This document shows, one piece after another, positions 1 to 52,385 of a DNA stretch of 52,385 bases. A model generated the notes under the pieces. The model was not told the DNA's origin and searched no databases. It worked only from the letters and a program-made list of their open reading frames with translations. Numbering within the stretch: position 1 is the stretch's first letter; the number at the start of each line of letters is the position of its first letter. Source of the DNA: Oscillospiraceae bacterium (lineage in GTDB: Bacteria > Bacillota > Clostridia > Oscillospirales > CAG-272); contig SVSN01000015.1 in assembly GCA_015064285.1 (NCBI GenBank), positions 1-52,385 of the forward strand, given 5' to 3'. The position numbers were made by a program, and so were the translations under genes.

Positions 1-666
1 GCCGATTCCAGACGATACAAAACGGAAGTGGTCAGCATGAACGAAACGGGACTGGGCGGCTACCGGGAAATTACCTTTATGGTGACCGGCGAAGGTGCCT
101 ACTCCCGGCTGAAGTACGAAAGCGGCGTGCACAGAGTACAGCGGGTGCCGGAAACGGAAACGGCCGGCCGGATCCATACATCCACCGCATCTGTGGCGGT
201 TCTGCCGGAAGCGGAAGACGTGGAAATCGAGATCAACCCCGCCGATCTGGAAATTGAAACCATCAAATCCAGCGGTGCCGGCGGACAGCACGTCAATAAG
301 ACGGAATCTGCGATCCGCATGATCCATAAACCCACCGGCATTGTTATCGAATGCCAGGACGAACGCAGCCAGTTCAAGAATAAGGATAAAGCACTGAAGC
401 TTCTGAAAACCAAGCTGTATGATATGAAGCTGCAGGAACAGAATGACAAGATCGCCAGCCAGCGCCGTTCCCAGGTGGGGACAGGGGATCGCAGCGAGCG
501 GATCCGTACGTACAATTACCCCCAGAGCCGGATCACGGATCACCGGATCGGCTATACCAGCCACAGTATGGAATCGTTCCTGAACGGCGAGATTGACGAT
601 ATGATCGATGCTCTGGCAACGGCGGAAACCGCGGAAAAGCTTCGTTCCAGCGGCACCAATGAATAG
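1..666 (+). CDS. prfA: Peptide chain release factor 1, 3' part
   Basis: RF1 reads UAA and UAG in the ribosomal A site and triggers peptide release. The window opens inside the gene: the frame is open from base 1, so the true start lies upstream and about 221 C-terminal residues are visible. The [15 protein letters not shown] segment (around 270-315) holds the GGQ loop that reaches the peptidyl transferase centre, and the following basic [21 protein letters not shown] segment is typical of class I release factors. The N-terminal part with the codon-reading PxT motif is off the window, so RF1 rather than RF2 is judged from overall similarity and from the tsaC gene that follows almost directly, a frequent Firmicutes neighbour. 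Confidence 0.95.
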
Positions 667-679
667 GCGGGTGCCTAAA

Positions 680-1735
680 ATGAAATGTAAAATGATGAAG
701 ACGGAAATTTACTCTTTGCTGGATGGCGACAGCAGCGAAGCCATTGCGAAAGCGGCGGAATATATCCGAGCCGGGGAGCTTGTCGGCATCCCGACGGAAA
801 CGGTGTATGGTCTGGCAGGCAGCGCCCTGTATGCGGAAGCGGCAGTGAAAATTTATACTGCCAAAGGAAGACCCAGCGACAATCCTCTGATTGTCCATAT
901 TGCGGAACCGGCGGATGCCGAACAGATCGCATATACCACGCCGCTGTATTATGCGCTTGCCGAAAAATATATGCCCGGGCCGCTGACCATTATTCTTCCC
1001 AAAAAAGCAGTGATTCCCGATACGGTTTCCGGAGGACTGCAGACGGTGGCTGTCCGCTGTCCGTCTCATCCGGCTGCCAGAGAGCTGATCCGGGTTTCCG
1101 GACATCCCATTGCGGCACCCAGTGCCAACAGTTCCGGGAAGCCTTCCCCCACCACAGCGGCTCATGTCTATGAGGATCTGCAGGGGAAAATCCCGCTGAT
1201 TCTGGACGGCGGCGCCTGCAGTATCGGTGTGGAATCCACTGTCATTGCCCTGAACGCACAGGGAGACGGCTGTATCATCCTGCGTCCCGGCGCCATCACC
1301 CGGGAAATGCTGGAAACCGTCTGCGGAAACGTTGCCGTGGCGGAAGCCGTGACCGATCCGGGAAAAGCGGGTGACAAACCCCAGTCGCCCGGCATGAAAT
1401 ACAAGCATTATTCTCCGAAATGCAGCGTGATTCTGGTGGATGCCCCTACGGATGAAGCGTTTATCGAGTATGTGAACCGGAACGGACAGGGGAAGTTCGG
1501 TGTACTGGCTGTGGAAGAAGAAACCGATCGGTTTTCCACAGGAACTGTCCTCAGCTTAGGAAAACGGGAGGAAGAAGCCGAGCATGCCAGACGGCTGTTT
1601 GCCTTGCTGAGACAGGCGGATGACATGGAACTGGAAACCCTGTATGTACGCCTGCCTGCCCGGAATGGCATTGCACTGGCCTCCTATAACAGAATCATCC
1701 GGGCCGCCGGCGGAGAGATCGTAAAATTATCCTGA
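680..1735 (+). CDS. tsaC: Threonylcarbamoyl-AMP synthase, long Sua5/YwlC type
   Basis: Makes threonylcarbamoyl-AMP from threonine, bicarbonate and ATP, the first step of t6A37 modification of ANN-decoding tRNAs. The N-terminal YrdC-like domain shows the GIPTETVYGLAG and KGRPSDNPLIVHI signatures, and the PGPLTIIL and APSANSSGKPSPT motifs follow. The SPGMKYKHYSP linker introduces the C-terminal Sua5 domain, so this is the two-domain form; about 351 aa is the usual length. The start at 680 is chosen by length and similarity. An ATG at 659, overlapping the prfA stop, is an alternative, and neither has a strong ribosome binding site, which suggests translational coupling to prfA. Confidence 0.93.
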   Translation: MKCKMMKTEIYSLLDGDSSEAIAKAAEYIRAGELVGIPTETVYGLAGSALYAEAAVKIYTAKGRPSDNPLIVHIAEPADAEQIAYTTPLYYALAEKYMPGPLTIILPKKAVIPDTVSGGLQTVAVRCPSHPAARELIRVSGHPIAAPSANSSGKPSPTTAAHVYEDLQGKIPLILDGGACSIGVESTVIALNAQGDGCIILRPGAITREMLETVCGNVAVAEAVTDPGKAGDKPQSPGMKYKHYSPKCSVILVDAPTDEAFIEYVNRNGQGKFGVLAVEEETDRFSTGTVLSLGKREEEAEHARRLFALLRQADDMELETLYVRLPARNGIALASYNRIIRAAGGEIVKLS

Positions 1736-1816
1736 CATATGCAGGAAAGACAGAGTACTGAAATGTGTGTATAAATCCTGCAAGAAAGAATATTATAAAC
1801 ATCGACAGAGGAAAAT

Positions 1817-4045
1817 ATGCCTAAGAAAAAGAATGATAAACCCGCGGAACCTCTTGTGCCGGCTGTGATTCAGGATCAGCCGATTACGGAAACCATCGAA
1901 AAGAACTACATGCCGTATGTCATGACGGTGATCGTTGCCCGGGCAATTCCGGAAATAGACGGTTTCAAGCCGTCCCACCGGAAGCTGCTGTACACTATGT
2001 ATAAAATGGGACTGCTGACCGGCGCCAGAACCAAGAGTGCCAATGTGGTCGGCCAGACCATGCGTCTGAACCCCCACGGGGACATGGCCATTTACGAAAC
2101 CATGGTGCGTCTGACCCGGGGCAACGAAGCGCTGCTCCATCCGTTTGTGGATTCCAAAGGGAGTTTCGGGAAGCAGTACAGCCGGGATATGGCGTTTGCC
2201 GCTCCCCGTTACACGGAAGTGAAGCTGGATCCGTTCTGTGCGGAGATCTTCGGCGGCATCGACAAGGATGCTGTGGAAATGGTTCCCAACTATGACAACA
2301 CCATGCAGGAACCCTCGCTGCTGCCCACATCCTTCCCCAATGTGCTGGTATCTCCCAACACCGGGATCGCGGTAGGGCTTCAGTCCAACATCTGCTCCTT
2401 CAATCTGGCGGAGATCTGTGACGGGACGATCGCGCTGCTGAAGAATCCGGCCACCACTGTGGATAAACTGATGGATATCATCGTGGCACCTGATTTTGCG
2501 GGCGGTGCCAATCTGATATACGACAGAGAACAGATGAAGAAAATCTACGAAACCGGCAGCGGCTCCTTCCGGCTTCGTGCCAGATATGCCTTCGATAAGC
2601 AGAAAAGCTGTATTGAGATCCTGCAGATTCCCTATTCTACCTCCATTGAAATCATCCTGAAGCGGATCATGGATCTGGTGAAGGAAGGGAAGATCAAGGA
2701 GATCACCGACGTGCGGGACGAAATCGACCTGTCCGGCTTCAAGCTGACCCTGGATGTGCGCCGGGGAACCGATCCGGATGCGCTGATGGCCAGACTGTAC
2801 AAGCTGACAACACTGGAAGATACATTTGCCTGCAATTTCAATGTGCTGATCGACAAAACGCCCCGGCTGCTGGGGATCCGTTCGATCCTGCTGGAATGGA
2901 TCCGCTTCCGTATGCGCTGCGTCCGCCGGGAGCTGACCTATGATCTGGGAAAGAAACAGGACAAGCTCCACCTGCTGCGCGGGCTTGGCAAGATCCTGCT
3001 GGATATCGACAAGGCCATCCGTATTGTCCGGGAAACGGAAAAGGAAGCGGATGTGGTGCCCAGACTGATGGAAGGCTTCACCATTGACGAAATTCAGGCG
3101 GAATACATTGCGGAAATCAAGCTGCGTCACCTGAACCGGGAGTACATCATTGAGCGGATCCGGGAAATTGAGTCTCTGCAGAAAGAGATCGCCGACCTGG
3201 AAGCCACCATCGGGGATGACCTGCGGGTGAAGGAGCTGATTATCAAGCAGCTGCAGCAGATCAAAAAGAAATACGGCAAGCCTAGAAAAACCCAGATCAT
3301 TTATGCCGACGACATTCCGGAAGTACCGGACGAAGAACCGACGGAAAGCTACGCCGTGTATGTGGTGCTGACCAAGGAAGGGTATTTCAAGAAGATCACC
3401 CGTCAGTCTCTCCGGGTGGCGGATGAACAGAAGCTGAAAGACGGGGACGAGATCGCCAATGCCGAAGAAACCGACAACACGGCAGAACTGCTCTTCTTTA
3501 CGGATAAGGCGCAGGTATACAAAGCCAAAGTGGATGATTTCGACACCACCAAAGCCTCTGCGCTGGGGGACTATATTCCCGCCAAGCTGGGGATGGAAGA
3601 TGACGAGCATCCTGTCATGATGAAGGCGCTGAAGGAATATAACGAAAACCACCATATGATATTCCTGTTTGCCAACGGAAAGGGCGTACGGGTGCCGGTC
3701 ACTGCCTATGAAACCAAGAACAACCGGAAGAAACTGACCGGAGCGTTTTCGGATGCCTCTCCTGTGGTGGCTGTGATCTATGAAGGCGGCGAACCCATGG
3801 ATCTGCTGCTGGTGAACAGTGCTGACAAGGGGATCCTGCTCTCGTCCGATCTGATCTCCGTCAAGACCACCAGAAGCTCCCAGGGAATCACTCTGTTTAC
3901 CATGAAGGATACCTTTGATGTAACCGATGTGCGGTACGGACACAGTCTGGCTGCCATGGAAGGTGTACAGAAGCTGCGCAAGAACAAGGTACCCGCAACA
4001 GGGATCGCGTTATCCACGCTGGGCGAGCAGATGAAGCTGGAATAA
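1817..4045 (+). CDS. parC: Type IIA topoisomerase A subunit, ParC-like
   Basis: DNA-cleaving subunit of a type IIA topoisomerase, most likely topoisomerase IV (decatenation and relaxation). The breakage-reunion domain fills roughly the first 480 residues. The active-site tyrosine is Y132 in AAPRYTEVKL, preceded by the KPSHRKLLYTMYKMG helix and the NPHGDMAIYETMVRL quinolone-pocket region. A coiled-coil segment and a short beta-pinwheel-like C-terminal domain follow. The GyrA-box motif that gives gyrase its DNA wrapping is absent, which argues for ParC over GyrA. 742 aa is at the short end for the family. The start has a clear AGAGGA site 4-5 nt upstream. No parE/gyrB partner is adjacent in the window, unlike the usual parE-parC pairing. 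Confidence 0.85.
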   Translation: MPKKKNDKPAEPLVPAVIQDQPITETIEKNYMPYVMTVIVARAIPEIDGFKPSHRKLLYTMYKMGLLTGARTKSANVVGQTMRLNPHGDMAIYETMVRLTRGNEALLHPFVDSKGSFGKQYSRDMAFAAPRYTEVKLDPFCAEIFGGIDKDAVEMVPNYDNTMQEPSLLPTSFPNVLVSPNTGIAVGLQSNICSFNLAEICDGTIALLKNPATTVDKLMDIIVAPDFAGGANLIYDREQMKKIYETGSGSFRLRARYAFDKQKSCIEILQIPYSTSIEIILKRIMDLVKEGKIKEITDVRDEIDLSGFKLTLDVRRGTDPDALMARLYKLTTLEDTFACNFNVLIDKTPRLLGIRSILLEWIRFRMRCVRRELTYDLGKKQDKLHLLRGLGKILLDIDKAIRIVRETEKEADVVPRLMEGFTIDEIQAEYIAEIKLRHLNREYIIERIREIESLQKEIADLEATIGDDLRVKELIIKQLQQIKKKYGKPRKTQIIYADDIPEVPDEEPTESYAVYVVLTKEGYFKKITRQSLRVADEQKLKDGDEIANAEETDNTAELLFFTDKAQVYKAKVDDFDTTKASALGDYIPAKLGMEDDEHPVMMKALKEYNENHHMIFLFANGKGVRVPVTAYETKNNRKKLTGAFSDASPVVAVIYEGGEPMDLLLVNSADKGILLSSDLISVKTTRSSQGITLFTMKDTFDVTDVRYGHSLAAMEGVQKLRKNKVPATGIALSTLGEQMKLE

Positions 4046-4084
4046 GCCGTTTTTGAACGGATTTGACCGGAAAACAGAATCAAA

Positions 4085-4131
4085 AAGTGCGGTAAGTGTA
4101 AATTCGATGTGAATAAGCACCTGCCGCACTT
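4085..4131 (+). terminator. Possible terminator hairpin after parC
   Basis: Perfect 8-bp inverted repeat AAGTGCGG (4085-4092) / CCGCACTT (4124-4131) with a long loop. The tail after it is only moderately T-rich, so termination would be weak. The 3' arm runs into the -35 box of the next promoter. Confidence 0.4.
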
Positions 4132-4158
4132 GCATTTTCGGGCTTTTTCCAGTATAAT
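4130..4158 (+). promoter_or_regulatory. SigA-type promoter for the 4241-spoIID-MFS operon
   Basis: TTGCAT at 4130-4135 and TATAAT at 4153-4158 with a 17-bp spacer. It lies about 75 bp before the first codon of the secreted protein at 4241. It is a housekeeping-type promoter, not a SigE-type one, although the operon carries a spoIID-like gene. Confidence 0.75.
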
Positions 4159-4240
4159 AGGAACTGCAAACGCCGGACCGGAATTGTGTGCTGTATTTTG
4201 TATTTAATGTAAGGTCCGTATCTTGAAAGGCAAACGATAC

Positions 4241-4807
4241 ATGAAAAAACATCCCGGACTGAAAATACTCTGCGGTGTTCTGGCATTGCTGTCCGCTCTG
4301 ACCGTAACGGTTCTGGCAGCTTCTTATGACAGCTCGGAAGACCCCATTATTTCTCTCAGTTACCTGACCAATGTGTTCCGTCCTTCTATTGAGAAGGATT
4401 ACGAAGAAAAGATCGCGGCGCTGGAAGCACGGATCGACACTCTGACCCAGGGGAACTATGCCCCACCGGAAACCGAACCGGAACCGGAGACCGAACCGGA
4501 AACCATGCCTGTACCGGAACAGACGGCATCCGTAACCTATGAAGTTGTGCAGATGAAATACGGCGATTGTCTCTTTGCGGCAGGTGCTGTGGATATCATG
4601 CTGCGTGCCGGTTCCGCCATCTGTATTGCACCGGACGCCACACAGGGGATTTCCGATTATACGGAAGGGGCGGAGATCTATAACGGCGAGAGCCTCACAA
4701 AGAATCATATGTGTCTGATCCCCAGAGGCGACGGACGCGGTATCATGGCGACAGCCGAATCGGTTTATATTATGGTGAGAGGAGATTACAGCCTTGTCGA
4801 ATCCTAA
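4241..4807 (+). CDS. Small exported protein of unknown function, upstream of spoIID-like gene
   Basis: Not recognised as a named family. About 188 aa. The first 30 residues look like a signal peptide or anchor (basic start, then a hydrophobic run ending near LAASYDSS). Residues about 40-70 (EKDYEEKIAALEARIDTL) look like a short coiled coil. A low-complexity Pro/Glu/Thr linker of repeated ETEPEP units follows, then a compact globular C-terminal domain of about 95 residues. The ATG at 4241 is chosen because AAAGG lies 10 nt upstream; a TTG at 4223 is less likely. The 3' end overlaps the spoIID-like gene by 14 bp, so the two are co-translated and may act together outside the membrane. The function is inferred only from this context. 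Confidence 0.8.
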   Translation: MKKHPGLKILCGVLALLSALTVTVLAASYDSSEDPIISLSYLTNVFRPSIEKDYEEKIAALEARIDTLTQGNYAPPETEPEPETEPETMPVPEQTASVTYEVVQMKYGDCLFAAGAVDIMLRAGSAICIAPDATQGISDYTEGAEIYNGESLTKNHMCLIPRGDGRGIMATAESVYIMVRGDYSLVES

Positions 4808-6875
4808 TCCTGAAAAGATGCCCCGGCATAAGAGAACCCGGGAAGAACGCAAGAAACTGATCGTGCGGATTCTGGCCCTGTTTATGGCCATTCTGATGGT
4901 GGCAGGGGCGGCATATTATGCCATCTATCTGATGACCCTGTCTGTCTCTGCGGCAGATCCTGCTGCCCAAACTGAAATCATGGACACATCCTCGCTGAAC
5001 GACAGCGGGGATGTTCCTGTTCGTGTGGGACTTATGTACGGCGACGGGGTGACTGTGGGGTTTGAAGTTACCTCATCAAACGGATTTACACTGGGTATCA
5101 CGGAAACCGAAGGAAACTGCACCTTCACGCCCATCTGGGATCTGACCGTCTCCAAAGTGGCAGCGACCACGGACGGGAATCTGTCCAAAAGCCACATGAC
5201 CTACGCGGTGGCATACAGTGCTGCCGACGCCGTTGTGGGCGGATTCCATGTCCAGGTGGACTGTGACCGGTACAACAGAGACGAATACACTGCCATGCTG
5301 CAGAAAGCGGAACGGGATCTGGCGGCATACGGTCTGGATGTGATCCCGGCGTACGTCTATACGGGATACACCATCCGTGCCGGTGTGTTCACCACCCGTT
5401 CCGAAGCGGAAAAGTGGGTGGATGTTGTCAGAACCGTTTTCCCGGAAGAAACGGTGTATGTTACCGGTGCAAGCAATGCTTCCGTGTCTCTGATCGATCC
5501 GGAGACGGATGAGATTCAGTTTGAGTATGACTGCGGCGGACAGACGGAACTGGGACTGATGGCAAAAGAAGATGCCAACGGCAATACATACATGAAAACG
5601 CCGGCCGCCAACGTGTATGACGGGATTTTTGTGTTTTCCCGTTATAACAACGGTAAAACCGACGGTGTTGCTCTGACCAATATTCTGTCCCTGGAAGCCT
5701 ATATTGCCGGCGTGGTGCCTTATGAAGTGTCCAACGAATGGCCGGTGGAAACGCTGAAAGCCTTTGCCATATCGGTACGCTCCTTTACCCTGACCCACAG
5801 AAACCGCCACAGTGATTCCGGATTTGATCTGTGCAACAATGTCCATTGTCAGGTGTACAAAGGAGCAGGGCGGGTCAATCCCAATGTGATGGCGGCTGTA
5901 ACCGGCACAACCGGGCAGGTCATGACATATAATGGAGAGATAGTGACTGCGTATTATTCGTCCAGTATGGGCGGTACAACCGTCAGTGCCAAGGATGCCT
6001 GGGGAGGGGATATCCCCTATCTGCAGGCCAAGGAAACGCCCTGGGAAGACTATATGCATCACGAAAATGCCTTCTGGATCGTGGAGATGACACCCGGTGA
6101 GCTGGCAGAACGGCTGCGGCAGGCCGGGCATGCTGTCCGCGGGGAAGTGAAGGATATCCGGATCGTGTCTCTGGCGGAGAATTCCACGTATATAAAAGTG
6201 CTGGAAGTTACGGACAGTGCCGGGAATACCGTGCGGATCTCCGGATCGGATGCGGTACGGACATCGCTGACTCCTGCAGTAAAAAGCGCCAATTTTGTGG
6301 TGGGACGGGGCAGTGTGGAATATACGGAAACCACCGTTTCTGCCGGAACCGATATGGAACCGGAACAACCCATCGTCAACCGCAGACCAGCAGCGGACAG
6401 CACAACGAAATATGACAAGGATTACGGGTATATCAACCTGTACGGCTACCATATCATCACCGAAGAAGGGGAATATGTGTCAGATATCGACTTTTCTGTG
6501 ACCCTGATGACCGGCAGCGGAGAACAGGTGTATGAACGGCAGGATATTTTCGTTCTGTCCAGCGAAAGTGCGGAAGCCTTCACCGGCGAAACCTCTGTCC
6601 CAACGGAAGACGAAAGCGAAACGGAAGAAGAAACACATATCACCGAAACGCTGGATAAATCCACGGAGACAACACTGTATAAAGTGGCGTATGCCGCTTC
6701 CCCCAACAACTTTATTTTTGTGGGGAAAGGCTGGGGCCATGGGGTTGGCATAAGCCAGTACGGTGCCTATGACCTGGGGAACCGGGGCTACACTGCAGAA
6801 CAGATTCTGCGGGCCTATTTTGACGGGATCCAGCTGGTACCTTACCATTCTGTGGGGGCGTATGCCGGCCGGTGA
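4794..6875 (+). CDS. spoIID: Large membrane-anchored SpoIID/LytB-domain protein
   Basis: SpoIID-family proteins cleave glycan strands of peptidoglycan (lytic transglycosylase); in sporulating cells SpoIID thins septal wall for engulfment. This one is 693 aa, about twice B. subtilis SpoIID. Visible parts are a basic N-terminus with one membrane segment (residues about 22-45), a SPOR-like stretch (about 170-225), the SpoIID core from about 295 (GVVPYEVSNEWPVETLKAF, containing the likely catalytic Glu), a conserved GGTTVSAKDAWGGDIPYL segment near 390, an acidic Ser/Thr/Glu-rich insert (about 595-630), and the family-typical WGHGVGISQYGAYDLG near the end. The start is TTG, chosen for its AGGAGA site 8-9 nt upstream. 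A vegetative promoter and the partner at 4241 leave open a general wall-remodelling role. Confidence 0.85.
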   Translation: MSNPNPEKMPRHKRTREERKKLIVRILALFMAILMVAGAAYYAIYLMTLSVSAADPAAQTEIMDTSSLNDSGDVPVRVGLMYGDGVTVGFEVTSSNGFTLGITETEGNCTFTPIWDLTVSKVAATTDGNLSKSHMTYAVAYSAADAVVGGFHVQVDCDRYNRDEYTAMLQKAERDLAAYGLDVIPAYVYTGYTIRAGVFTTRSEAEKWVDVVRTVFPEETVYVTGASNASVSLIDPETDEIQFEYDCGGQTELGLMAKEDANGNTYMKTPAANVYDGIFVFSRYNNGKTDGVALTNILSLEAYIAGVVPYEVSNEWPVETLKAFAISVRSFTLTHRNRHSDSGFDLCNNVHCQVYKGAGRVNPNVMAAVTGTTGQVMTYNGEIVTAYYSSSMGGTTVSAKDAWGGDIPYLQAKETPWEDYMHHENAFWIVEMTPGELAERLRQAGHAVRGEVKDIRIVSLAENSTYIKVLEVTDSAGNTVRISGSDAVRTSLTPAVKSANFVVGRGSVEYTETTVSAGTDMEPEQPIVNRRPAADSTTKYDKDYGYINLYGYHIITEEGEYVSDIDFSVTLMTGSGEQVYERQDIFVLSSESAEAFTGETSVPTEDESETEEETHITETLDKSTETTLYKVAYAASPNNFIFVGKGWGHGVGISQYGAYDLGNRGYTAEQILRAYFDGIQLVPYHSVGAYAGR

Positions 6876-6904
6876 ACCGCAGAACCGACAGCAAGGAGTT
6901 ACTA

Positions 6905-8134
6905 ATGAAGAAGAAATCGAAATATACGGCAACTCTGTATGCCTGTTACCTGGGGTATATCACGCAGGCGATTGTTGTAAACCTGGCGCCGCTGTTTTTT
7001 GTGATATTCCAGAACCGGTTCGGGGTGACATATACGGAACTGGCCAACCTGGTGTTGATCACTTTTGTGGTACAGGTCGTCACGGATGCCGCCATGATCA
7101 GGCTGACCGGCGTATTCGGATACCGGCGCAGTGCGGTGGCTGCCCATGTTTTTGCAGCTGCGGGGCTGGCCGGACTTGCAGTACTGCCCTACATGATGCC
7201 GCCGTATTACGGAATCCTGATCTCGGTCATGGTGTATTCGGTAGGGGGCGGTCTGACGGAAGTGGTGATCAGTCCTATTGTGGATGCACTGCCCGGAGAC
7301 GCCAAAGCTTCTGCCATGAGTCTGCTGCATTCTTTCTATTCCTGGGGGCAGATGCTGGTGGTGATCCTGACAACGGTGATTCTGGCCGTGATCGGGGACG
7401 GCAACTGGCGGTATATTCCACTCTTTTGGGCGCTGATCCCGGCGTTCAACCTGTTCAACTTCATGCGGGTGCCGATCGTGGAAGTGTCTGAGGAACAAAA
7501 GACGGCGGGAATCGGAACCTTCCTCCGTTCTCCGATTTTTCTGATTGCACTGCTGTTGATGATCTGCGGCGGCGCATCGGAACTGGCTATGGCACAGTGG
7601 GCGTCCCTGTTTGCCGAGCGGGCGCTGGGGGTACCGAAAATGCTGGGCGATCTGCTGGGGCCCTGCCTGTTTGCCCTTTGTATGGGTATCGGCAGAACCG
7701 CATACGGGATTCTGGGAGATACAAAAGTCAATATCGAAAAAGCGCTGATGGCGTCTGCCGGTCTGACGGTCGTTTGTTATCTGGTGACAGTGTTTGTATC
7801 GGTACCGGCGGTGGCTCTTCTGGGATGTGCCTGCAGCGGCTTCGGCGTAGCGCTGATGTGGCCGGGTATCCTTTCCTATACCTCGCAGAAATATAATTAC
7901 AAAGCCGGGCCGGTACTGTTCAGTCTGCTGGCACTGGGCGGCGACACAGGCTGTTCCCTGGGCCCGTGGGTAGCCGGTCTGGTTTCCGATCTGTATATTG
8001 CAGCCAACGGATCTGCAGTGTCAGCGGAAAGCCAGGCGATCCGTTTCGGCATTCTGGCGGCGGTGGTTTTTCCGCTGCTGATGCTGGCGCTGGTGGCGAT
8101 CATGCGGAAACTGGGGAGCAGCCGAAAGATATAA
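6905..8134 (+). CDS. MFS transporter
   Basis: Integral membrane protein of about 409 aa with about 12 hydrophobic segments, in the major facilitator superfamily and closest in feel to the FucP/sugar-type or YfkF-like group. The substrate cannot be told from the sequence. The ATG at 6905 has AAGGAG 6 nt upstream and lies 29 nt after the spoIID-like stop, so it is probably the last gene of that operon. A strong bidirectional hairpin follows at 8172-8207. No regulator or enzyme nearby hints at a substrate. Confidence 0.85.
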   Translation: MKKKSKYTATLYACYLGYITQAIVVNLAPLFFVIFQNRFGVTYTELANLVLITFVVQVVTDAAMIRLTGVFGYRRSAVAAHVFAAAGLAGLAVLPYMMPPYYGILISVMVYSVGGGLTEVVISPIVDALPGDAKASAMSLLHSFYSWGQMLVVILTTVILAVIGDGNWRYIPLFWALIPAFNLFNFMRVPIVEVSEEQKTAGIGTFLRSPIFLIALLLMICGGASELAMAQWASLFAERALGVPKMLGDLLGPCLFALCMGIGRTAYGILGDTKVNIEKALMASAGLTVVCYLVTVFVSVPAVALLGCACSGFGVALMWPGILSYTSQKYNYKAGPVLFSLLALGGDTGCSLGPWVAGLVSDLYIAANGSAVSAESQAIRFGILAAVVFPLLMLALVAIMRKLGSSRKI

Positions 8135-8171
8135 CGGCATCCTCTGCCGCATTCCGTTTTTTGCAGCAATA

Positions 8172-8207
8172 AAAAAGTCTGTTCTTCATATGAAAAACAG
8201 ACTTTTT
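8172..8207. terminator. Bidirectional terminator between convergent operons
   Basis: 12-bp perfect stem, AAAAAGTCTGTT (8172-8183) with AACAGACTTTTT (8196-8207), with A and T runs at the two ends. It serves the MFS gene on the plus strand and the TSCPD gene on the minus strand. Confidence 0.9.
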
Positions 8208-8229
8208 GTTATGTTGGAGGTATGGCAGT

Positions 8230-8481
8230 TTATGCCTGCGCCAGGGCTTCTTCCAGAGCGGCAGCCAGCTGGTCACCGCAGGAGGTGGGCTTGAAACCGC
8301 AGGTGTTTCCCTTCAGCAGAGAAATGACCCGGGCAGCTTCCATACCTTCCACCAGCTTGGCGATGGCTTTCAGATTGCCGTTGCAGCCGCCGGTGTACTT
8401 TACATTGGTGACGATCCCGCCTTCCAGTTCAAAATCAATTCTGGAGGAGCAGGTACCTTTTGTTTTGTAAGAATACTGCAT
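8230..8481 (-). CDS. Small TSCPD-domain protein
   Basis: 83-aa protein of the TSCPD/TIGR03905 type. The family is named after a C-terminal motif, here in the form TSCGDQLA, and has conserved cysteines (C11, and those in GGCNGN, NTCGF and TSCGD). The same fold occurs at the C-terminus of some ribonucleotide reductases, but the role of the free-standing protein is unknown. AAAGGA lies about 8 nt before the ATG. It sits 26 bp after the DUF4097-like gene on the same strand and is probably its operon mate. Confidence 0.85.
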   Translation of the reverse strand: MQYSYKTKGTCSSRIDFELEGGIVTNVKYTGGCNGNLKAIAKLVEGMEAARVISLLKGNTCGFKPTSCGDQLAAALEEALAQA

Positions 8482-8507
8482 TTTACTTGTCCTTTCTGTT
8501 GACCGGT

Positions 8508-9440
8508 TCAGTTGGAGCCGCCGCCGGTGATTTCAGCCTGAGATGGCGGTTCTTTCAACGTGACGGAACCGGAAACGGCGGTAAGCTCAAAACGATTGTT
8601 GCTGGAGATGTTTTGTACAAAACTGTTGCCGAGATTGTTTTCGTTGACGATGACCGAACCATTGTCCAGGGCTATATTAAAGTTCAGGGAACCAATGCTC
8701 TGGTTGGGTCTTAACATCATATCCACAGTAGCACAGTCAATGGTGGTAATCGGCAGCGTAGTGCGATATCCGACAAACTGCAGATTACTGCACTGGATGT
8801 TGCAGTTGCTGAAGGCAGAGACCTGCAGATCCATTGCAATGTCTGTGCCGTTGACAGTCAGACCGGAGGCATTTCTGGTGTTGTTGATACGGATATCCCC
8901 CTGTGCGAGCTGGAAGGTGTAGTCGGTGTTGTAGGCCAGGTTGTCCAGGGTTACTTCGCAGTTATTGCCGGTGATGCTGACGATCTTCAGGTCAATGTTC
9001 TCACCGCCCAGGTAGATGTTGATCACCTTTTCTCCTTCCGGTTCTTCTTCACGGAAAGTCAGAAGGTACCGGATTCCCTTGAAGGAAACACCGTTTTCCC
9101 AGAATTTCAGCATAGAGGTTACATCCGGAATTTCTGAGAAGGAAACCACCCGGTTGGAGTCGCTGAAGGAATAGTAGTTTTCCCGGAAATTCACAAGCTC
9201 GATATAGGAGGTTTCGCTTTGCCCGTGAATCTGGATTTTGGCGTCCTGTACATTGAGCTCCAGCTTGGAAATAGCGGTTTCCGCCAGATCAATGGTGTTG
9301 ACCAGACCGTAATCTCTGTCTTCCGCAAACAGCATCTCACCTTCGGATTCCGCGATGTTCTGCGCAACCAGGCAGGTTACAAAGCCGGCAATGATGAGCA
9401 GCACCGCAACGATCATGGTAATGATAGAGGCAGGTTTCAC
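8508..9440 (-). CDS. Membrane-anchored DUF4097-like beta-strand repeat protein
   Basis: 310 aa. One N-terminal membrane segment (residues about 5-27) is followed by an extracytoplasmic region rich in short beta strands and Asn/Thr/Ser turns, in the style of DUF4097/adhesin-like beta-solenoid domains. It begins with GTG; the GTGA overlap with the preceding gene's stop (9437-9440) and an AAGGGAGTG site support this start. DUF4097 proteins are commonly found with DUF1700 membrane proteins, as here, and such pairs are often linked to envelope stress or antimicrobial peptide response in Firmicutes. That role is inference; no PadR or LiaR-type regulator is present next to it. Confidence 0.75.
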   Translation of the reverse strand: MKPASIITMIVAVLLIIAGFVTCLVAQNIAESEGEMLFAEDRDYGLVNTIDLAETAISKLELNVQDAKIQIHGQSETSYIELVNFRENYYSFSDSNRVVSFSEIPDVTSMLKFWENGVSFKGIRYLLTFREEEPEGEKVINIYLGGENIDLKIVSITGNNCEVTLDNLAYNTDYTFQLAQGDIRINNTRNASGLTVNGTDIAMDLQVSAFSNCNIQCSNLQFVGYRTTLPITTIDCATVDMMLRPNQSIGSLNFNIALDNGSVIVNENNLGNSFVQNISSNNRFELTAVSGSVTLKEPPSQAEITGGGSN

Positions 9441-10279
9441 AGCTTATAACACTCCCTTCTTGCCAGATAGAACAGATTTCGTAACTGTCCGAATACAAAC
9501 ACAAAGAATACGGTGAGCCACTTCATTACCCAGGGGAGGAAGCGGATGGCCAGATTGTACAGGATGACCCCGGCCAGCAGCACACCGCCGCCGATCATGA
9601 CACCGAGACCGATTTCGTAAATCCCGGCAGCCATAAAGGAAAACAGCTGCGTGATTCCGTAAATGATGCCCACCAGTGCCACACCGCTGCCGGCACCTAC
9701 CAGCGCGATCATACCCAGTACCAGCCCGATGATCATTACGATCAGGGCAAGGAACAGAACGCCGAACGCTGCCAGAATCGCAGCCAGAACGGCGATTGTA
9801 ACAGGCAGCGCCAGCACAAAGATGATCCAGAAGAGAGCTACACCTTTGGTAGTCTTGTCACTGCCGGTGGGCGCCCGGAAGAAATCATCGGAATTCTGCG
9901 CGTACCGTACCGGCTTTTCCTCTTCTCTGGGAACGGATACCGGTGGTTTTGCTTCCTGTACCGGTTTTCCGGACGGCGCACTGCCTGTACCGGAAGAAGC
10001 CGCAGGCCGTTCTTTCACAGGCTGGGCGGCGGTACTGTTCTGCGCAGGCTGAGCAGAGGAAGCAGCGGGACGGGCAGCTTTGTTTTTGTATATAATCGCA
10101 GCGATACTGTCGGCGATCTCATCGATCTCGGCAGCGGAACGGATGCTTTGGATTTCTTTCAGATCATCTTCCGTAAACGTGCGGCCCAGTGCAGCTGCAT
10201 GCTTGGCAGCCGTTTCTGCCGGAATACCGCGGTTCACCAGAGACTTTTTCAAACCATCCAGAAAAAGGTCCAGTTCCAT
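9437..10279 (-). CDS. DUF1700/HAAS-like multi-spanning membrane protein
   Basis: 280 aa. The N-terminal about 75 residues form a helical HAAS/DUF1700-like domain (FLDGLKKSL, then an IDEIADSIAAII helix). An Ala/Pro/Ser-rich linker (about 80-140) follows, then about five hydrophobic segments to the end. First gene of the minus-strand trio 10279-8230. The RBS is AGAGGGGTGAAG, about 8 nt before the ATG. The N-terminal domain of such proteins normally contacts a cytoplasmic partner, but none is encoded here. Assignment is by architecture and by the DUF4097-like neighbour rather than by a strong motif. Confidence 0.65.
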   Translation of the reverse strand: MELDLFLDGLKKSLVNRGIPAETAAKHAAALGRTFTEDDLKEIQSIRSAAEIDEIADSIAAIIYKNKAARPAASSAQPAQNSTAAQPVKERPAASSGTGSAPSGKPVQEAKPPVSVPREEEKPVRYAQNSDDFFRAPTGSDKTTKGVALFWIIFVLALPVTIAVLAAILAAFGVLFLALIVMIIGLVLGMIALVGAGSGVALVGIIYGITQLFSFMAAGIYEIGLGVMIGGGVLLAGVILYNLAIRFLPWVMKWLTVFFVFVFGQLRNLFYLARRECYKL

Positions 10280-10314
10280 TACAGCTCTTCACCCCTCTTT
10301 TTTTCATTTTATAA

Positions 10315-10343
10315 TAGACATTTCCGGAATTTCATGGTATACT
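10315..10343 (+). promoter_or_regulatory. trmB promoter
   Basis: TAGACA (10315-10320), 17 bp, TATACT (10338-10343), with an extended -10 TG at 10335-10336. It lies about 90 bp upstream of the trmB ATG, in the region shared with the divergent minus-strand operon. Confidence 0.65.
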
Positions 10344-10433
10344 ATGAATACATACGAGAAATCGATTCTGCCCGGAAAAGGGCCTGGAAATGCGTACATC
10401 TATATTCTATCAAAAAACGGAGAAATAATCAAT

Positions 10434-11168
10434 ATGAGAATGCGAAAAAAACGGCACGGAAATGAAAGACTGGAGGCTTTGGACGCACTTTTTATCCACA
10501 GCCAGGGCGAAATCTGGACCGATCTGCCGTCTCATTATGAAAAGGATCAGCCTCTGCGGATCGAAATCGGCTGCGGCAAAGGCGGATTCATCACCGGGAT
10601 CTCTCAGGTGCAGCCGGAATACAACTGGCTGGCTGTTGAGAAGATCAGCGATGTTATGGTATGTGCCGTGGAAAAATACGCTGGCGACAGAGGACTGGGC
10701 AAGCTGGGCTATCACGGCGGCTGGCAGGCTCCCGACGGAACTGTGTATGCCGGCGGTGAAAGCTGGGACATTCCCATGGGAGAGCGGGGCAATGTGCGGT
10801 TTACCGTTGGAGATGCCGCGGAAGTGCTGTCTCATCTGCCGGAAGGTTCCGTAGATGCCATTTACGCCAACTTCAGCGATCCATGGCCCAAGAAAGGATA
10901 TGCGGACAGACGGCTCACCAGTCCTGTTTTCCTGAAAGAATATCTTCGTGTTCTCCGGCCGGGCGGCGCGTTCCGTTTCAAAACCGACAACGACGTGCTG
11001 TTTGACTATTCACTGGAGACCATTGAAGCCAGCCCCTTCCGGATGACCTTCTGTACCAGAGATCTGCATCATTCCGAACGGGCAGCGGACAACATCATGA
11101 CCGAGTACGAACGGAATTTCAGCGAAAAGGGAATTCTGATCAAGTCGCTGGAAGCTGTAAAAGACTGA
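10434..11168 (+). CDS. trmB: tRNA (guanine-N7-)-methyltransferase, with an internal insertion
   Basis: SAM-dependent enzyme that makes m7G46 in the variable loop of tRNAs. About 244 aa. Visible signatures are the basic N-terminus (MRMRKKRHGNERLEAL), the SAM-binding motif IEIGCGKGGF, the family hallmark FSDPWPKKGYADRRL, RPGGAFRFKTDN, and the end motif TEYERNFSEKG. Between the third helix and the GDAAEVLSHLP strand there is an extra glycine/tryptophan-rich segment of about 25-28 residues (from GYHGGWQAPDG to DIPMGERG) not found in ordinary TrmB. The ATG at 10434 is chosen over one at 10440; a CGGAG lies about 11 nt upstream of it. Confidence 0.92.
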   Translation: MRMRKKRHGNERLEALDALFIHSQGEIWTDLPSHYEKDQPLRIEIGCGKGGFITGISQVQPEYNWLAVEKISDVMVCAVEKYAGDRGLGKLGYHGGWQAPDGTVYAGGESWDIPMGERGNVRFTVGDAAEVLSHLPEGSVDAIYANFSDPWPKKGYADRRLTSPVFLKEYLRVLRPGGAFRFKTDNDVLFDYSLETIEASPFRMTFCTRDLHHSERAADNIMTEYERNFSEKGILIKSLEAVKD

Positions 11169-11311
11169 AGACCACCGGAATCCGGATCCGCTGCGGCCGG
11201 AAAACGATATTTCCAGGAAAACGTTATTTCTTAGACGTGCCGCGGCGGGGAAAGGTTCCGGTATTTTCTGTTTTTATAAAAAATCCTGTGTCTGCAGGAA
11301 AACAGGGGCTG

Positions 11312-11399
11312 AAAAAAGAAAAAGACTTGACAAAGCAAGCCGGATGTGGTATACTTATCTTTACCGACAGAATCGCATAAAACCACACATATTATTTAC
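11312..11399 (-). ncRNA. Candidate small RNA, about 88 nt
   Basis: Predicted from signals, not from homology. A perfect SigA promoter on the minus strand (11406-11434) would start a transcript near 11399. The RNA can form a first hairpin (TGTGGT with ACCACA, further closed by TTAT/ATAA inside), then a second one made of GGCTTG and CAAGTC (plus-strand 11336-11341 and 11324-11329) with a 6-nt loop, directly followed by a run of twelve bases that is all T except for one C: an intrinsic terminator. No gene lies in its path; beyond the terminator it would be antisense to trmB. Its 5' part is antisense to the leader of the gene at 11514. It matches no small RNA I know. Confidence 0.6.
11327..11355 (+). 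promoter_or_regulatory. SigA-type promoter for the DUF6323/DUF6179-like pair
   Basis: TTGACA (11327-11332), 17 bp, TATACT (11350-11355). It faces the minus-strand promoter at 11406-11434 and lies within the DNA that encodes the candidate small RNA. The leader to the ATG at 11514 is about 150 nt. Its last part folds into a hairpin (TCCGTC 11466-11471 with GACGGA 11497-11502, plus an inner CCTG/CAGG stem) just before the ribosome binding site. Confidence 0.75.
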
Positions 11400-11405
11400 A
11401 TAAAT

Positions 11406-11434
11406 ATTATAGCACATTTGCGAAGGTCTGTCAA
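11406..11434 (-). promoter_or_regulatory. Perfect consensus SigA promoter on the minus strand
   Basis: On the minus strand TTGACA (11434-11429), 17 bp, TATAAT (11411-11406), preceded by an A/T-rich UP-like tract. All 12 box positions match consensus. There is no protein gene downstream, so it is assigned to the candidate small RNA. Confidence 0.75.
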
Positions 11435-11513
11435 GTGCCTTTTTGTGAATTTTTTGCATAAATTGTCCGTCGGAAACCTGAGGCAGGCGCCCGGCAGACG
11501 GAACGGAGGACAT

Positions 11514-12116
11514 ATGAACGCACTGATCACATTGGAAAACTTCGCCCTGCAGCCGATGGACGATAAGATCCTGGCGCTGAACACGGTTTCCCGGGAACAT
11601 GGTCTGCTGCTGACACCGGAGGACGCCAGAGAATTGTCGGAAATCCGTGAGCGTTCCCTGAAGGACAACGAACGGATCGAAATCGGTCTCGGCGCCATGG
11701 AAGGGATCATCCGGCGTTTTTCCAGATCCTCCTTCATCAATCAGGAAAATTACGCGTATGTCATTGCCGAAGTGACGGATCTTTTCTATTATATTAAAAC
11801 AGAGACGGATGACAAGGTCAGTGACACGGAGCTGCTGGACGAGCTGTATCTCCGTTTTGAACAGCGCTGCCGTGGGTCGGTGGATCTGCTGGTGAGCCGG
11901 GAGGGAGAAATCCTGATCCGGAAGATCAACGCCGGTGAAAACTATGAAAAATGGTTCGGGGAAACGGACAATGCGGATACCAGCAGAGATACGGATGTCA
12001 ATGCCCGCCGGGACGACAGCGGTGTTGTGGTACCTTACCTGACGGACGAAGACCGGAATATTGTCAAGGAACTGGAGAATACCTGGAAAGACGAGATGGA
12101 GGAAGACGATGACTGA
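11514..12116 (+). CDS. DUF6323-like protein of unknown function
   Basis: 200-aa soluble, acidic, mostly helical protein with no signal peptide or membrane segment. It resembles the Clostridia-specific DUF6323 family (the ALNTVSREHGLLLTPEDARELSEIRERSL and FYYIKTETDDKVSD regions fit). The C-terminal about 40 residues are very rich in Asp/Glu. The start at 11514 has a strong ACGGAGGA site 3-4 nt upstream. It overlaps the next gene by 8 bp, and the two families typically occur as a pair, which supports both calls. The pair is common in spore-forming Clostridia but I know of no established function. Confidence 0.75.
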   Translation: MNALITLENFALQPMDDKILALNTVSREHGLLLTPEDARELSEIRERSLKDNERIEIGLGAMEGIIRRFSRSSFINQENYAYVIAEVTDLFYYIKTETDDKVSDTELLDELYLRFEQRCRGSVDLLVSREGEILIRKINAGENYEKWFGETDNADTSRDTDVNARRDDSGVVVPYLTDEDRNIVKELENTWKDEMEEDDD

Positions 12117-12726
12117 TCTGCAGCTCACCGCGGCGGGTGCCTTTTCGCCGGAAAACCTGCGCAGAAGCGATTATACCAATACCCTGGCAGCGGAAGCCGT
12201 CAGAGTGGGTCTGTATACGGAAGATGACGTGATTTCCCTGCAGACCGGGCTGATGAACACCCTGGCGGTGGTTATCGGATATGCTACCAAAAACGAATCC
12301 ACCTCTGTACGATTGGATAAGGCCAACGACTACCTGGCCTGCATCCTGTACAACTGTGACACATACCTGCTGACTCTGGCGGATCCTGTGACGGCGGCGG
12401 AACAGCTGAAAACCATCCCGGTGGAGGAGCTGTACAACCGCGGTTTTGCCATCAACAGAGATCATTTCCGGGAAGCCAAGCGGCTGTTTGCCAACGTGCG
12501 CTATACCCGCCTCCATGACGGATCCAAAACGTACAACCGGGCTATCGATATTCTGCTGCCCCACTATCTGGGTGCATACGATCCCCGGTTCAACGCACAG
12601 GACAAGCTGTTTATGTCCATTCCATCCCTGGGCATCCGCGGACCTTTCCACATAGATGAAACGGTTGCGATGCTGACTGCCCTGCTGGAAACCCAGAAAG
12701 GACGAAAGAGCGATCTGCAGGCCTGA
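12109..12726 (+). CDS. DUF6179-like protein of unknown function
   Basis: About 205 aa, helical, soluble, no catalytic motif that I recognise. It is similar in style to DUF6179 proteins (YTNTLAAEAVRVGLYTEDDVISLQ and GYATKNESTSVRLDKANDYL segments). DUF6179 members are often longer, so this may correspond only to the N-terminal part of the family. The ATG at 12109 lies inside the 3' end of the DUF6323-like gene and has ATGGAGGA upstream, so translation is coupled. A strong terminator follows, so the pair is its own two-gene transcript. Confidence 0.65.
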   Translation: MTDLQLTAAGAFSPENLRRSDYTNTLAAEAVRVGLYTEDDVISLQTGLMNTLAVVIGYATKNESTSVRLDKANDYLACILYNCDTYLLTLADPVTAAEQLKTIPVEELYNRGFAINRDHFREAKRLFANVRYTRLHDGSKTYNRAIDILLPHYLGAYDPRFNAQDKLFMSIPSLGIRGPFHIDETVAMLTALLETQKGRKSDLQA

Positions 12727-12754
12727 TCCGTCTGCAAGACATATCCGGGTGCCG

Positions 12755-12791
12755 GACTGCATACCTTATAAAAAGGTGTGCGGTCTTTTTC
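12755..12791 (+). terminator. Terminator after the DUF6179-like gene
   Basis: 12-bp stem with two G-U pairs, GACTGCATACCT (12755-12766) with AGGTGTGCGGTC (12774-12785), followed by TTTTTCTTTT. Confidence 0.9.
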
Positions 12792-12838
12792 TTTTGCGGA
12801 AATAAAAGGGAAGTGGGAAATGTTGCCGGGAACCGTCA

Positions 12839-12872
12839 TACGACAGAAACCGCAGAAGAAAATGTGTATACT
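12839..12872 (+). promoter_or_regulatory. Candidate spoIIG promoter with a 0A-box-like site
   Basis: TATACT at 12867-12872 is the -10. The expected -35 position carries no good box, but TACGACA (12839-12845; reverse complement TGTCGTA) differs by one base from the Spo0A box TGTCGAA and overlaps the -35 position. In B. subtilis the spoIIG operon is a Spo0A-activated SigA promoter with the same layout, so the assignment is by analogy. Confidence 0.45.
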
Positions 12873-12894
12873 TTTTATGGAAAGGGGAGAGCAC

Positions 12895-13698
12895 ATGGTT
12901 CTGTATGCCGATATCCTGTTTCTGGTGGATCTGTCCATGGATTTTCTGACGCTGTTTCTCTGTTCCCGTCTGTCGCACAGACCGGTTACACTGCTGCGGG
13001 CACTGGCGGCATCGGCACTGGGCGCACTGGGCAGCGTAGTACTGGTGGCAGTCGGTGCGGGACGGGGGATGACCTTCTGGTGCGGGATAGGACTATCCTG
13101 CCTGATGACGGCTGCGGCTTTTGGTGTCAAACCGTCGGTAAGATCCTATGTCCGGCAGGTGCTTCTGGTGTGGGGCAGCGGTGCGGTAGCCGGAGGATGC
13201 ATGAGTGTGCTGATGTCTCTGGGGGAACCGGTATATCTGGAAACCGGCAGAGGCGGACAGGCCTCCTTCGGGATGGTGTTTCTGGGAACAACGGCAGCGG
13301 TATATTGTCTGATCCGGCTGCTGCAGAAAAAGACTGCCGCCGGGCGTGCGGAGATCACCATTGTGTACCGGGGGGTAACGGCAAAGGTACCGGTGCTGGT
13401 GGATTCCGGAAATCTGCTGACCGATCCGCTGACCGGCAGACCTGTGATTCTGGTATCCCGCGCCGCCGCCGCTCCTCTGCTTCTGCCGGACGGAACGGAG
13501 AGGGGCGGAACCGGTTGGGCGGAAAAAATCCTGCCGGTGCCTGCCTCCGGAATCTCAGGAACCCGTTTGCTGTGGGGTGTCCGGCCGGATCTGCTGCTGG
13601 TGAACGGACAGCCCCGGGATGCGCTGGTGGCGGCGGAGAACACGGCGGCGGATCACTACGGCGGTTTCGGAGGAACCTGTTCTCCGGTACTCCTCTGA
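12895..13698 (+). CDS. spoIIGA: Sigma-E processing peptidase SpoIIGA
   Basis: Membrane-embedded aspartic protease that removes the pro-sequence of pro-SigE after asymmetric septation, in the mother-cell side of the septum. 267 aa. The N-terminal half has about five hydrophobic segments (from YADILFLVDLSMDFLTLFL onward). The C-terminal protease domain carries the DSGN motif with the likely catalytic Asp at residue 170, followed by LTDPLTGRPVILV as in the family. The ATG at 12895 is chosen for the AAAGGGGAG site 4-5 nt upstream. It lies 42 bp before its substrate gene sigE, the normal spoIIG arrangement. Confidence 0.92.
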   Translation: MVLYADILFLVDLSMDFLTLFLCSRLSHRPVTLLRALAASALGALGSVVLVAVGAGRGMTFWCGIGLSCLMTAAAFGVKPSVRSYVRQVLLVWGSGAVAGGCMSVLMSLGEPVYLETGRGGQASFGMVFLGTTAAVYCLIRLLQKKTAAGRAEITIVYRGVTAKVPVLVDSGNLLTDPLTGRPVILVSRAAAAPLLLPDGTERGGTGWAEKILPVPASGISGTRLLWGVRPDLLLVNGQPRDALVAAENTAADHYGGFGGTCSPVLL

Positions 13699-13740
13699 CA
13701 GAGATACATGAATATAAGGAAGGAAAGAGAGGATACAGAT

Positions 13741-14478
13741 ATGGTAATACAATCTTCCATGGTACAGGCGGTCAGCGCTTTCCGGGCAACGGTGGGACGG
13801 ATGATGCTGGCTTTCTGGAACGGCAAAGAAGGGAACGAATATTATATCGGCGGTACCGATGTGCTTCCCACCCCTCTGACCCGTGAAGAAGAAGCGGATG
13901 TGCTGTCCCGTTTTGATACGGATCCGGGGGCGGCGGATATTCTGATCCAGCACAATCTGCGGCTGGTGGTGTACATTGCCAAAAAGTTTGAATCCACCGG
14001 GATCGGGATAGAAGACCTGATATCCATCGGCACTATCGGGCTGATCAAGGCGATCCATACGTATAAACCGGATAAAAACATCAAGCTGGCTACATATGCT
14101 TCCCGCTGCATCGAGAATGAAATACTCATGTATATCCGGAAAAACGCTTCGCACAGGGGAGATGTATCCATTGACGAACCGCTGAATATGGACTGGGACG
14201 GCAACGAGCTGCTGCTGTCCGATGTGCTGGGATCGGAGGAAAACGAGGTCAGCCGGGAACTGGAACGGAGCGAAGACGAAAAGACCATCCGGGAAGCGGT
14301 AGCCGGTCTGGAACCCAGGGAACGGGAGATCATCGAAATGCGCTACGGCATGGGCGGCAGGCGGGAAATGACCCAGAAAGAGGTAGCGGATTCTCTGGGG
14401 ATCTCCCAATCCTATATTTCCCGGCTGGAAAAAAAGATCATTGCCAGACTGAAAAACAGAATCATTGCCAAAATCTGA
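13741..14478 (+). CDS. sigE: RNA polymerase sporulation sigma factor SigE (pro form)
   Basis: First mother-cell-specific sigma factor. 245 aa. Strong match to SigE: EYYIGG and [10 protein letters not shown] at the start of the mature part, then [33 protein letters not shown] (regions 2.1-2.2), [20 protein letters not shown] (2.3-2.4), [14 protein letters not shown], and a C-terminal helix-turn-helix ending [12 protein letters not shown] (4.2). The first about 33 residues, up to EYYIGG, are the hydrophobic/amphipathic pro-sequence cut by SpoIIGA. The ATG at 13741 has AGAGGA 7 nt upstream; one at 13708 is in frame but less well placed. The usual sigG neighbour is missing; rpmE follows. Confidence 0.95.
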
Positions 14479-14539
14479 GCGCAGAGCCGGAATTTGCAAA
14501 AAAATCCGCAAAATCCGGAAAAAATTTTTAAAAACCTAT

Positions 14540-14568
14540 TGCATTTCATACGCCGTTGTGGTATAATT
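14540..14568 (+). promoter_or_regulatory. rpmE promoter
   Basis: TTGCAT (14540-14545), 17 bp, TATAAT (14563-14568). The predicted leader to the rpmE ATG is about 30 nt. Confidence 0.85.
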
Positions 14569-14605
14569 CCGATTACGTGAGTATCTGTGGAATGAGGTGA
14601 AAACA

Positions 14606-14821
14606 ATGAAAGCAGGAATCCATCCCGAATATAAGGAAGTAACTATCCGCTGCGCCTGTGGTGAATCTGTTACTACTCGCTCTACTAAGGGTGATGCTAA
14701 CGGTGAGCTGCGCGTGGACATTTGCTCCAAGTGCCATCCTTTCTTCACCGGTAAGCAGAAGTTTGTAGATGCCGGTGGACGTGTGGACAAGTTCAAGAAG
14801 CGTCTTGAATCCCGCAAGTAA
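14606..14821 (+). CDS. rpmE: Ribosomal protein L31, zinc-binding type
   Basis: 71-aa 50S subunit protein at the central protuberance. Four cysteines (C16, C18, C40, C43; CAC and CSKC) mark the zinc-containing form that can be swapped for a zinc-free paralogue in zinc-poor cells. The conserved [20 protein letters not shown] end is present. The ATG at 14606 follows GAGGTGA by 5 nt. Codon use is strongly biased toward that of highly expressed genes, unlike the spoIIG genes before it. It has its own promoter and terminator. Confidence 0.97.
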
Positions 14822-14864
14822 TTCTGGCTACGGGCAAATTGTGTCTGATATCCGAGAAATGCGT

Positions 14865-14914
14865 CGGACAGGTAAGCGAAGTTTGACTTTGGAACCTGTC
14901 CGGCTTTTTCTTTT
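14865..14914 (+). terminator. rpmE terminator
   Basis: Perfect 9-bp stem CGGACAGGT (14865-14873) / ACCTGTCCG (14894-14902). An AAGT/ACTT mini-stem sits in the loop. CTTTTTCTTTT follows. Confidence 0.88.
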
Positions 14915-14932
14915 CTGACCACGGAGATATAT

Positions 14933-16267
14933 ATGAACGAACAGATCGTAAAAGAAGAAAAACGAAAAAAAGGAATCCTCTGTGCCATTCATAAACAGGG
15001 GGAAGAAGACGAATGCATGGTCAGTCTGGGGGAACTGGAACGGCTGCTGGATACAGCGGGCGGCGACAGTGTGGCCTATATGACCCAGATGCGGGATACA
15101 CCCGATACCAGAACCATGTTCGGCAGCGGCAAGATAGCGGAGCTGTCCGCCATGTGCGACAGTCTGGAAGCGGACCTTGTGGTATTTGACTGTGAACTTA
15201 GTCCCTCCCAGATCCGGGAAATCGAAAATGCCATATCCAGAGAAGTGCAGGTGATCGACCGGAGCATGCTGATCCTGGACATTTTTGCCGATCATGCCAG
15301 AACGGCGGAAGGGCGGCTCCAGGTGGAACTGGCCCAGCTCCGCTATACAGCTCCCAGACTGGTGGGGAAAGGCAAGGAACTATCCCGTCTGGGCGGCGCT
15401 GCCAAGAACACCGGTATCGGCTCCCGGGGTCCCGGGGAAACCAAACTGGAAATCGACCGGCGACGGATCCGGGAAAAGATCACTGCCCTGGAAGCGGAAC
15501 TGGAAAAAGTGGAAAAGAACCGTCAGGTCATGCGGAGCCAGCGGCAGAAAGCCGGGATCTGCCAGTGTGCCATCGTGGGATATACCAACGCCGGAAAATC
15601 CACCCTGCTCAACGCCCTGACCGGTGCCGGTATCCTGGCGGAAGACAAGCTGTTTGCCACTCTGGATACCACCACCAAACAGTATGAGCTGCCCGGCGGC
15701 GGCAAGGTGCTGCTGACCGATACGGTAGGGTTTATCCGCAATCTGCCTCACCATCTGATCAAAGCCTTCCGCTCCACGCTGGAAGAGGTGAAGTACGCCG
15801 ATATTCTGCTGGTGGTTGTGGATGCTTCCGACCCGGAATGTATCGCGCAGGTGCAGGTGACCACGGAACTTCTGGCGGAACTGGGGGCAGGAGACAAGCC
15901 TACCCTGTTCGCCTTCAATAAATGCGATGCCGGACTGGCGCCGGAACCCATGCTGCAGCTGAAACAGAGCGCCGGCGGTGAAAATCATGATATGGTCTTT
16001 ATCTCCGCCAGAACCGGTGCAGGTCTGAACCAGATGATCGAAAAGCTGGAAAATATGGCCGGTGCCGGCAAACGAAGAGTGCATCTTTTCATTCCGCCGG
16101 CAGAAGGTGCGGTTACCGGCATCATCTACCAGCTGGGGGATGACGTGGAAATGGACTACCGGGAAGACGGGATCTACGCTGCTGTGACCGCTGACGACAA
16201 GCTGCTCGGGAAAATCCGGCAGTATATCACAGATCCGCTGCCGGAGCCGGAGGAAGAGGATGACTGA
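14933..16267 (+). CDS. hflX: GTPase HflX
   Basis: Ribosome-associated GTPase that splits stalled or hibernating 70S ribosomes. 444 aa. The N-terminal HflX domain shows the GSGKIAEL and RTAEGRLQVELAQLRYTAPRL signatures and the glycine-rich GGAAKNTGIGSRGPGETKLE linker. A helical arm follows, then the G domain with G1 GYTNAGKST, G3 DTVGF and G4 NKCD, and a short C-terminal domain. The ATG at 14933 has CGGAG 7 nt upstream. It overlaps the next gene by 8 bp and starts the hflX-methyltransferase-yigZ operon. Confidence 0.96.
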   Translation: MNEQIVKEEKRKKGILCAIHKQGEEDECMVSLGELERLLDTAGGDSVAYMTQMRDTPDTRTMFGSGKIAELSAMCDSLEADLVVFDCELSPSQIREIENAISREVQVIDRSMLILDIFADHARTAEGRLQVELAQLRYTAPRLVGKGKELSRLGGAAKNTGIGSRGPGETKLEIDRRRIREKITALEAELEKVEKNRQVMRSQRQKAGICQCAIVGYTNAGKSTLLNALTGAGILAEDKLFATLDTTTKQYELPGGGKVLLTDTVGFIRNLPHHLIKAFRSTLEEVKYADILLVVVDASDPECIAQVQVTTELLAELGAGDKPTLFAFNKCDAGLAPEPMLQLKQSAGGENHDMVFISARTGAGLNQMIEKLENMAGAGKRRVHLFIPPAEGAVTGIIYQLGDDVEMDYREDGIYAAVTADDKLLGKIRQYITDPLPEPEEEDD

Positions 16268-17018
16268 CCGGCTGCAGCATTGGCTGGATGTGGAAAAAGA
16301 AGCCCGGATCCGCGGCTGGGATTTTTCCCCCATTGCGGATGCCTTCCGGGAAGATGATGCGTTTCCCTGGGATTACAGAAATCTGATCCGGCGATATGTC
16401 CGTCCGGATGACCGGATTCTGGACATGGACACCGGCGGAGGCGAAAAACTGCTGGCGCTGGGGCATGATCCCACACTGACGGCAGCAACGGAGGGGTATC
16501 CTCCCAATGTGGCGCTGTGCCGGGAAAGACTGCTGCCTTTGGGGATCGATTTCCGTCCCTGCAGCGATCCGGGCAGTCTGCCCTTTGCCGATGACACTTT
16601 TGACGCGGTGCTGAACCGGCACGGATCCTATGATTTTTCGGAGATCCGCCGGGTACTGAAGCCGGGCGGGGTGTTCATTACGCAGCAGGTCGGCGCGGAA
16701 AATGACCGGGATCTGGTGGAAATGGTATTGCCGGAGCGGCAGGCACCCTATCCGGAACATACCCTTGCCGTGCAGACGGAAAAATGCCGGGAGAGCGGTC
16801 TGCGGATCTGTCATGCGGCGGAAGCTTACCGGCATATGGATTTCTTCTCAATAGACGCATTCATCTGGTTTGCAAAGGTAATCCCCTGGGAATTTACGGA
16901 TTTTTCCGTCTTAAAATGTGCCCGTAAGCTGGAAGAGATGGCAGACCATCTGGAAGCGGCAGGCAGAATCCGGGGAACCACACATCGTTTCTGTATTGTG
17001 GCAAGGAGAGACATATGA
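16260..17018 (+). CDS. Class I SAM-dependent methyltransferase, substrate unknown
   Basis: 252 aa, Methyltransf_11-like Rossmann fold. Motif I is written ILDMDTGGGEKLL, a common variant; then LPFADDTFDAVLNRHGSYDFSEIRRVLKPGGVFITQQVG covers motifs II-III. The C-terminal part has an aromatic-rich segment (FFSIDAFIWFAKVIPWEF) often found in the clostridial small-molecule branch. The substrate is not predictable. Translation is coupled at both ends: it overlaps hflX by 8 bp and yigZ by 4 bp (ATGA). GGAGGAAGAGG precedes the start. Confidence 0.88.
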   Translation: MTDRLQHWLDVEKEARIRGWDFSPIADAFREDDAFPWDYRNLIRRYVRPDDRILDMDTGGGEKLLALGHDPTLTAATEGYPPNVALCRERLLPLGIDFRPCSDPGSLPFADDTFDAVLNRHGSYDFSEIRRVLKPGGVFITQQVGAENDRDLVEMVLPERQAPYPEHTLAVQTEKCRESGLRICHAAEAYRHMDFFSIDAFIWFAKVIPWEFTDFSVLKCARKLEEMADHLEAAGRIRGTTHRFCIVARRDI

Positions 17019-17692
17019 AGAAAAAAGCTGAACCGAAAGAGAATACCGCTCCGGAACCGGAAGTGGAAAAACGGGTGACGCTGGCAAGAGAAGCCCATGT
17101 GGAAATGGAAGAACGGAAATCCGTTTTCATCGGACACGCAAAACCTGTGACCAGTGAGGAAGAAGCCAGAGCTTTCATTGATTCGATCCGGCATCAGTAC
17201 GCAGACGCCACCCATAATGTGTATGCGTATCTGCTGAACGGCGGTGCGGTGGCCCGGTATTCCGATGACGGAGAGCCGCACGGTACTTCCGGGGTTCCCA
17301 CGCTGAATGTGCTGAAAATGTCCGGCGCCATGGATCTGGTGGTGGTGGTGACACGGTATTTCGGCGGTATCCTGCTGGGGGCCGGGGGGCTGGTGCGTGC
17401 TTATTCCGCCGCTGCCAAACTGGCTGTGGACGCAGCCGGGCTGGCTGTGTTCGAGCCGTGGAACATCGTGATGTTTGTCTGCTCTTATTCGGATTATCAG
17501 AAAATCACGGTAGGGCTTCCTAAGACCGGTGCTGTGGAAGAAGAGGCGGATTTCGAAGAGGCTGTGATCGTGACGGCGGCTGTGAAGGTGGAAGACACCG
17601 GCGCGCTGATGACCTATATATCCGAAACCACCGGCGGCCGTTCCACTGTGGAGATTCTGGATACGGAAGAACGGGCAGCTCCTCTTTCATAA
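17015..17692 (+). CDS. yigZ: YigZ/IMPACT family protein
   Basis: 225 aa. The UPF0029 N-terminal domain carries KSVFIGHAKPVTSEEEARAF and the signature DATHNVYAYLL, YSDDGEPHGTSGVP, TRYFGGILLGAGGLVRAYS. A C-terminal ferredoxin-like DUF1949-type domain follows. Bacterial members are of unclear function and have been linked to nucleic-acid or ribosome binding; eukaryotic IMPACT modulates GCN2. A highly charged N-terminal extension of about 25 residues precedes the domain. AAGGAG lies before the ATG. Last gene of the hflX operon. Confidence 0.92.
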   Translation: MKKKAEPKENTAPEPEVEKRVTLAREAHVEMEERKSVFIGHAKPVTSEEEARAFIDSIRHQYADATHNVYAYLLNGGAVARYSDDGEPHGTSGVPTLNVLKMSGAMDLVVVVTRYFGGILLGAGGLVRAYSAAAKLAVDAAGLAVFEPWNIVMFVCSYSDYQKITVGLPKTGAVEEEADFEEAVIVTAAVKVEDTGALMTYISETTGGRSTVEILDTEERAAPLS

Positions 17693-17720
17693 ACGTTTCT
17701 GTAAGGGGGAAACATCATAC

Positions 17721-17774
17721 ATGCGCGTATTTTCGGCGGTTTTGGAGGAGGATCAGCCTTATGCAAAAAACTGA
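17721..17774 (+). other. Possible leader peptide ORF before a terminator
   Basis: A 17-codon ORF (MRVFSAVLEEDQPYAKN) starts after an AAGGGGGAAA stretch and stops 11 nt before the hairpin at 17786. A second start at 17761 with GGAGGAGG 9 nt upstream would read into the hairpin. This resembles an attenuator but may be chance sequence between yigZ and dnaG. Confidence 0.25.
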
Positions 17775-17785
17775 CCGTTGTCGGA

Positions 17786-17816
17786 AAGACTGCCCGGGGG
17801 GAAGGGCGGTCTTTTT
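17786..17816 (+). terminator. Terminator between yigZ and dnaG
   Basis: 10-bp stem with one G-U, AAGACTGCCC (17786-17795) / GGGCGGTCTT (17804-17813), then TTTCTG. The 268-bp interval between the two genes also holds an A-rich stretch (17855-17880) and a TATATTATTG sequence near 17886 that may be the dnaG -10, without a clear -35. Confidence 0.8.
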
Positions 17817-17960
17817 CTGCCGGTACTGTATGGGCCGCAGAAACAGATTCACCGTCGAAAAAAAGAAAAAAAGTAAAAACGTGCGTATATTATTGATAGA
17901 CACAAACGGACATTTACCTGTCGGGTTCCGGAAAATGCATGCTTGAAAGGGGGAGTTTTC

Positions 17961-19709
17961 ATGATACCGCGTTCCATTATTGACGATCTGCTTGCCAGAT
18001 GCGATATCGAAACCATGATCTCCTCCTATGTAACGCTGAAACGTACCGGCACCAACCAGAAAGGCCTGTGTCCCTTTCACAGCGAGCGTACACCATCCTT
18101 TACCGTGTATCCCCAGACCCAGAGTTACTATTGCTTCGGCTGCGGCGCAGGGGGAAATGCCATAGATTTCATCATGCGGATCGAGAATCTGGATTTCCGC
18201 GCGGCGGTGGAACAACTGGCAGACCGCTCCGGGATCACGCTGCCTGCCTGGGATGACAAAACCGGTGCAAAAGAAACCGGGGTTTCCCGCAAACGGGTGC
18301 TGGCAATGAATCTGGAAGCCGCCAGGTTCTACCGTTCCATGCTGTTCGATGAGCAGATCGGTTCTGCCGGACGGGCGTATTTTCAGGAAAGAGGACTGAC
18401 CGGCAGTACCGTAAAGCATTTCGGACTGGGATACGCGCCTCCTTCCGGCAACCGGACGATGCAGCATCTGCGCAGCCTGGGTTTCGGGGAGGAAGAGATC
18501 CGTCAGGCGTATTTCTGCGGCAAAAGCGAGCGCGGGTATTACGATTATTTCCGGGGCAGGGTCATGTTTCCCATCATTGACGTTTCCGGAAACGTGATCG
18601 CGTTCGGCGGACGGGTGCTGGATGATACCAAACCGAAGTATCTGAACACTTCCGATACGCCCGCCTTCAAGAAAAGCCGGAATCTGTTCGCGCTCAACTA
18701 TGCCAAAAGCCACTGTGAAAACGGTTTCATCCTGTGCGAAGGATATATGGACGTGATCGCGCTGCACGCCGCCGGGTTTGAAAATGCCATCGCCACGCTG
18801 GGGACCGCCATCACATCCGAACAGGCAAGACTGCTGAAAAAATATGCCGACCGGGTCATGATTTCCTACGACAGCGACGAAGCCGGGCAGAAAGCGGCCA
18901 ACCGGGCCATCAATCTGCTGGAAGAAGCAGGTCTGGAAGCCAAAGTGATCCGGATCCCGGATGCCAAGGATCCGGACGAATTCATCAAAAAATTCGGTGC
19001 GGAAAAGTTCAGGCAGGTTCTTGCGGGCAGTCAGTCCAAATTCGACTATATGCTGTCCAATACGAAAGCCAGGTACAATCTGGAGATTCCGGAAGAAAAA
19101 ATAAAAGCAATCCGGGATGCCTGCCGGTATATCGCCGGTGTATACTCCCGGGTGGAACGGGAAATCTATATCACAAAAACGGCTGAAGTCTTCGGGGTCG
19201 GCCGCGAAAGTATTCTCCATGATGTGGAGTCTGCCATCCGCCAGAACCGCAGGGAGGCGGAAAAAAAGCGCAAAGGGGAACTGGTGCGCATTACATCCGG
19301 CATCGGCGACAAGGTCAATCCGGATTATGCCAGACGTCCGAAAGCTGCCAGACTGGAAGAGGACGTGCTGGGTATGATGTTCCTGAAGAACGAATACGCC
19401 GAAAAAGCGGTGCGGGATAATCTTCTGACTGCGGCGGATTTTTTCACGGATCTGGGAAAACGGCTCTTTGCCTATGCGGAGGAAGCCGTACGGGGAGAGG
19501 GATTTTCACTGTCCATGCTCAGTGAAGCCTTCACACCGGATGAGGTTTCCCGGGCATACCGGATGCAGGCCCAGCGCGCGGAACTGCCGGACAGCGAAGA
19601 GATATTTCTCACCTATGTGAAAGAGCTGAAAAACGAAGTAAAAACTGCCGCTTCCTCCGTCTCACTGGAGGAGCTGCTTGCACAAAAAAGAAATCAGAAC
19701 AAGGGGTAA
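17961..19709 (+). CDS. dnaG: DNA primase
   Basis: Makes RNA primers at replication forks. 582 aa. The N-terminal CHC2 zinc finger has C37, H40, C58 and C61 ([11 protein letters not shown] ... [10 protein letters not shown]). The catalytic TOPRIM core follows with [11 protein letters not shown] and [12 protein letters not shown], holding the metal-binding acidic residues. The C-terminal DnaB-binding helical domain occupies roughly residues 450-582. The ATG at 17961 has GAAAGGGGGAG 5-6 nt upstream and replaces an in-frame TTG at 17943. rpoD starts 2 bp after its stop, the classic macromolecular synthesis operon order without rpsU. Confidence 0.97.
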
Positions 19710-19711
19710 TT

Positions 19712-20806
19712 ATGGGAAACGAAAAGAACATGGATGTCAAAGAGCTGATGGACAAGGAAAAGACAGACAAGACTCTGGGGAAAGAAGATGACCTTCTGGA
19801 AACGGAAGATTATGCCAGCTTTGACATGGGGTCCCTGGATAAAGTATACACCGGCCTGGAAGGGGATGTGGGCGGTTATCTGGAAAATGAAGAATATACC
19901 GATATGACAGAAAGCTCCGATGTGGACGAAAGCGAAGACATCGATAAATTTCTGGCGGAAGAAGGCGTGGCGGTGGACGACCCGGTGCGCATGTACCTGA
20001 AGGATATCGGTAAGATCCCGCTTCTGGATTCCGAGAGAGAACTGTACCTGGCGGAACGGATCGCCAAAGGGGATGAAGCTGCCAAAAACGAACTGGTGGA
20101 AGCCAACCTCCGTCTGGTGGTCAGCATTGCCAAAAAATATGTGGGTAAGGGGATGTATTTCCTGGATCTGATTCAGGAAGGCAACCTGGGGCTGATCAAG
20201 GCCGTGGAAAAGTTCGACCATACCAAGGGGTACAAGTTCTCTACCTACGCCACCTGGTGGATCCGTCAGGCCATTACCCGTGCCATTGCCGATCAGGCCA
20301 GAACCATTCGTGTTCCCGTGCATATGGTGGAAACGATCCACAGAGTTTCCCGCTGCTCCAGACAGCTGCTGCAGGAGCTGGGCAGAGAGGCTACGGTGGA
20401 TGAGATCGCCGAACGTCTGGGCATGAGCGCCGATAAGATCCGTGAGATCATGAAAGCTGCCCAGGATCCGGTGTCTCTGGAAACCCCCATCGGCGAAGAA
20501 GACGATTCTCACCTGGGTGACTTTATTCCCGATGATTCCTCCCCCACCCCTGCCGAAGCCGTATCCTATCAGCTGCTGCGGGAACAGTTGGGCAAGGTTC
20601 TGCATACCCTGACTCCCAGAGAAGAAATGGTGATCAAACTCCGTTTCGGTCTGGAAGACGGCCGTACCCGCACCCTGGAAGAAGTGGGGAAAGAGTTCAA
20701 TATCACCCGTGAACGGATCCGGCAGATCGAAGCCAAGGCGCTGCGGAAACTGCGGCACCAGAGCCGGTCCAAGATTCTGCGCGGATTCCTGAACGATATC
20801 AACTGA
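19712..20806 (+). CDS. rpoD: Primary sigma factor RpoD, first copy
   Basis: Housekeeping SigA-type sigma factor. 364 aa. An acidic N-terminal region of about 85 residues stands for region 1.1. Then [18 protein letters not shown] (1.2), [30 protein letters not shown] (2.1-2.2), [22 protein letters not shown] (2.3-2.4, the -10 readers), [13 protein letters not shown] (3.0) and [24 protein letters not shown] (4.2, the -35 reader). AAGGGG lies upstream of the ATG. It is directly coupled to dnaG. A second full-length copy follows after 84 bp. Confidence 0.96.
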
Positions 20807-20813
20807 GTCTGTA

Positions 20814-20846
20814 CTGTTTTCCCTGTCGGGAAATGACTGAAAACAG
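20814..20846 (+). other. Mutually exclusive hairpins between the two rpoD genes
   Basis: CTGTTTTC (20814-20821) can pair with GAAAACAG (20839-20846), or TTTCCC (20818-20823) with GGGAAA (20828-20833). The two use overlapping bases. There is no T-run, so this is not an intrinsic terminator. It might set the relative amount of the second message through processing or stability. Confidence 0.4.
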
Positions 20847-20890
20847 AATCCAAAGAAAGGACAGTTGGCCGCTGCCACGACAGAGTACGT

Positions 20891-21952
20891 ATGATGAAAA
20901 TGAGCGAAACCGATGTTTATCTGCCGGAAGATGAAGATGCGCTGAACGCATATCCGGAGGACCACACGGCCGGGATGGCCATGGACGCCGACACCATTGA
21001 TGCCGAACCTTTGGAAACTACGGAAGACTACATAGACCCTGAAGAAATCGAAGAGATCCGTACCGAGGCGGAAAGTTTCCGTTCTGCCGATGATATGGTG
21101 AAAGCCCTGGCCCAGGAAGGACTTGCGGTGGACGACCCGGTGCGGATGTACCTGAAAGAGATCGGGCAGATTCCCCTGATCTCCCAGGAAAAGGAAACGG
21201 AACTGGCAAAACTGATTCTGGAAGGGGATGAAGCTGCCAAGCAGACGCTGGTGGAAGCCAATCTCCGGCTGGTGGTCAGCATTGCCAAGCGGTACGTCGG
21301 GAAAGGGATGTTCTTCCTGGATCTGATTCAGGAGGGCAACCTGGGCCTGATGAAGGCGGTGGACAAGTTTGACTACACCAAAGGCTACAAGTTTTCCACT
21401 TACGCAACCTGGTGGATCCGTCAGGCGATCTCCAGAGCCATTGCAGATCAGGCCAGAACCATCCGCATTCCCGTGCATATGGTGGAAACCATGCACAAGG
21501 TTGCCCGCAGCCAGAGACAGCTTCTCCAGACGCTGGACAGAGAGCCTACGTTTGACGAAATTGCCCGGGATATCGGCATCAGCCCCGCAAAAGTGGCGGA
21601 GATCATGAAGATCGCACAGGATCCCGTATCCCTGGAAACCCCTGTGGGGGAAGCCGATGAGTCCCATCTGGGGGACTTTATTCCGGATGAAGACTCCATG
21701 TCTCCGTCAGATGCGGCAGCCTATCAGATGCTCCGGGAACAGCTGGGAGAAGTACTGCAGACCCTGACACCCCGGGAAGAAATGGTCATCCGGCTCCGCT
21801 ACGGTCTGGACGACGGAAGACCCCGTACTCTGGAGGAAGTGGGGCAGCAGTTCCAGATTACCAGAGAACGGATCCGCCAGATCGAAGCGAAAGCACTCCG
21901 GAAAATCCGCCATCCAAGCCGTTCCAAGTTTTTAAAGGATTATCTCGAATAA
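20891..21952 (+). CDS. rpoD: Primary sigma factor RpoD, second copy
   Basis: 353-aa paralogue of the upstream rpoD with all core regions: [18 protein letters not shown], the same [15 protein letters not shown] helix in 2.3-2.4, and [21 protein letters not shown] in 4.2. The DNA-reading helices are nearly identical to the first copy, so promoter choice should be almost the same. The N-terminal about 70 acidic residues and region 3 ([21 protein letters not shown]) differ most. It has no good ribosome binding site before the ATG at 20891 (only a short GAG) and no visible promoter of its own, so it probably depends on read-through from the first copy. Confidence 0.94.
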
Positions 21953-22147
21953 ACGGCATCCGGAAGAAAAATTGGCTGTATTGAATATGCGGTAAGGATT
22001 AACTTTGGCCTTTATAGCTAAAGAAATCGACATTTCGTCCAAAATACAAAAGCAATGATTGGTGTTATTGCTGTAAAAATGGGCTTTCCGGCAGTGTTTC
22101 AAGGATGCTGCTGTGTGAAAAATTAAGTGCGGAAGCACAAAAATAAC
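21953..22147. other. Intergenic region before the lipoprotein gene
   Basis: Nearly 200 bp without a gene, followed by the promoter at 22148. It holds a short inverted repeat CTTTA-tagc-TAAAG (around 22010) and an AGCAAT/ATTGCT repeat (around 22051-22072). Neither has a clear role. No strong terminator for the rpoD operon is visible. Confidence 0.4.
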
Positions 22148-22176
22148 TTGACAGAATTGCAGTTTTCGTGTACAAT
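22148..22176 (+). promoter_or_regulatory. Strong SigA promoter of the lipoprotein gene
   Basis: TTGACA (22148-22153), 17 bp, TACAAT (22171-22176): 11 of 12 box positions match consensus. A leader of about 60 nt leads to GGAGGA and the ATG at 22243. Confidence 0.88.
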
Positions 22177-22242
22177 ACTGTAAGAATTATTTTGCTTCAC
22201 GCAAAGAGCGTATGACCCACATTCTATGAGGAGGATTCCTAA

Positions 22243-23946
22243 ATGAACAAAAAGTTATTAAGTCTCTTTCTGGCCATTATGATGGTGCTCTCCATGCTGG
22301 CCGGATGTTCTTCCAAGTCCGGTGAGGACGAAACCGTTGAGGCAAGCGCCGACACGGAAGAATCGTCCCGTATTTCCATGACGCTGACCCTGTGGATTCC
22401 CACTTCCGAAAACACCACAGAAGAAGCTGTTCTGGCGGCACAGGACTATATCAACTCCCTGACCCAGGCCAAGTTTGATACTGCCATCGAACTCCATGCT
22501 ATTCCTGAAGACGAATATCAGGATGCTATTGACGAACGCATGGCTGAAATTGCTGCCAAGAAAGAAGAAGAAGCTCTGGCAGAAGAAGCTGCCCGTGAAG
22601 CTGCAAAGGCTCTGAAGGAACAGGACGGTGAGGCAGAAGAAACCGAAACCGAAGAAACCGAAACCGAAGAAGACGAAGAAACCTTCGTGAACGAACTCGG
22701 TATCACCGTTGTGAAGTATCCTGAAGTGGAAGACACACAGATGGACATCTTCCTGGTTCGCGGCTACGAAAACTACACCCGTTACATCGAAGAAGCAGCT
22801 ATTCAGCAGCTGGATGCTGAACTGAGCGGCACTTCCAAGATCCTGAAGACCTATATTTACCCCACTTTCCTGACTCTGGCAAACCAGGGCGGTACCTACG
22901 CGATCCCCAACAACCGTCCCGTTGGTGAATACGAATACCTGCTTGTAAACAAGGAACTGGTTGAAAAGTACGACTACGACAGCGAAAACCTGAACGTTCT
23001 GCTGAAGTGCGAAGATTTCATCAAGGACATCGGCTATCAGAATCTGGACGGCGTTATTCCGCTGCTTGACTGGTACAACGACTCCGGTATCGTATACTGG
23101 ACCGCTGATGGCTGGTCTACCGATAGAGATGATTTCTCCCTGCTGGGTTCCAAGATCATCGCTACCTCCAACTACAATGTAAAGTGCATGCCCAAGAGTG
23201 TGATCAGCACTCCTACCTGGACCAACACCATGCTCATGATGAAGGGTCTGGACGAACTCGGTTATATCGGTGACGGTACTGTTGGCGAAGGTGAAAAGTT
23301 CGCTGTTGGTATTGTAAAAGGCACTCCCGAAATTCTGGAACAGTACGAAGACGAATACTATGTGAACATTCACAGAGTTCCCGTTGCTCAGCCCGAAGAT
23401 ATTTATGGTAACATGTTTGCTGTAAGTACCTATTCCAAGAGCCTTGCACGTTCCATGGAAATCATCACCTATCTGAACACCGATAACGAACTGCGCACCG
23501 CACTGCAGTATGGTGCAGAAGGTGTTCACTGGCAGATCGACCCTGAAAACGAAGACACCATCGTGGCTCTGAGCGATGATTACCAGATGGATATCTACAC
23601 CACCGGTAACGTCTACATGACTTACCCCGCATACGGCAAGACCATGGCTGACTGGGATTATGCAAAGCAGCAGAACCTGGATTCCATCGTTACTCCTTAC
23701 CTGACCTTTGATACCTATATCACTGAAGAAAATGCTGAAATGCTTGCAGAACTCGACAAGCTGTCTGCTGATATCATGAAGCAGATCGATGGCATGTCCG
23801 CTGCAGAATTCAAGGAAGCGATTTCCCAGTTCAAGAAGGATCTGAAGGATAGCGAAGTTCTGAACGCAGCCATCGATGTTACCGATGCCGGTTACGGTCC
23901 CTGTGCTGTATACAACAAGTACTTCTCTGAAGAATATCCTTCTTAA
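22243..23946 (+). CDS. Extracellular solute-binding lipoprotein without transporter partners
   Basis: 567 aa. The signal peptide ends in the lipobox LAGC with Cys22 as the lipid-anchored residue. The mature protein has a type-2 periplasmic binding fold of the sugar-binding (family 1) kind: TLTLWIPTSENTTEEAVLAA, QMDIFLVRGYENY and SKSLARSMEIITYLNTDNELR fit. The acidic/helical stretch at residues about 100-150 (Glu/Ala/Thr-rich, with ETEETE repeats) is an insertion in the N-lobe. No permease or ATPase is adjacent, so it is either shared with a distant ABC system or a surface receptor. The promoter is near consensus and codons are those of highly expressed genes, so the protein is probably abundant. 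GGAGGA precedes the ATG. Confidence 0.85.
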   Translation: MNKKLLSLFLAIMMVLSMLAGCSSKSGEDETVEASADTEESSRISMTLTLWIPTSENTTEEAVLAAQDYINSLTQAKFDTAIELHAIPEDEYQDAIDERMAEIAAKKEEEALAEEAAREAAKALKEQDGEAEETETEETETEEDEETFVNELGITVVKYPEVEDTQMDIFLVRGYENYTRYIEEAAIQQLDAELSGTSKILKTYIYPTFLTLANQGGTYAIPNNRPVGEYEYLLVNKELVEKYDYDSENLNVLLKCEDFIKDIGYQNLDGVIPLLDWYNDSGIVYWTADGWSTDRDDFSLLGSKIIATSNYNVKCMPKSVISTPTWTNTMLMMKGLDELGYIGDGTVGEGEKFAVGIVKGTPEILEQYEDEYYVNIHRVPVAQPEDIYGNMFAVSTYSKSLARSMEIITYLNTDNELRTALQYGAEGVHWQIDPENEDTIVALSDDYQMDIYTTGNVYMTYPAYGKTMADWDYAKQQNLDSIVTPYLTFDTYITEENAEMLAELDKLSADIMKQIDGMSAAEFKEAISQFKKDLKDSEVLNAAIDVTDAGYGPCAVYNKYFSEEYPS

Positions 23947-23963
23947 GTGAATCAAAAACAAAG

Positions 23964-23994
23964 GCTCCGTGTACTCCGGTATGCGGAGCTTTTT
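23964..23994 (+). terminator. Terminator of the lipoprotein gene
   Basis: GCTCCG (23964-23969) / CGGAGC (23984-23989) stem, extended by AAG/CTT-type pairs, followed by TTTTT. Confidence 0.85.
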
Positions 23995-24005
23995 CCTGTC
24001 CGGGG

Positions 24006-24033
24006 GAATTTTCAAAGAAAAAAAGCATACAGT
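24006..24033 (+). promoter_or_regulatory. SigE-type promoter of the ylmC/ymxH gene
   Basis: GAATTTT (24006-24012), 13 bp, CATACAGT (24026-24033). The -10 fully matches the SigE pattern CATACAnT and the -35 differs at one position from GAATATT. The start of transcription would be about 10 nt before the ATG, so the leader is very short and begins near the ribosome binding site. Confidence 0.55.
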
Positions 24034-24049
24034 AAACCGGGAGGTGCGT

Positions 24050-24343
24050 ATGTTGTATACTTTGCGAGAACTGGAATGTAAAGATGTCGTCAGTGTCTGT
24101 GACGGTAAATATCTCGGTCATATCAGTGATCTGGAAATCGACGGAGACTGCGGAAAGATCACAGCCATATATATTGCTGCTTCCGGAAGCTTCTGGACGA
24201 CCAACAGGGAAGAGACGAGGATTTCGTGGGATCATGTGAAATGTTTCGGAGAAGACACAGTGCTTGTGGATTACAGAAGAGAAAACAACTGCAGCTGCCG
24301 GAAAGGAAGAAAAAGCGGATGGTTTAACCTACGTGAAATGTAA
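24050..24343 (+). CDS. YlmC/YmxH family sporulation protein (PRC-barrel)
   Basis: 97-aa PRC-barrel protein. MLYTLRELECKDVVSVCDGKYLGHISDLEIDGDCGKITAIYI is the family's core pattern, ending in ISWDHVKCFGEDTVLVDY. The tail is basic and has a CSC. The family is annotated as sporulation-linked in Clostridia, and B. subtilis ylmC/ymxH are sporulation-expressed. A SigE-type promoter just upstream agrees. The ATG at 24050 follows GGGAGGT. It is monocistronic, between the lipoprotein terminator and the rpsB promoter. Confidence 0.85.
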   Translation: MLYTLRELECKDVVSVCDGKYLGHISDLEIDGDCGKITAIYIAASGSFWTTNREETRISWDHVKCFGEDTVLVDYRRENNCSCRKGRKSGWFNLREM

Positions 24344-24369
24344 ACAAATTGTTAAATGTAGAAATGCTA

Positions 24370-24398
24370 TTGCCTTTTAAAAGGATATGTGTTATAAT
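24370..24398 (+). promoter_or_regulatory. rpsB-tsf promoter
   Basis: TTGCCT (24370-24375), 17 bp, TATAAT (24393-24398). Confidence 0.82.
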
Positions 24399-24404
24399 AC
24401 ATTT

Positions 24405-24531
24405 CGTGCGTGAATGCACCAATATAATACACACATCGGACTGGATATCTGCCGGTCCCCGGGTTTCTTTGGAAAAAACGGGGTGCAGATAAATGTCTGA
24501 TGGTGGAAAAAACCGAAGGAGGACATAAAAA
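24405..24531 (+). promoter_or_regulatory. Structured 5' leader of rpsB
   Basis: About 127 nt of untranslated leader. It holds a stable two-part stem: ATCTGC (24447-24452) with GCAGAT (24485-24490), and inside it CCCCG (24457-24461) with CGGGG (24479-24483), separated by an asymmetric internal loop. There is no terminator T-run after it, and AAGGAGG stands free before the ATG. It is the kind of structure used by ribosomal proteins to repress their own message; autoregulation by S2 here is inference. Confidence 0.5.
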
Positions 24532-25287
24532 ATGTCTATTGTTTCCATTAAGCAGCTGCTGGAAGCCGGCGTACACTTTGGTCACCACACCAGACGCTGG
24601 AACCCCAAGATGGCCGAATACATCTTCACCGAAAGAAACGGCATCTACATCATCGACCTGCAGAAGACCATCAAGAAGTTCGAAGAAGCTTACATGTTCG
24701 TTCGTGAAACCGCTCAGGACGGCGGTTCCATCCTGTTTGTTGGTACCAAGAAGCAGGCTGCTGACGCTATCCGTGAAGAAGCTGAACGCTGCGGCATGTA
24801 CTTCGTAAACGTACGTTGGCTGGGCGGTATGCTGACCAACTACAAGACCATCAAGATGTCTATCGAAAGACTGCGCTCCCTGGAAAAGATGCAGGAAGAC
24901 GGCACCTTCGATATGCTGCCCAAGAAGGAAGTTGCTGCTCTGCAGAAGGAAATGTTCAACCTGGAAAAGAACCTGGGCGGTATCAAGAACATGAAGGGTC
25001 TGCCCGCCGCTGTGTTCATTGTTGACCCCCGCAAGGAACACAACGCTGTTCTGGAAGCAAAGAAGCTGGGTATTCCGGTTGTTGCCATCGTTGACACCAA
25101 CTGCGACCCCGACGACGCTGATTACATCATCCCCGGCAACGACGACGCTATCCGTGCTATCCGCCTGATCTCTTCTGTAATTGCTGACGCAGTTCTGGAA
25201 GGCAAGCAGGGCGAACAGCTGAACGAAGCAGAAGCTGAAATCACTGCTGCTGAAGCTGAAGAAGACGCAGAACCCGCAAAGTTCTAA
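24532..25287 (+). CDS. rpsB: Ribosomal protein S2
   Basis: 30S subunit protein needed for late assembly and S1 docking. 251 aa. Typical start [27 protein letters not shown], then [33 protein letters not shown] and [42 protein letters not shown]. It ends in a Glu/Ala-rich acidic tail of about 25 residues. The codon set is narrow (GAA, AAC, AAG, CTG), as expected for a highly expressed gene. AAGGAGG precedes the start. Followed by tsf after 41 bp. Confidence 0.98.
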
Positions 25288-25328
25288 TCAAATAATCGGA
25301 TATAAATCGAAAAACGGAGGATTTTATA

Positions 25329-26261
25329 ATGGCTGCTATTACTGCTAAGATGGTAAATGACCTGAGAGCCAAGACCGGTGTTGGTATGATGGACTGCAAA
25401 AAGGCTCTCGTTGAAACTAACGGTGACTTTGATGAAGCTATCAAGATCCTGAGAGAAAAGGGTCTGGGCAAGGCTGACAAGAAGGCCGGCCGTATCGCTG
25501 CTGAAGGCGTTGTTGACATCATGGTTAAGGGTGATGTTGCCGCTATCATCGAAGTAAACGCTGAAACCGACTTTGTTGCCAAGAACGATACCTTCAAGGC
25601 ATTCGTTAAGGATATTCTGAGCATTATCGTTGATAATAAGCCCGCTGACGTTGACGCTCTGAAGGCTCTGCCTTTCGACGCTACCTTTGACACCGTTGAA
25701 GCCAAGCTGAAGGACATGATCTACACCATCGGTGAAAACATGAACATCCGCCGCTTCGCTATCGTTGAAGGCGTGTTCAGCACCTATATCCACGGTTCCG
25801 GTATGGCCGGCGTTATCGTTAAGTTCAACGCTTGCCCCTGCCTGAAGGACAATGCTGATTTTGCTGAAATGGCAAAGAACGTTGCTCTGCAGATCGCTGC
25901 CGGTACTCCCCCCACATACGTTACCAGAGAAGAAGTTCCTGAATCCGTTCTGAACGAAGAAAAGGAAATTCTGATGGCTCAGATCAAGAACGACGAATCC
26001 AACGCCAAGAAGCCCGATTCCATCATCGAAAAGATGGTTATGGGTCGTATCGGCAAGTTCTACGAAAGAAGTTGCCTTGTTGACCAGGCTTACGTTAAGG
26101 ACGACAGCATGACTGTTGGTAAGTATGTTGAATCCGTTGCCAAGGCTATCGGTCAGGAAATCTCCGTAAACAGCTTCATCCTCTTCGAAAGAGGCGAAGG
26201 TCTGGAAAAGAGAGAAGACAACTTTGCAGAAGAAATCGCCCAGCTTACTGGTCAGGCGTAA
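25329..26261 (+). CDS. tsf: Elongation factor Ts
   Basis: Guanine nucleotide exchange factor for EF-Tu. 310 aa. The N-terminal UBA-like module (VNDLRAKTGVGMMDCKKALVETNGDFDEAIKILREKG) and the TDFVAKN motif are clear. Two dimerisation/core subdomains follow. ACGGAGG lies upstream of the ATG. The last codons GGT CAG GCG TAA form the start of a 39-bp unit repeated in tandem after the gene. Codon use is that of highly expressed genes. Confidence 0.98.
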   Translation: MAAITAKMVNDLRAKTGVGMMDCKKALVETNGDFDEAIKILREKGLGKADKKAGRIAAEGVVDIMVKGDVAAIIEVNAETDFVAKNDTFKAFVKDILSIIVDNKPADVDALKALPFDATFDTVEAKLKDMIYTIGENMNIRRFAIVEGVFSTYIHGSGMAGVIVKFNACPCLKDNADFAEMAKNVALQIAAGTPPTYVTREEVPESVLNEEKEILMAQIKNDESNAKKPDSIIEKMVMGRIGKFYERSCLVDQAYVKDDSMTVGKYVESVAKAIGQEISVNSFILFERGEGLEKREDNFAEEIAQLTGQA

Positions 26262-26377
26262 GACTGGACAGTAACGCTGAGCTTACATGGTCAGGCGTAA
26301 GACTGAACAGTAATGCTGAGCTTACATGGTCAGGCGTAAGACTGAACAGTAACGCTGAGCTTACATGATCAGGCGTA
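26250..26377 (+). repeat. 39-bp tandem repeat covering the tsf stop codon, three copies plus a partial
   Basis: Copies at 26250-26288, 26289-26327 and 26328-26366, plus a partial copy to 26377. They differ from each other at only two positions. The unit begins with the last three sense codons and the stop of tsf (GGTCAGGCGTAA), so every copy repeats an in-frame stop (39 = 13 codons). Each unit contains GTAAG ... CTTAC with an inner CAG-taacg-CTG stem. CTTAC of one copy can also pair with GTAAG of the next, so the array has two folding registers. Confidence 0.95.
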
Positions 26378-26445
26378 GGTTCTGTCTGCTGCAGCGGTGT
26401 TATGCCATAAATAGGTCATACAGCTGAATAATCTGTACAAAATTT

Positions 26446-26477
26446 CCCGTCATTTAGTGATAAGTGGCGGGAATTTT
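26446..26477 (+). terminator. Terminator of rpsB-tsf
   Basis: CCCG(T)CA (26446-26452) / TG(G)CGGG (26465-26471), one G-U pair, extended outward by A-T pairs, followed by AATTTTTT. It lies about 80 bp after the tandem repeats, so these are at the 3' end of the tsf message. Confidence 0.88.
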
Positions 26478-26510
26478 TTGAGGATTTACAGAAAATATAT
26501 AGAAAATCTC

Positions 26511-26539
26511 TTTACAAAACACATTTTTTACGGTACAAT
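26511..26539 (+). promoter_or_regulatory. pyrH promoter
   Basis: TTTACA (26511-26516), 17 bp, TACAAT (26534-26539). The ATG of pyrH is about 30 bp further. Confidence 0.85.
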
Positions 26540-26570
26540 ATAGAATAACAACGTGGGAGGGTATACGGAT

Positions 26571-27359
26571 ATGGAAAATCAAAAACCGGTATACAAAAGA
26601 GTTCTTCTGAAGCTTTCCGGAGAAGCGCTTGCTCTGAAGGAAATCCATGAAGAAAACGGAAAGAAAAAAGAAGAAGTCAAAGAAATTTTTGATCCTGCCA
26701 AGTTGGCTGAGATTGCCGAAGTTGTAAAGAAATGCGTGCAGATGGGCGTGCAGGTCGGTATTGTCATCGGTGCCGGCAACATCTGGCGCGGCAAACTGGG
26801 CGATGGTGTCACCAGAGCCAGAGCGGACCATATGGGTATGCTGGCAACTACCATCAACTGCCTGCGTTTTCAGGATGCACTGGAAAAAACCGGTCTGAAC
26901 GCACGGGTAATGTCTGCGGTGCAGATGCCGAATTTTGCGGAAATGTTCCACTATAAGACGGCGATCGAATATATGGAAAACGGCTGCCCGGTGATTTTTG
27001 CTGCCGGTACCGGGATCCCCTTCGTTTCCACAGATACCACCTCCGTTGTCAGAGCTGCCGAGATCCAGGCGGATATCATCCTGATGGCCAAGAGTGTGGA
27101 CGGCGTGTATGACCGTGACCCCGCAAAGGATCCGGAAAATGCTGTGAAATACAAGAAGCTGTCCTATGAAATCTGTCTGCAGGATGATCTGAAAGCTACT
27201 GATACCGCAGCTTCCGCGATCGCTGAAGAACAGAAAATTGACAGTTACGTGTTCAGCCTGGAGGATCCGGAAAATATCCTCCGTACCGTATGCGGCGAAC
27301 AGATCGGTACCCTCGTAACATACGAAAAGCTGGATGCACCTGTTGTTTACGAAAAATAA
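26571..27359 (+). CDS. pyrH: UMP kinase
   Basis: Phosphorylates UMP to UDP; hexameric amino-acid-kinase fold. 262 aa. KRVLLKLSGEAL, GIVIGAGNIWRG, ADHMGMLATTINCL, GTGIPFVSTDTTSVVRAAEI and LMAKSVDGVYDRDPAKDP are the family landmarks. The N-terminal loop has a charged insertion (EENGKKKEEVKEI) that makes it slightly longer than usual. The start at 26571 has GGGAGGG about 9 nt upstream; an in-frame GTG at 26553 is less likely because it precedes that site. First gene of the pyrH-frr(-uppS-cdsA-dxr-rseP) series. Confidence 0.97.
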   Translation: MENQKPVYKRVLLKLSGEALALKEIHEENGKKKEEVKEIFDPAKLAEIAEVVKKCVQMGVQVGIVIGAGNIWRGKLGDGVTRARADHMGMLATTINCLRFQDALEKTGLNARVMSAVQMPNFAEMFHYKTAIEYMENGCPVIFAAGTGIPFVSTDTTSVVRAAEIQADIILMAKSVDGVYDRDPAKDPENAVKYKKLSYEICLQDDLKATDTAASAIAEEQKIDSYVFSLEDPENILRTVCGEQIGTLVTYEKLDAPVVYEK

Positions 27360-27395
27360 AATAAATACTATCAGAACTATAAAGGAGTCAAAGCC

Positions 27396-27950
27396 ATGAA
27401 ACTGGATACCAAAGAATATGAAAAGAAAATGCAGAAATCCCTTGATGTATATCAGGAGAATCTGTCCTCTATCCGTGCAGGCCGTGCAAACGCTGCTGTC
27501 CTGAACAATATCACTGTTGATTACTACGGTTCTCCCACAGCCATCACTTCCGTTGCCGAAGTTAAGGTTGCCGACCCCAAGACCCTGACCATCACTCCCT
27601 GGGACAAGTCCACTCTGAAGGGCATTGAAAAGGCGATCCAGACCTCCGATATCGGTATCAATCCTCAGAGTGACGGCACCATCATCCGCCTGGTATTCCC
27701 CCAGCTGACGGAAGAAAGACGTAAGGAAATCAAAAAGAATCTGCAGAAGCAGGGCGAAGAAGCCAAGGTAGCCATCCGGAATATCCGCCGCGACGCCAAC
27801 GACAAGAGCAAGGCAATGAAGAAGAACGGTGAAATGACCGAAGATGAACTGAAGCAGTCCGATAAGGCTATGCAGGATCTGACCGACAAGTACATCAAGG
27901 AAATTGATGCGATCACTGCAGACAAAGAAAAGGAAATCATGGCAATCTGA
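27396..27950 (+). CDS. frr: Ribosome recycling factor
   Basis: Works with EF-G to split post-termination ribosomes. 184 aa, the standard length. SIRAGRANAAVLNNITVDYYGSPTAI, ITPWDKSTLKGIEKAI, GINPQSDGTIIRLVFPQLTEERRKEI and AIRNIRRDAND are all conserved blocks. The start has AAAGGAG 7-8 nt upstream. Codon bias is as in rpsB and tsf. A hairpin (27960-27997) follows before uppS. Confidence 0.98.
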   Translation: MKLDTKEYEKKMQKSLDVYQENLSSIRAGRANAAVLNNITVDYYGSPTAITSVAEVKVADPKTLTITPWDKSTLKGIEKAIQTSDIGINPQSDGTIIRLVFPQLTEERRKEIKKNLQKQGEEAKVAIRNIRRDANDKSKAMKKNGEMTEDELKQSDKAMQDLTDKYIKEIDAITADKEKEIMAI

Positions 27951-27959
27951 CAAACATGT

Positions 27960-27997
27960 GCCCAGCGCGACAGCGGTATTTCCTGTTGGTGCTGGGC
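27960..27997 (+). terminator. Weak terminator or processing hairpin between frr and uppS
   Basis: Perfect GCCCAGC (27960-27966) / GCTGGGC (27991-27997) stem with a 24-nt loop. The tail TCTGTATTTGT is only partly T-rich, so read-through into uppS is likely. It may reduce expression of the downstream lipid genes relative to frr. Confidence 0.5.
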
Positions 27998-28022
27998 TCT
28001 GTATTTGTCTGATTGTCCGGAT

Positions 28023-28748
28023 ATGGATATGAATACATTCTCCCAAGAATCCCCGGCTGCTCTGGTGGAAAAATCCGCTCTGCGTCATATCGCATTCATC
28101 ATGGACGGAAACGGCCGCTGGGCCAACGCCAGAATGCTGCCCCGGGAAGCCGGACATAAAGCCGGTGCGGATACTTTCAAGAAAATCGTACGGTACTGCT
28201 GCAGCATCGGGATCCGGTACTGCACCGTGTACGCTTTTTCCACTGAAAACTGGAATCGCCCCAAAGCGGAAGTGGATGCCATCATGCGTCTGCTGGATAA
28301 GTTTGTCAGAGAAGCGGACGACGAAAAAGAGATAGAGTTCCACTTTATCGGAGACAGAACGCCGCTGGCAAAGGACATGTGCGCCCATCTGGAAAAACTG
28401 GAGAACGATACCAGAGGCAGGCCGTATGTGCTGAACATTGCGCTGAATTACGGCGGCCGTGGAGAAATTGTGCAGGCTGTGAACGCATGCCTGGCGGAAG
28501 GGAAGACACAGATCACCAAAGAGGATCTGACCCGGCATCTGTATACAGCCCATTGTCCCGACCCGGATCTGGTGGTACGAACCGGAAAAGAACTGCGCAT
28601 TTCCAACTACCTGCTTTGGCAGAGTGCGTATGCGGAGTATTATTTTTCCGACAAGATGTGGCCGGATCTGACTCCTGACGACATCGACGAAATGGTCAGA
28701 AGCTTTGCGGGCCGGAAACGCCGTTGGGGCGGACTGGATAAGGCGTGA
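28023..28748 (+). CDS. uppS: Isoprenyl transferase (undecaprenyl diphosphate synthase)
   Basis: Builds the C55 lipid carrier for wall synthesis by cis addition of isopentenyl diphosphate units. About 241 aa. HIAFIMDGNGRWA holds the catalytic Asp. STENWNRP, the VVRTGKELRISNYLLWQSAYAEYYF block and WPDLTPDDI close the family pattern. The start is unclear: ATGs at 28023 and 28029 and a TTG at 28005 are all in frame, and none has a good ribosome binding site. 28023 is used here. Ten bp separate it from cdsA. Confidence 0.94.
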   Translation: MDMNTFSQESPAALVEKSALRHIAFIMDGNGRWANARMLPREAGHKAGADTFKKIVRYCCSIGIRYCTVYAFSTENWNRPKAEVDAIMRLLDKFVREADDEKEIEFHFIGDRTPLAKDMCAHLEKLENDTRGRPYVLNIALNYGGRGEIVQAVNACLAEGKTQITKEDLTRHLYTAHCPDPDLVVRTGKELRISNYLLWQSAYAEYYFSDKMWPDLTPDDIDEMVRSFAGRKRRWGGLDKA

Positions 28749-28758
28749 GGAGGAACTT

Positions 28759-29649
28759 ATGCTGACAAGAATCATTACTGCCATCGTGGCGCTGTGTGTT
28801 TTTGTACCTATATGCATTTTCTCGGACACGATCATTCTGGAAATCGCCATGGCGGTGCTGAATGTGGTGGCTGTATGGGAAATCTGGCATTGTGTCCGGG
28901 GGGATGACCGGGAAGACATGACGCGGTATATCGGATCGTTCTGGCTGTATCTGCCGGTTGTGCTGTCTGCCGCTGTTCTCGTTTTTGTCCCCCGTATCTT
29001 TTCATGGTCAACGGATCCGCTTGTGATTGACAACGCCTTTCAGGCAAACCGGAATGCCATGTACCTGGTTTTCATGGTGTTCTTCTGCCTGATGATGTAT
29101 ATTTTTGCTGTGGTGGTGTTTTCGAAAGGGAAGATTGCCATCACCAATGCTGCCGTTATGCTGATGATGTCGCTGTATGTGACAACGGCTTTTGTCAGCA
29201 TCCTGTGCCTGCGGAACGAACCAAACGGTGCGGCTCTTTTCCTGCTGCCCTTCATCGGCGCGTGGGTCAGCGATACTTTTGCTTACTTTACCGGCCGGCT
29301 GCTGGGAAAACATAAGCTGATTCCCGAAGTCAGCCCCAAAAAGACGGTGGAAGGCGCTGTGGGCGGTGTTGTATTCACAGCCGTCGGTTTTCTTGTGTTC
29401 GGACTGATCGTCAGCCAGGGCAATGCGTCGCCCAACTATATCCTTCTGACGGTATCCGGCGCTGTCGTTTCTGTGATCTCCCAGATCGGGGACCTGATCG
29501 CATCGGTGGTCAAGCGGCACTACGGCATCAAGGATTACGGCAAGCTGTTTCCCGGACACGGCGGCGTGCTGGATCGCTTTGACAGCGTTATGGCAACGGC
29601 GCCTGTGCTGTATATGCTGCTCAGACTGTTCCCCAATATGTTTATGTAA
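28759..29649 (+). CDS. cdsA: Phosphatidate cytidylyltransferase
   Basis: Makes CDP-diacylglycerol, the precursor of phosphatidylglycerol and cardiolipin. 296 aa, about eight membrane segments. The C-terminal signature is present: SQIGDLIASVVKRHYGIKD followed by GKLFPGHGGVLDRFDS, with the conserved acidic residues. GRLLGKHKLIPEVSPKKTVEGAVGG precedes it. The ATG at 28759 has TGAGGAGGA upstream. Product feeds cls, also in this window (42812). Confidence 0.96.
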   Translation: MLTRIITAIVALCVFVPICIFSDTIILEIAMAVLNVVAVWEIWHCVRGDDREDMTRYIGSFWLYLPVVLSAAVLVFVPRIFSWSTDPLVIDNAFQANRNAMYLVFMVFFCLMMYIFAVVVFSKGKIAITNAAVMLMMSLYVTTAFVSILCLRNEPNGAALFLLPFIGAWVSDTFAYFTGRLLGKHKLIPEVSPKKTVEGAVGGVVFTAVGFLVFGLIVSQGNASPNYILLTVSGAVVSVISQIGDLIASVVKRHYGIKDYGKLFPGHGGVLDRFDSVMATAPVLYMLLRLFPNMFM

Positions 29650-29661
29650 GGACTCAACATT

Positions 29662-30825
29662 ATGAAAATCCAAAAAGTTGCCGTTCTGGGCAGTACCGGC
29701 TCTGTGGGTACCCAGACGATGGATGTGGTCCGGGATATGGGACTTTCCGTATCCCTGCTTTCCGCATGGTCGAATCTGGATGTACTGACAGAACAGATCC
29801 GTGCTGTCCGTCCCGACACTGTTTTTGTGAAAGATAAGGCTTCTGCCGATGTGCTGAAAGAACGGCTGGGCAGCCATATGCCCCGGTGCATCTGGAAGCA
29901 GGAGGAACTGCTGGAGGCCATTCGTCGTACAGACGCGGATTGTATCGTCCATGCCATCGCCGGACTGGCCGGGGTTCCTGCTGCCATTGCGGCGGCGGAC
30001 AGCGGAAAACGGGTGGCCATGGCCAATAAAGAAGCCGTGATCGTGCTGGGCGATACCCTGTGGGAGCACATCCATGCTTCCGGAGGAGAGCTGATTCCGG
30101 TGGACAGTGAACACAGCGCCATCTACCAGTGCCTGCAGGCCAGTCCCGCCGCACAGATCAGACGGATCCTTCTGACGGCGTCCGGCGGCCCTTTTTTCGG
30201 CTATACCGCAGAACAGCTCAGCCATGTCACACGGGAACAGACGCTGGCCCATCCCACCTGGAAAATGGGGCCGAAAATCACCGTGGACAGCGCAACGCTG
30301 ATGAACAAAGGCTTCGAGATCATGGAAGCGGTACGCCTGTTTCATGTGCCGGAAGCCCAGGTGGAAGTGCTGGTGCACCGGCAAAGTATAATCCATTCCA
30401 TGGTGGAATATACTGATAATACCATAATTGCGCAGCTGGCAAAACCGGATATGCGGTATTGTATCCGGTATGCCATGACCCATCCGGAACGGGATGTGCT
30501 GCAGGAGGCCGGGCTGGATTTTGCATCTCTGGCAAAGCTGACCTTCCATGCGCCGGATAACGGGGTTTTTCCGCTGCTGCATTGTGCCAGAGAAGCCATC
30601 CGGGCGGACGGAAATGCACCCTGCGGCCTGATTGCCGCTGACGAAGCCGCTGTGGATGCGTTTCTGCAGGGGAAGCTTTCCTTTGCCGGCATTGCACCGG
30701 TGGTACGGGAAGCTATGGACAGACTGCCGGAAGGTTCCATGAAGACCATGGAGGACATTCTGGACATGGTGGCCCGTACCAAGGCAGTGACGGCACAGAT
30801 TATAACCAATTATCAAAGCAGATAG
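29662..30825 (+). CDS. dxr: 1-deoxy-D-xylulose 5-phosphate reductoisomerase
   Basis: Second step of the non-mevalonate (MEP) isoprenoid pathway; converts DXP to MEP with NADPH. 387 aa. Motifs: AVLGSTGSVGTQT (NADPH), NKEAVIVLG, PVDSEHSAIYQCL (metal and substrate), TASGGPFFGY and HPTWKMGPKITVDSATLMNKG. It sits between cdsA and rseP. Together with ispG and uppS in this window it makes the route to undecaprenyl phosphate. Confidence 0.97.
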   Translation: MKIQKVAVLGSTGSVGTQTMDVVRDMGLSVSLLSAWSNLDVLTEQIRAVRPDTVFVKDKASADVLKERLGSHMPRCIWKQEELLEAIRRTDADCIVHAIAGLAGVPAAIAAADSGKRVAMANKEAVIVLGDTLWEHIHASGGELIPVDSEHSAIYQCLQASPAAQIRRILLTASGGPFFGYTAEQLSHVTREQTLAHPTWKMGPKITVDSATLMNKGFEIMEAVRLFHVPEAQVEVLVHRQSIIHSMVEYTDNTIIAQLAKPDMRYCIRYAMTHPERDVLQEAGLDFASLAKLTFHAPDNGVFPLLHCAREAIRADGNAPCGLIAADEAAVDAFLQGKLSFAGIAPVVREAMDRLPEGSMKTMEDILDMVARTKAVTAQIITNYQSR

Positions 30826-30828
30826 GAA

Positions 30829-31920
30829 GTGATATTCATAAATATCTGGACAATCGTGATCGCTTTGCTGATCTTCGGATTTCTGATCTTCATACATGAG
30901 CTGGGGCATTATCTGTTTGCCCGCCTGTTCCATGTGACGATCCGGGAATTTGCCATCGGCATGGGCCCTAAACTGTTCACTAAAGTATCCGGGAAAACCG
31001 GGATCGCCTATTCTCTCCGTGCTCTGCCCATCGGCGGTTTTGTCAGTATGGTGGGAGAAGACGGCGAGTCGGAAGACCCGAATGCCTTTCATAGAAAACC
31101 CGTATGGCAGCGGATCCTGATCACCGTAGCCGGCGCTTCCATGAATGTGCTGGTAGGGGTGCTGGTCATGGGTTTCCTGGTCATGTCCCAGGATATGCTG
31201 CCCTCCACCACTATAGCCAAGTTCCAGGAACCGGCAGCGGTGGAAGAGAGCGTATCCGGAGAAGAAGGGGAAAGTCCGGCGAAAGTTGTCTCTACGGAAG
31301 AAGCCGGTCTCAGAGTGGGGGATACCATCCTGAAAGTAGGGCCTGCCCGGGTGCATATCGCCAATGAACTGGTGTACGAAGTGATGCGCCGCGGCTGGGA
31401 ACCCCTGGATATAACGGTACGCCGGAACGGGGAGACCATAGTGATCCCCCAGGTACAGTTCCCCACGTTTTACGACAGCGGCACTCTGTTCGGCAATGTG
31501 GATTTCTATGTGCTGGGCGAAGAAGTGAATCCTGCGTCGGTGCTGAAACACTCTTTCTTCCGGGCAGCCTCCACCATCAAGATGATCTGGGAATCCCTGT
31601 ATGATATGATCACCGGACGATACGGCATGGAATCGGTTTCCGGGCCTGTGGGCGTGACGGAAGCGCTGGGAGAAGCCGCATCGGAAGGAACGGAGAACCT
31701 GATCTATCTGGCCGTTGTGATCAGCATGAACCTGGGAATTATGAATCTTCTGCCTTTTCCTGCCCTGGACGGCGGACGGCTGCTGTTCCAGCTGATCGAA
31801 CTGGTACGCCGGAAACCCGTAAAACCGGAAGTGGAAGGTATGGTGCATTTTACCGGTCTGGTGCTGCTGATGATCCTGTTTGTGGTTATCACTTTCAAGG
31901 ATATCATGAATCTGATCTGA
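30829..31920 (+). CDS. rseP: Site-2 intramembrane zinc protease RseP/RasP
   Basis: Cleaves membrane-embedded substrates such as anti-sigma factors and signal-peptide remnants. About 363 aa. The zinc site HELGH is at residues 23-27 within the first membrane helix, and the third ligand lies in NLLPFPALDGGRL near residue 312. A PDZ domain with an acidic Ser/Glu-rich loop lies between. The start is problematic: GTG at 30829 is only 3 bp after the dxr stop, and the best ribosome-binding sequence (AGGAAGTGAT, 30824-30833) lies on top of it. Confidence 0.93.
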   Translation: MIFINIWTIVIALLIFGFLIFIHELGHYLFARLFHVTIREFAIGMGPKLFTKVSGKTGIAYSLRALPIGGFVSMVGEDGESEDPNAFHRKPVWQRILITVAGASMNVLVGVLVMGFLVMSQDMLPSTTIAKFQEPAAVEESVSGEEGESPAKVVSTEEAGLRVGDTILKVGPARVHIANELVYEVMRRGWEPLDITVRRNGETIVIPQVQFPTFYDSGTLFGNVDFYVLGEEVNPASVLKHSFFRAASTIKMIWESLYDMITGRYGMESVSGPVGVTEALGEAASEGTENLIYLAVVISMNLGIMNLLPFPALDGGRLLFQLIELVRRKPVKPEVEGMVHFTGLVLLMILFVVITFKDIMNLI

Positions 31921-31929
31921 ATCCGCAAG

Positions 31930-31966
31930 AGAAACCTGTGATTTTTTGACACGGGTTTCTTTTTTG
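31930..31966 (+). terminator. Terminator of the uppS-rseP cluster
   Basis: 10-bp stem AGAAACCTGT (31930-31939) / ACGGGTTTCT (31951-31960) with one G-U, followed by TTTTT. Confidence 0.88.
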
Positions 31967-31989
31967 CTGTTCCCTTTTGGCACTAAATG

Positions 31990-31998
31990 TGATATAAT
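31990..31998 (+). promoter_or_regulatory. Extended -10 promoter of ispG-polC
   Basis: TGATATAAT: perfect -10 TATAAT (31993-31998) with the TG extension at 31990-31991. No good -35 box at the expected distance. Confidence 0.65.
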
Positions 31999-32038
31999 AC
32001 CTCTGTATATTTTCGTTTATCAAAGTGAGGCTTATGGT

Positions 32039-33133
32039 ATGAACAGACACAAGACCAGAATGGTGCGCGTGGGGGAACTGTCCATCGGCGGAGAGGCTCC
32101 CATCACCATTCAGTCCATGACCAATGCCCCTGCGGCCGATCCGGAGGGCACCACCGCCCAGATTCTGGCTCTGGAAGCAGCGGGCTGTGATATCGTCCGC
32201 ATGGCAGTACCGACGGTAGAAGACGCGGGGATTTTTTCCTATGCCAGGGCAAGGGGCAGTAAAGCGCCTCTGGTGGCCGATATCCATTTTGACTACCGGA
32301 TCGCCCTTGCCGCTCTCCGTGGCGGGGCTGACAAAATCCGTATCAATCCCGGCAATATCGGAGAAGCCTGGAAAGTGGAAGAAGTGGCAAGAGCCTGCAA
32401 GAGCGAAGGGGTTCCCATCCGGATCGGTGTCAACAGCGGCTCGTTGGATAAGAAGCTGCTGGAGAAATACGGTTCTCCCACCCCGGAAGCGCTGGCGGAA
32501 TCGGCCCTGACACAGGCAGAAATGCTGGAGACATACGGTTTTTCGGATATTGTGCTGTCCATCAAGTCCTCCACCGTTTCTTCCATGATCGAAGCCTGCC
32601 GGATCGTGGCCCGTGCTGCCGATTACCCCATTCATCTGGGAGTCACGGAAGCCGGGGACAGCTATTCCGGACTGGTGAAAAACGCCATCGGTATCGGTGC
32701 GCTGCTGACAGACGGCATCGGCGATACCATCCGTGTATCCCTGACTGCCGATCCTGTGGAGGAGATCCGGGCCGCCAAAGAAATCCTGAAAGCATCCGGC
32801 AGATGGGAGAAAGGCGGGATCAATATGATTTCCTGCCCCACCTGCGGACGGACTGCTATCGATCTGATCGCCCTGCAGGAACGCTGCAAAAAGATGCTGG
32901 AATCCCTGGATACCCATGGCAGAACACTGCATGTAGCCGTGATGGGCTGTGTGGTCAACGGGCCGGGAGAAGCCAGGGAAGCAGACTACGGGGTAGCCGG
33001 CGGTAAAGGCTGCGGTCTTGTGTTCCGGAAAGGACAGCCGGCCGAAAAGATCCCGGAAGAGCAGCTGGCGGACGCACTATACCATATGATCCGGCGTGAT
33101 CTTGCGGCAGAAAGCGGGGAGAACCATGGCTGA
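32039..33133 (+). CDS. ispG: 4-hydroxy-3-methylbut-2-en-1-yl diphosphate synthase
   Basis: Iron-sulfur enzyme of the MEP pathway; converts MEcPP to HMBPP. 364 aa. RMVRVGELSIGGEAPITIQSM at the start, DIRMAVP- and VADIHFDYRIAL-type barrel motifs, and the cluster ligands in ISCPTCGR (residues about 265 and 268) and MGCVVNGPGEA (about 303). AGTGAGG lies upstream of the ATG at 32039. It overlaps polC by 8 bp. The proS gene often found between ispG and polC is absent. Confidence 0.97.
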   Translation: MNRHKTRMVRVGELSIGGEAPITIQSMTNAPAADPEGTTAQILALEAAGCDIVRMAVPTVEDAGIFSYARARGSKAPLVADIHFDYRIALAALRGGADKIRINPGNIGEAWKVEEVARACKSEGVPIRIGVNSGSLDKKLLEKYGSPTPEALAESALTQAEMLETYGFSDIVLSIKSSTVSSMIEACRIVARAADYPIHLGVTEAGDSYSGLVKNAIGIGALLTDGIGDTIRVSLTADPVEEIRAAKEILKASGRWEKGGINMISCPTCGRTAIDLIALQERCKKMLESLDTHGRTLHVAVMGCVVNGPGEAREADYGVAGGKGCGLVFRKGQPAEKIPEEQLADALYHMIRRDLAAESGENHG

Positions 33134-36100
33134 AAGAAAACTGGGGGATATATTCAAGCGGTTTATCCCTCTGGGAATACATAAAGAAATTTTTGAAACG
33201 GCCACTGATGTGAAGGTGCGGCTGGATAAAGAGATCCGGATCGCCGAGGTACGCTGCACCCTGCCAAAACTGTATAAAAAGAAAGACCTGTACGAACTGG
33301 AAGGGGAAATTGCCCGTACTTATGAGCTGACGCAGATGCGTATCCTGCCGCAATACCCGGAAGAACTGTTTACCACCGATTATATCCCGGAGGTTCTGGC
33401 GGAAGCGGCCAGGGTAGGGGTGGTGATCAACGGTTTCTTCAACCGGTACGAGCTGGAAACGGAAGAGGATGTGCTGCGGCTGAAGATTCCCTTTACCCAT
33501 GGCGGCATATCGCTGCTGGATCTGGCCAAAACCGGGGATGTGATCTCCGGGATCATCCACAGCGAATTCGGTCTGTACTATAAAGTGGAAATTACCCAGG
33601 CGGAAAATGCCCAGTCCCAGTACGAAGCCTTCATGCAGGGACAGCTGGCCCAGCTGCAGACCCAGTCGGTCATGATCATGCGGGAAGCGGAACGGCTGGA
33701 AGCGGAAGCGGCGAAACGGGCGGAAACCGGAGAAGGGCAGCAGGATGCCGAGCCGGAAAAGCCTGCCCTGCCCAAGGTGGCTTCTCTCTTTGAAGGGGGC
33801 GACGAAACGGAATGGCTGGGAGAGGGCGTGGTGCGTTCCGGAAAGCTGGTGTTCGACGTAGCGGAGCCTTCCGTCGTGTTCGGGGAACTGTTTCCCATGG
33901 AAAATCTGCTTCCGCTCAGAGCTGTCAAGTCCACCGCCAAGTCCTGCATCATTCTGGGGGAAGTGTTTGACATCCAGAGTAAGGAAACCCGCAAAGGGGA
34001 CAAAACCATGATCACCGTGGCTCTGACCGACAAGGAAGCTTCCCTGTACGTCAAGCTGACGGTACCCATTGAACAGATGGACGAAACCATGGGTCTCTGG
34101 TCCAAAGGAAAACGGTATGCCGTGCGGGGCAGCATCAAAAGAGATACCTTTGACGGGGAGCTGTTCATGCAGTACACGGATATCCTGCAGGTAAAACCGG
34201 TGCTCCGTCAGGACAAAGCCGAAGAAAAACGGGTGGAACTGCATCTGCACACCTGTATGTCTGCCATGGACGCCACGTCCAAAGCGGATGAGGTGGTCAA
34301 AACGGCGGCACGCTGGGGACACAAAGCGGTTGCCATCACGGATCATGGGAATCTGCAGTCCTTTCCGGTAGCCATGCTGACGGCTGACGGTCTGAAAAAA
34401 GACGGGAAGGATATCAAGGTTCTCTACGGTGTGGAAGCCTATTATGTGGATGATACATTCCGCGCCTCCTACAAGGGGGAAGACATCGCCTTCTCCGATG
34501 AATGCATCGTGTTCGATATTGAAACCACAGGGCTTTCCGCGGTCAGCTGCAAGATCACCGAAATCGGTGCGGTGCGCATAAAAGGCGGACAGGTGCTGGA
34601 ACGGTTCAATATGCTGGTGAATCCCGGTGAGCCGATTCCCAAGAACATTGTGGAACTGACCGGCATCACGGATGAAATGGTGGCAAACGAACCCACCATC
34701 GATGTAGTGCTGCCGAAATTCTTTGCGTTCGCGGGAGATAAGCTGCTCATCGCCCACAATGCCGCGTTCGATACCGGTTTCATCCGGCAGGCGGCGGAAA
34801 ACCTGGGGCTGCCTTTCACCAATCCCTATCTGGATACCCTGGCCATGTCCCGGTACATGAACCCGGATCTGAAGAATCATAAGCTGGATACCCTGGCGAA
34901 ATTCTACAATCTGGGGGATTTCAACCATCACCGTGCCTGCGATGACGCGGAAATGCTGGCGCAGATCTATTTCTGCATGGCGGCTAATCTGGAAGAAGAG
35001 GGCATTTCCAACATCGGTCTGATGAACTACGCCATGAGCGAAAAGGCAGACCCGCTGAAACTGAAAACCTACCACATGATCATTCTGGTGCAGAACCAGG
35101 CGGGAATGAAAAATCTGTACAAGCTGGTGTCCGACGGGTATCTGAAGTATTACCGCCGGAATCCCAGAATCCCCCGTTCCCATCTGGAAGAGCTCAGAGA
35201 GGGTCTGATTATCGGTTCCGCCTGTGAAGCGGGTGAGCTGTTCACCGCCATAAGAGAAGGCCGTTCGGAAGCGGATTTGCTGGATATGGCTGCTTTTTAT
35301 GACTATCTGGAGATCCAGCCTATTTCCAACAACAGCTTCATGATCGAACAGGGAATGGTCAAGGATGAAGAAGAACTGCGGAACTTAAACCGCCGTGTGG
35401 TGGAGCTGGGCAAAAAGGCCGGCATTCCGGTCTGTGCCACCTGCGACGCCCACTATCTGAATCCGGAAGACGAAATCTACCGCCGGATCATTCTGACAGG
35501 GATGAAGTTCAAGGATGCGGACAAGGAAACCTTCCTGTATTACCGTACCACGGAAGAAATGCTGGCGGAATTTGATTATCTGGGGGAAGAACTGGCCAGA
35601 GAAGTGGTCATCACCAATCCCGGGATCATTGCCGACCGGATCGAAAATGTCCGGCCCATTCCCGAAGGCAACTACCCGCCCCACATTGACGGTGCGGAAG
35701 AAGAACTGACCACCAAATGCTGGAATCTGGCCAAGGAGCTGTACGGCGATCCCCTGCCGGAGGTGGTTTCGGAACGGCTGGAGAGAGAACTGAACTCCAT
35801 CATCTCCAACGGGTTTGCCATCATGTATATCATCGCCCGGAAACTGGTGGAAAACAGCGAATCCAAGGGGTACCAGGTAGGTTCCCGGGGATCGGTTGGA
35901 TCGTCCTTTGCCGCCACCATGGCCGGGATTACCAGAGTCAATCCGCTGCCGCCTCATTATCGCTGCCCGAAATGCAAATGGAACCAGTTTATGGAAGGGG
36001 GCGAAATCGGCTCCGGTTTTGACCTGCCCGATAAGAACTGCCCCAACTGCGGTACTTTCCTGGAACGGGACGGTCACGATATTCCGTTCGAGACATTCCT

Positions 36101-37556
36101 GGGGTTCAAGGGGGATAAAACCCCTGACATCGACCTGAACTTCTCCGGAGACGTGCAGGGGGATGCCCACAAGTTTACGGAAGTCCTGTTCGGTACGGGG
36201 AAAGCGTTCAAGGCCGGTACCATCGGTACCCTGGCAGACAAAACGGCATACGGCTATATCCTGCATTATCTGGAAGACAAGGGCATTTCCGTCAACCGTG
36301 CGGAGATCGACCGGCTGGTGGCAGGCTGCGTAGGGGTCAAACGTACTACAGGCCAGCACCCAGGCGGGATCATTGTTGTACCGGAAGAATACGATATCAC
36401 CGACTTTTCTCCCGTACAGCACCCGGCGGACGACCCCAACTCCGACATTATCACCACCCATTTTGAGTTCAAATACCTGCACGATACCATTCTGAAGCTG
36501 GATATCCTGGGCCATGATATTCCCACAAAGTACAAGCGGATGGAAGAATATTCCGGTGTGCCGGTGCTGGATGTGCCCCTGAGCGATCCGGCGGTATACC
36601 AGAGCTTCACGTCCACCGATCCCATCGGTGTGACACCGGAGCAGATCGACTCCAAAACCGCCACGCTGGGTCTGCCCGAAATGGGTACCCGGTTCATCCG
36701 TGGGGTTCTGATGGACGCACAGCCCAAGAATTTCACCGACCTTCTGCAGATATCCGGTCTGACCCACGGCACCGGCTGCTGGCTGGGGAATGCGCAGGAG
36801 CTGATTGCGGACAAGGTCTGCACCATTTCCGATGTTATCGGGTGTCGTGACGATATCATGATGACCCTGATCCACAAGTATCATATGGATAAGAGCCTGT
36901 CGTTCAAGATCATGGAGTTTGTCCGGAAAAACAAAAAAGGGGTCATCATTCCCCAGGATATGCAGGACGCCATGCTGGAACACAATGTACCCCAGTGGTA
37001 TATTGATTCCCTGCAGAAAATCCGGTACATGTTCCCGAAAGCCCACGCTGCTGCTTATGTTATGGATGCCATCCGGCTGATGTGGTACAAGATCTATTAT
37101 CCGGTTGCGTTCTACGCCGGTTATTTCTCCGCAGCACCCGACGGGTTTGACGGAGAGATCGTCATGGGCGGCAGAGAACACGTAAAGACCACTCTGGCCG
37201 ATATGAACAAACGCCGGAACGAGCTGTCCCAGAAGGATGTGGACGTGGCGGACGCGCTGATGCTCATCAACGAGTATTACCAGAGAGGGTATGAGTTCCT
37301 GCCGGTGGATATCCACAAGTCCCATGCCAGCAAGTATATACCGGAAAACGGGAAGATCCGGCTGCCGTTCTCGTCCCTGCCCGGGATCGGTGCCAACGCG
37401 GCGGAAAGCATCATGAACGCCCGTGACCGGACAGAGATCTATTCCATCGACCAGCTCCAGCAGGAAGCAAAAATGTCCAAATCCGTTCTGGAAATTCTGG
37501 AGCGGAACGGCGCCCTGCAGGGACTGTCGAAAACCAACCAGCTGTCCATGTTTTGA
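33126..37556 (+). CDS. polC: DNA polymerase III alpha subunit, Gram-positive PolC type
   Basis: Replicative polymerase with built-in proofreading. 1476 aa. Order: N-terminal helical domain; OB domain (about 270-365); PHP domain (VELHLHTCMSAMDATSKADE, from about 370), split by the exonuclease domain (IVFDIETTGLSAVSCKITEIG, from about 460); palm and fingers with GSRGSVGSSF (about 918); a PolC-type zinc finger (CPKCKWNQ ... CPNCG, about 945-980); catalytic PDIDLNFSGD (about 1000); tau-binding C-terminus. GGGGAG precedes the ATG. Overlap with ispG couples the two. Confidence 0.98.
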   Translation: MAERKLGDIFKRFIPLGIHKEIFETATDVKVRLDKEIRIAEVRCTLPKLYKKKDLYELEGEIARTYELTQMRILPQYPEELFTTDYIPEVLAEAARVGVVINGFFNRYELETEEDVLRLKIPFTHGGISLLDLAKTGDVISGIIHSEFGLYYKVEITQAENAQSQYEAFMQGQLAQLQTQSVMIMREAERLEAEAAKRAETGEGQQDAEPEKPALPKVASLFEGGDETEWLGEGVVRSGKLVFDVAEPSVVFGELFPMENLLPLRAVKSTAKSCIILGEVFDIQSKETRKGDKTMITVALTDKEASLYVKLTVPIEQMDETMGLWSKGKRYAVRGSIKRDTFDGELFMQYTDILQVKPVLRQDKAEEKRVELHLHTCMSAMDATSKADEVVKTAARWGHKAVAITDHGNLQSFPVAMLTADGLKKDGKDIKVLYGVEAYYVDDTFRASYKGEDIAFSDECIVFDIETTGLSAVSCKITEIGAVRIKGGQVLERFNMLVNPGEPIPKNIVELTGITDEMVANEPTIDVVLPKFFAFAGDKLLIAHNAAFDTGFIRQAAENLGLPFTNPYLDTLAMSRYMNPDLKNHKLDTLAKFYNLGDFNHHRACDDAEMLAQIYFCMAANLEEEGISNIGLMNYAMSEKADPLKLKTYHMIILVQNQAGMKNLYKLVSDGYLKYYRRNPRIPRSHLEELREGLIIGSACEAGELFTAIREGRSEADLLDMAAFYDYLEIQPISNNSFMIEQGMVKDEEELRNLNRRVVELGKKAGIPVCATCDAHYLNPEDEIYRRIILTGMKFKDADKETFLYYRTTEEMLAEFDYLGEELAREVVITNPGIIADRIENVRPIPEGNYPPHIDGAEEELTTKCWNLAKELYGDPLPEVVSERLERELNSIISNGFAIMYIIARKLVENSESKGYQVGSRGSVGSSFAATMAGITRVNPLPPHYRCPKCKWNQFMEGGEIGSGFDLPDKNCPNCGTFLERDGHDIPFETFLGFKGDKTPDIDLNFSGDVQGDAHKFTEVLFGTGKAFKAGTIGTLADKTAYGYILHYLEDKGISVNRAEIDRLVAGCVGVKRTTGQHPGGIIVVPEEYDITDFSPVQHPADDPNSDIITTHFEFKYLHDTILKLDILGHDIPTKYKRMEEYSGVPVLDVPLSDPAVYQSFTSTDPIGVTPEQIDSKTATLGLPEMGTRFIRGVLMDAQPKNFTDLLQISGLTHGTGCWLGNAQELIADKVCTISDVIGCRDDIMMTLIHKYHMDKSLSFKIMEFVRKNKKGVIIPQDMQDAMLEHNVPQWYIDSLQKIRYMFPKAHAAAYVMDAIRLMWYKIYYPVAFYAGYFSAAPDGFDGEIVMGGREHVKTTLADMNKRRNELSQKDVDVADALMLINEYYQRGYEFLPVDIHKSHASKYIPENGKIRLPFSSLPGIGANAAESIMNARDRTEIYSIDQLQQEAKMSKSVLEILERNGALQGLSKTNQLSMF

Positions 37557-37574
37557 GTAAGGAGTATACATCAT

Positions 37575-38309
37575 ATGATCGGTCTTGGTACCATAATCAA
37601 TGTGCTTGCCATCATCGGCGGCAGTGCTATCGGGATGGCTGCACAGAAAGGGATTCCGGAGCATCTGCAGAAATCGGTGATGAAAGTGCTGGGGATATCC
37701 ACTATGTTTATCGGTCTGTCCGGAACGCTGGCAGAGATGCTGGTGATTACGGAGGAGGGCATCTCCACCCGGGGCATCATGCTGATGATCGTCTCCCTGG
37801 TCATCGGTACATTTGTGGGGGAACTGATCCGGATCGAGGACCGCCTGGAAGCCCTGGGTGACAAAATGAAGAACCTGAAGCTGTTCCGCAGTGCCAGCGC
37901 CACCTTTACCGAAGGGTTCGTGACGGCTACTCTGGTTGTGTCCATCGGCGCCATGGCCATCATCGGTTCCTTCAACGACGGCCTTGGTCTGGGGCCGGAG
38001 GTTCTGATCACCAAATCCATCCTGGACTTTGTGTCGACCATGATCTTCGCTTCCACGCTGGGGGTGGGTGTGCTCTGTTCCTGTGTGCCCATGGGGATCT
38101 ATCAGGGGCTGCTGACCGTGCTGGCGCAGTTTCTGAAACCTCTCTTTGACGGCACAAACATTGTATCCGACCTGTCTCTGGTAGGATCGGTGCTGATTTT
38201 CGCCATAGGCATCAATCTGTTTGCCTCCAAGAGCGTCAAGGTAGGCAATATGCTGCCTGCGCTGCTGATCCCGGTGGTATACGGGCTGACGATGAAGTGG
38301 ATTGCCTGA
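37575..38309 (+). CDS. DUF554 family membrane protein
   Basis: 244 aa with about seven hydrophobic segments. MIGLGTIINVLAIIGGSAIGM and the glycine-rich VSIGAMAIIGSFNDG segment are typical of DUF554 (YdfK/YqgA-like). A transport role is suspected for the family but not shown. AAGGAG lies about 11 nt before the ATG, 18 bp after the polC stop, so it is likely co-transcribed with ispG-polC. The transcript would run into the hairpin described at 38315-38396. Confidence 0.9.
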   Translation: MIGLGTIINVLAIIGGSAIGMAAQKGIPEHLQKSVMKVLGISTMFIGLSGTLAEMLVITEEGISTRGIMLMIVSLVIGTFVGELIRIEDRLEALGDKMKNLKLFRSASATFTEGFVTATLVVSIGAMAIIGSFNDGLGLGPEVLITKSILDFVSTMIFASTLGVGVLCSCVPMGIYQGLLTVLAQFLKPLFDGTNIVSDLSLVGSVLIFAIGINLFASKSVKVGNMLPALLIPVVYGLTMKWIA

Positions 38310-38314
38310 AGCGA

Positions 38315-38395
38315 AAACCTCCTGTCTGAATAACGTCTAAACCTCCTGCGCTGTGCATATATTGGGACAGACGAAAAACAGACGGGAGGTTTTTT
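38315..38395 (+). terminator. Long hairpin ending DUF554 transcription and containing the spoIVA ribosome binding site
   Basis: AAACCTCCTGTCTG (38315-38328) pairs with CAGACGGGAGGTTT (38379-38392): 14 bp with one G-U, then TTT directly before the spoIVA ATG. GGGAGG in the 3' arm is the spoIVA ribosome binding site. AAACCTCCTG occurs a second time at 38339-38348 and could pair with the same arm. See the findings for the regulatory reading. Confidence 0.8.
38336..38363 (+). promoter_or_regulatory. Candidate SigE promoter of spoIVA
   Basis: CATATATT (38356-38363) resembles the SigE -10. The -35 (TCTAAAC, 38336-38342) is poor. Start would be near 38370, in the hairpin loop, giving a message that lacks the left arm and keeps the ribosome binding site free. 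spoIVA is SigE-controlled in B. subtilis. Confidence 0.4.
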
Positions 38396-39919
38396 ATGTC
38401 CATGATTACAGCCGGTCCCGGCATATATGAGAGTATTGCCGAGCGGACAGGAGGGGAAATTTATATCGGGGTGGTCGGGCCTGTACGCAGCGGAAAATCC
38501 ACCTTTATCAGACGGTTCATGGAATCGGTGGTGATTCCGGCCATACCGGGGGAATACGACAAAAACAGAGCCAGAGACGAAATGCCCCAGAGCGCCGGGG
38601 GAAGAACGGTCATGACCACGGAGCCGAAATTTGTACCGGATGAAGCGGTGCAGATCAGGACCGGGGACACGGAATGCCGGGTGAAAATGATCGACTGCGT
38701 GGGGTATCTGATTCCGGAGGTGCTGGGGACAGACGAAGACGGACAGACCCGGATGGTACACACGCCCTGGTCGGAAGAGCCGGTACCCTTTGAGGAAGCT
38801 GCCGAAATGGGTACACGCCGGGTGATCACGGAACATGCCACCATCGGTATGCTGGTAACATCGGACGGAACCATCGGCGATATTCCCCGGGACAACTACA
38901 TCGGTGCGGAAGAAAGGATCGCAAAGGAACTGACGGAGATCGGCAAACCCTTCGCCATCATCTGCAATTCCGCCCACCCGGAGAGAGAGGAATCCATCCG
39001 CACCGCACTGGATCTGGAGACAAAATACGGTGTGCCGGTAGCCCTTGTGAACTGCCTGGAATTGTCGGCGGAGGATATTGACCATATTCTGGAGATGGTG
39101 CTGCTGGAATTCCCGGTGCGGGAGATCACGGTGCAGCTGCCTCACTGGATGGGCACATTCCGGGAAGAAAAAACGCTGCAGGAAGGCATTCTGCGCAATA
39201 TAACCGAAGCCGCGGCGGGAGTTGCCAAGCTGCAGGGTATCAACGATGATTTTTGTGCCGCCCTTGCCGGAGCTGCCACAGGAACCATACGGCCTTATGT
39301 GAATGACACGGAGGGTACTGCCGTGGTGCTGGACAGAATTGACGCCGGAGAGGGAAGTGCGGTTCTGTACCTGCAGCTTCCGGACGCTCTGTACTACCAC
39401 CTGCTGTCCCGTATGACCGGTATCGAAATGCAGGATGAAACAGAACTGCTGGAGGCGCTGCGTACTCTGGCGGAAACCAAAAAGGAATACGAGAAGTTTG
39501 CCTCAGCCATCCGGGATGTGAATACCAGAGGGTACGGGATCGTCATGCCGGAAATGGAAGATCTGACGCTGGAAGAGCCGGAGATTGTGAAACAGGCCGG
39601 CGGTTTCGGAGTCCGGCTGCGTGCCCATGCCCCGTCTGTCCATATGATCCGCACCAGTATTTCGGCGGAAGTGCATCCGATCGTGGGGACAGAACAGCAG
39701 TCGGAAGAGCTTGTACGGTACCTGACCAGAGAATTCACCGAAAATCCGGACGGGATCTGGGATACCAATATGCTGGGCAGAACCTTGTATGAGCTGGTGG
39801 GCGACAGCCTGATGGAGAAATTGGGACATATGCCGGAGGAGGCCCGGGGGAAATTCGGCGAGACCCTGTCCAAGATCATCAATGAAGGTGCCAGCGGACT
39901 CGTCTGCATAATCCTGTAA
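38396..39919 (+). CDS. spoIVA: Stage IV sporulation protein A (coat morphogenetic ATPase)
   Basis: Polymerises by ATP hydrolysis on the outer forespore membrane and forms the base of the spore coat. 507 aa, close to the 492 aa of B. subtilis. The N-terminal TRAFAC-like ATPase domain carries Walker A GPVRSGKST and a MIDCVGY switch. The middle domain and the conserved C-terminal end (KIINEGASGLVCIIL), which anchors to the forespore, are intact. The ATG at 38396 is preceded by GGGAGG inside a hairpin. Monocistronic. Confidence 0.97.
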   Translation: MSMITAGPGIYESIAERTGGEIYIGVVGPVRSGKSTFIRRFMESVVIPAIPGEYDKNRARDEMPQSAGGRTVMTTEPKFVPDEAVQIRTGDTECRVKMIDCVGYLIPEVLGTDEDGQTRMVHTPWSEEPVPFEEAAEMGTRRVITEHATIGMLVTSDGTIGDIPRDNYIGAEERIAKELTEIGKPFAIICNSAHPEREESIRTALDLETKYGVPVALVNCLELSAEDIDHILEMVLLEFPVREITVQLPHWMGTFREEKTLQEGILRNITEAAAGVAKLQGINDDFCAALAGAATGTIRPYVNDTEGTAVVLDRIDAGEGSAVLYLQLPDALYYHLLSRMTGIEMQDETELLEALRTLAETKKEYEKFASAIRDVNTRGYGIVMPEMEDLTLEEPEIVKQAGGFGVRLRAHAPSVHMIRTSISAEVHPIVGTEQQSEELVRYLTREFTENPDGIWDTNMLGRTLYELVGDSLMEKLGHMPEEARGKFGETLSKIINEGASGLVCIIL

Positions 39920-39924
39920 ACATG

Positions 39925-39968
39925 AAAACAGACGGCCTGAAGGAAAATTCCTGTCGGTCGTCTGTTTT
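39925..39968. terminator. Bidirectional terminator between spoIVA and the GDPD gene
   Basis: AAAACAGACG (39925-39934) / CGTCTGTTTT (39959-39968), perfect, with an inner AGG/CCT stem and A/T runs on both sides. Confidence 0.9.
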
Positions 39969-39981
39969 TGTTTGCAGCAGA

Positions 39982-40710
39982 TTATTCTTTTACGATCCGC
40001 AGCAGATCCCGGGGATCATTGGCGGTGATCAGGGAAGCTCCCTGTTCGATGCAGAGCCGTACATCGGCTTCGTTGTCAGCGCAGTACAGATGCATGGGCA
40101 TCCCCTTGGCACGGTAGAAGGCGCAGAGTTCGGACTTTACGAACATCATGGAAAGCCCGATTTCGTCATACCATTCGTAACCGCAGAATTCCTTCATCTG
40201 GATATCCGGATACCCCATGGTTCTGGCGCCGTATGTTTCCTTCAGATACCGGATGATCCGGCCGTTGAAGGCATAGAACCAGCAGTCCGTGCGGATATCA
40301 AAGCCATATTCCCGCAGAGCCGCAATGGTGATGTCCACCGTTTCTTCCGTGTATTCCTTGATCTCCACACCCAGCTTCAGGGAAGGCTTTTTTTCTCTGA
40401 CCAGCGCCAGCAGTTCCTGCAGGGTGGGAATCTGTACCTTTCCGGCAAACTGATCGCCGAATTTTTCCCGGTAACAGGGATCCAGCGTACGTATTTCTGC
40501 CAGAGTGCGGTCTCTGAGATGGTCGGGCACACCGCAGGTACGGGATGTGTCGCCGTCATGCATCAGAACCGGCTGTTTATCGGCGGAGAGCCACACGTCA
40601 AATTCCACGGCGTCCACACCCAGCTCGATGGCTTTTTCGAAGGACAGCAGGGTATTCTCCGGATACAGGGCGCAATAGCCCCGGTGTCCTTCCACGATGA
40701 TATGTTTCAT
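39982..40710 (-). CDS. Glycerophosphodiester phosphodiesterase
   Basis: Hydrolyses glycerophosphodiesters (from deacylated phospholipids) to glycerol-3-phosphate and an alcohol. 242 aa, cytoplasmic: no signal peptide. GHRGYCALYPENTLLSFEKAIELGVDAVEFDVWLSAD holds the HRG and ENT motifs and catalytic acids. PVLMHDGD brings the catalytic His. It follows the SGNH hydrolase by 12 bp on the same strand, so the two may act in sequence on lipid or teichoic material. Confidence 0.93.
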   Translation of the reverse strand: MKHIIVEGHRGYCALYPENTLLSFEKAIELGVDAVEFDVWLSADKQPVLMHDGDTSRTCGVPDHLRDRTLAEIRTLDPCYREKFGDQFAGKVQIPTLQELLALVREKKPSLKLGVEIKEYTEETVDITIAALREYGFDIRTDCWFYAFNGRIIRYLKETYGARTMGYPDIQMKEFCGYEWYDEIGLSMMFVKSELCAFYRAKGMPMHLYCADNEADVRLCIEQGASLITANDPRDLLRIVKE

Positions 40711-40722
40711 AGGCGTACCGCT

Positions 40723-41346
40723 TTATTTTCCGATCAGCGGGAACAGCTTATCAAAAGCATCCGCATACAGGTCACCGATGAGCTGTGCGCCGGCTGCGGT
40801 AGGATGCACGCCGTCTGCCGCCCAGCATTTGGGATCGACGCGGAGGCTGGCTTCGGCAAAAATACCATCCAGAGGAATAAAAGCGTCGGCGTATTCTCTG
40901 GCCAGTTTCCGGGTAACCTGAATCTTGGCATCCAGGTCGGCACGTCCGTTGGCAAGGGCGCCGGTGGGAACGATGAACTGTTCCAGAATCAGGATCTTGG
41001 CGTGGGTCTTGGTCTTGATTTCTTCCAGACAGTACCGGTAGCATTCTTCGAAATATTCACGGGGCATCCAGTTTTCTTCGGCGGCTCTGTGCCATGTGTC
41101 GTTGACGCCGATCAGGATAGAGACGAAATCCGGATCATAGGCGATGCAGTCAGCCTGCCAGCGGTCACGGAGATTTTCCGCCCGGTTGCCGCTGATGCCC
41201 AGATCGTAGAAGGTGAAGTCCACATCGGGGTGGCGTGCTGCGATGTTTGCGGCGGCATATTTGGGATAACCGTTCCCCAGATTGGTGGGATCATTTCTGT
41301 CCCGGCCTGCGTCGGTGATGCTGTCGCCCTGGAATAAGATTTTCAT
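40723..41346 (-). CDS. SGNH/GDSL-type hydrolase
   Basis: 207 aa esterase-like protein. GDSIT gives the nucleophile Ser9; GISGNR holds the oxyanion Asn and Gly; GVNDTW is block III; AADGVHPTAAG gives the Asp-His pair. No signal peptide. Related to rhamnogalacturonan-acetylesterase-like and lysophospholipase-like members; the substrate is not certain. GGAGGA lies before the ATG. First gene of the SGNH-GDPD unit. Confidence 0.9.
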   Translation of the reverse strand: MKILFQGDSITDAGRDRNDPTNLGNGYPKYAAANIAARHPDVDFTFYDLGISGNRAENLRDRWQADCIAYDPDFVSILIGVNDTWHRAAEENWMPREYFEECYRYCLEEIKTKTHAKILILEQFIVPTGALANGRADLDAKIQVTRKLAREYADAFIPLDGIFAEASLRVDPKCWAADGVHPTAAGAQLIGDLYADAFDKLFPLIGK

Positions 41347-41387
41347 ATTGGATCCTCCTGTATGAAAGGGATGATGGTGTTGTCAGC

Positions 41388-41416
41388 AGTATAGCATAAA
41401 ACGCCTGGGATTACAA
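41388..41416 (-). promoter_or_regulatory. Promoter of the SGNH-GDPD unit
   Basis: On the minus strand TTGTAA (41416-41411), 17 bp, TATACT (41393-41388). Confidence 0.75.
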
Positions 41417-41436
41417 GAGGCATATGTGGAAAATGT

Positions 41437-42543
41437 TTAATTTTCGGCAGTGAGATCTGCAGCTCCTTTGAACTCTTTCCGTTCGTGCAGCCGTTGGCGC
41501 AGGACAGCAAACCGGTCATCACTACGTATGGAGTCCAGCCATTCCCAGCCATGGGGCGCATCAAAGGCATCGAGACACCAGTCAAACAATGCGTTGGTAT
41601 CTTCTACCGTGTTTTTTTGCGGGGACAGATAGGGATAATCACTGTCAAACGTTTCAGCGCCCAGGGCGTCCAGATACAGCAGGCATGCATCCACGCCTTT
41701 TGCAAGCGCTGCGATTCCGGCTTCTGTCTGGCCGGTGCCCGCATACCCGCACGCCAGCCAGAACTGTGCCATAACCCGCCGTTCCAGCAACAGGGAATTG
41801 TGTACCGTGCCGTTCTCGCTGTATGGTTCCCCCACCACTGCATCCAGCAGCCGCAGGATGCAAGCGGAGTTATGCAGATTGGATTCGGGTGTGCCGTCCA
41901 GATTGGGAAGATGGGTCAATTCTTGTGTATAGTCCAGAATGGCGCTGCTTTGATACTGTCTGGCTTTTTCCATATCATCCCGCTGGCGGTACCGGTCCCG
42001 GAGGATAAGATTACGGGTCATCCAGTTTCTGTCCGGAAGATACTTGAGCCATTCGTTTACTTCTTCTTCCGGCACGGCTTTTATCATGATGGTCGCAAAA
42101 AAACGGAGTACCCAGGCATCTTTCATTTTCTCCCGTGCCGTAAAGGCATACTGACGCAGTTCCGGCAGAATCTCCTCATAGGATTCCTGATCTCTGTAAA
42201 AAAGTGCTTCGCAGATTTCCAGCTTTACCCACCAGTCATTGGGATATTCCCGTTCCAGCTTCCGGAGACGGGCAAGAGCTTCCGCACGGTCATCCAGCAT
42301 CCAGCTTTCTTCGATGGCATGGCGCAGCCTGTCTTTATCACTTTCCGTTCCCATCAGCTCCTCCATGCTTACCTCAAAGAACCGCGAAAGCTCCGGCAGC
42401 AGCTCAATATCCGGGTACGCCGCACCGGTTTCCCAGCGGCTGACTGCCTGATAGGTTACCCCCAGATATTCCGCCACCATCTCCTGGGTTACATTTTTCT
42501 GCATACGGAGTTTTTTCAGATTTTCCCCTATATACAGTTTCAT
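41437..42543 (-). CDS. XRE-family regulator with a helical sensor domain
   Basis: 368 aa. The N-terminal Cro/C1-type helix-turn-helix (residues about 5-60; NVTQEMVAEYLGVTYQAVSRWETG) reads DNA. The remaining about 300 residues are helical and TPR-like (EALARLRKLEREYPNDWW), a layout common in Clostridia where the repeat part probably binds a peptide or partner protein. AAGGATGTGAT lies before the ATG. It may regulate itself and the divergent cls gene; a palindrome adjoins its promoter. Confidence 0.88.
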   Translation of the reverse strand: MKLYIGENLKKLRMQKNVTQEMVAEYLGVTYQAVSRWETGAAYPDIELLPELSRFFEVSMEELMGTESDKDRLRHAIEESWMLDDRAEALARLRKLEREYPNDWWVKLEICEALFYRDQESYEEILPELRQYAFTAREKMKDAWVLRFFATIMIKAVPEEEVNEWLKYLPDRNWMTRNLILRDRYRQRDDMEKARQYQSSAILDYTQELTHLPNLDGTPESNLHNSACILRLLDAVVGEPYSENGTVHNSLLLERRVMAQFWLACGYAGTGQTEAGIAALAKGVDACLLYLDALGAETFDSDYPYLSPQKNTVEDTNALFDWCLDAFDAPHGWEWLDSIRSDDRFAVLRQRLHERKEFKGAADLTAEN

Positions 42544-42590
42544 TACATCACATCCTTATGGGTTATTTCAGCACCGGTTCTGATGTTTCT

Positions 42591-42619
42591 ATTATACCTG
42601 CATGGGTGAAAGATAGCAA
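42591..42619 (-). promoter_or_regulatory. Promoter of the XRE regulator
   Basis: On the minus strand TTGCTA (42619-42614), 17 bp, TATAAT (42596-42591). Confidence 0.8.
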
Positions 42620-42622
42620 TAA

Positions 42623-42632
42623 ACAGATCTGT
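42623..42632. promoter_or_regulatory. Candidate operator, 10-bp palindrome
   Basis: ACAGATCTGT, perfect palindrome just upstream of the XRE promoter -35. A half-site-like GTACAGATT recurs near 42690, closer to the cls promoter. A target of the XRE protein by position only. Confidence 0.35.
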
Positions 42633-42709
42633 ACAAAAACTCAATTTCCGGTTTAGCGCTCGCACAGGTGTTGAAATCATCGTATGCAGGTACAGATTTC
42701 CAAATCATA

Positions 42710-42738
42710 TTGACTTTTGAGGAGAAATCGTGTATGAT
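42710..42738 (+). promoter_or_regulatory. cls promoter
   Basis: TTGACT (42710-42715), 17 bp, TATGAT (42733-42738). Leader to the ATG is about 65 nt. Confidence 0.75.
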
Positions 42739-42811
42739 AATACCATCATAATAGGGCAGGTATTTCTATCGGGGTTTTTGGCAGCACAGCCTTGTTTTCA
42801 GGAGATGAAGT

Positions 42812-44392
42812 ATGCCGGATATTGCGAAGAAAAAAAAGAAAAAGCACCTGTTCTGGAAGTGCCTGAAGTTTCTGTTCAGCCGTGTGGTGCTGGTTGCGCT
42901 TCTGATTGCGGTGCAGCTGCTGATGCTGATCGTCGGCGTGCTGCGGTTCACGGAATATTACTACATTTTCGCTTCCGTCTCCACACTGATTGCCATGCTG
43001 ACGGTCTGTTATGTGATCAGCATGGAGTATAATGCCGGGTACAAAATTGCCTGGATCGTGGTGGTGCTGGTGTTTCAGCCGGTAGGCGCTGTGATATATT
43101 TCATTTTCAGCGGCAATACCCTGTCCCGGAAGGTGAAAGTGGCCATGAGCCGGATCACTTCCATTACAGCAGCCCTGAAAGAAGATAAATCCGGGATTCT
43201 CAGACGGCTTGCCGCAGAGGCACCGGATGCATGGCGGCAGTCCGCCTATATCGACCGGATCTGTATGTGCCCTCCGTATGACGCTTCCGCAGCCCGGTAT
43301 CTGCCCACCGGAGAAGCCTTTCTGGAATCCCTGCTGGCGGAACTGGAAACGGCGGAGCGGTATATTTTTCTGGAATATTTCATCATCGGACACGGGGAAA
43401 TGTGGGAGAAGATCCGGCAGATCCTGGTTCGCAAAGCCGCCGCAGGGGTGGATGTGCGGGTGATTTACGATGATTTCGGCAGCATTACCCGGCTGCACAA
43501 GCGGTATCCGAAAGAACTGGGGGAAGTGGGCATCCGGTGTCACGTGTTCCATCCCTTCGTGCCGATTCTGGACGCCCGGCAGAACAACCGGGATCACCGG
43601 AAAATCTGTGTCATTGACGGATACACCGCATTTACCGGCGGCATCAATATCGGAGATGAATATATCAACCTGACCCATCCCCACGGGTACTGGAAAGACA
43701 ATGCTGTGATGGTGAAGGGGGACGCCGCCTGGAGTTTTACCCTGATGTTTCTGACTATGTGGGACTATCTGGATCATCCCGCGGTACACCGGGACGAGAA
43801 ATCCTATGAACAATACCGGCCGGCGGTACAGAAAAACTGCCCCGCAGACGGGATCATACAGCCCTACACGGACAATCCGCTGGACAGCGAACCGGCGGGG
43901 GAAAATATCTATCTGCACATGCTGTATCATGCGTCACGGTATGTGTGGATCACCACGCCCTACCTGATCATTGACGAACAGATGGAGCAGGCCCTTTGTA
44001 CGGCTGCCCGGAGCGGTGTGGATGTACGGATCGTAACGCCGGGGATCCCGGATAAGAAAACCATCAACGAAACCACAAAATCCTACTACGGGCGCCTGTT
44101 GGAAAGCGGTGTCCGGATATACGAATATACCCCCGGATTCATCCATGCCAAAACTTTTGTGTGCGATGACCTGTACGCCACGGTGGGCAGCGTGAATCTG
44201 GATTTCCGCAGCCTGTTTCTGCATTTTGAATGCGGTGTGTGGATGTACAGAGCATCCGCCGTGGCCGATATCAAAACCGACATGACACGGGTTCTGGAAT
44301 CCAGCCGGGAGATCACACAGACAGACTGCAGAGTATCTTTTCTGCGGCGGCTGTACCGGTCTGTGCTGGATCTGATCGCGCCGATGCTGTAG
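42812..44392 (+). CDS. cls: Cardiolipin synthase
   Basis: Joins two phosphatidylglycerols into cardiolipin and glycerol. 526 aa. Two N-terminal membrane segments (within residues 18-95) follow a very basic start (KKKKKKH). Two PLD-type HKD motifs: DHRKICVID near residue 260 and FIHAKTFVCDD near 443. Each carries the HxK(x4)D pattern. AGGAGATGAAGT lies before the ATG. Its stop is 1 bp from that of the convergent trmL gene. Confidence 0.96.
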   Translation: MPDIAKKKKKKHLFWKCLKFLFSRVVLVALLIAVQLLMLIVGVLRFTEYYYIFASVSTLIAMLTVCYVISMEYNAGYKIAWIVVVLVFQPVGAVIYFIFSGNTLSRKVKVAMSRITSITAALKEDKSGILRRLAAEAPDAWRQSAYIDRICMCPPYDASAARYLPTGEAFLESLLAELETAERYIFLEYFIIGHGEMWEKIRQILVRKAAAGVDVRVIYDDFGSITRLHKRYPKELGEVGIRCHVFHPFVPILDARQNNRDHRKICVIDGYTAFTGGINIGDEYINLTHPHGYWKDNAVMVKGDAAWSFTLMFLTMWDYLDHPAVHRDEKSYEQYRPAVQKNCPADGIIQPYTDNPLDSEPAGENIYLHMLYHASRYVWITTPYLIIDEQMEQALCTAARSGVDVRIVTPGIPDKKTINETTKSYYGRLLESGVRIYEYTPGFIHAKTFVCDDLYATVGSVNLDFRSLFLHFECGVWMYRASAVADIKTDMTRVLESSREITQTDCRVSFLRRLYRSVLDLIAPML

Positions 44393-44393
44393 T

Positions 44394-44891
44394 TCAGCGG
44401 CCTGTCAGATAATCGGAACCGGGCTGCTGCATGGGAAAATCATGCTGCCGGAGGACTTCATACACGGCCACCGCAACCGAATTGGACAGATTCAGGCTGC
44501 GCAGGTTTTCCCGCATGGGGATGCGCACGCAGGTGTCCAGGTGTTCCCGCAGCAGGCTTTCAGGCAGACCGGCGGTTTCTTTGCCGAACATGATGTATAC
44601 CGGCAGGGGATAGGATACCTCAGTGTAGGAGCGGGGGGCTTTGGTGGTGAAATAATACACGGCGGCTTCCGGATTCCGGGTGAAAAAATCGTCCAGGTCT
44701 TCGTAGTATGTGATATCCAGCAGATACCAGTAATCCAGCCCGGCCCGTTTGAGTTTCCGGTCATCGATGGCAAAACCCATGGGCTTTATGATATGCAGGG
44801 AAGCGCCGGTGGCCGCACAGGTACGGGCGATGTTGCCGGTGTTCTGGGGAATTTCCGGTTCATGCAGGACAATGTTGACAGCGGAAGACAA
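44394..44891 (-). CDS. trmL: tRNA (cytidine(34)-2'-O)-methyltransferase
   Basis: SPOUT-class enzyme that methylates the wobble ribose of tRNA-Leu. 165 aa. INTGNIAR-type start (VLHEPEIPQNTGNIARTC), then MFGKETAGLP and the trefoil-knot end NLRSLNLSNSVAVAVYEVLRQ. The start is TTG at 44891 with AAAGGA about 10 nt upstream; no in-frame ATG fits as well. Confidence 0.94.
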   Translation of the reverse strand: MSSAVNIVLHEPEIPQNTGNIARTCAATGASLHIIKPMGFAIDDRKLKRAGLDYWYLLDITYYEDLDDFFTRNPEAAVYYFTTKAPRSYTEVSYPLPVYIMFGKETAGLPESLLREHLDTCVRIPMRENLRSLNLSNSVAVAVYEVLRQHDFPMQQPGSDYLTGR

Positions 44892-44923
44892 AATAACACA
44901 TCCTTTCCTTGGTTACGGGACAT

Positions 44924-44952
44924 ATTATAGCGCACCCGGCGCCGTTTGGCAA
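44924..44952 (-). promoter_or_regulatory. trmL promoter
   Basis: On the minus strand TTGCCA (44952-44947), 17 bp, TATAAT (44929-44924). Confidence 0.82.
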
Positions 44953-45025
44953 GTTTCTGTCCAAAAAAATGTGTGTCTTGTCAATAAATTTACATTTACA
45001 ACTACCAATATCCACAAAACTATAG

Positions 45026-45031
45026 TATAAT
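45026..45031 (+). promoter_or_regulatory. secA promoter -10
   Basis: TATAAT at 45026-45031. No good -35 lies 17 bp upstream. TTTACA appears twice further up (44989-44994 and 44995-45000), too far for normal spacing. Confidence 0.5.
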
Positions 45032-45074
45032 AGTACGGATAAGGTTTATAAAACAAAAAGAACAGCGGAGGAAT

Positions 45075-45109
45075 ATGTATCGTCCTGCGGGGGGATACAG
45101 AACAGTGTA

Positions 45110-45110
<1 letters not shown>
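45075..45110 (+). CDS. Possible 11-codon leader ORF upstream of secA
   Basis: [11 protein letters not shown], beginning at ATG 45075 behind GGAGGA (45067-45072). The stop TAA (45108-45110) overlaps the secA ATG as TAATG. The spacing from the ribosome binding site is short (2-3 nt), which weakens the case. secA itself has only a distant GGGGGGA (about 14 nt upstream), so it may rely on re-initiation after this ORF. Confidence 0.4.
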
Positions 45111-47872
<2,762 letters not shown>

Positions 47873-47884
47873 TCGAGGTTCATA

Positions 47885-48616
47885 ATGGGATTCGGACTGC
47901 TGATACTGGGGTATTTCCTGACCTTTGCCTTTACCATATCGCAGGCGTACTTCTTTGCTGACGTGATCGGTGCGCTGATCCTGCTGTATTCCTTCACCAA
48001 ACTCAGCGAATACAATCTGCATTTCAGAAGTGCGGCTGCGGCCGGTATGGTGTTCACCCTGCTGGCACTGGTCAGCGGTATACTGATCAGTATGCATATG
48101 ATGGAGAACGAGGGAGTGACCGATATTCTGCTGGACGTGGCCAAATCGGCTGCGGCGCTGGTCATGCATGTCTTTGTGTTCCTGGGGACCCGCGGGATTG
48201 CCCAGGGCGCGGACTGCGGGAGACTGGCGGAAAAGACCATGCGGAATCTGGTAATGACCTCTGCCTATTATGTGATGTATTTCCTGACGCTGCTGCTTTC
48301 GCTTTGGCTTCCCGAAGGGGTGGCCTATGTCAGTTTTCTGGTGTACCTGTATTTTCTGGTATGTCTGGTGTGCAATCTGCTGCTGTTCCACACATGCTTC
48401 GGGATGCTGTATCCGGCGGAGGGAGATCCCATGGAAAACCGCCGGTCCAGAATTCCTCTGCTGAATAAGATCAGTGATGCTTTCGACAGGGTGGAAGAAA
48501 AAAAGAATGCCTATCGGAAGCAGTCCATGCAGATGGCGATGGAAGAAGCGGAAAAGCGGGCTGCCGAAAAAGCGAAGAAATACGGAAGCCACAAAAAGAA
48601 AAAGAAGAAAAAATAA
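47885..48616 (+). CDS. Membrane protein of unknown function with a lysine-rich tail
   Basis: 243 aa. About six hydrophobic segments up to residue about 180, then a charged helical cytoplasmic tail (ISDAFDRVEEKKNAYRKQSMQ, EEAEKRAAEKAKK) that ends in a run of lysines. Starts MGFGLLILGYFLTF, with a D-x-IGALILLYSFTKLSEYN segment close in pattern to the next gene. 12 bp after secA, GAGGT upstream. I do not recognise a named family; the N-terminal pattern recurs in Clostridia membrane proteins. Confidence 0.75.
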   Translation: MGFGLLILGYFLTFAFTISQAYFFADVIGALILLYSFTKLSEYNLHFRSAAAAGMVFTLLALVSGILISMHMMENEGVTDILLDVAKSAAALVMHVFVFLGTRGIAQGADCGRLAEKTMRNLVMTSAYYVMYFLTLLLSLWLPEGVAYVSFLVYLYFLVCLVCNLLLFHTCFGMLYPAEGDPMENRRSRIPLLNKISDAFDRVEEKKNAYRKQSMQMAMEEAEKRAAEKAKKYGSHKKKKKKK

Positions 48617-48634
48617 GACCAAACAGGAGGATAT

Positions 48635-49990
48635 ATGGGATTCGGATATCTGCTTATCGGATTTCTGTTTCTGATCAATCCGGTAATCCATGTCATGGAC
48701 ATCCTGCCGGACTGTATCGGTTTTTTTCTGATCGTCAAAGGGCTTGGGAAAATATCCCTGTTTGTGGATCATCTGGCGGCGGCGAAAGGGCATTTCTGGA
48801 AGCTGGCGCTGATCGATCTGGTGAAGGTGTTCTCCATCCTGTTCTGGCCTATGGTGTCCGATACGGGGATGCTGCTTCTGACCTTTGTATTCTCCCTCTT
48901 TGAGCTGCTGTACTTTATCCCCGCGGTGATGAGCCTGTACGAAGGGATGACATTTGCCGCCCTCTGGTACCAGGGGGAAGCGGTGTATGCCAAAAAAGTC
49001 AAAAAGAAAAAGACCATAGAGCTGGGCACAGCCTGGCGCCGCAGTTCGATCGTGTTTTACTGCCTGCGGATCGCGGTTTCCATCGCGCCGGAGCTGACAT
49101 CCCTGCAGATGTTTGACAATCTGGGATACGTGCATGCCGGGGCTATTGAGTATTCCTACTACAAGCCCTTCCTGTATGTGTTCCTGGGAATGATCGTTCT
49201 GATCGTCGGGATCGTATGGTATGTGCGTACATATCGTTACTGGAACGGCATCCGGAAAGACAGGGTTTTCTGCTCCAATCTGTCCCGGAAATATGCGAAC
49301 GATATTCTGCCCAATACCGGTCTGTTCTGTGCCATGCGCATGAAGAAAACCGCCTATTGCTATCTGGGCGCTGCGATTACATCGCTGTTCATTATCGTGG
49401 ACGGGATCAACGTGCTGCCCGGTCTGTTTTCTGCGGCATTCCTGACAGCAGCTGCTCTGCTGATGGGCAAGTATGTCAGACTGGCATATGCGGCGGTTCC
49501 TTTTGCACTGGTGCGCGCCGGACTTTCCATCTGGAATCTGGTACAGCAGTACCTCTATTTCAGCGATTACCGTTCTCCGGAAGCTGTGGAATGGGTGACA
49601 AACGCGTACAATATGTACTATTTCATGGCTTTCACGGAAACCATTGAATTTATTGCGGCCATGATCGGCACGGTGGTTCTGCTGGTGGCGTATATGAAGA
49701 CCATCCGCCTGCATCTGGAAGAAACCGGCGTACAGACCGAGCATGTCCAGTACAGCAAACAAAACCGGGATCTGGAGATTTACAACATGATCGGTTCCCG
49801 TCTGCTTTTGAATGCAGCGCTGGCCATTGTGAACTACATCGCCGCCTGTGCATACCATTATGCGTTGGTGGATATATCCGCCATGAGTGTGATCTGCATC
49901 GTGATCACGCTGATCTGGATCGCCCAGACCGTCTTTACCGTGACTCTGATCGGGGAGCAGGTGTACGACCGGCTGTCCGGTGAATATTGA
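48635..49990 (+). CDS. Larger membrane protein related to the preceding one
   Basis: 451 aa, 10 or more hydrophobic segments in two halves (about 1-135 and 150-451). Its start MGFGYLLIGFLFLI and DILPDCIGFFLIVKGLGKIS align in pattern with the 47885 gene, so the two are probably members of one family, with this one extended. Basic loops (KKVKKKK) lie on the inner side. AGGAGG lies before the ATG, 18 bp after the previous stop. A strong terminator follows. Function unknown; coupling to secA suggests, but does not show, a link with export. Confidence 0.75.
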   Translation: MGFGYLLIGFLFLINPVIHVMDILPDCIGFFLIVKGLGKISLFVDHLAAAKGHFWKLALIDLVKVFSILFWPMVSDTGMLLLTFVFSLFELLYFIPAVMSLYEGMTFAALWYQGEAVYAKKVKKKKTIELGTAWRRSSIVFYCLRIAVSIAPELTSLQMFDNLGYVHAGAIEYSYYKPFLYVFLGMIVLIVGIVWYVRTYRYWNGIRKDRVFCSNLSRKYANDILPNTGLFCAMRMKKTAYCYLGAAITSLFIIVDGINVLPGLFSAAFLTAAALLMGKYVRLAYAAVPFALVRAGLSIWNLVQQYLYFSDYRSPEAVEWVTNAYNMYYFMAFTETIEFIAAMIGTVVLLVAYMKTIRLHLEETGVQTEHVQYSKQNRDLEIYNMIGSRLLLNAALAIVNYIAACAYHYALVDISAMSVICIVITLIWIAQTVFTVTLIGEQVYDRLSGEY

Positions 49991-50006
49991 TTCCAGCAAA
50001 AAAATG

Positions 50007-50036
50007 CGGGAGAGCTTTTAGGACTCTCCCGTTTTT
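50007..50036. terminator. Bidirectional terminator
   Basis: CGGGAGAG (50007-50014) / CTCTCCCG (50024-50031), followed by TTTTTT and preceded by an A-run on the other side. It separates the secA operon from the minus-strand genes. Confidence 0.92.
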
Positions 50037-50040
50037 TGTG

Positions 50041-51549
50041 TTATTGTTCGTATACGATTTCCACAGATTCCAGTGCCTGGTTTTCTTCCCCGATCTTCAC
50101 AGCCTTCCAGTCGGAGGCGGTACCGGGATAATAGATCTTCTCCAGTCTGGGACATTCGGAAAAGGCGAATTCATCCACAGCTGTAATGGGGGCACCGAAG
50201 GATACCCGTTCCAGGCTGTAGCAGCAGCTGAACAGATAGCTGGGTACGCTGGTGATGCCGCTTCCCAGGTGTACGGAACGCAGGGATGTGCAGCTGTTGA
50301 AGGCACGCAGCCCGATCTTGGTAATGGTGTCGGGGACGGTGATGTCTGTCAGAGCGTAGCAGTTGATGAAGGTGCGGGGGCCGAGGGTATGCAGGTTGGC
50401 GCCGAAATGCACCGTGGTCAGGGACTCGCAGTTGAAGAAGGTCTGCTCTCCCAGAACTTCCAGACAGTCGGTCAGAACAACGGAAACCAGATCCTTGCAG
50501 TTCAGGAAGAAATTGCGGTCCAGTTCCCGTACGATCACGCCGTCCACCATGTCCGGTACCACAAACAGATCCCAGGAACCGGTATAGTCGTCTTTCCGGA
50601 AGGACAGCACGCCGTCTTCCGTGATGGAGTACCAGGGTTCCTTTGCGGATGTGGTGAGATACACATCGCTCAGGCCGGTCATATGCTGGGCTTTCCGGTA
50701 GGTGGCGTCCGCTGCCCGTTCGTCCGCATTGCGGAAGCTTTCCAGATCCGTGAACAGTGCGATGGCGCCGTCAAAATCTCCTTCTTCCAGCAAGGCGTCT
50801 GCCCGGGAATACTTGACCGAGGGAATGATCAGCGTCACCAGCAGCACGATCAGCAGCAGCGCCGCGCCCATTCCGGAAAAAATAGCGATCATTTTCAGCC
50901 GGTCGCTTTCGATTTTGGAGCGGGATACCGTAACCTTTTTGGCCGGATTTTTGGCCATCATTTCGTCGTACAGCCGCTTTTCTTCGGTCAGATAGGCTTC
51001 GTCAAAATGCTCTTCCAGCCACCGGTGTCCGGTATGACAGTGACCGCAGACCGGTGTTTCTTCCAGGTTGATCTGTCCGCAGGTACAGCGCCAGAGTCCA
51101 TCCAATGTGTCGGGGCGGAATACCGGTTGTACTACCCCCTCGCATTCCCGACGGATCTGACCATACAGCGGGTCTGTCTGCCAGAGCACGGCCTGTTCCG
51201 GAAGCTGGAGCGGAGCCCGGTCGCCTCTTTCCCAGAGCACAGTCTCATCCTGTCGTACCTGTTCCACACGGCTGTGTACATACACCGCATTGGCGGGACA
51301 GGGCAGAGCGGCGGTTTCTCCCACGGGAACGGTGACTTCTTCTGTTCCCGCATCGGCACGTCTGGCGTCCGTGAAGGACAGGGTCAGCCGGCATTGCATA
51401 GGTGTCCGATCCGTACAGGGGACAATGACGATCTTCAGCTGCCGGGTTCCGTTTTCTTCCGTGACGGTATTCTGTTTTACCTGAACCGGGCAGCAGGGGA
51501 GATATTCCTTCTGCTCCCGGTCGCTTATGATTTTTATTTCGTTATCCAT
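50041..51549 (-). CDS. Zinc-ribbon membrane protein with BspA-like leucine-rich repeats
   Basis: 502 aa. N-terminal about 150 residues of beta-rich sequence with Cys19 and Cys20 in LPCCPV. Then a zinc ribbon (WRCTCGQINLEETPVCGHCH), a helical segment, one membrane span (about 220-245), a short TPR-like piece (SRADALLEEGDFDGAIALF), and then LRR_5/BspA repeats to the end (NCKDLVSVVLTDCLEVLG, FINCYALTDITVPDTI, FNSCTSLRSVHLGSGI). The repeats probably lie outside. Binding partner unknown; BspA repeats often bind host or matrix proteins. AAGGGA lies before the ATG. Confidence 0.85.
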   Translation of the reverse strand: MDNEIKIISDREQKEYLPCCPVQVKQNTVTEENGTRQLKIVIVPCTDRTPMQCRLTLSFTDARRADAGTEEVTVPVGETAALPCPANAVYVHSRVEQVRQDETVLWERGDRAPLQLPEQAVLWQTDPLYGQIRRECEGVVQPVFRPDTLDGLWRCTCGQINLEETPVCGHCHTGHRWLEEHFDEAYLTEEKRLYDEMMAKNPAKKVTVSRSKIESDRLKMIAIFSGMGAALLLIVLLVTLIIPSVKYSRADALLEEGDFDGAIALFTDLESFRNADERAADATYRKAQHMTGLSDVYLTTSAKEPWYSITEDGVLSFRKDDYTGSWDLFVVPDMVDGVIVRELDRNFFLNCKDLVSVVLTDCLEVLGEQTFFNCESLTTVHFGANLHTLGPRTFINCYALTDITVPDTITKIGLRAFNSCTSLRSVHLGSGITSVPSYLFSCCYSLERVSFGAPITAVDEFAFSECPRLEKIYYPGTASDWKAVKIGEENQALESVEIVYEQ

Positions 51550-51578
51550 ATATGATTTCCCTTGGCGAATTTTTCTTC

Positions 51579-51607
51579 ATTGTAGCATAAACCGCCGCAG
51601 GAATCAA
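51579..51607 (-). promoter_or_regulatory. Promoter of the BspA-repeat gene
   Basis: On the minus strand TTGATT (51607-51602), 17 bp, TACAAT (51584-51579). Confidence 0.75.
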
Positions 51608-51640
51608 CAGAAATTTGTGAATATATCGGCCGTGGGGAAC

Positions 51641-52219
51641 TCATGCCAGGTTTCCCAGCACCGGAACCGCTTCGGGACAGATCAGCCGGCAGTGCTCGTT
51701 TATGTAATAATACATGGAGCTGGGACAAAGCTTCCCGAAATATTCGCCGGCGAAATACGTTTCCCTGTCCAGGGACAGATAGAATTTGCCGTCCGGATCA
51801 TGCCATGCCGTGCTGCCGCCGGAATACCCGCTGGTCAGCAGACAGGCGCAGGTGGACAGCAGGTACCCCATCTCCCGGAAAGCATATATGATATGACCGC
51901 TGTAGTATCGTTTCTCCGGTTCATATTTCCGGTATTCCGTCAGGGTTCTTTCCGCACCGGTGCGCAGCATGGAAACCTGTCTGCGGTTCTCCATCTTGGT
52001 GACAAACAGTTCACAGCCGCCGCGCCTGCAGGGGTACATCTGCACGAAGATCCGGCTGTGGGTGGTATCAAATCCGCACCGTTCCCTGGCTTCCCGCAGG
52101 ATCACGGCCAGCACCCGCCGGGTATCTGTTTTCTGTATATCATTTATCGAAAGATCATTCATGTCGCTGGCATCCAGCATGATCTTCAGTTTTTCATTGC
52201 TAATCACGATCAGTTCCAT
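51641..52219 (-). CDS. mecA: MecA-type adaptor protein
   Basis: Adaptor that delivers targets to ClpC-ClpP in B. subtilis. 192 aa. MELIVISNEKLKIMLDASDMNDLSI fits the N-terminal target-binding domain, and TRRVLAVILREARERCGFD followed by VQMYPCRRGGCELFVTKME the family's most conserved block. The C-terminal ClpC-binding domain continues to the end, less conserved. The ATG at 52219 is chosen for GGGAGGAG 6-7 nt upstream; an in-frame ATG at 52282 is not supported. Clostridia often carry several MecA-like proteins, so the exact role is open. Confidence 0.82.
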   Translation of the reverse strand: MELIVISNEKLKIMLDASDMNDLSINDIQKTDTRRVLAVILREARERCGFDTTHSRIFVQMYPCRRGGCELFVTKMENRRQVSMLRTGAERTLTEYRKYEPEKRYYSGHIIYAFREMGYLLSTCACLLTSGYSGGSTAWHDPDGKFYLSLDRETYFAGEYFGKLCPSSMYYYINEHCRLICPEAVPVLGNLA

Positions 52220-52358
52220 GACCACTCCTCCCAGATTGCCGCCCCGAAACCCGGACAGAACGGCGAAGCCGCCCGGCAGCATACTTCCGCCCGGTGTGTC
52301 TATACTATATTATAATCCGTAAGCGGGAAAAATGGTACCCCTAAAATACTGGTAATAT

Positions 52359-52371
52359 TTTTGTCACAAAA
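52359..52371. promoter_or_regulatory. 13-bp palindrome upstream of mecA
   Basis: TTTTGT-C-ACAAAA, perfect. It abuts a minus-strand TTGACA (52377-52372) that has no good -10 at 17 bp. A separate minus-strand TATAAT lies near 52310. Possible operator or chance AT-rich symmetry. Confidence 0.3.
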
Positions 52372-52385
52372 TGTCAATATTTTGC

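Follow-up and report, generated by a model that had tools for sequence, protein, structure and literature searches.

Bacterial antisense transcription is often hard to separate from noise. Phages 186 and P2 contain convergent promoters that can form switches, and the promoters of these phages, like those of prgQ/prgX, drive two sets of genes with known regulators. In Bacillus subtilis, ArrA, an RNA of 267 nt that is antisense to the 253-bp 5' leader of dnaA, is transcribed from a SigA-type promoter that lies downstream of the dnaA promoter and points against it; in the account cited here, the arrA promoter has a perfect -10, a -35 with two mismatches and a spacing of 16 bp (PMC12112137). Loss of the arrA promoter is described as raising both the mRNA and the protein of dnaA and dnaN, while ArrA is itself repressed by DnaA; 17 or more Bacillus species have candidates (PMC12112137). 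In the case of RnaG and icsA, inhibition is said to run both ways (PMC6597380).

The locus described here lies in a stretch of 52,385 nucleotides (the window) from an Oscillospiraceae bacterium, and consists of two predicted promoters that face each other ahead of the genes for DUF6323 (PF19848; 11514..12116, plus strand) and DUF6179 (PF19677; 12109..12726, plus strand, its start taken as the ATG at 12109), which are followed by SpoIIGA-family and sigma-70-family genes. The minus-strand promoter, P- (11406..11434), is predicted from its sequence to be of the sigma-A type, with TG ahead of the -10; as the original prediction had it, TTGACA-17-TATAAT is present at 11434..11406 with 12/12 box positions at consensus, and this is the best promoter of the window, being the only 12/12 promoter there. 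P- was also said to face the promoter of the DUF6323 gene, and P+, the presumed promoter of the DUF6323-DUF6179 operon, is indeed found on the plus strand at 11327..11355 as TTGACA-17-TATACT, nearly as good a promoter sequence as P-, with a trmB-like tRNA methyltransferase gene (Methyltransf_4; 10434..11168, plus strand) upstream of it. When start sites are placed 7 nt past each -10, at 11362 on the plus strand and 11399 on the minus strand, the two predicted transcripts overlap by 38 nt, in agreement with the approximately 38 nt earlier said to be shared with the DUF6323 leader, and the 38 bp that separate the starts (11362..11399) would give the two RNAs complementary 5' ends. The minus-strand product would be a dead-end RNA of approximately 85-88 nt (11312..11399, minus strand). 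The 6-bp hairpin GGCTTG/CAAGTC (11341..11324) followed by T5-C-T6 that had been noted after the minus promoter is present at 11341..11312 on the minus strand, and this intrinsic-terminator-like element lies inside the -35 region of P+; a second terminator-like hairpin followed by T6 (11278..11299, minus strand) is a possible back-up. The related loci on named contigs (n = 17) come from metagenome-assembled Clostridia, Oscillospiraceae or Ruminococcus, and the stated sources are ruminants. In the window (11327-11360) and at L004, L005 and L008, P+ resembles apparent tRNA-gene promoters of the genus (ACTTGACAAA..GATGTGGTATACT type), an extended sequence which suggests that P+ may be a strong promoter of the growth type.

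P- by itself is not more than chance would provide, but the facing pair is. A lone 12/12 promoter is unremarkable because TTGACA-17-TATAAT occurs in 154 copies in the 3.2-Mb genome of this bacterium (reversed-pattern control, 0). Of the 25 genomes of the genus, 8 contain the exact facing pattern, at a single place in each and always at this locus, either 5' of DUF6323 or, in G008, next to trmB at a contig end (reversed-pattern control, 0). The 350 nt ahead of the gene were then scanned under a strict definition (each promoter at least 10/12, span 98-114) and a looser one (at least 9/12, span 70-135). The strict scan identified a pair at 14/19 DUF6323 loci in the genus, 12/35 in the rest of the family and 4/16 in other families, counts which, like those that follow, come from related loci and overstate independence. 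Strict pairs were absent from 1400 dinucleotide shuffles, and 309,555 bp of natural sequence, drawn from the window, 63 upstream regions and 30 control loci, yielded none at any other place. Under the looser definition the pair was present at 14/19 genus loci, 17/35 family loci in which DUF6323 comes first and 5/16 loci of other families, against a background of 52 in 1400 shuffles and 12 pairs at other places in these 309,555 bp. At family loci without a detected DUF6323, the pair was found 5' of DUF6179 in all cases (12/12), giving 29/47 family loci outside the genus. The pair is not indispensable, since it is missing from 5/19 genus, 18/47 family and 11/16 other-family loci. Within the family, facing pairs are not confined to these genes, because the exact pattern is present in 52 of 295 family genomes and only 6 of the 30 places examined are at DUF6323 or DUF6179. 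Facing consensus pairs recur within single genera (G054, G114, G156, G199 and G234 in g31; G150 and G192 in g22), and are also present in g71, at L059 (G219) and L058 (G303), two loci with no match to DUF6323, DUF6179 or thrS. Three genomes of g53 have two copies of DUF6179 and carry the pair at one copy each (L097, L106 and L114, as against L090, L110 and L101).

The distance between the outer ends of the two -35 boxes is 99-112 nt at 34 of the 48 pair loci and 104-107 nt at 21 of them. Spans at loci with thrS upstream are broad (71-132), and the other pair loci fall within 99-114 with the exception of L144 (75). Inspection by eye also revealed what seem to be back-to-back promoters 5' of DUF6323 at L127, L129, L130, L115, L133 and L138-L142, with a common centre like CAAGTCTTGT; at several of these the minus promoter is near a hairpin terminator. 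Tandem repeats of roughly 100 nt each were likewise noticed by eye 5' of DUF6323 at L137.

The genes upstream of the pair differ between the genus and its relatives. In the genus, trmB is on the plus strand at 13/14 pair loci, with the fourteenth at a contig end, and it was not found in the 47 upstream regions of other family genera; by this comparison the pair tracks DUF6323/DUF6179 and not trmB. No divergent gene was seen at the genus pair loci, where trmB reads towards P+. Among the pair loci outside the genus, a minus-strand thrS (Pfam-checked in one member) was found upstream at 18/34, and it lies 274-496 nt beyond P- (L088, L092, L094, L096, L098, L102, L105, L107-L109, L111, L119, L122-L126 and L128). 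At gathering score, no Rfam family, the T-box among them, matched the thrS leaders of these 18 loci. At these loci P- can, to judge from its position, drive thrS, and its presence there is explained by expression of that gene. Several other pair loci outside the genus also have a minus-strand upstream gene, and the Pfam assignments, at one locus each, are typA (L116), a xylose-isomerase-like gene (L091), a HAD hydrolase (L112), an isochorismatase (L136), a GNAT acetyltransferase (L144) and DUF218 (L145), with a pyrophosphatase-like gene slightly below the Pfam cut-off at L120. Plus-strand neighbours, again at one locus each, are a helix-turn-helix gene (L117) and a Mg-chelatase-family gene (L118). 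L113 is a thrS locus without a pair in range.

The occurrence of a divergent thrS at so many loci outside the genus raises the question of whether a promoter that formerly served such a gene has left P- in the genus as a relic without function. In keeping with this, the genus has trmB upstream instead of thrS, and no tRNA-synt_2b match was found on the DUF6323 contig in the four genus genomes searched. However, identity of DUF6323 within the genus goes down to 47% and the P- spacers have a mean identity of only 42%, yet the -35 of P- is invariant over the 12 genus pair loci compared. The remaining two of the 14 (L013 and L014), left out of the comparison because their P+ spacer is 18 nt long, have TTGACT. 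The same contrast is visible when the window is set beside the two relatives nearest to it (protein identity, 88 and 91%): identity across the P- spacer is 35-53%, little above the random level, whereas the -35 is invariant and the -10 varies only among TATAAT, TACAAT and TATACT. On this comparison the boxes of P- are under selection, and a terminator pattern unique to the locus has also been retained, so that a relic is decidedly unlikely. The spacer of P+ is 82-94% identical among the same three sequences, and high identity would be expected of a spacer that also specifies the terminator for the minus-strand RNA.

In 9 of the 25 genus genomes P+ has the form CACTTGACA-N10-CAAGTG-N-TATAAT, at one place each and always at this locus, and the pattern is otherwise absent; on the minus strand it reads as a hairpin and then a T-run. 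The window, L013 and L014 have other stem letters. A T-run that abuts the -35 of P+, together with a stem of 5 or more pairs, was found at 14/14 genus pair loci, compared to 3/14 in a mirror test for the plus-strand RNA and 1/30 for control 12/12 promoters drawn from two genus genomes; best stems with at least 2 G-C pairs numbered 11/14, 2/14 and 0/30, respectively. A strict terminator within 150 nt is present at 13/14 loci in the genus and 3/3 in g55, at 3/13 of the remaining pair loci and after 5/30 control promoters. It is scarce (1/18) at the thrS loci, at which there is a gene for P- to express; L116 is an exception in that typA is on the minus strand yet a terminator is present. Across 17 sequences (14 from the genus and 3 from g55, representing few lineages), the two outer stem pairs covary (C-G, G-C and U-A; A-U, G-U and G-C), with mismatches in 1/17 at the outermost pair and in 1/17 and 2/17 at two inner pairs. 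These compensating changes lend modest support to the terminator stem. The terminator-like hairpin is kept across the genus, yet it is weak in the window, where its energy of -4.2 kcal/mol is the weakest among the first terminators folded (L014, -5.6; L021, -8.9; L026, -9.3; L118, -17.5). L018 and L019 have kept P+ and are without both P- and the terminator. Conservation, including this co-occurrence of promoter and terminator, thus gives good support to a minus promoter and a predicted short, terminated transcript facing the DUF6323 promoter, as first proposed.

Since the two promoters are arranged inversely about a short centre, their boxes could instead be binding sites for a regulator, with P- never transcribed. 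This is extremely unlikely: the -10 variants of P- are mostly promoter-like (TATAAT, TACAAT and TATACT, with TAAGAT at L021), a terminator lies downstream in the direction of P-, P- precedes thrS elsewhere, and a common central motif is lacking, as no motif shared between the promoters rose above shuffles.

The predicted minus-strand RNA is itself poorly conserved. In the window it folds somewhat better than shuffled sequences (z = -2.24, with 5 of 200 shuffles folding equally well), but RNAalifold gave 0.0 and no common structure for the 14 genus RNAs (76-89 nt), and conserved sequence in these RNAs is restricted to the part shared by the terminator and P+. The original prediction spoke of a candidate new small RNA, and in the usual sense of that term it is not upheld, as neither the body nor the upper hairpin is conserved in the genus. 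Of the two stems for which a test of compensatory changes had been suggested, the terminator stem shows such changes, and the upper hairpin is the one without conservation. A 9-codon frame (MCGFMRFCR) is present in the window as reported, and a closed match was found in only L011 (MCGYMQFFR) among the 14 genus RNAs. Rfam, a search of which had been suggested, returned no family for the whole window at gathering score or for 11160-11520 at E <= 1. An own promoter and terminator and a discrete predicted size would suit a regulatory small RNA acting in trans, as would the fold in the window. Such an RNA is nevertheless very unlikely to be made here: over the 14 genus RNAs no conserved body or seed was found, and the window's upper hairpin is missing from the predicted fold at L012.

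A role in cis makes fewer demands on the RNA. An own promoter opposite the target leader, as expected of an antisense RNA to a 5' UTR, is present and conserved in the genus as judged from sequence, and the minus-strand RNA might be the effector if its 5' end (28-42 nt), by pairing with that of the operon mRNA, altered the stability or translation of the message. The predicted starts overlap by 28-42 nt at 14/14 genus pair loci, and an unconserved body is allowed, as pairing in cis requires no conserved sequence. In addition, mutation of the arrA promoter is described as giving no detectable rise of the dnaA transcript in vitro, so that direct interference is not the sole known route (PMC12112137). 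We consider this unlikely as the main explanation, however, since in the window the overlap stops approximately 115 nt ahead of the DUF6323 start, distant from the ribosome-binding site, and the clustered geometry and near-consensus boxes fit polymerase traffic better. Pairing of the 5' ends is perhaps a second route beside interference. The ideas of promoter interference or 5'-end antisense pairing put forward originally are favoured by the finding that promoters, distance and terminator are conserved rather than the RNA, and the better conservation of the promoter layout in this group of gut bacteria suggests that opposing transcription may be the control device.

We conclude that P- probably acts in cis, as a conserved promoter opposing the DUF6323-DUF6179 operon and limiting or switching it by polymerase interference, a reading that draws on sequence comparison for the pair, its geometry, the selection on P- and the terminator. 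Polymerase footprints are such that two open complexes with start sites approximately 30-40 bp apart should touch or exclude one another. Polymerases at P- and P+ would face each other at this distance, and we infer that they would exclude each other or collide, with every P- transcript crossing P+. Activity of P- would then hold the operon down and tie it inversely to a housekeeping-type promoter, if the presumed direction of regulation is correct. In the genus, P- would have no gene to serve, and its transcript would be halted after approximately 85 nt by the terminator inside P+. Read-through from P- would give an RNA antisense to trmB, and a terminator in this position may spare trmB such antisense transcription. 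More tentatively, the DUF6323-DUF6179 module may include an opposing promoter of its own, constrained in its geometry (start sites approximately 35 bp apart), the useful product of which would be the polymerase and not the RNA; this promoter would serve whichever gene is upstream (thrS, typA or others) or else would be an orphan with a terminator in the facing promoter, forming an RNA-independent switch or limiter.

The locus may be regarded as a natural evolutionary control, in which the opposing promoter is kept without a gene to serve, a terminator accompanies it and its RNA drifts, and it makes selection on antisense promoter activity itself directly testable. It also offers a first regulatory handle on the uncharacterised DUF6323 and DUF6179, for which none was found in the full texts of openly licensed papers. 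The combination of an orphan near-consensus facing promoter, a terminator in the opposing promoter and a spacing kept across families did not come up in searches of openly licensed papers. Like ArrA and dnaA, the locus has an opposing promoter, a predicted RNA antisense to the leader and a downstream terminator, but the account cited does not place the ArrA terminator within the opposing promoter (PMC12112137). It also resembles MtlS and mtlA of Vibrio cholerae, for which convergent sense and antisense promoters are reported and transcriptional interference is considered likely; in MtlS/mtlA and RnaG/icsA, as described there, complementarity extends over 71 bp and 120 nt and the antisense promoter is in or at the coding region (PMC6597380), whereas here it is approximately 38 nt and both promoters are near consensus and intergenic. 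The thrS-DUF6323 loci are like the excludon of Listeria in having divergent genes with overlapping opposed transcripts, but the excludon is presented as a long antisense RNA across neighbouring genes, while the overlap predicted here is tens of nt (PMC4179725). In this genus an excludon is rejected, as no divergent gene was seen; the 18 thrS loci elsewhere match it in form. As in prgQ/prgX of pCF10, where interference by occlusion, sitting-duck and collision is described and the arrangement is capable of switching (PMC4519249), the two predicted promoters face each other. Unlike such convergent switches, one side here makes only a short predicted RNA.
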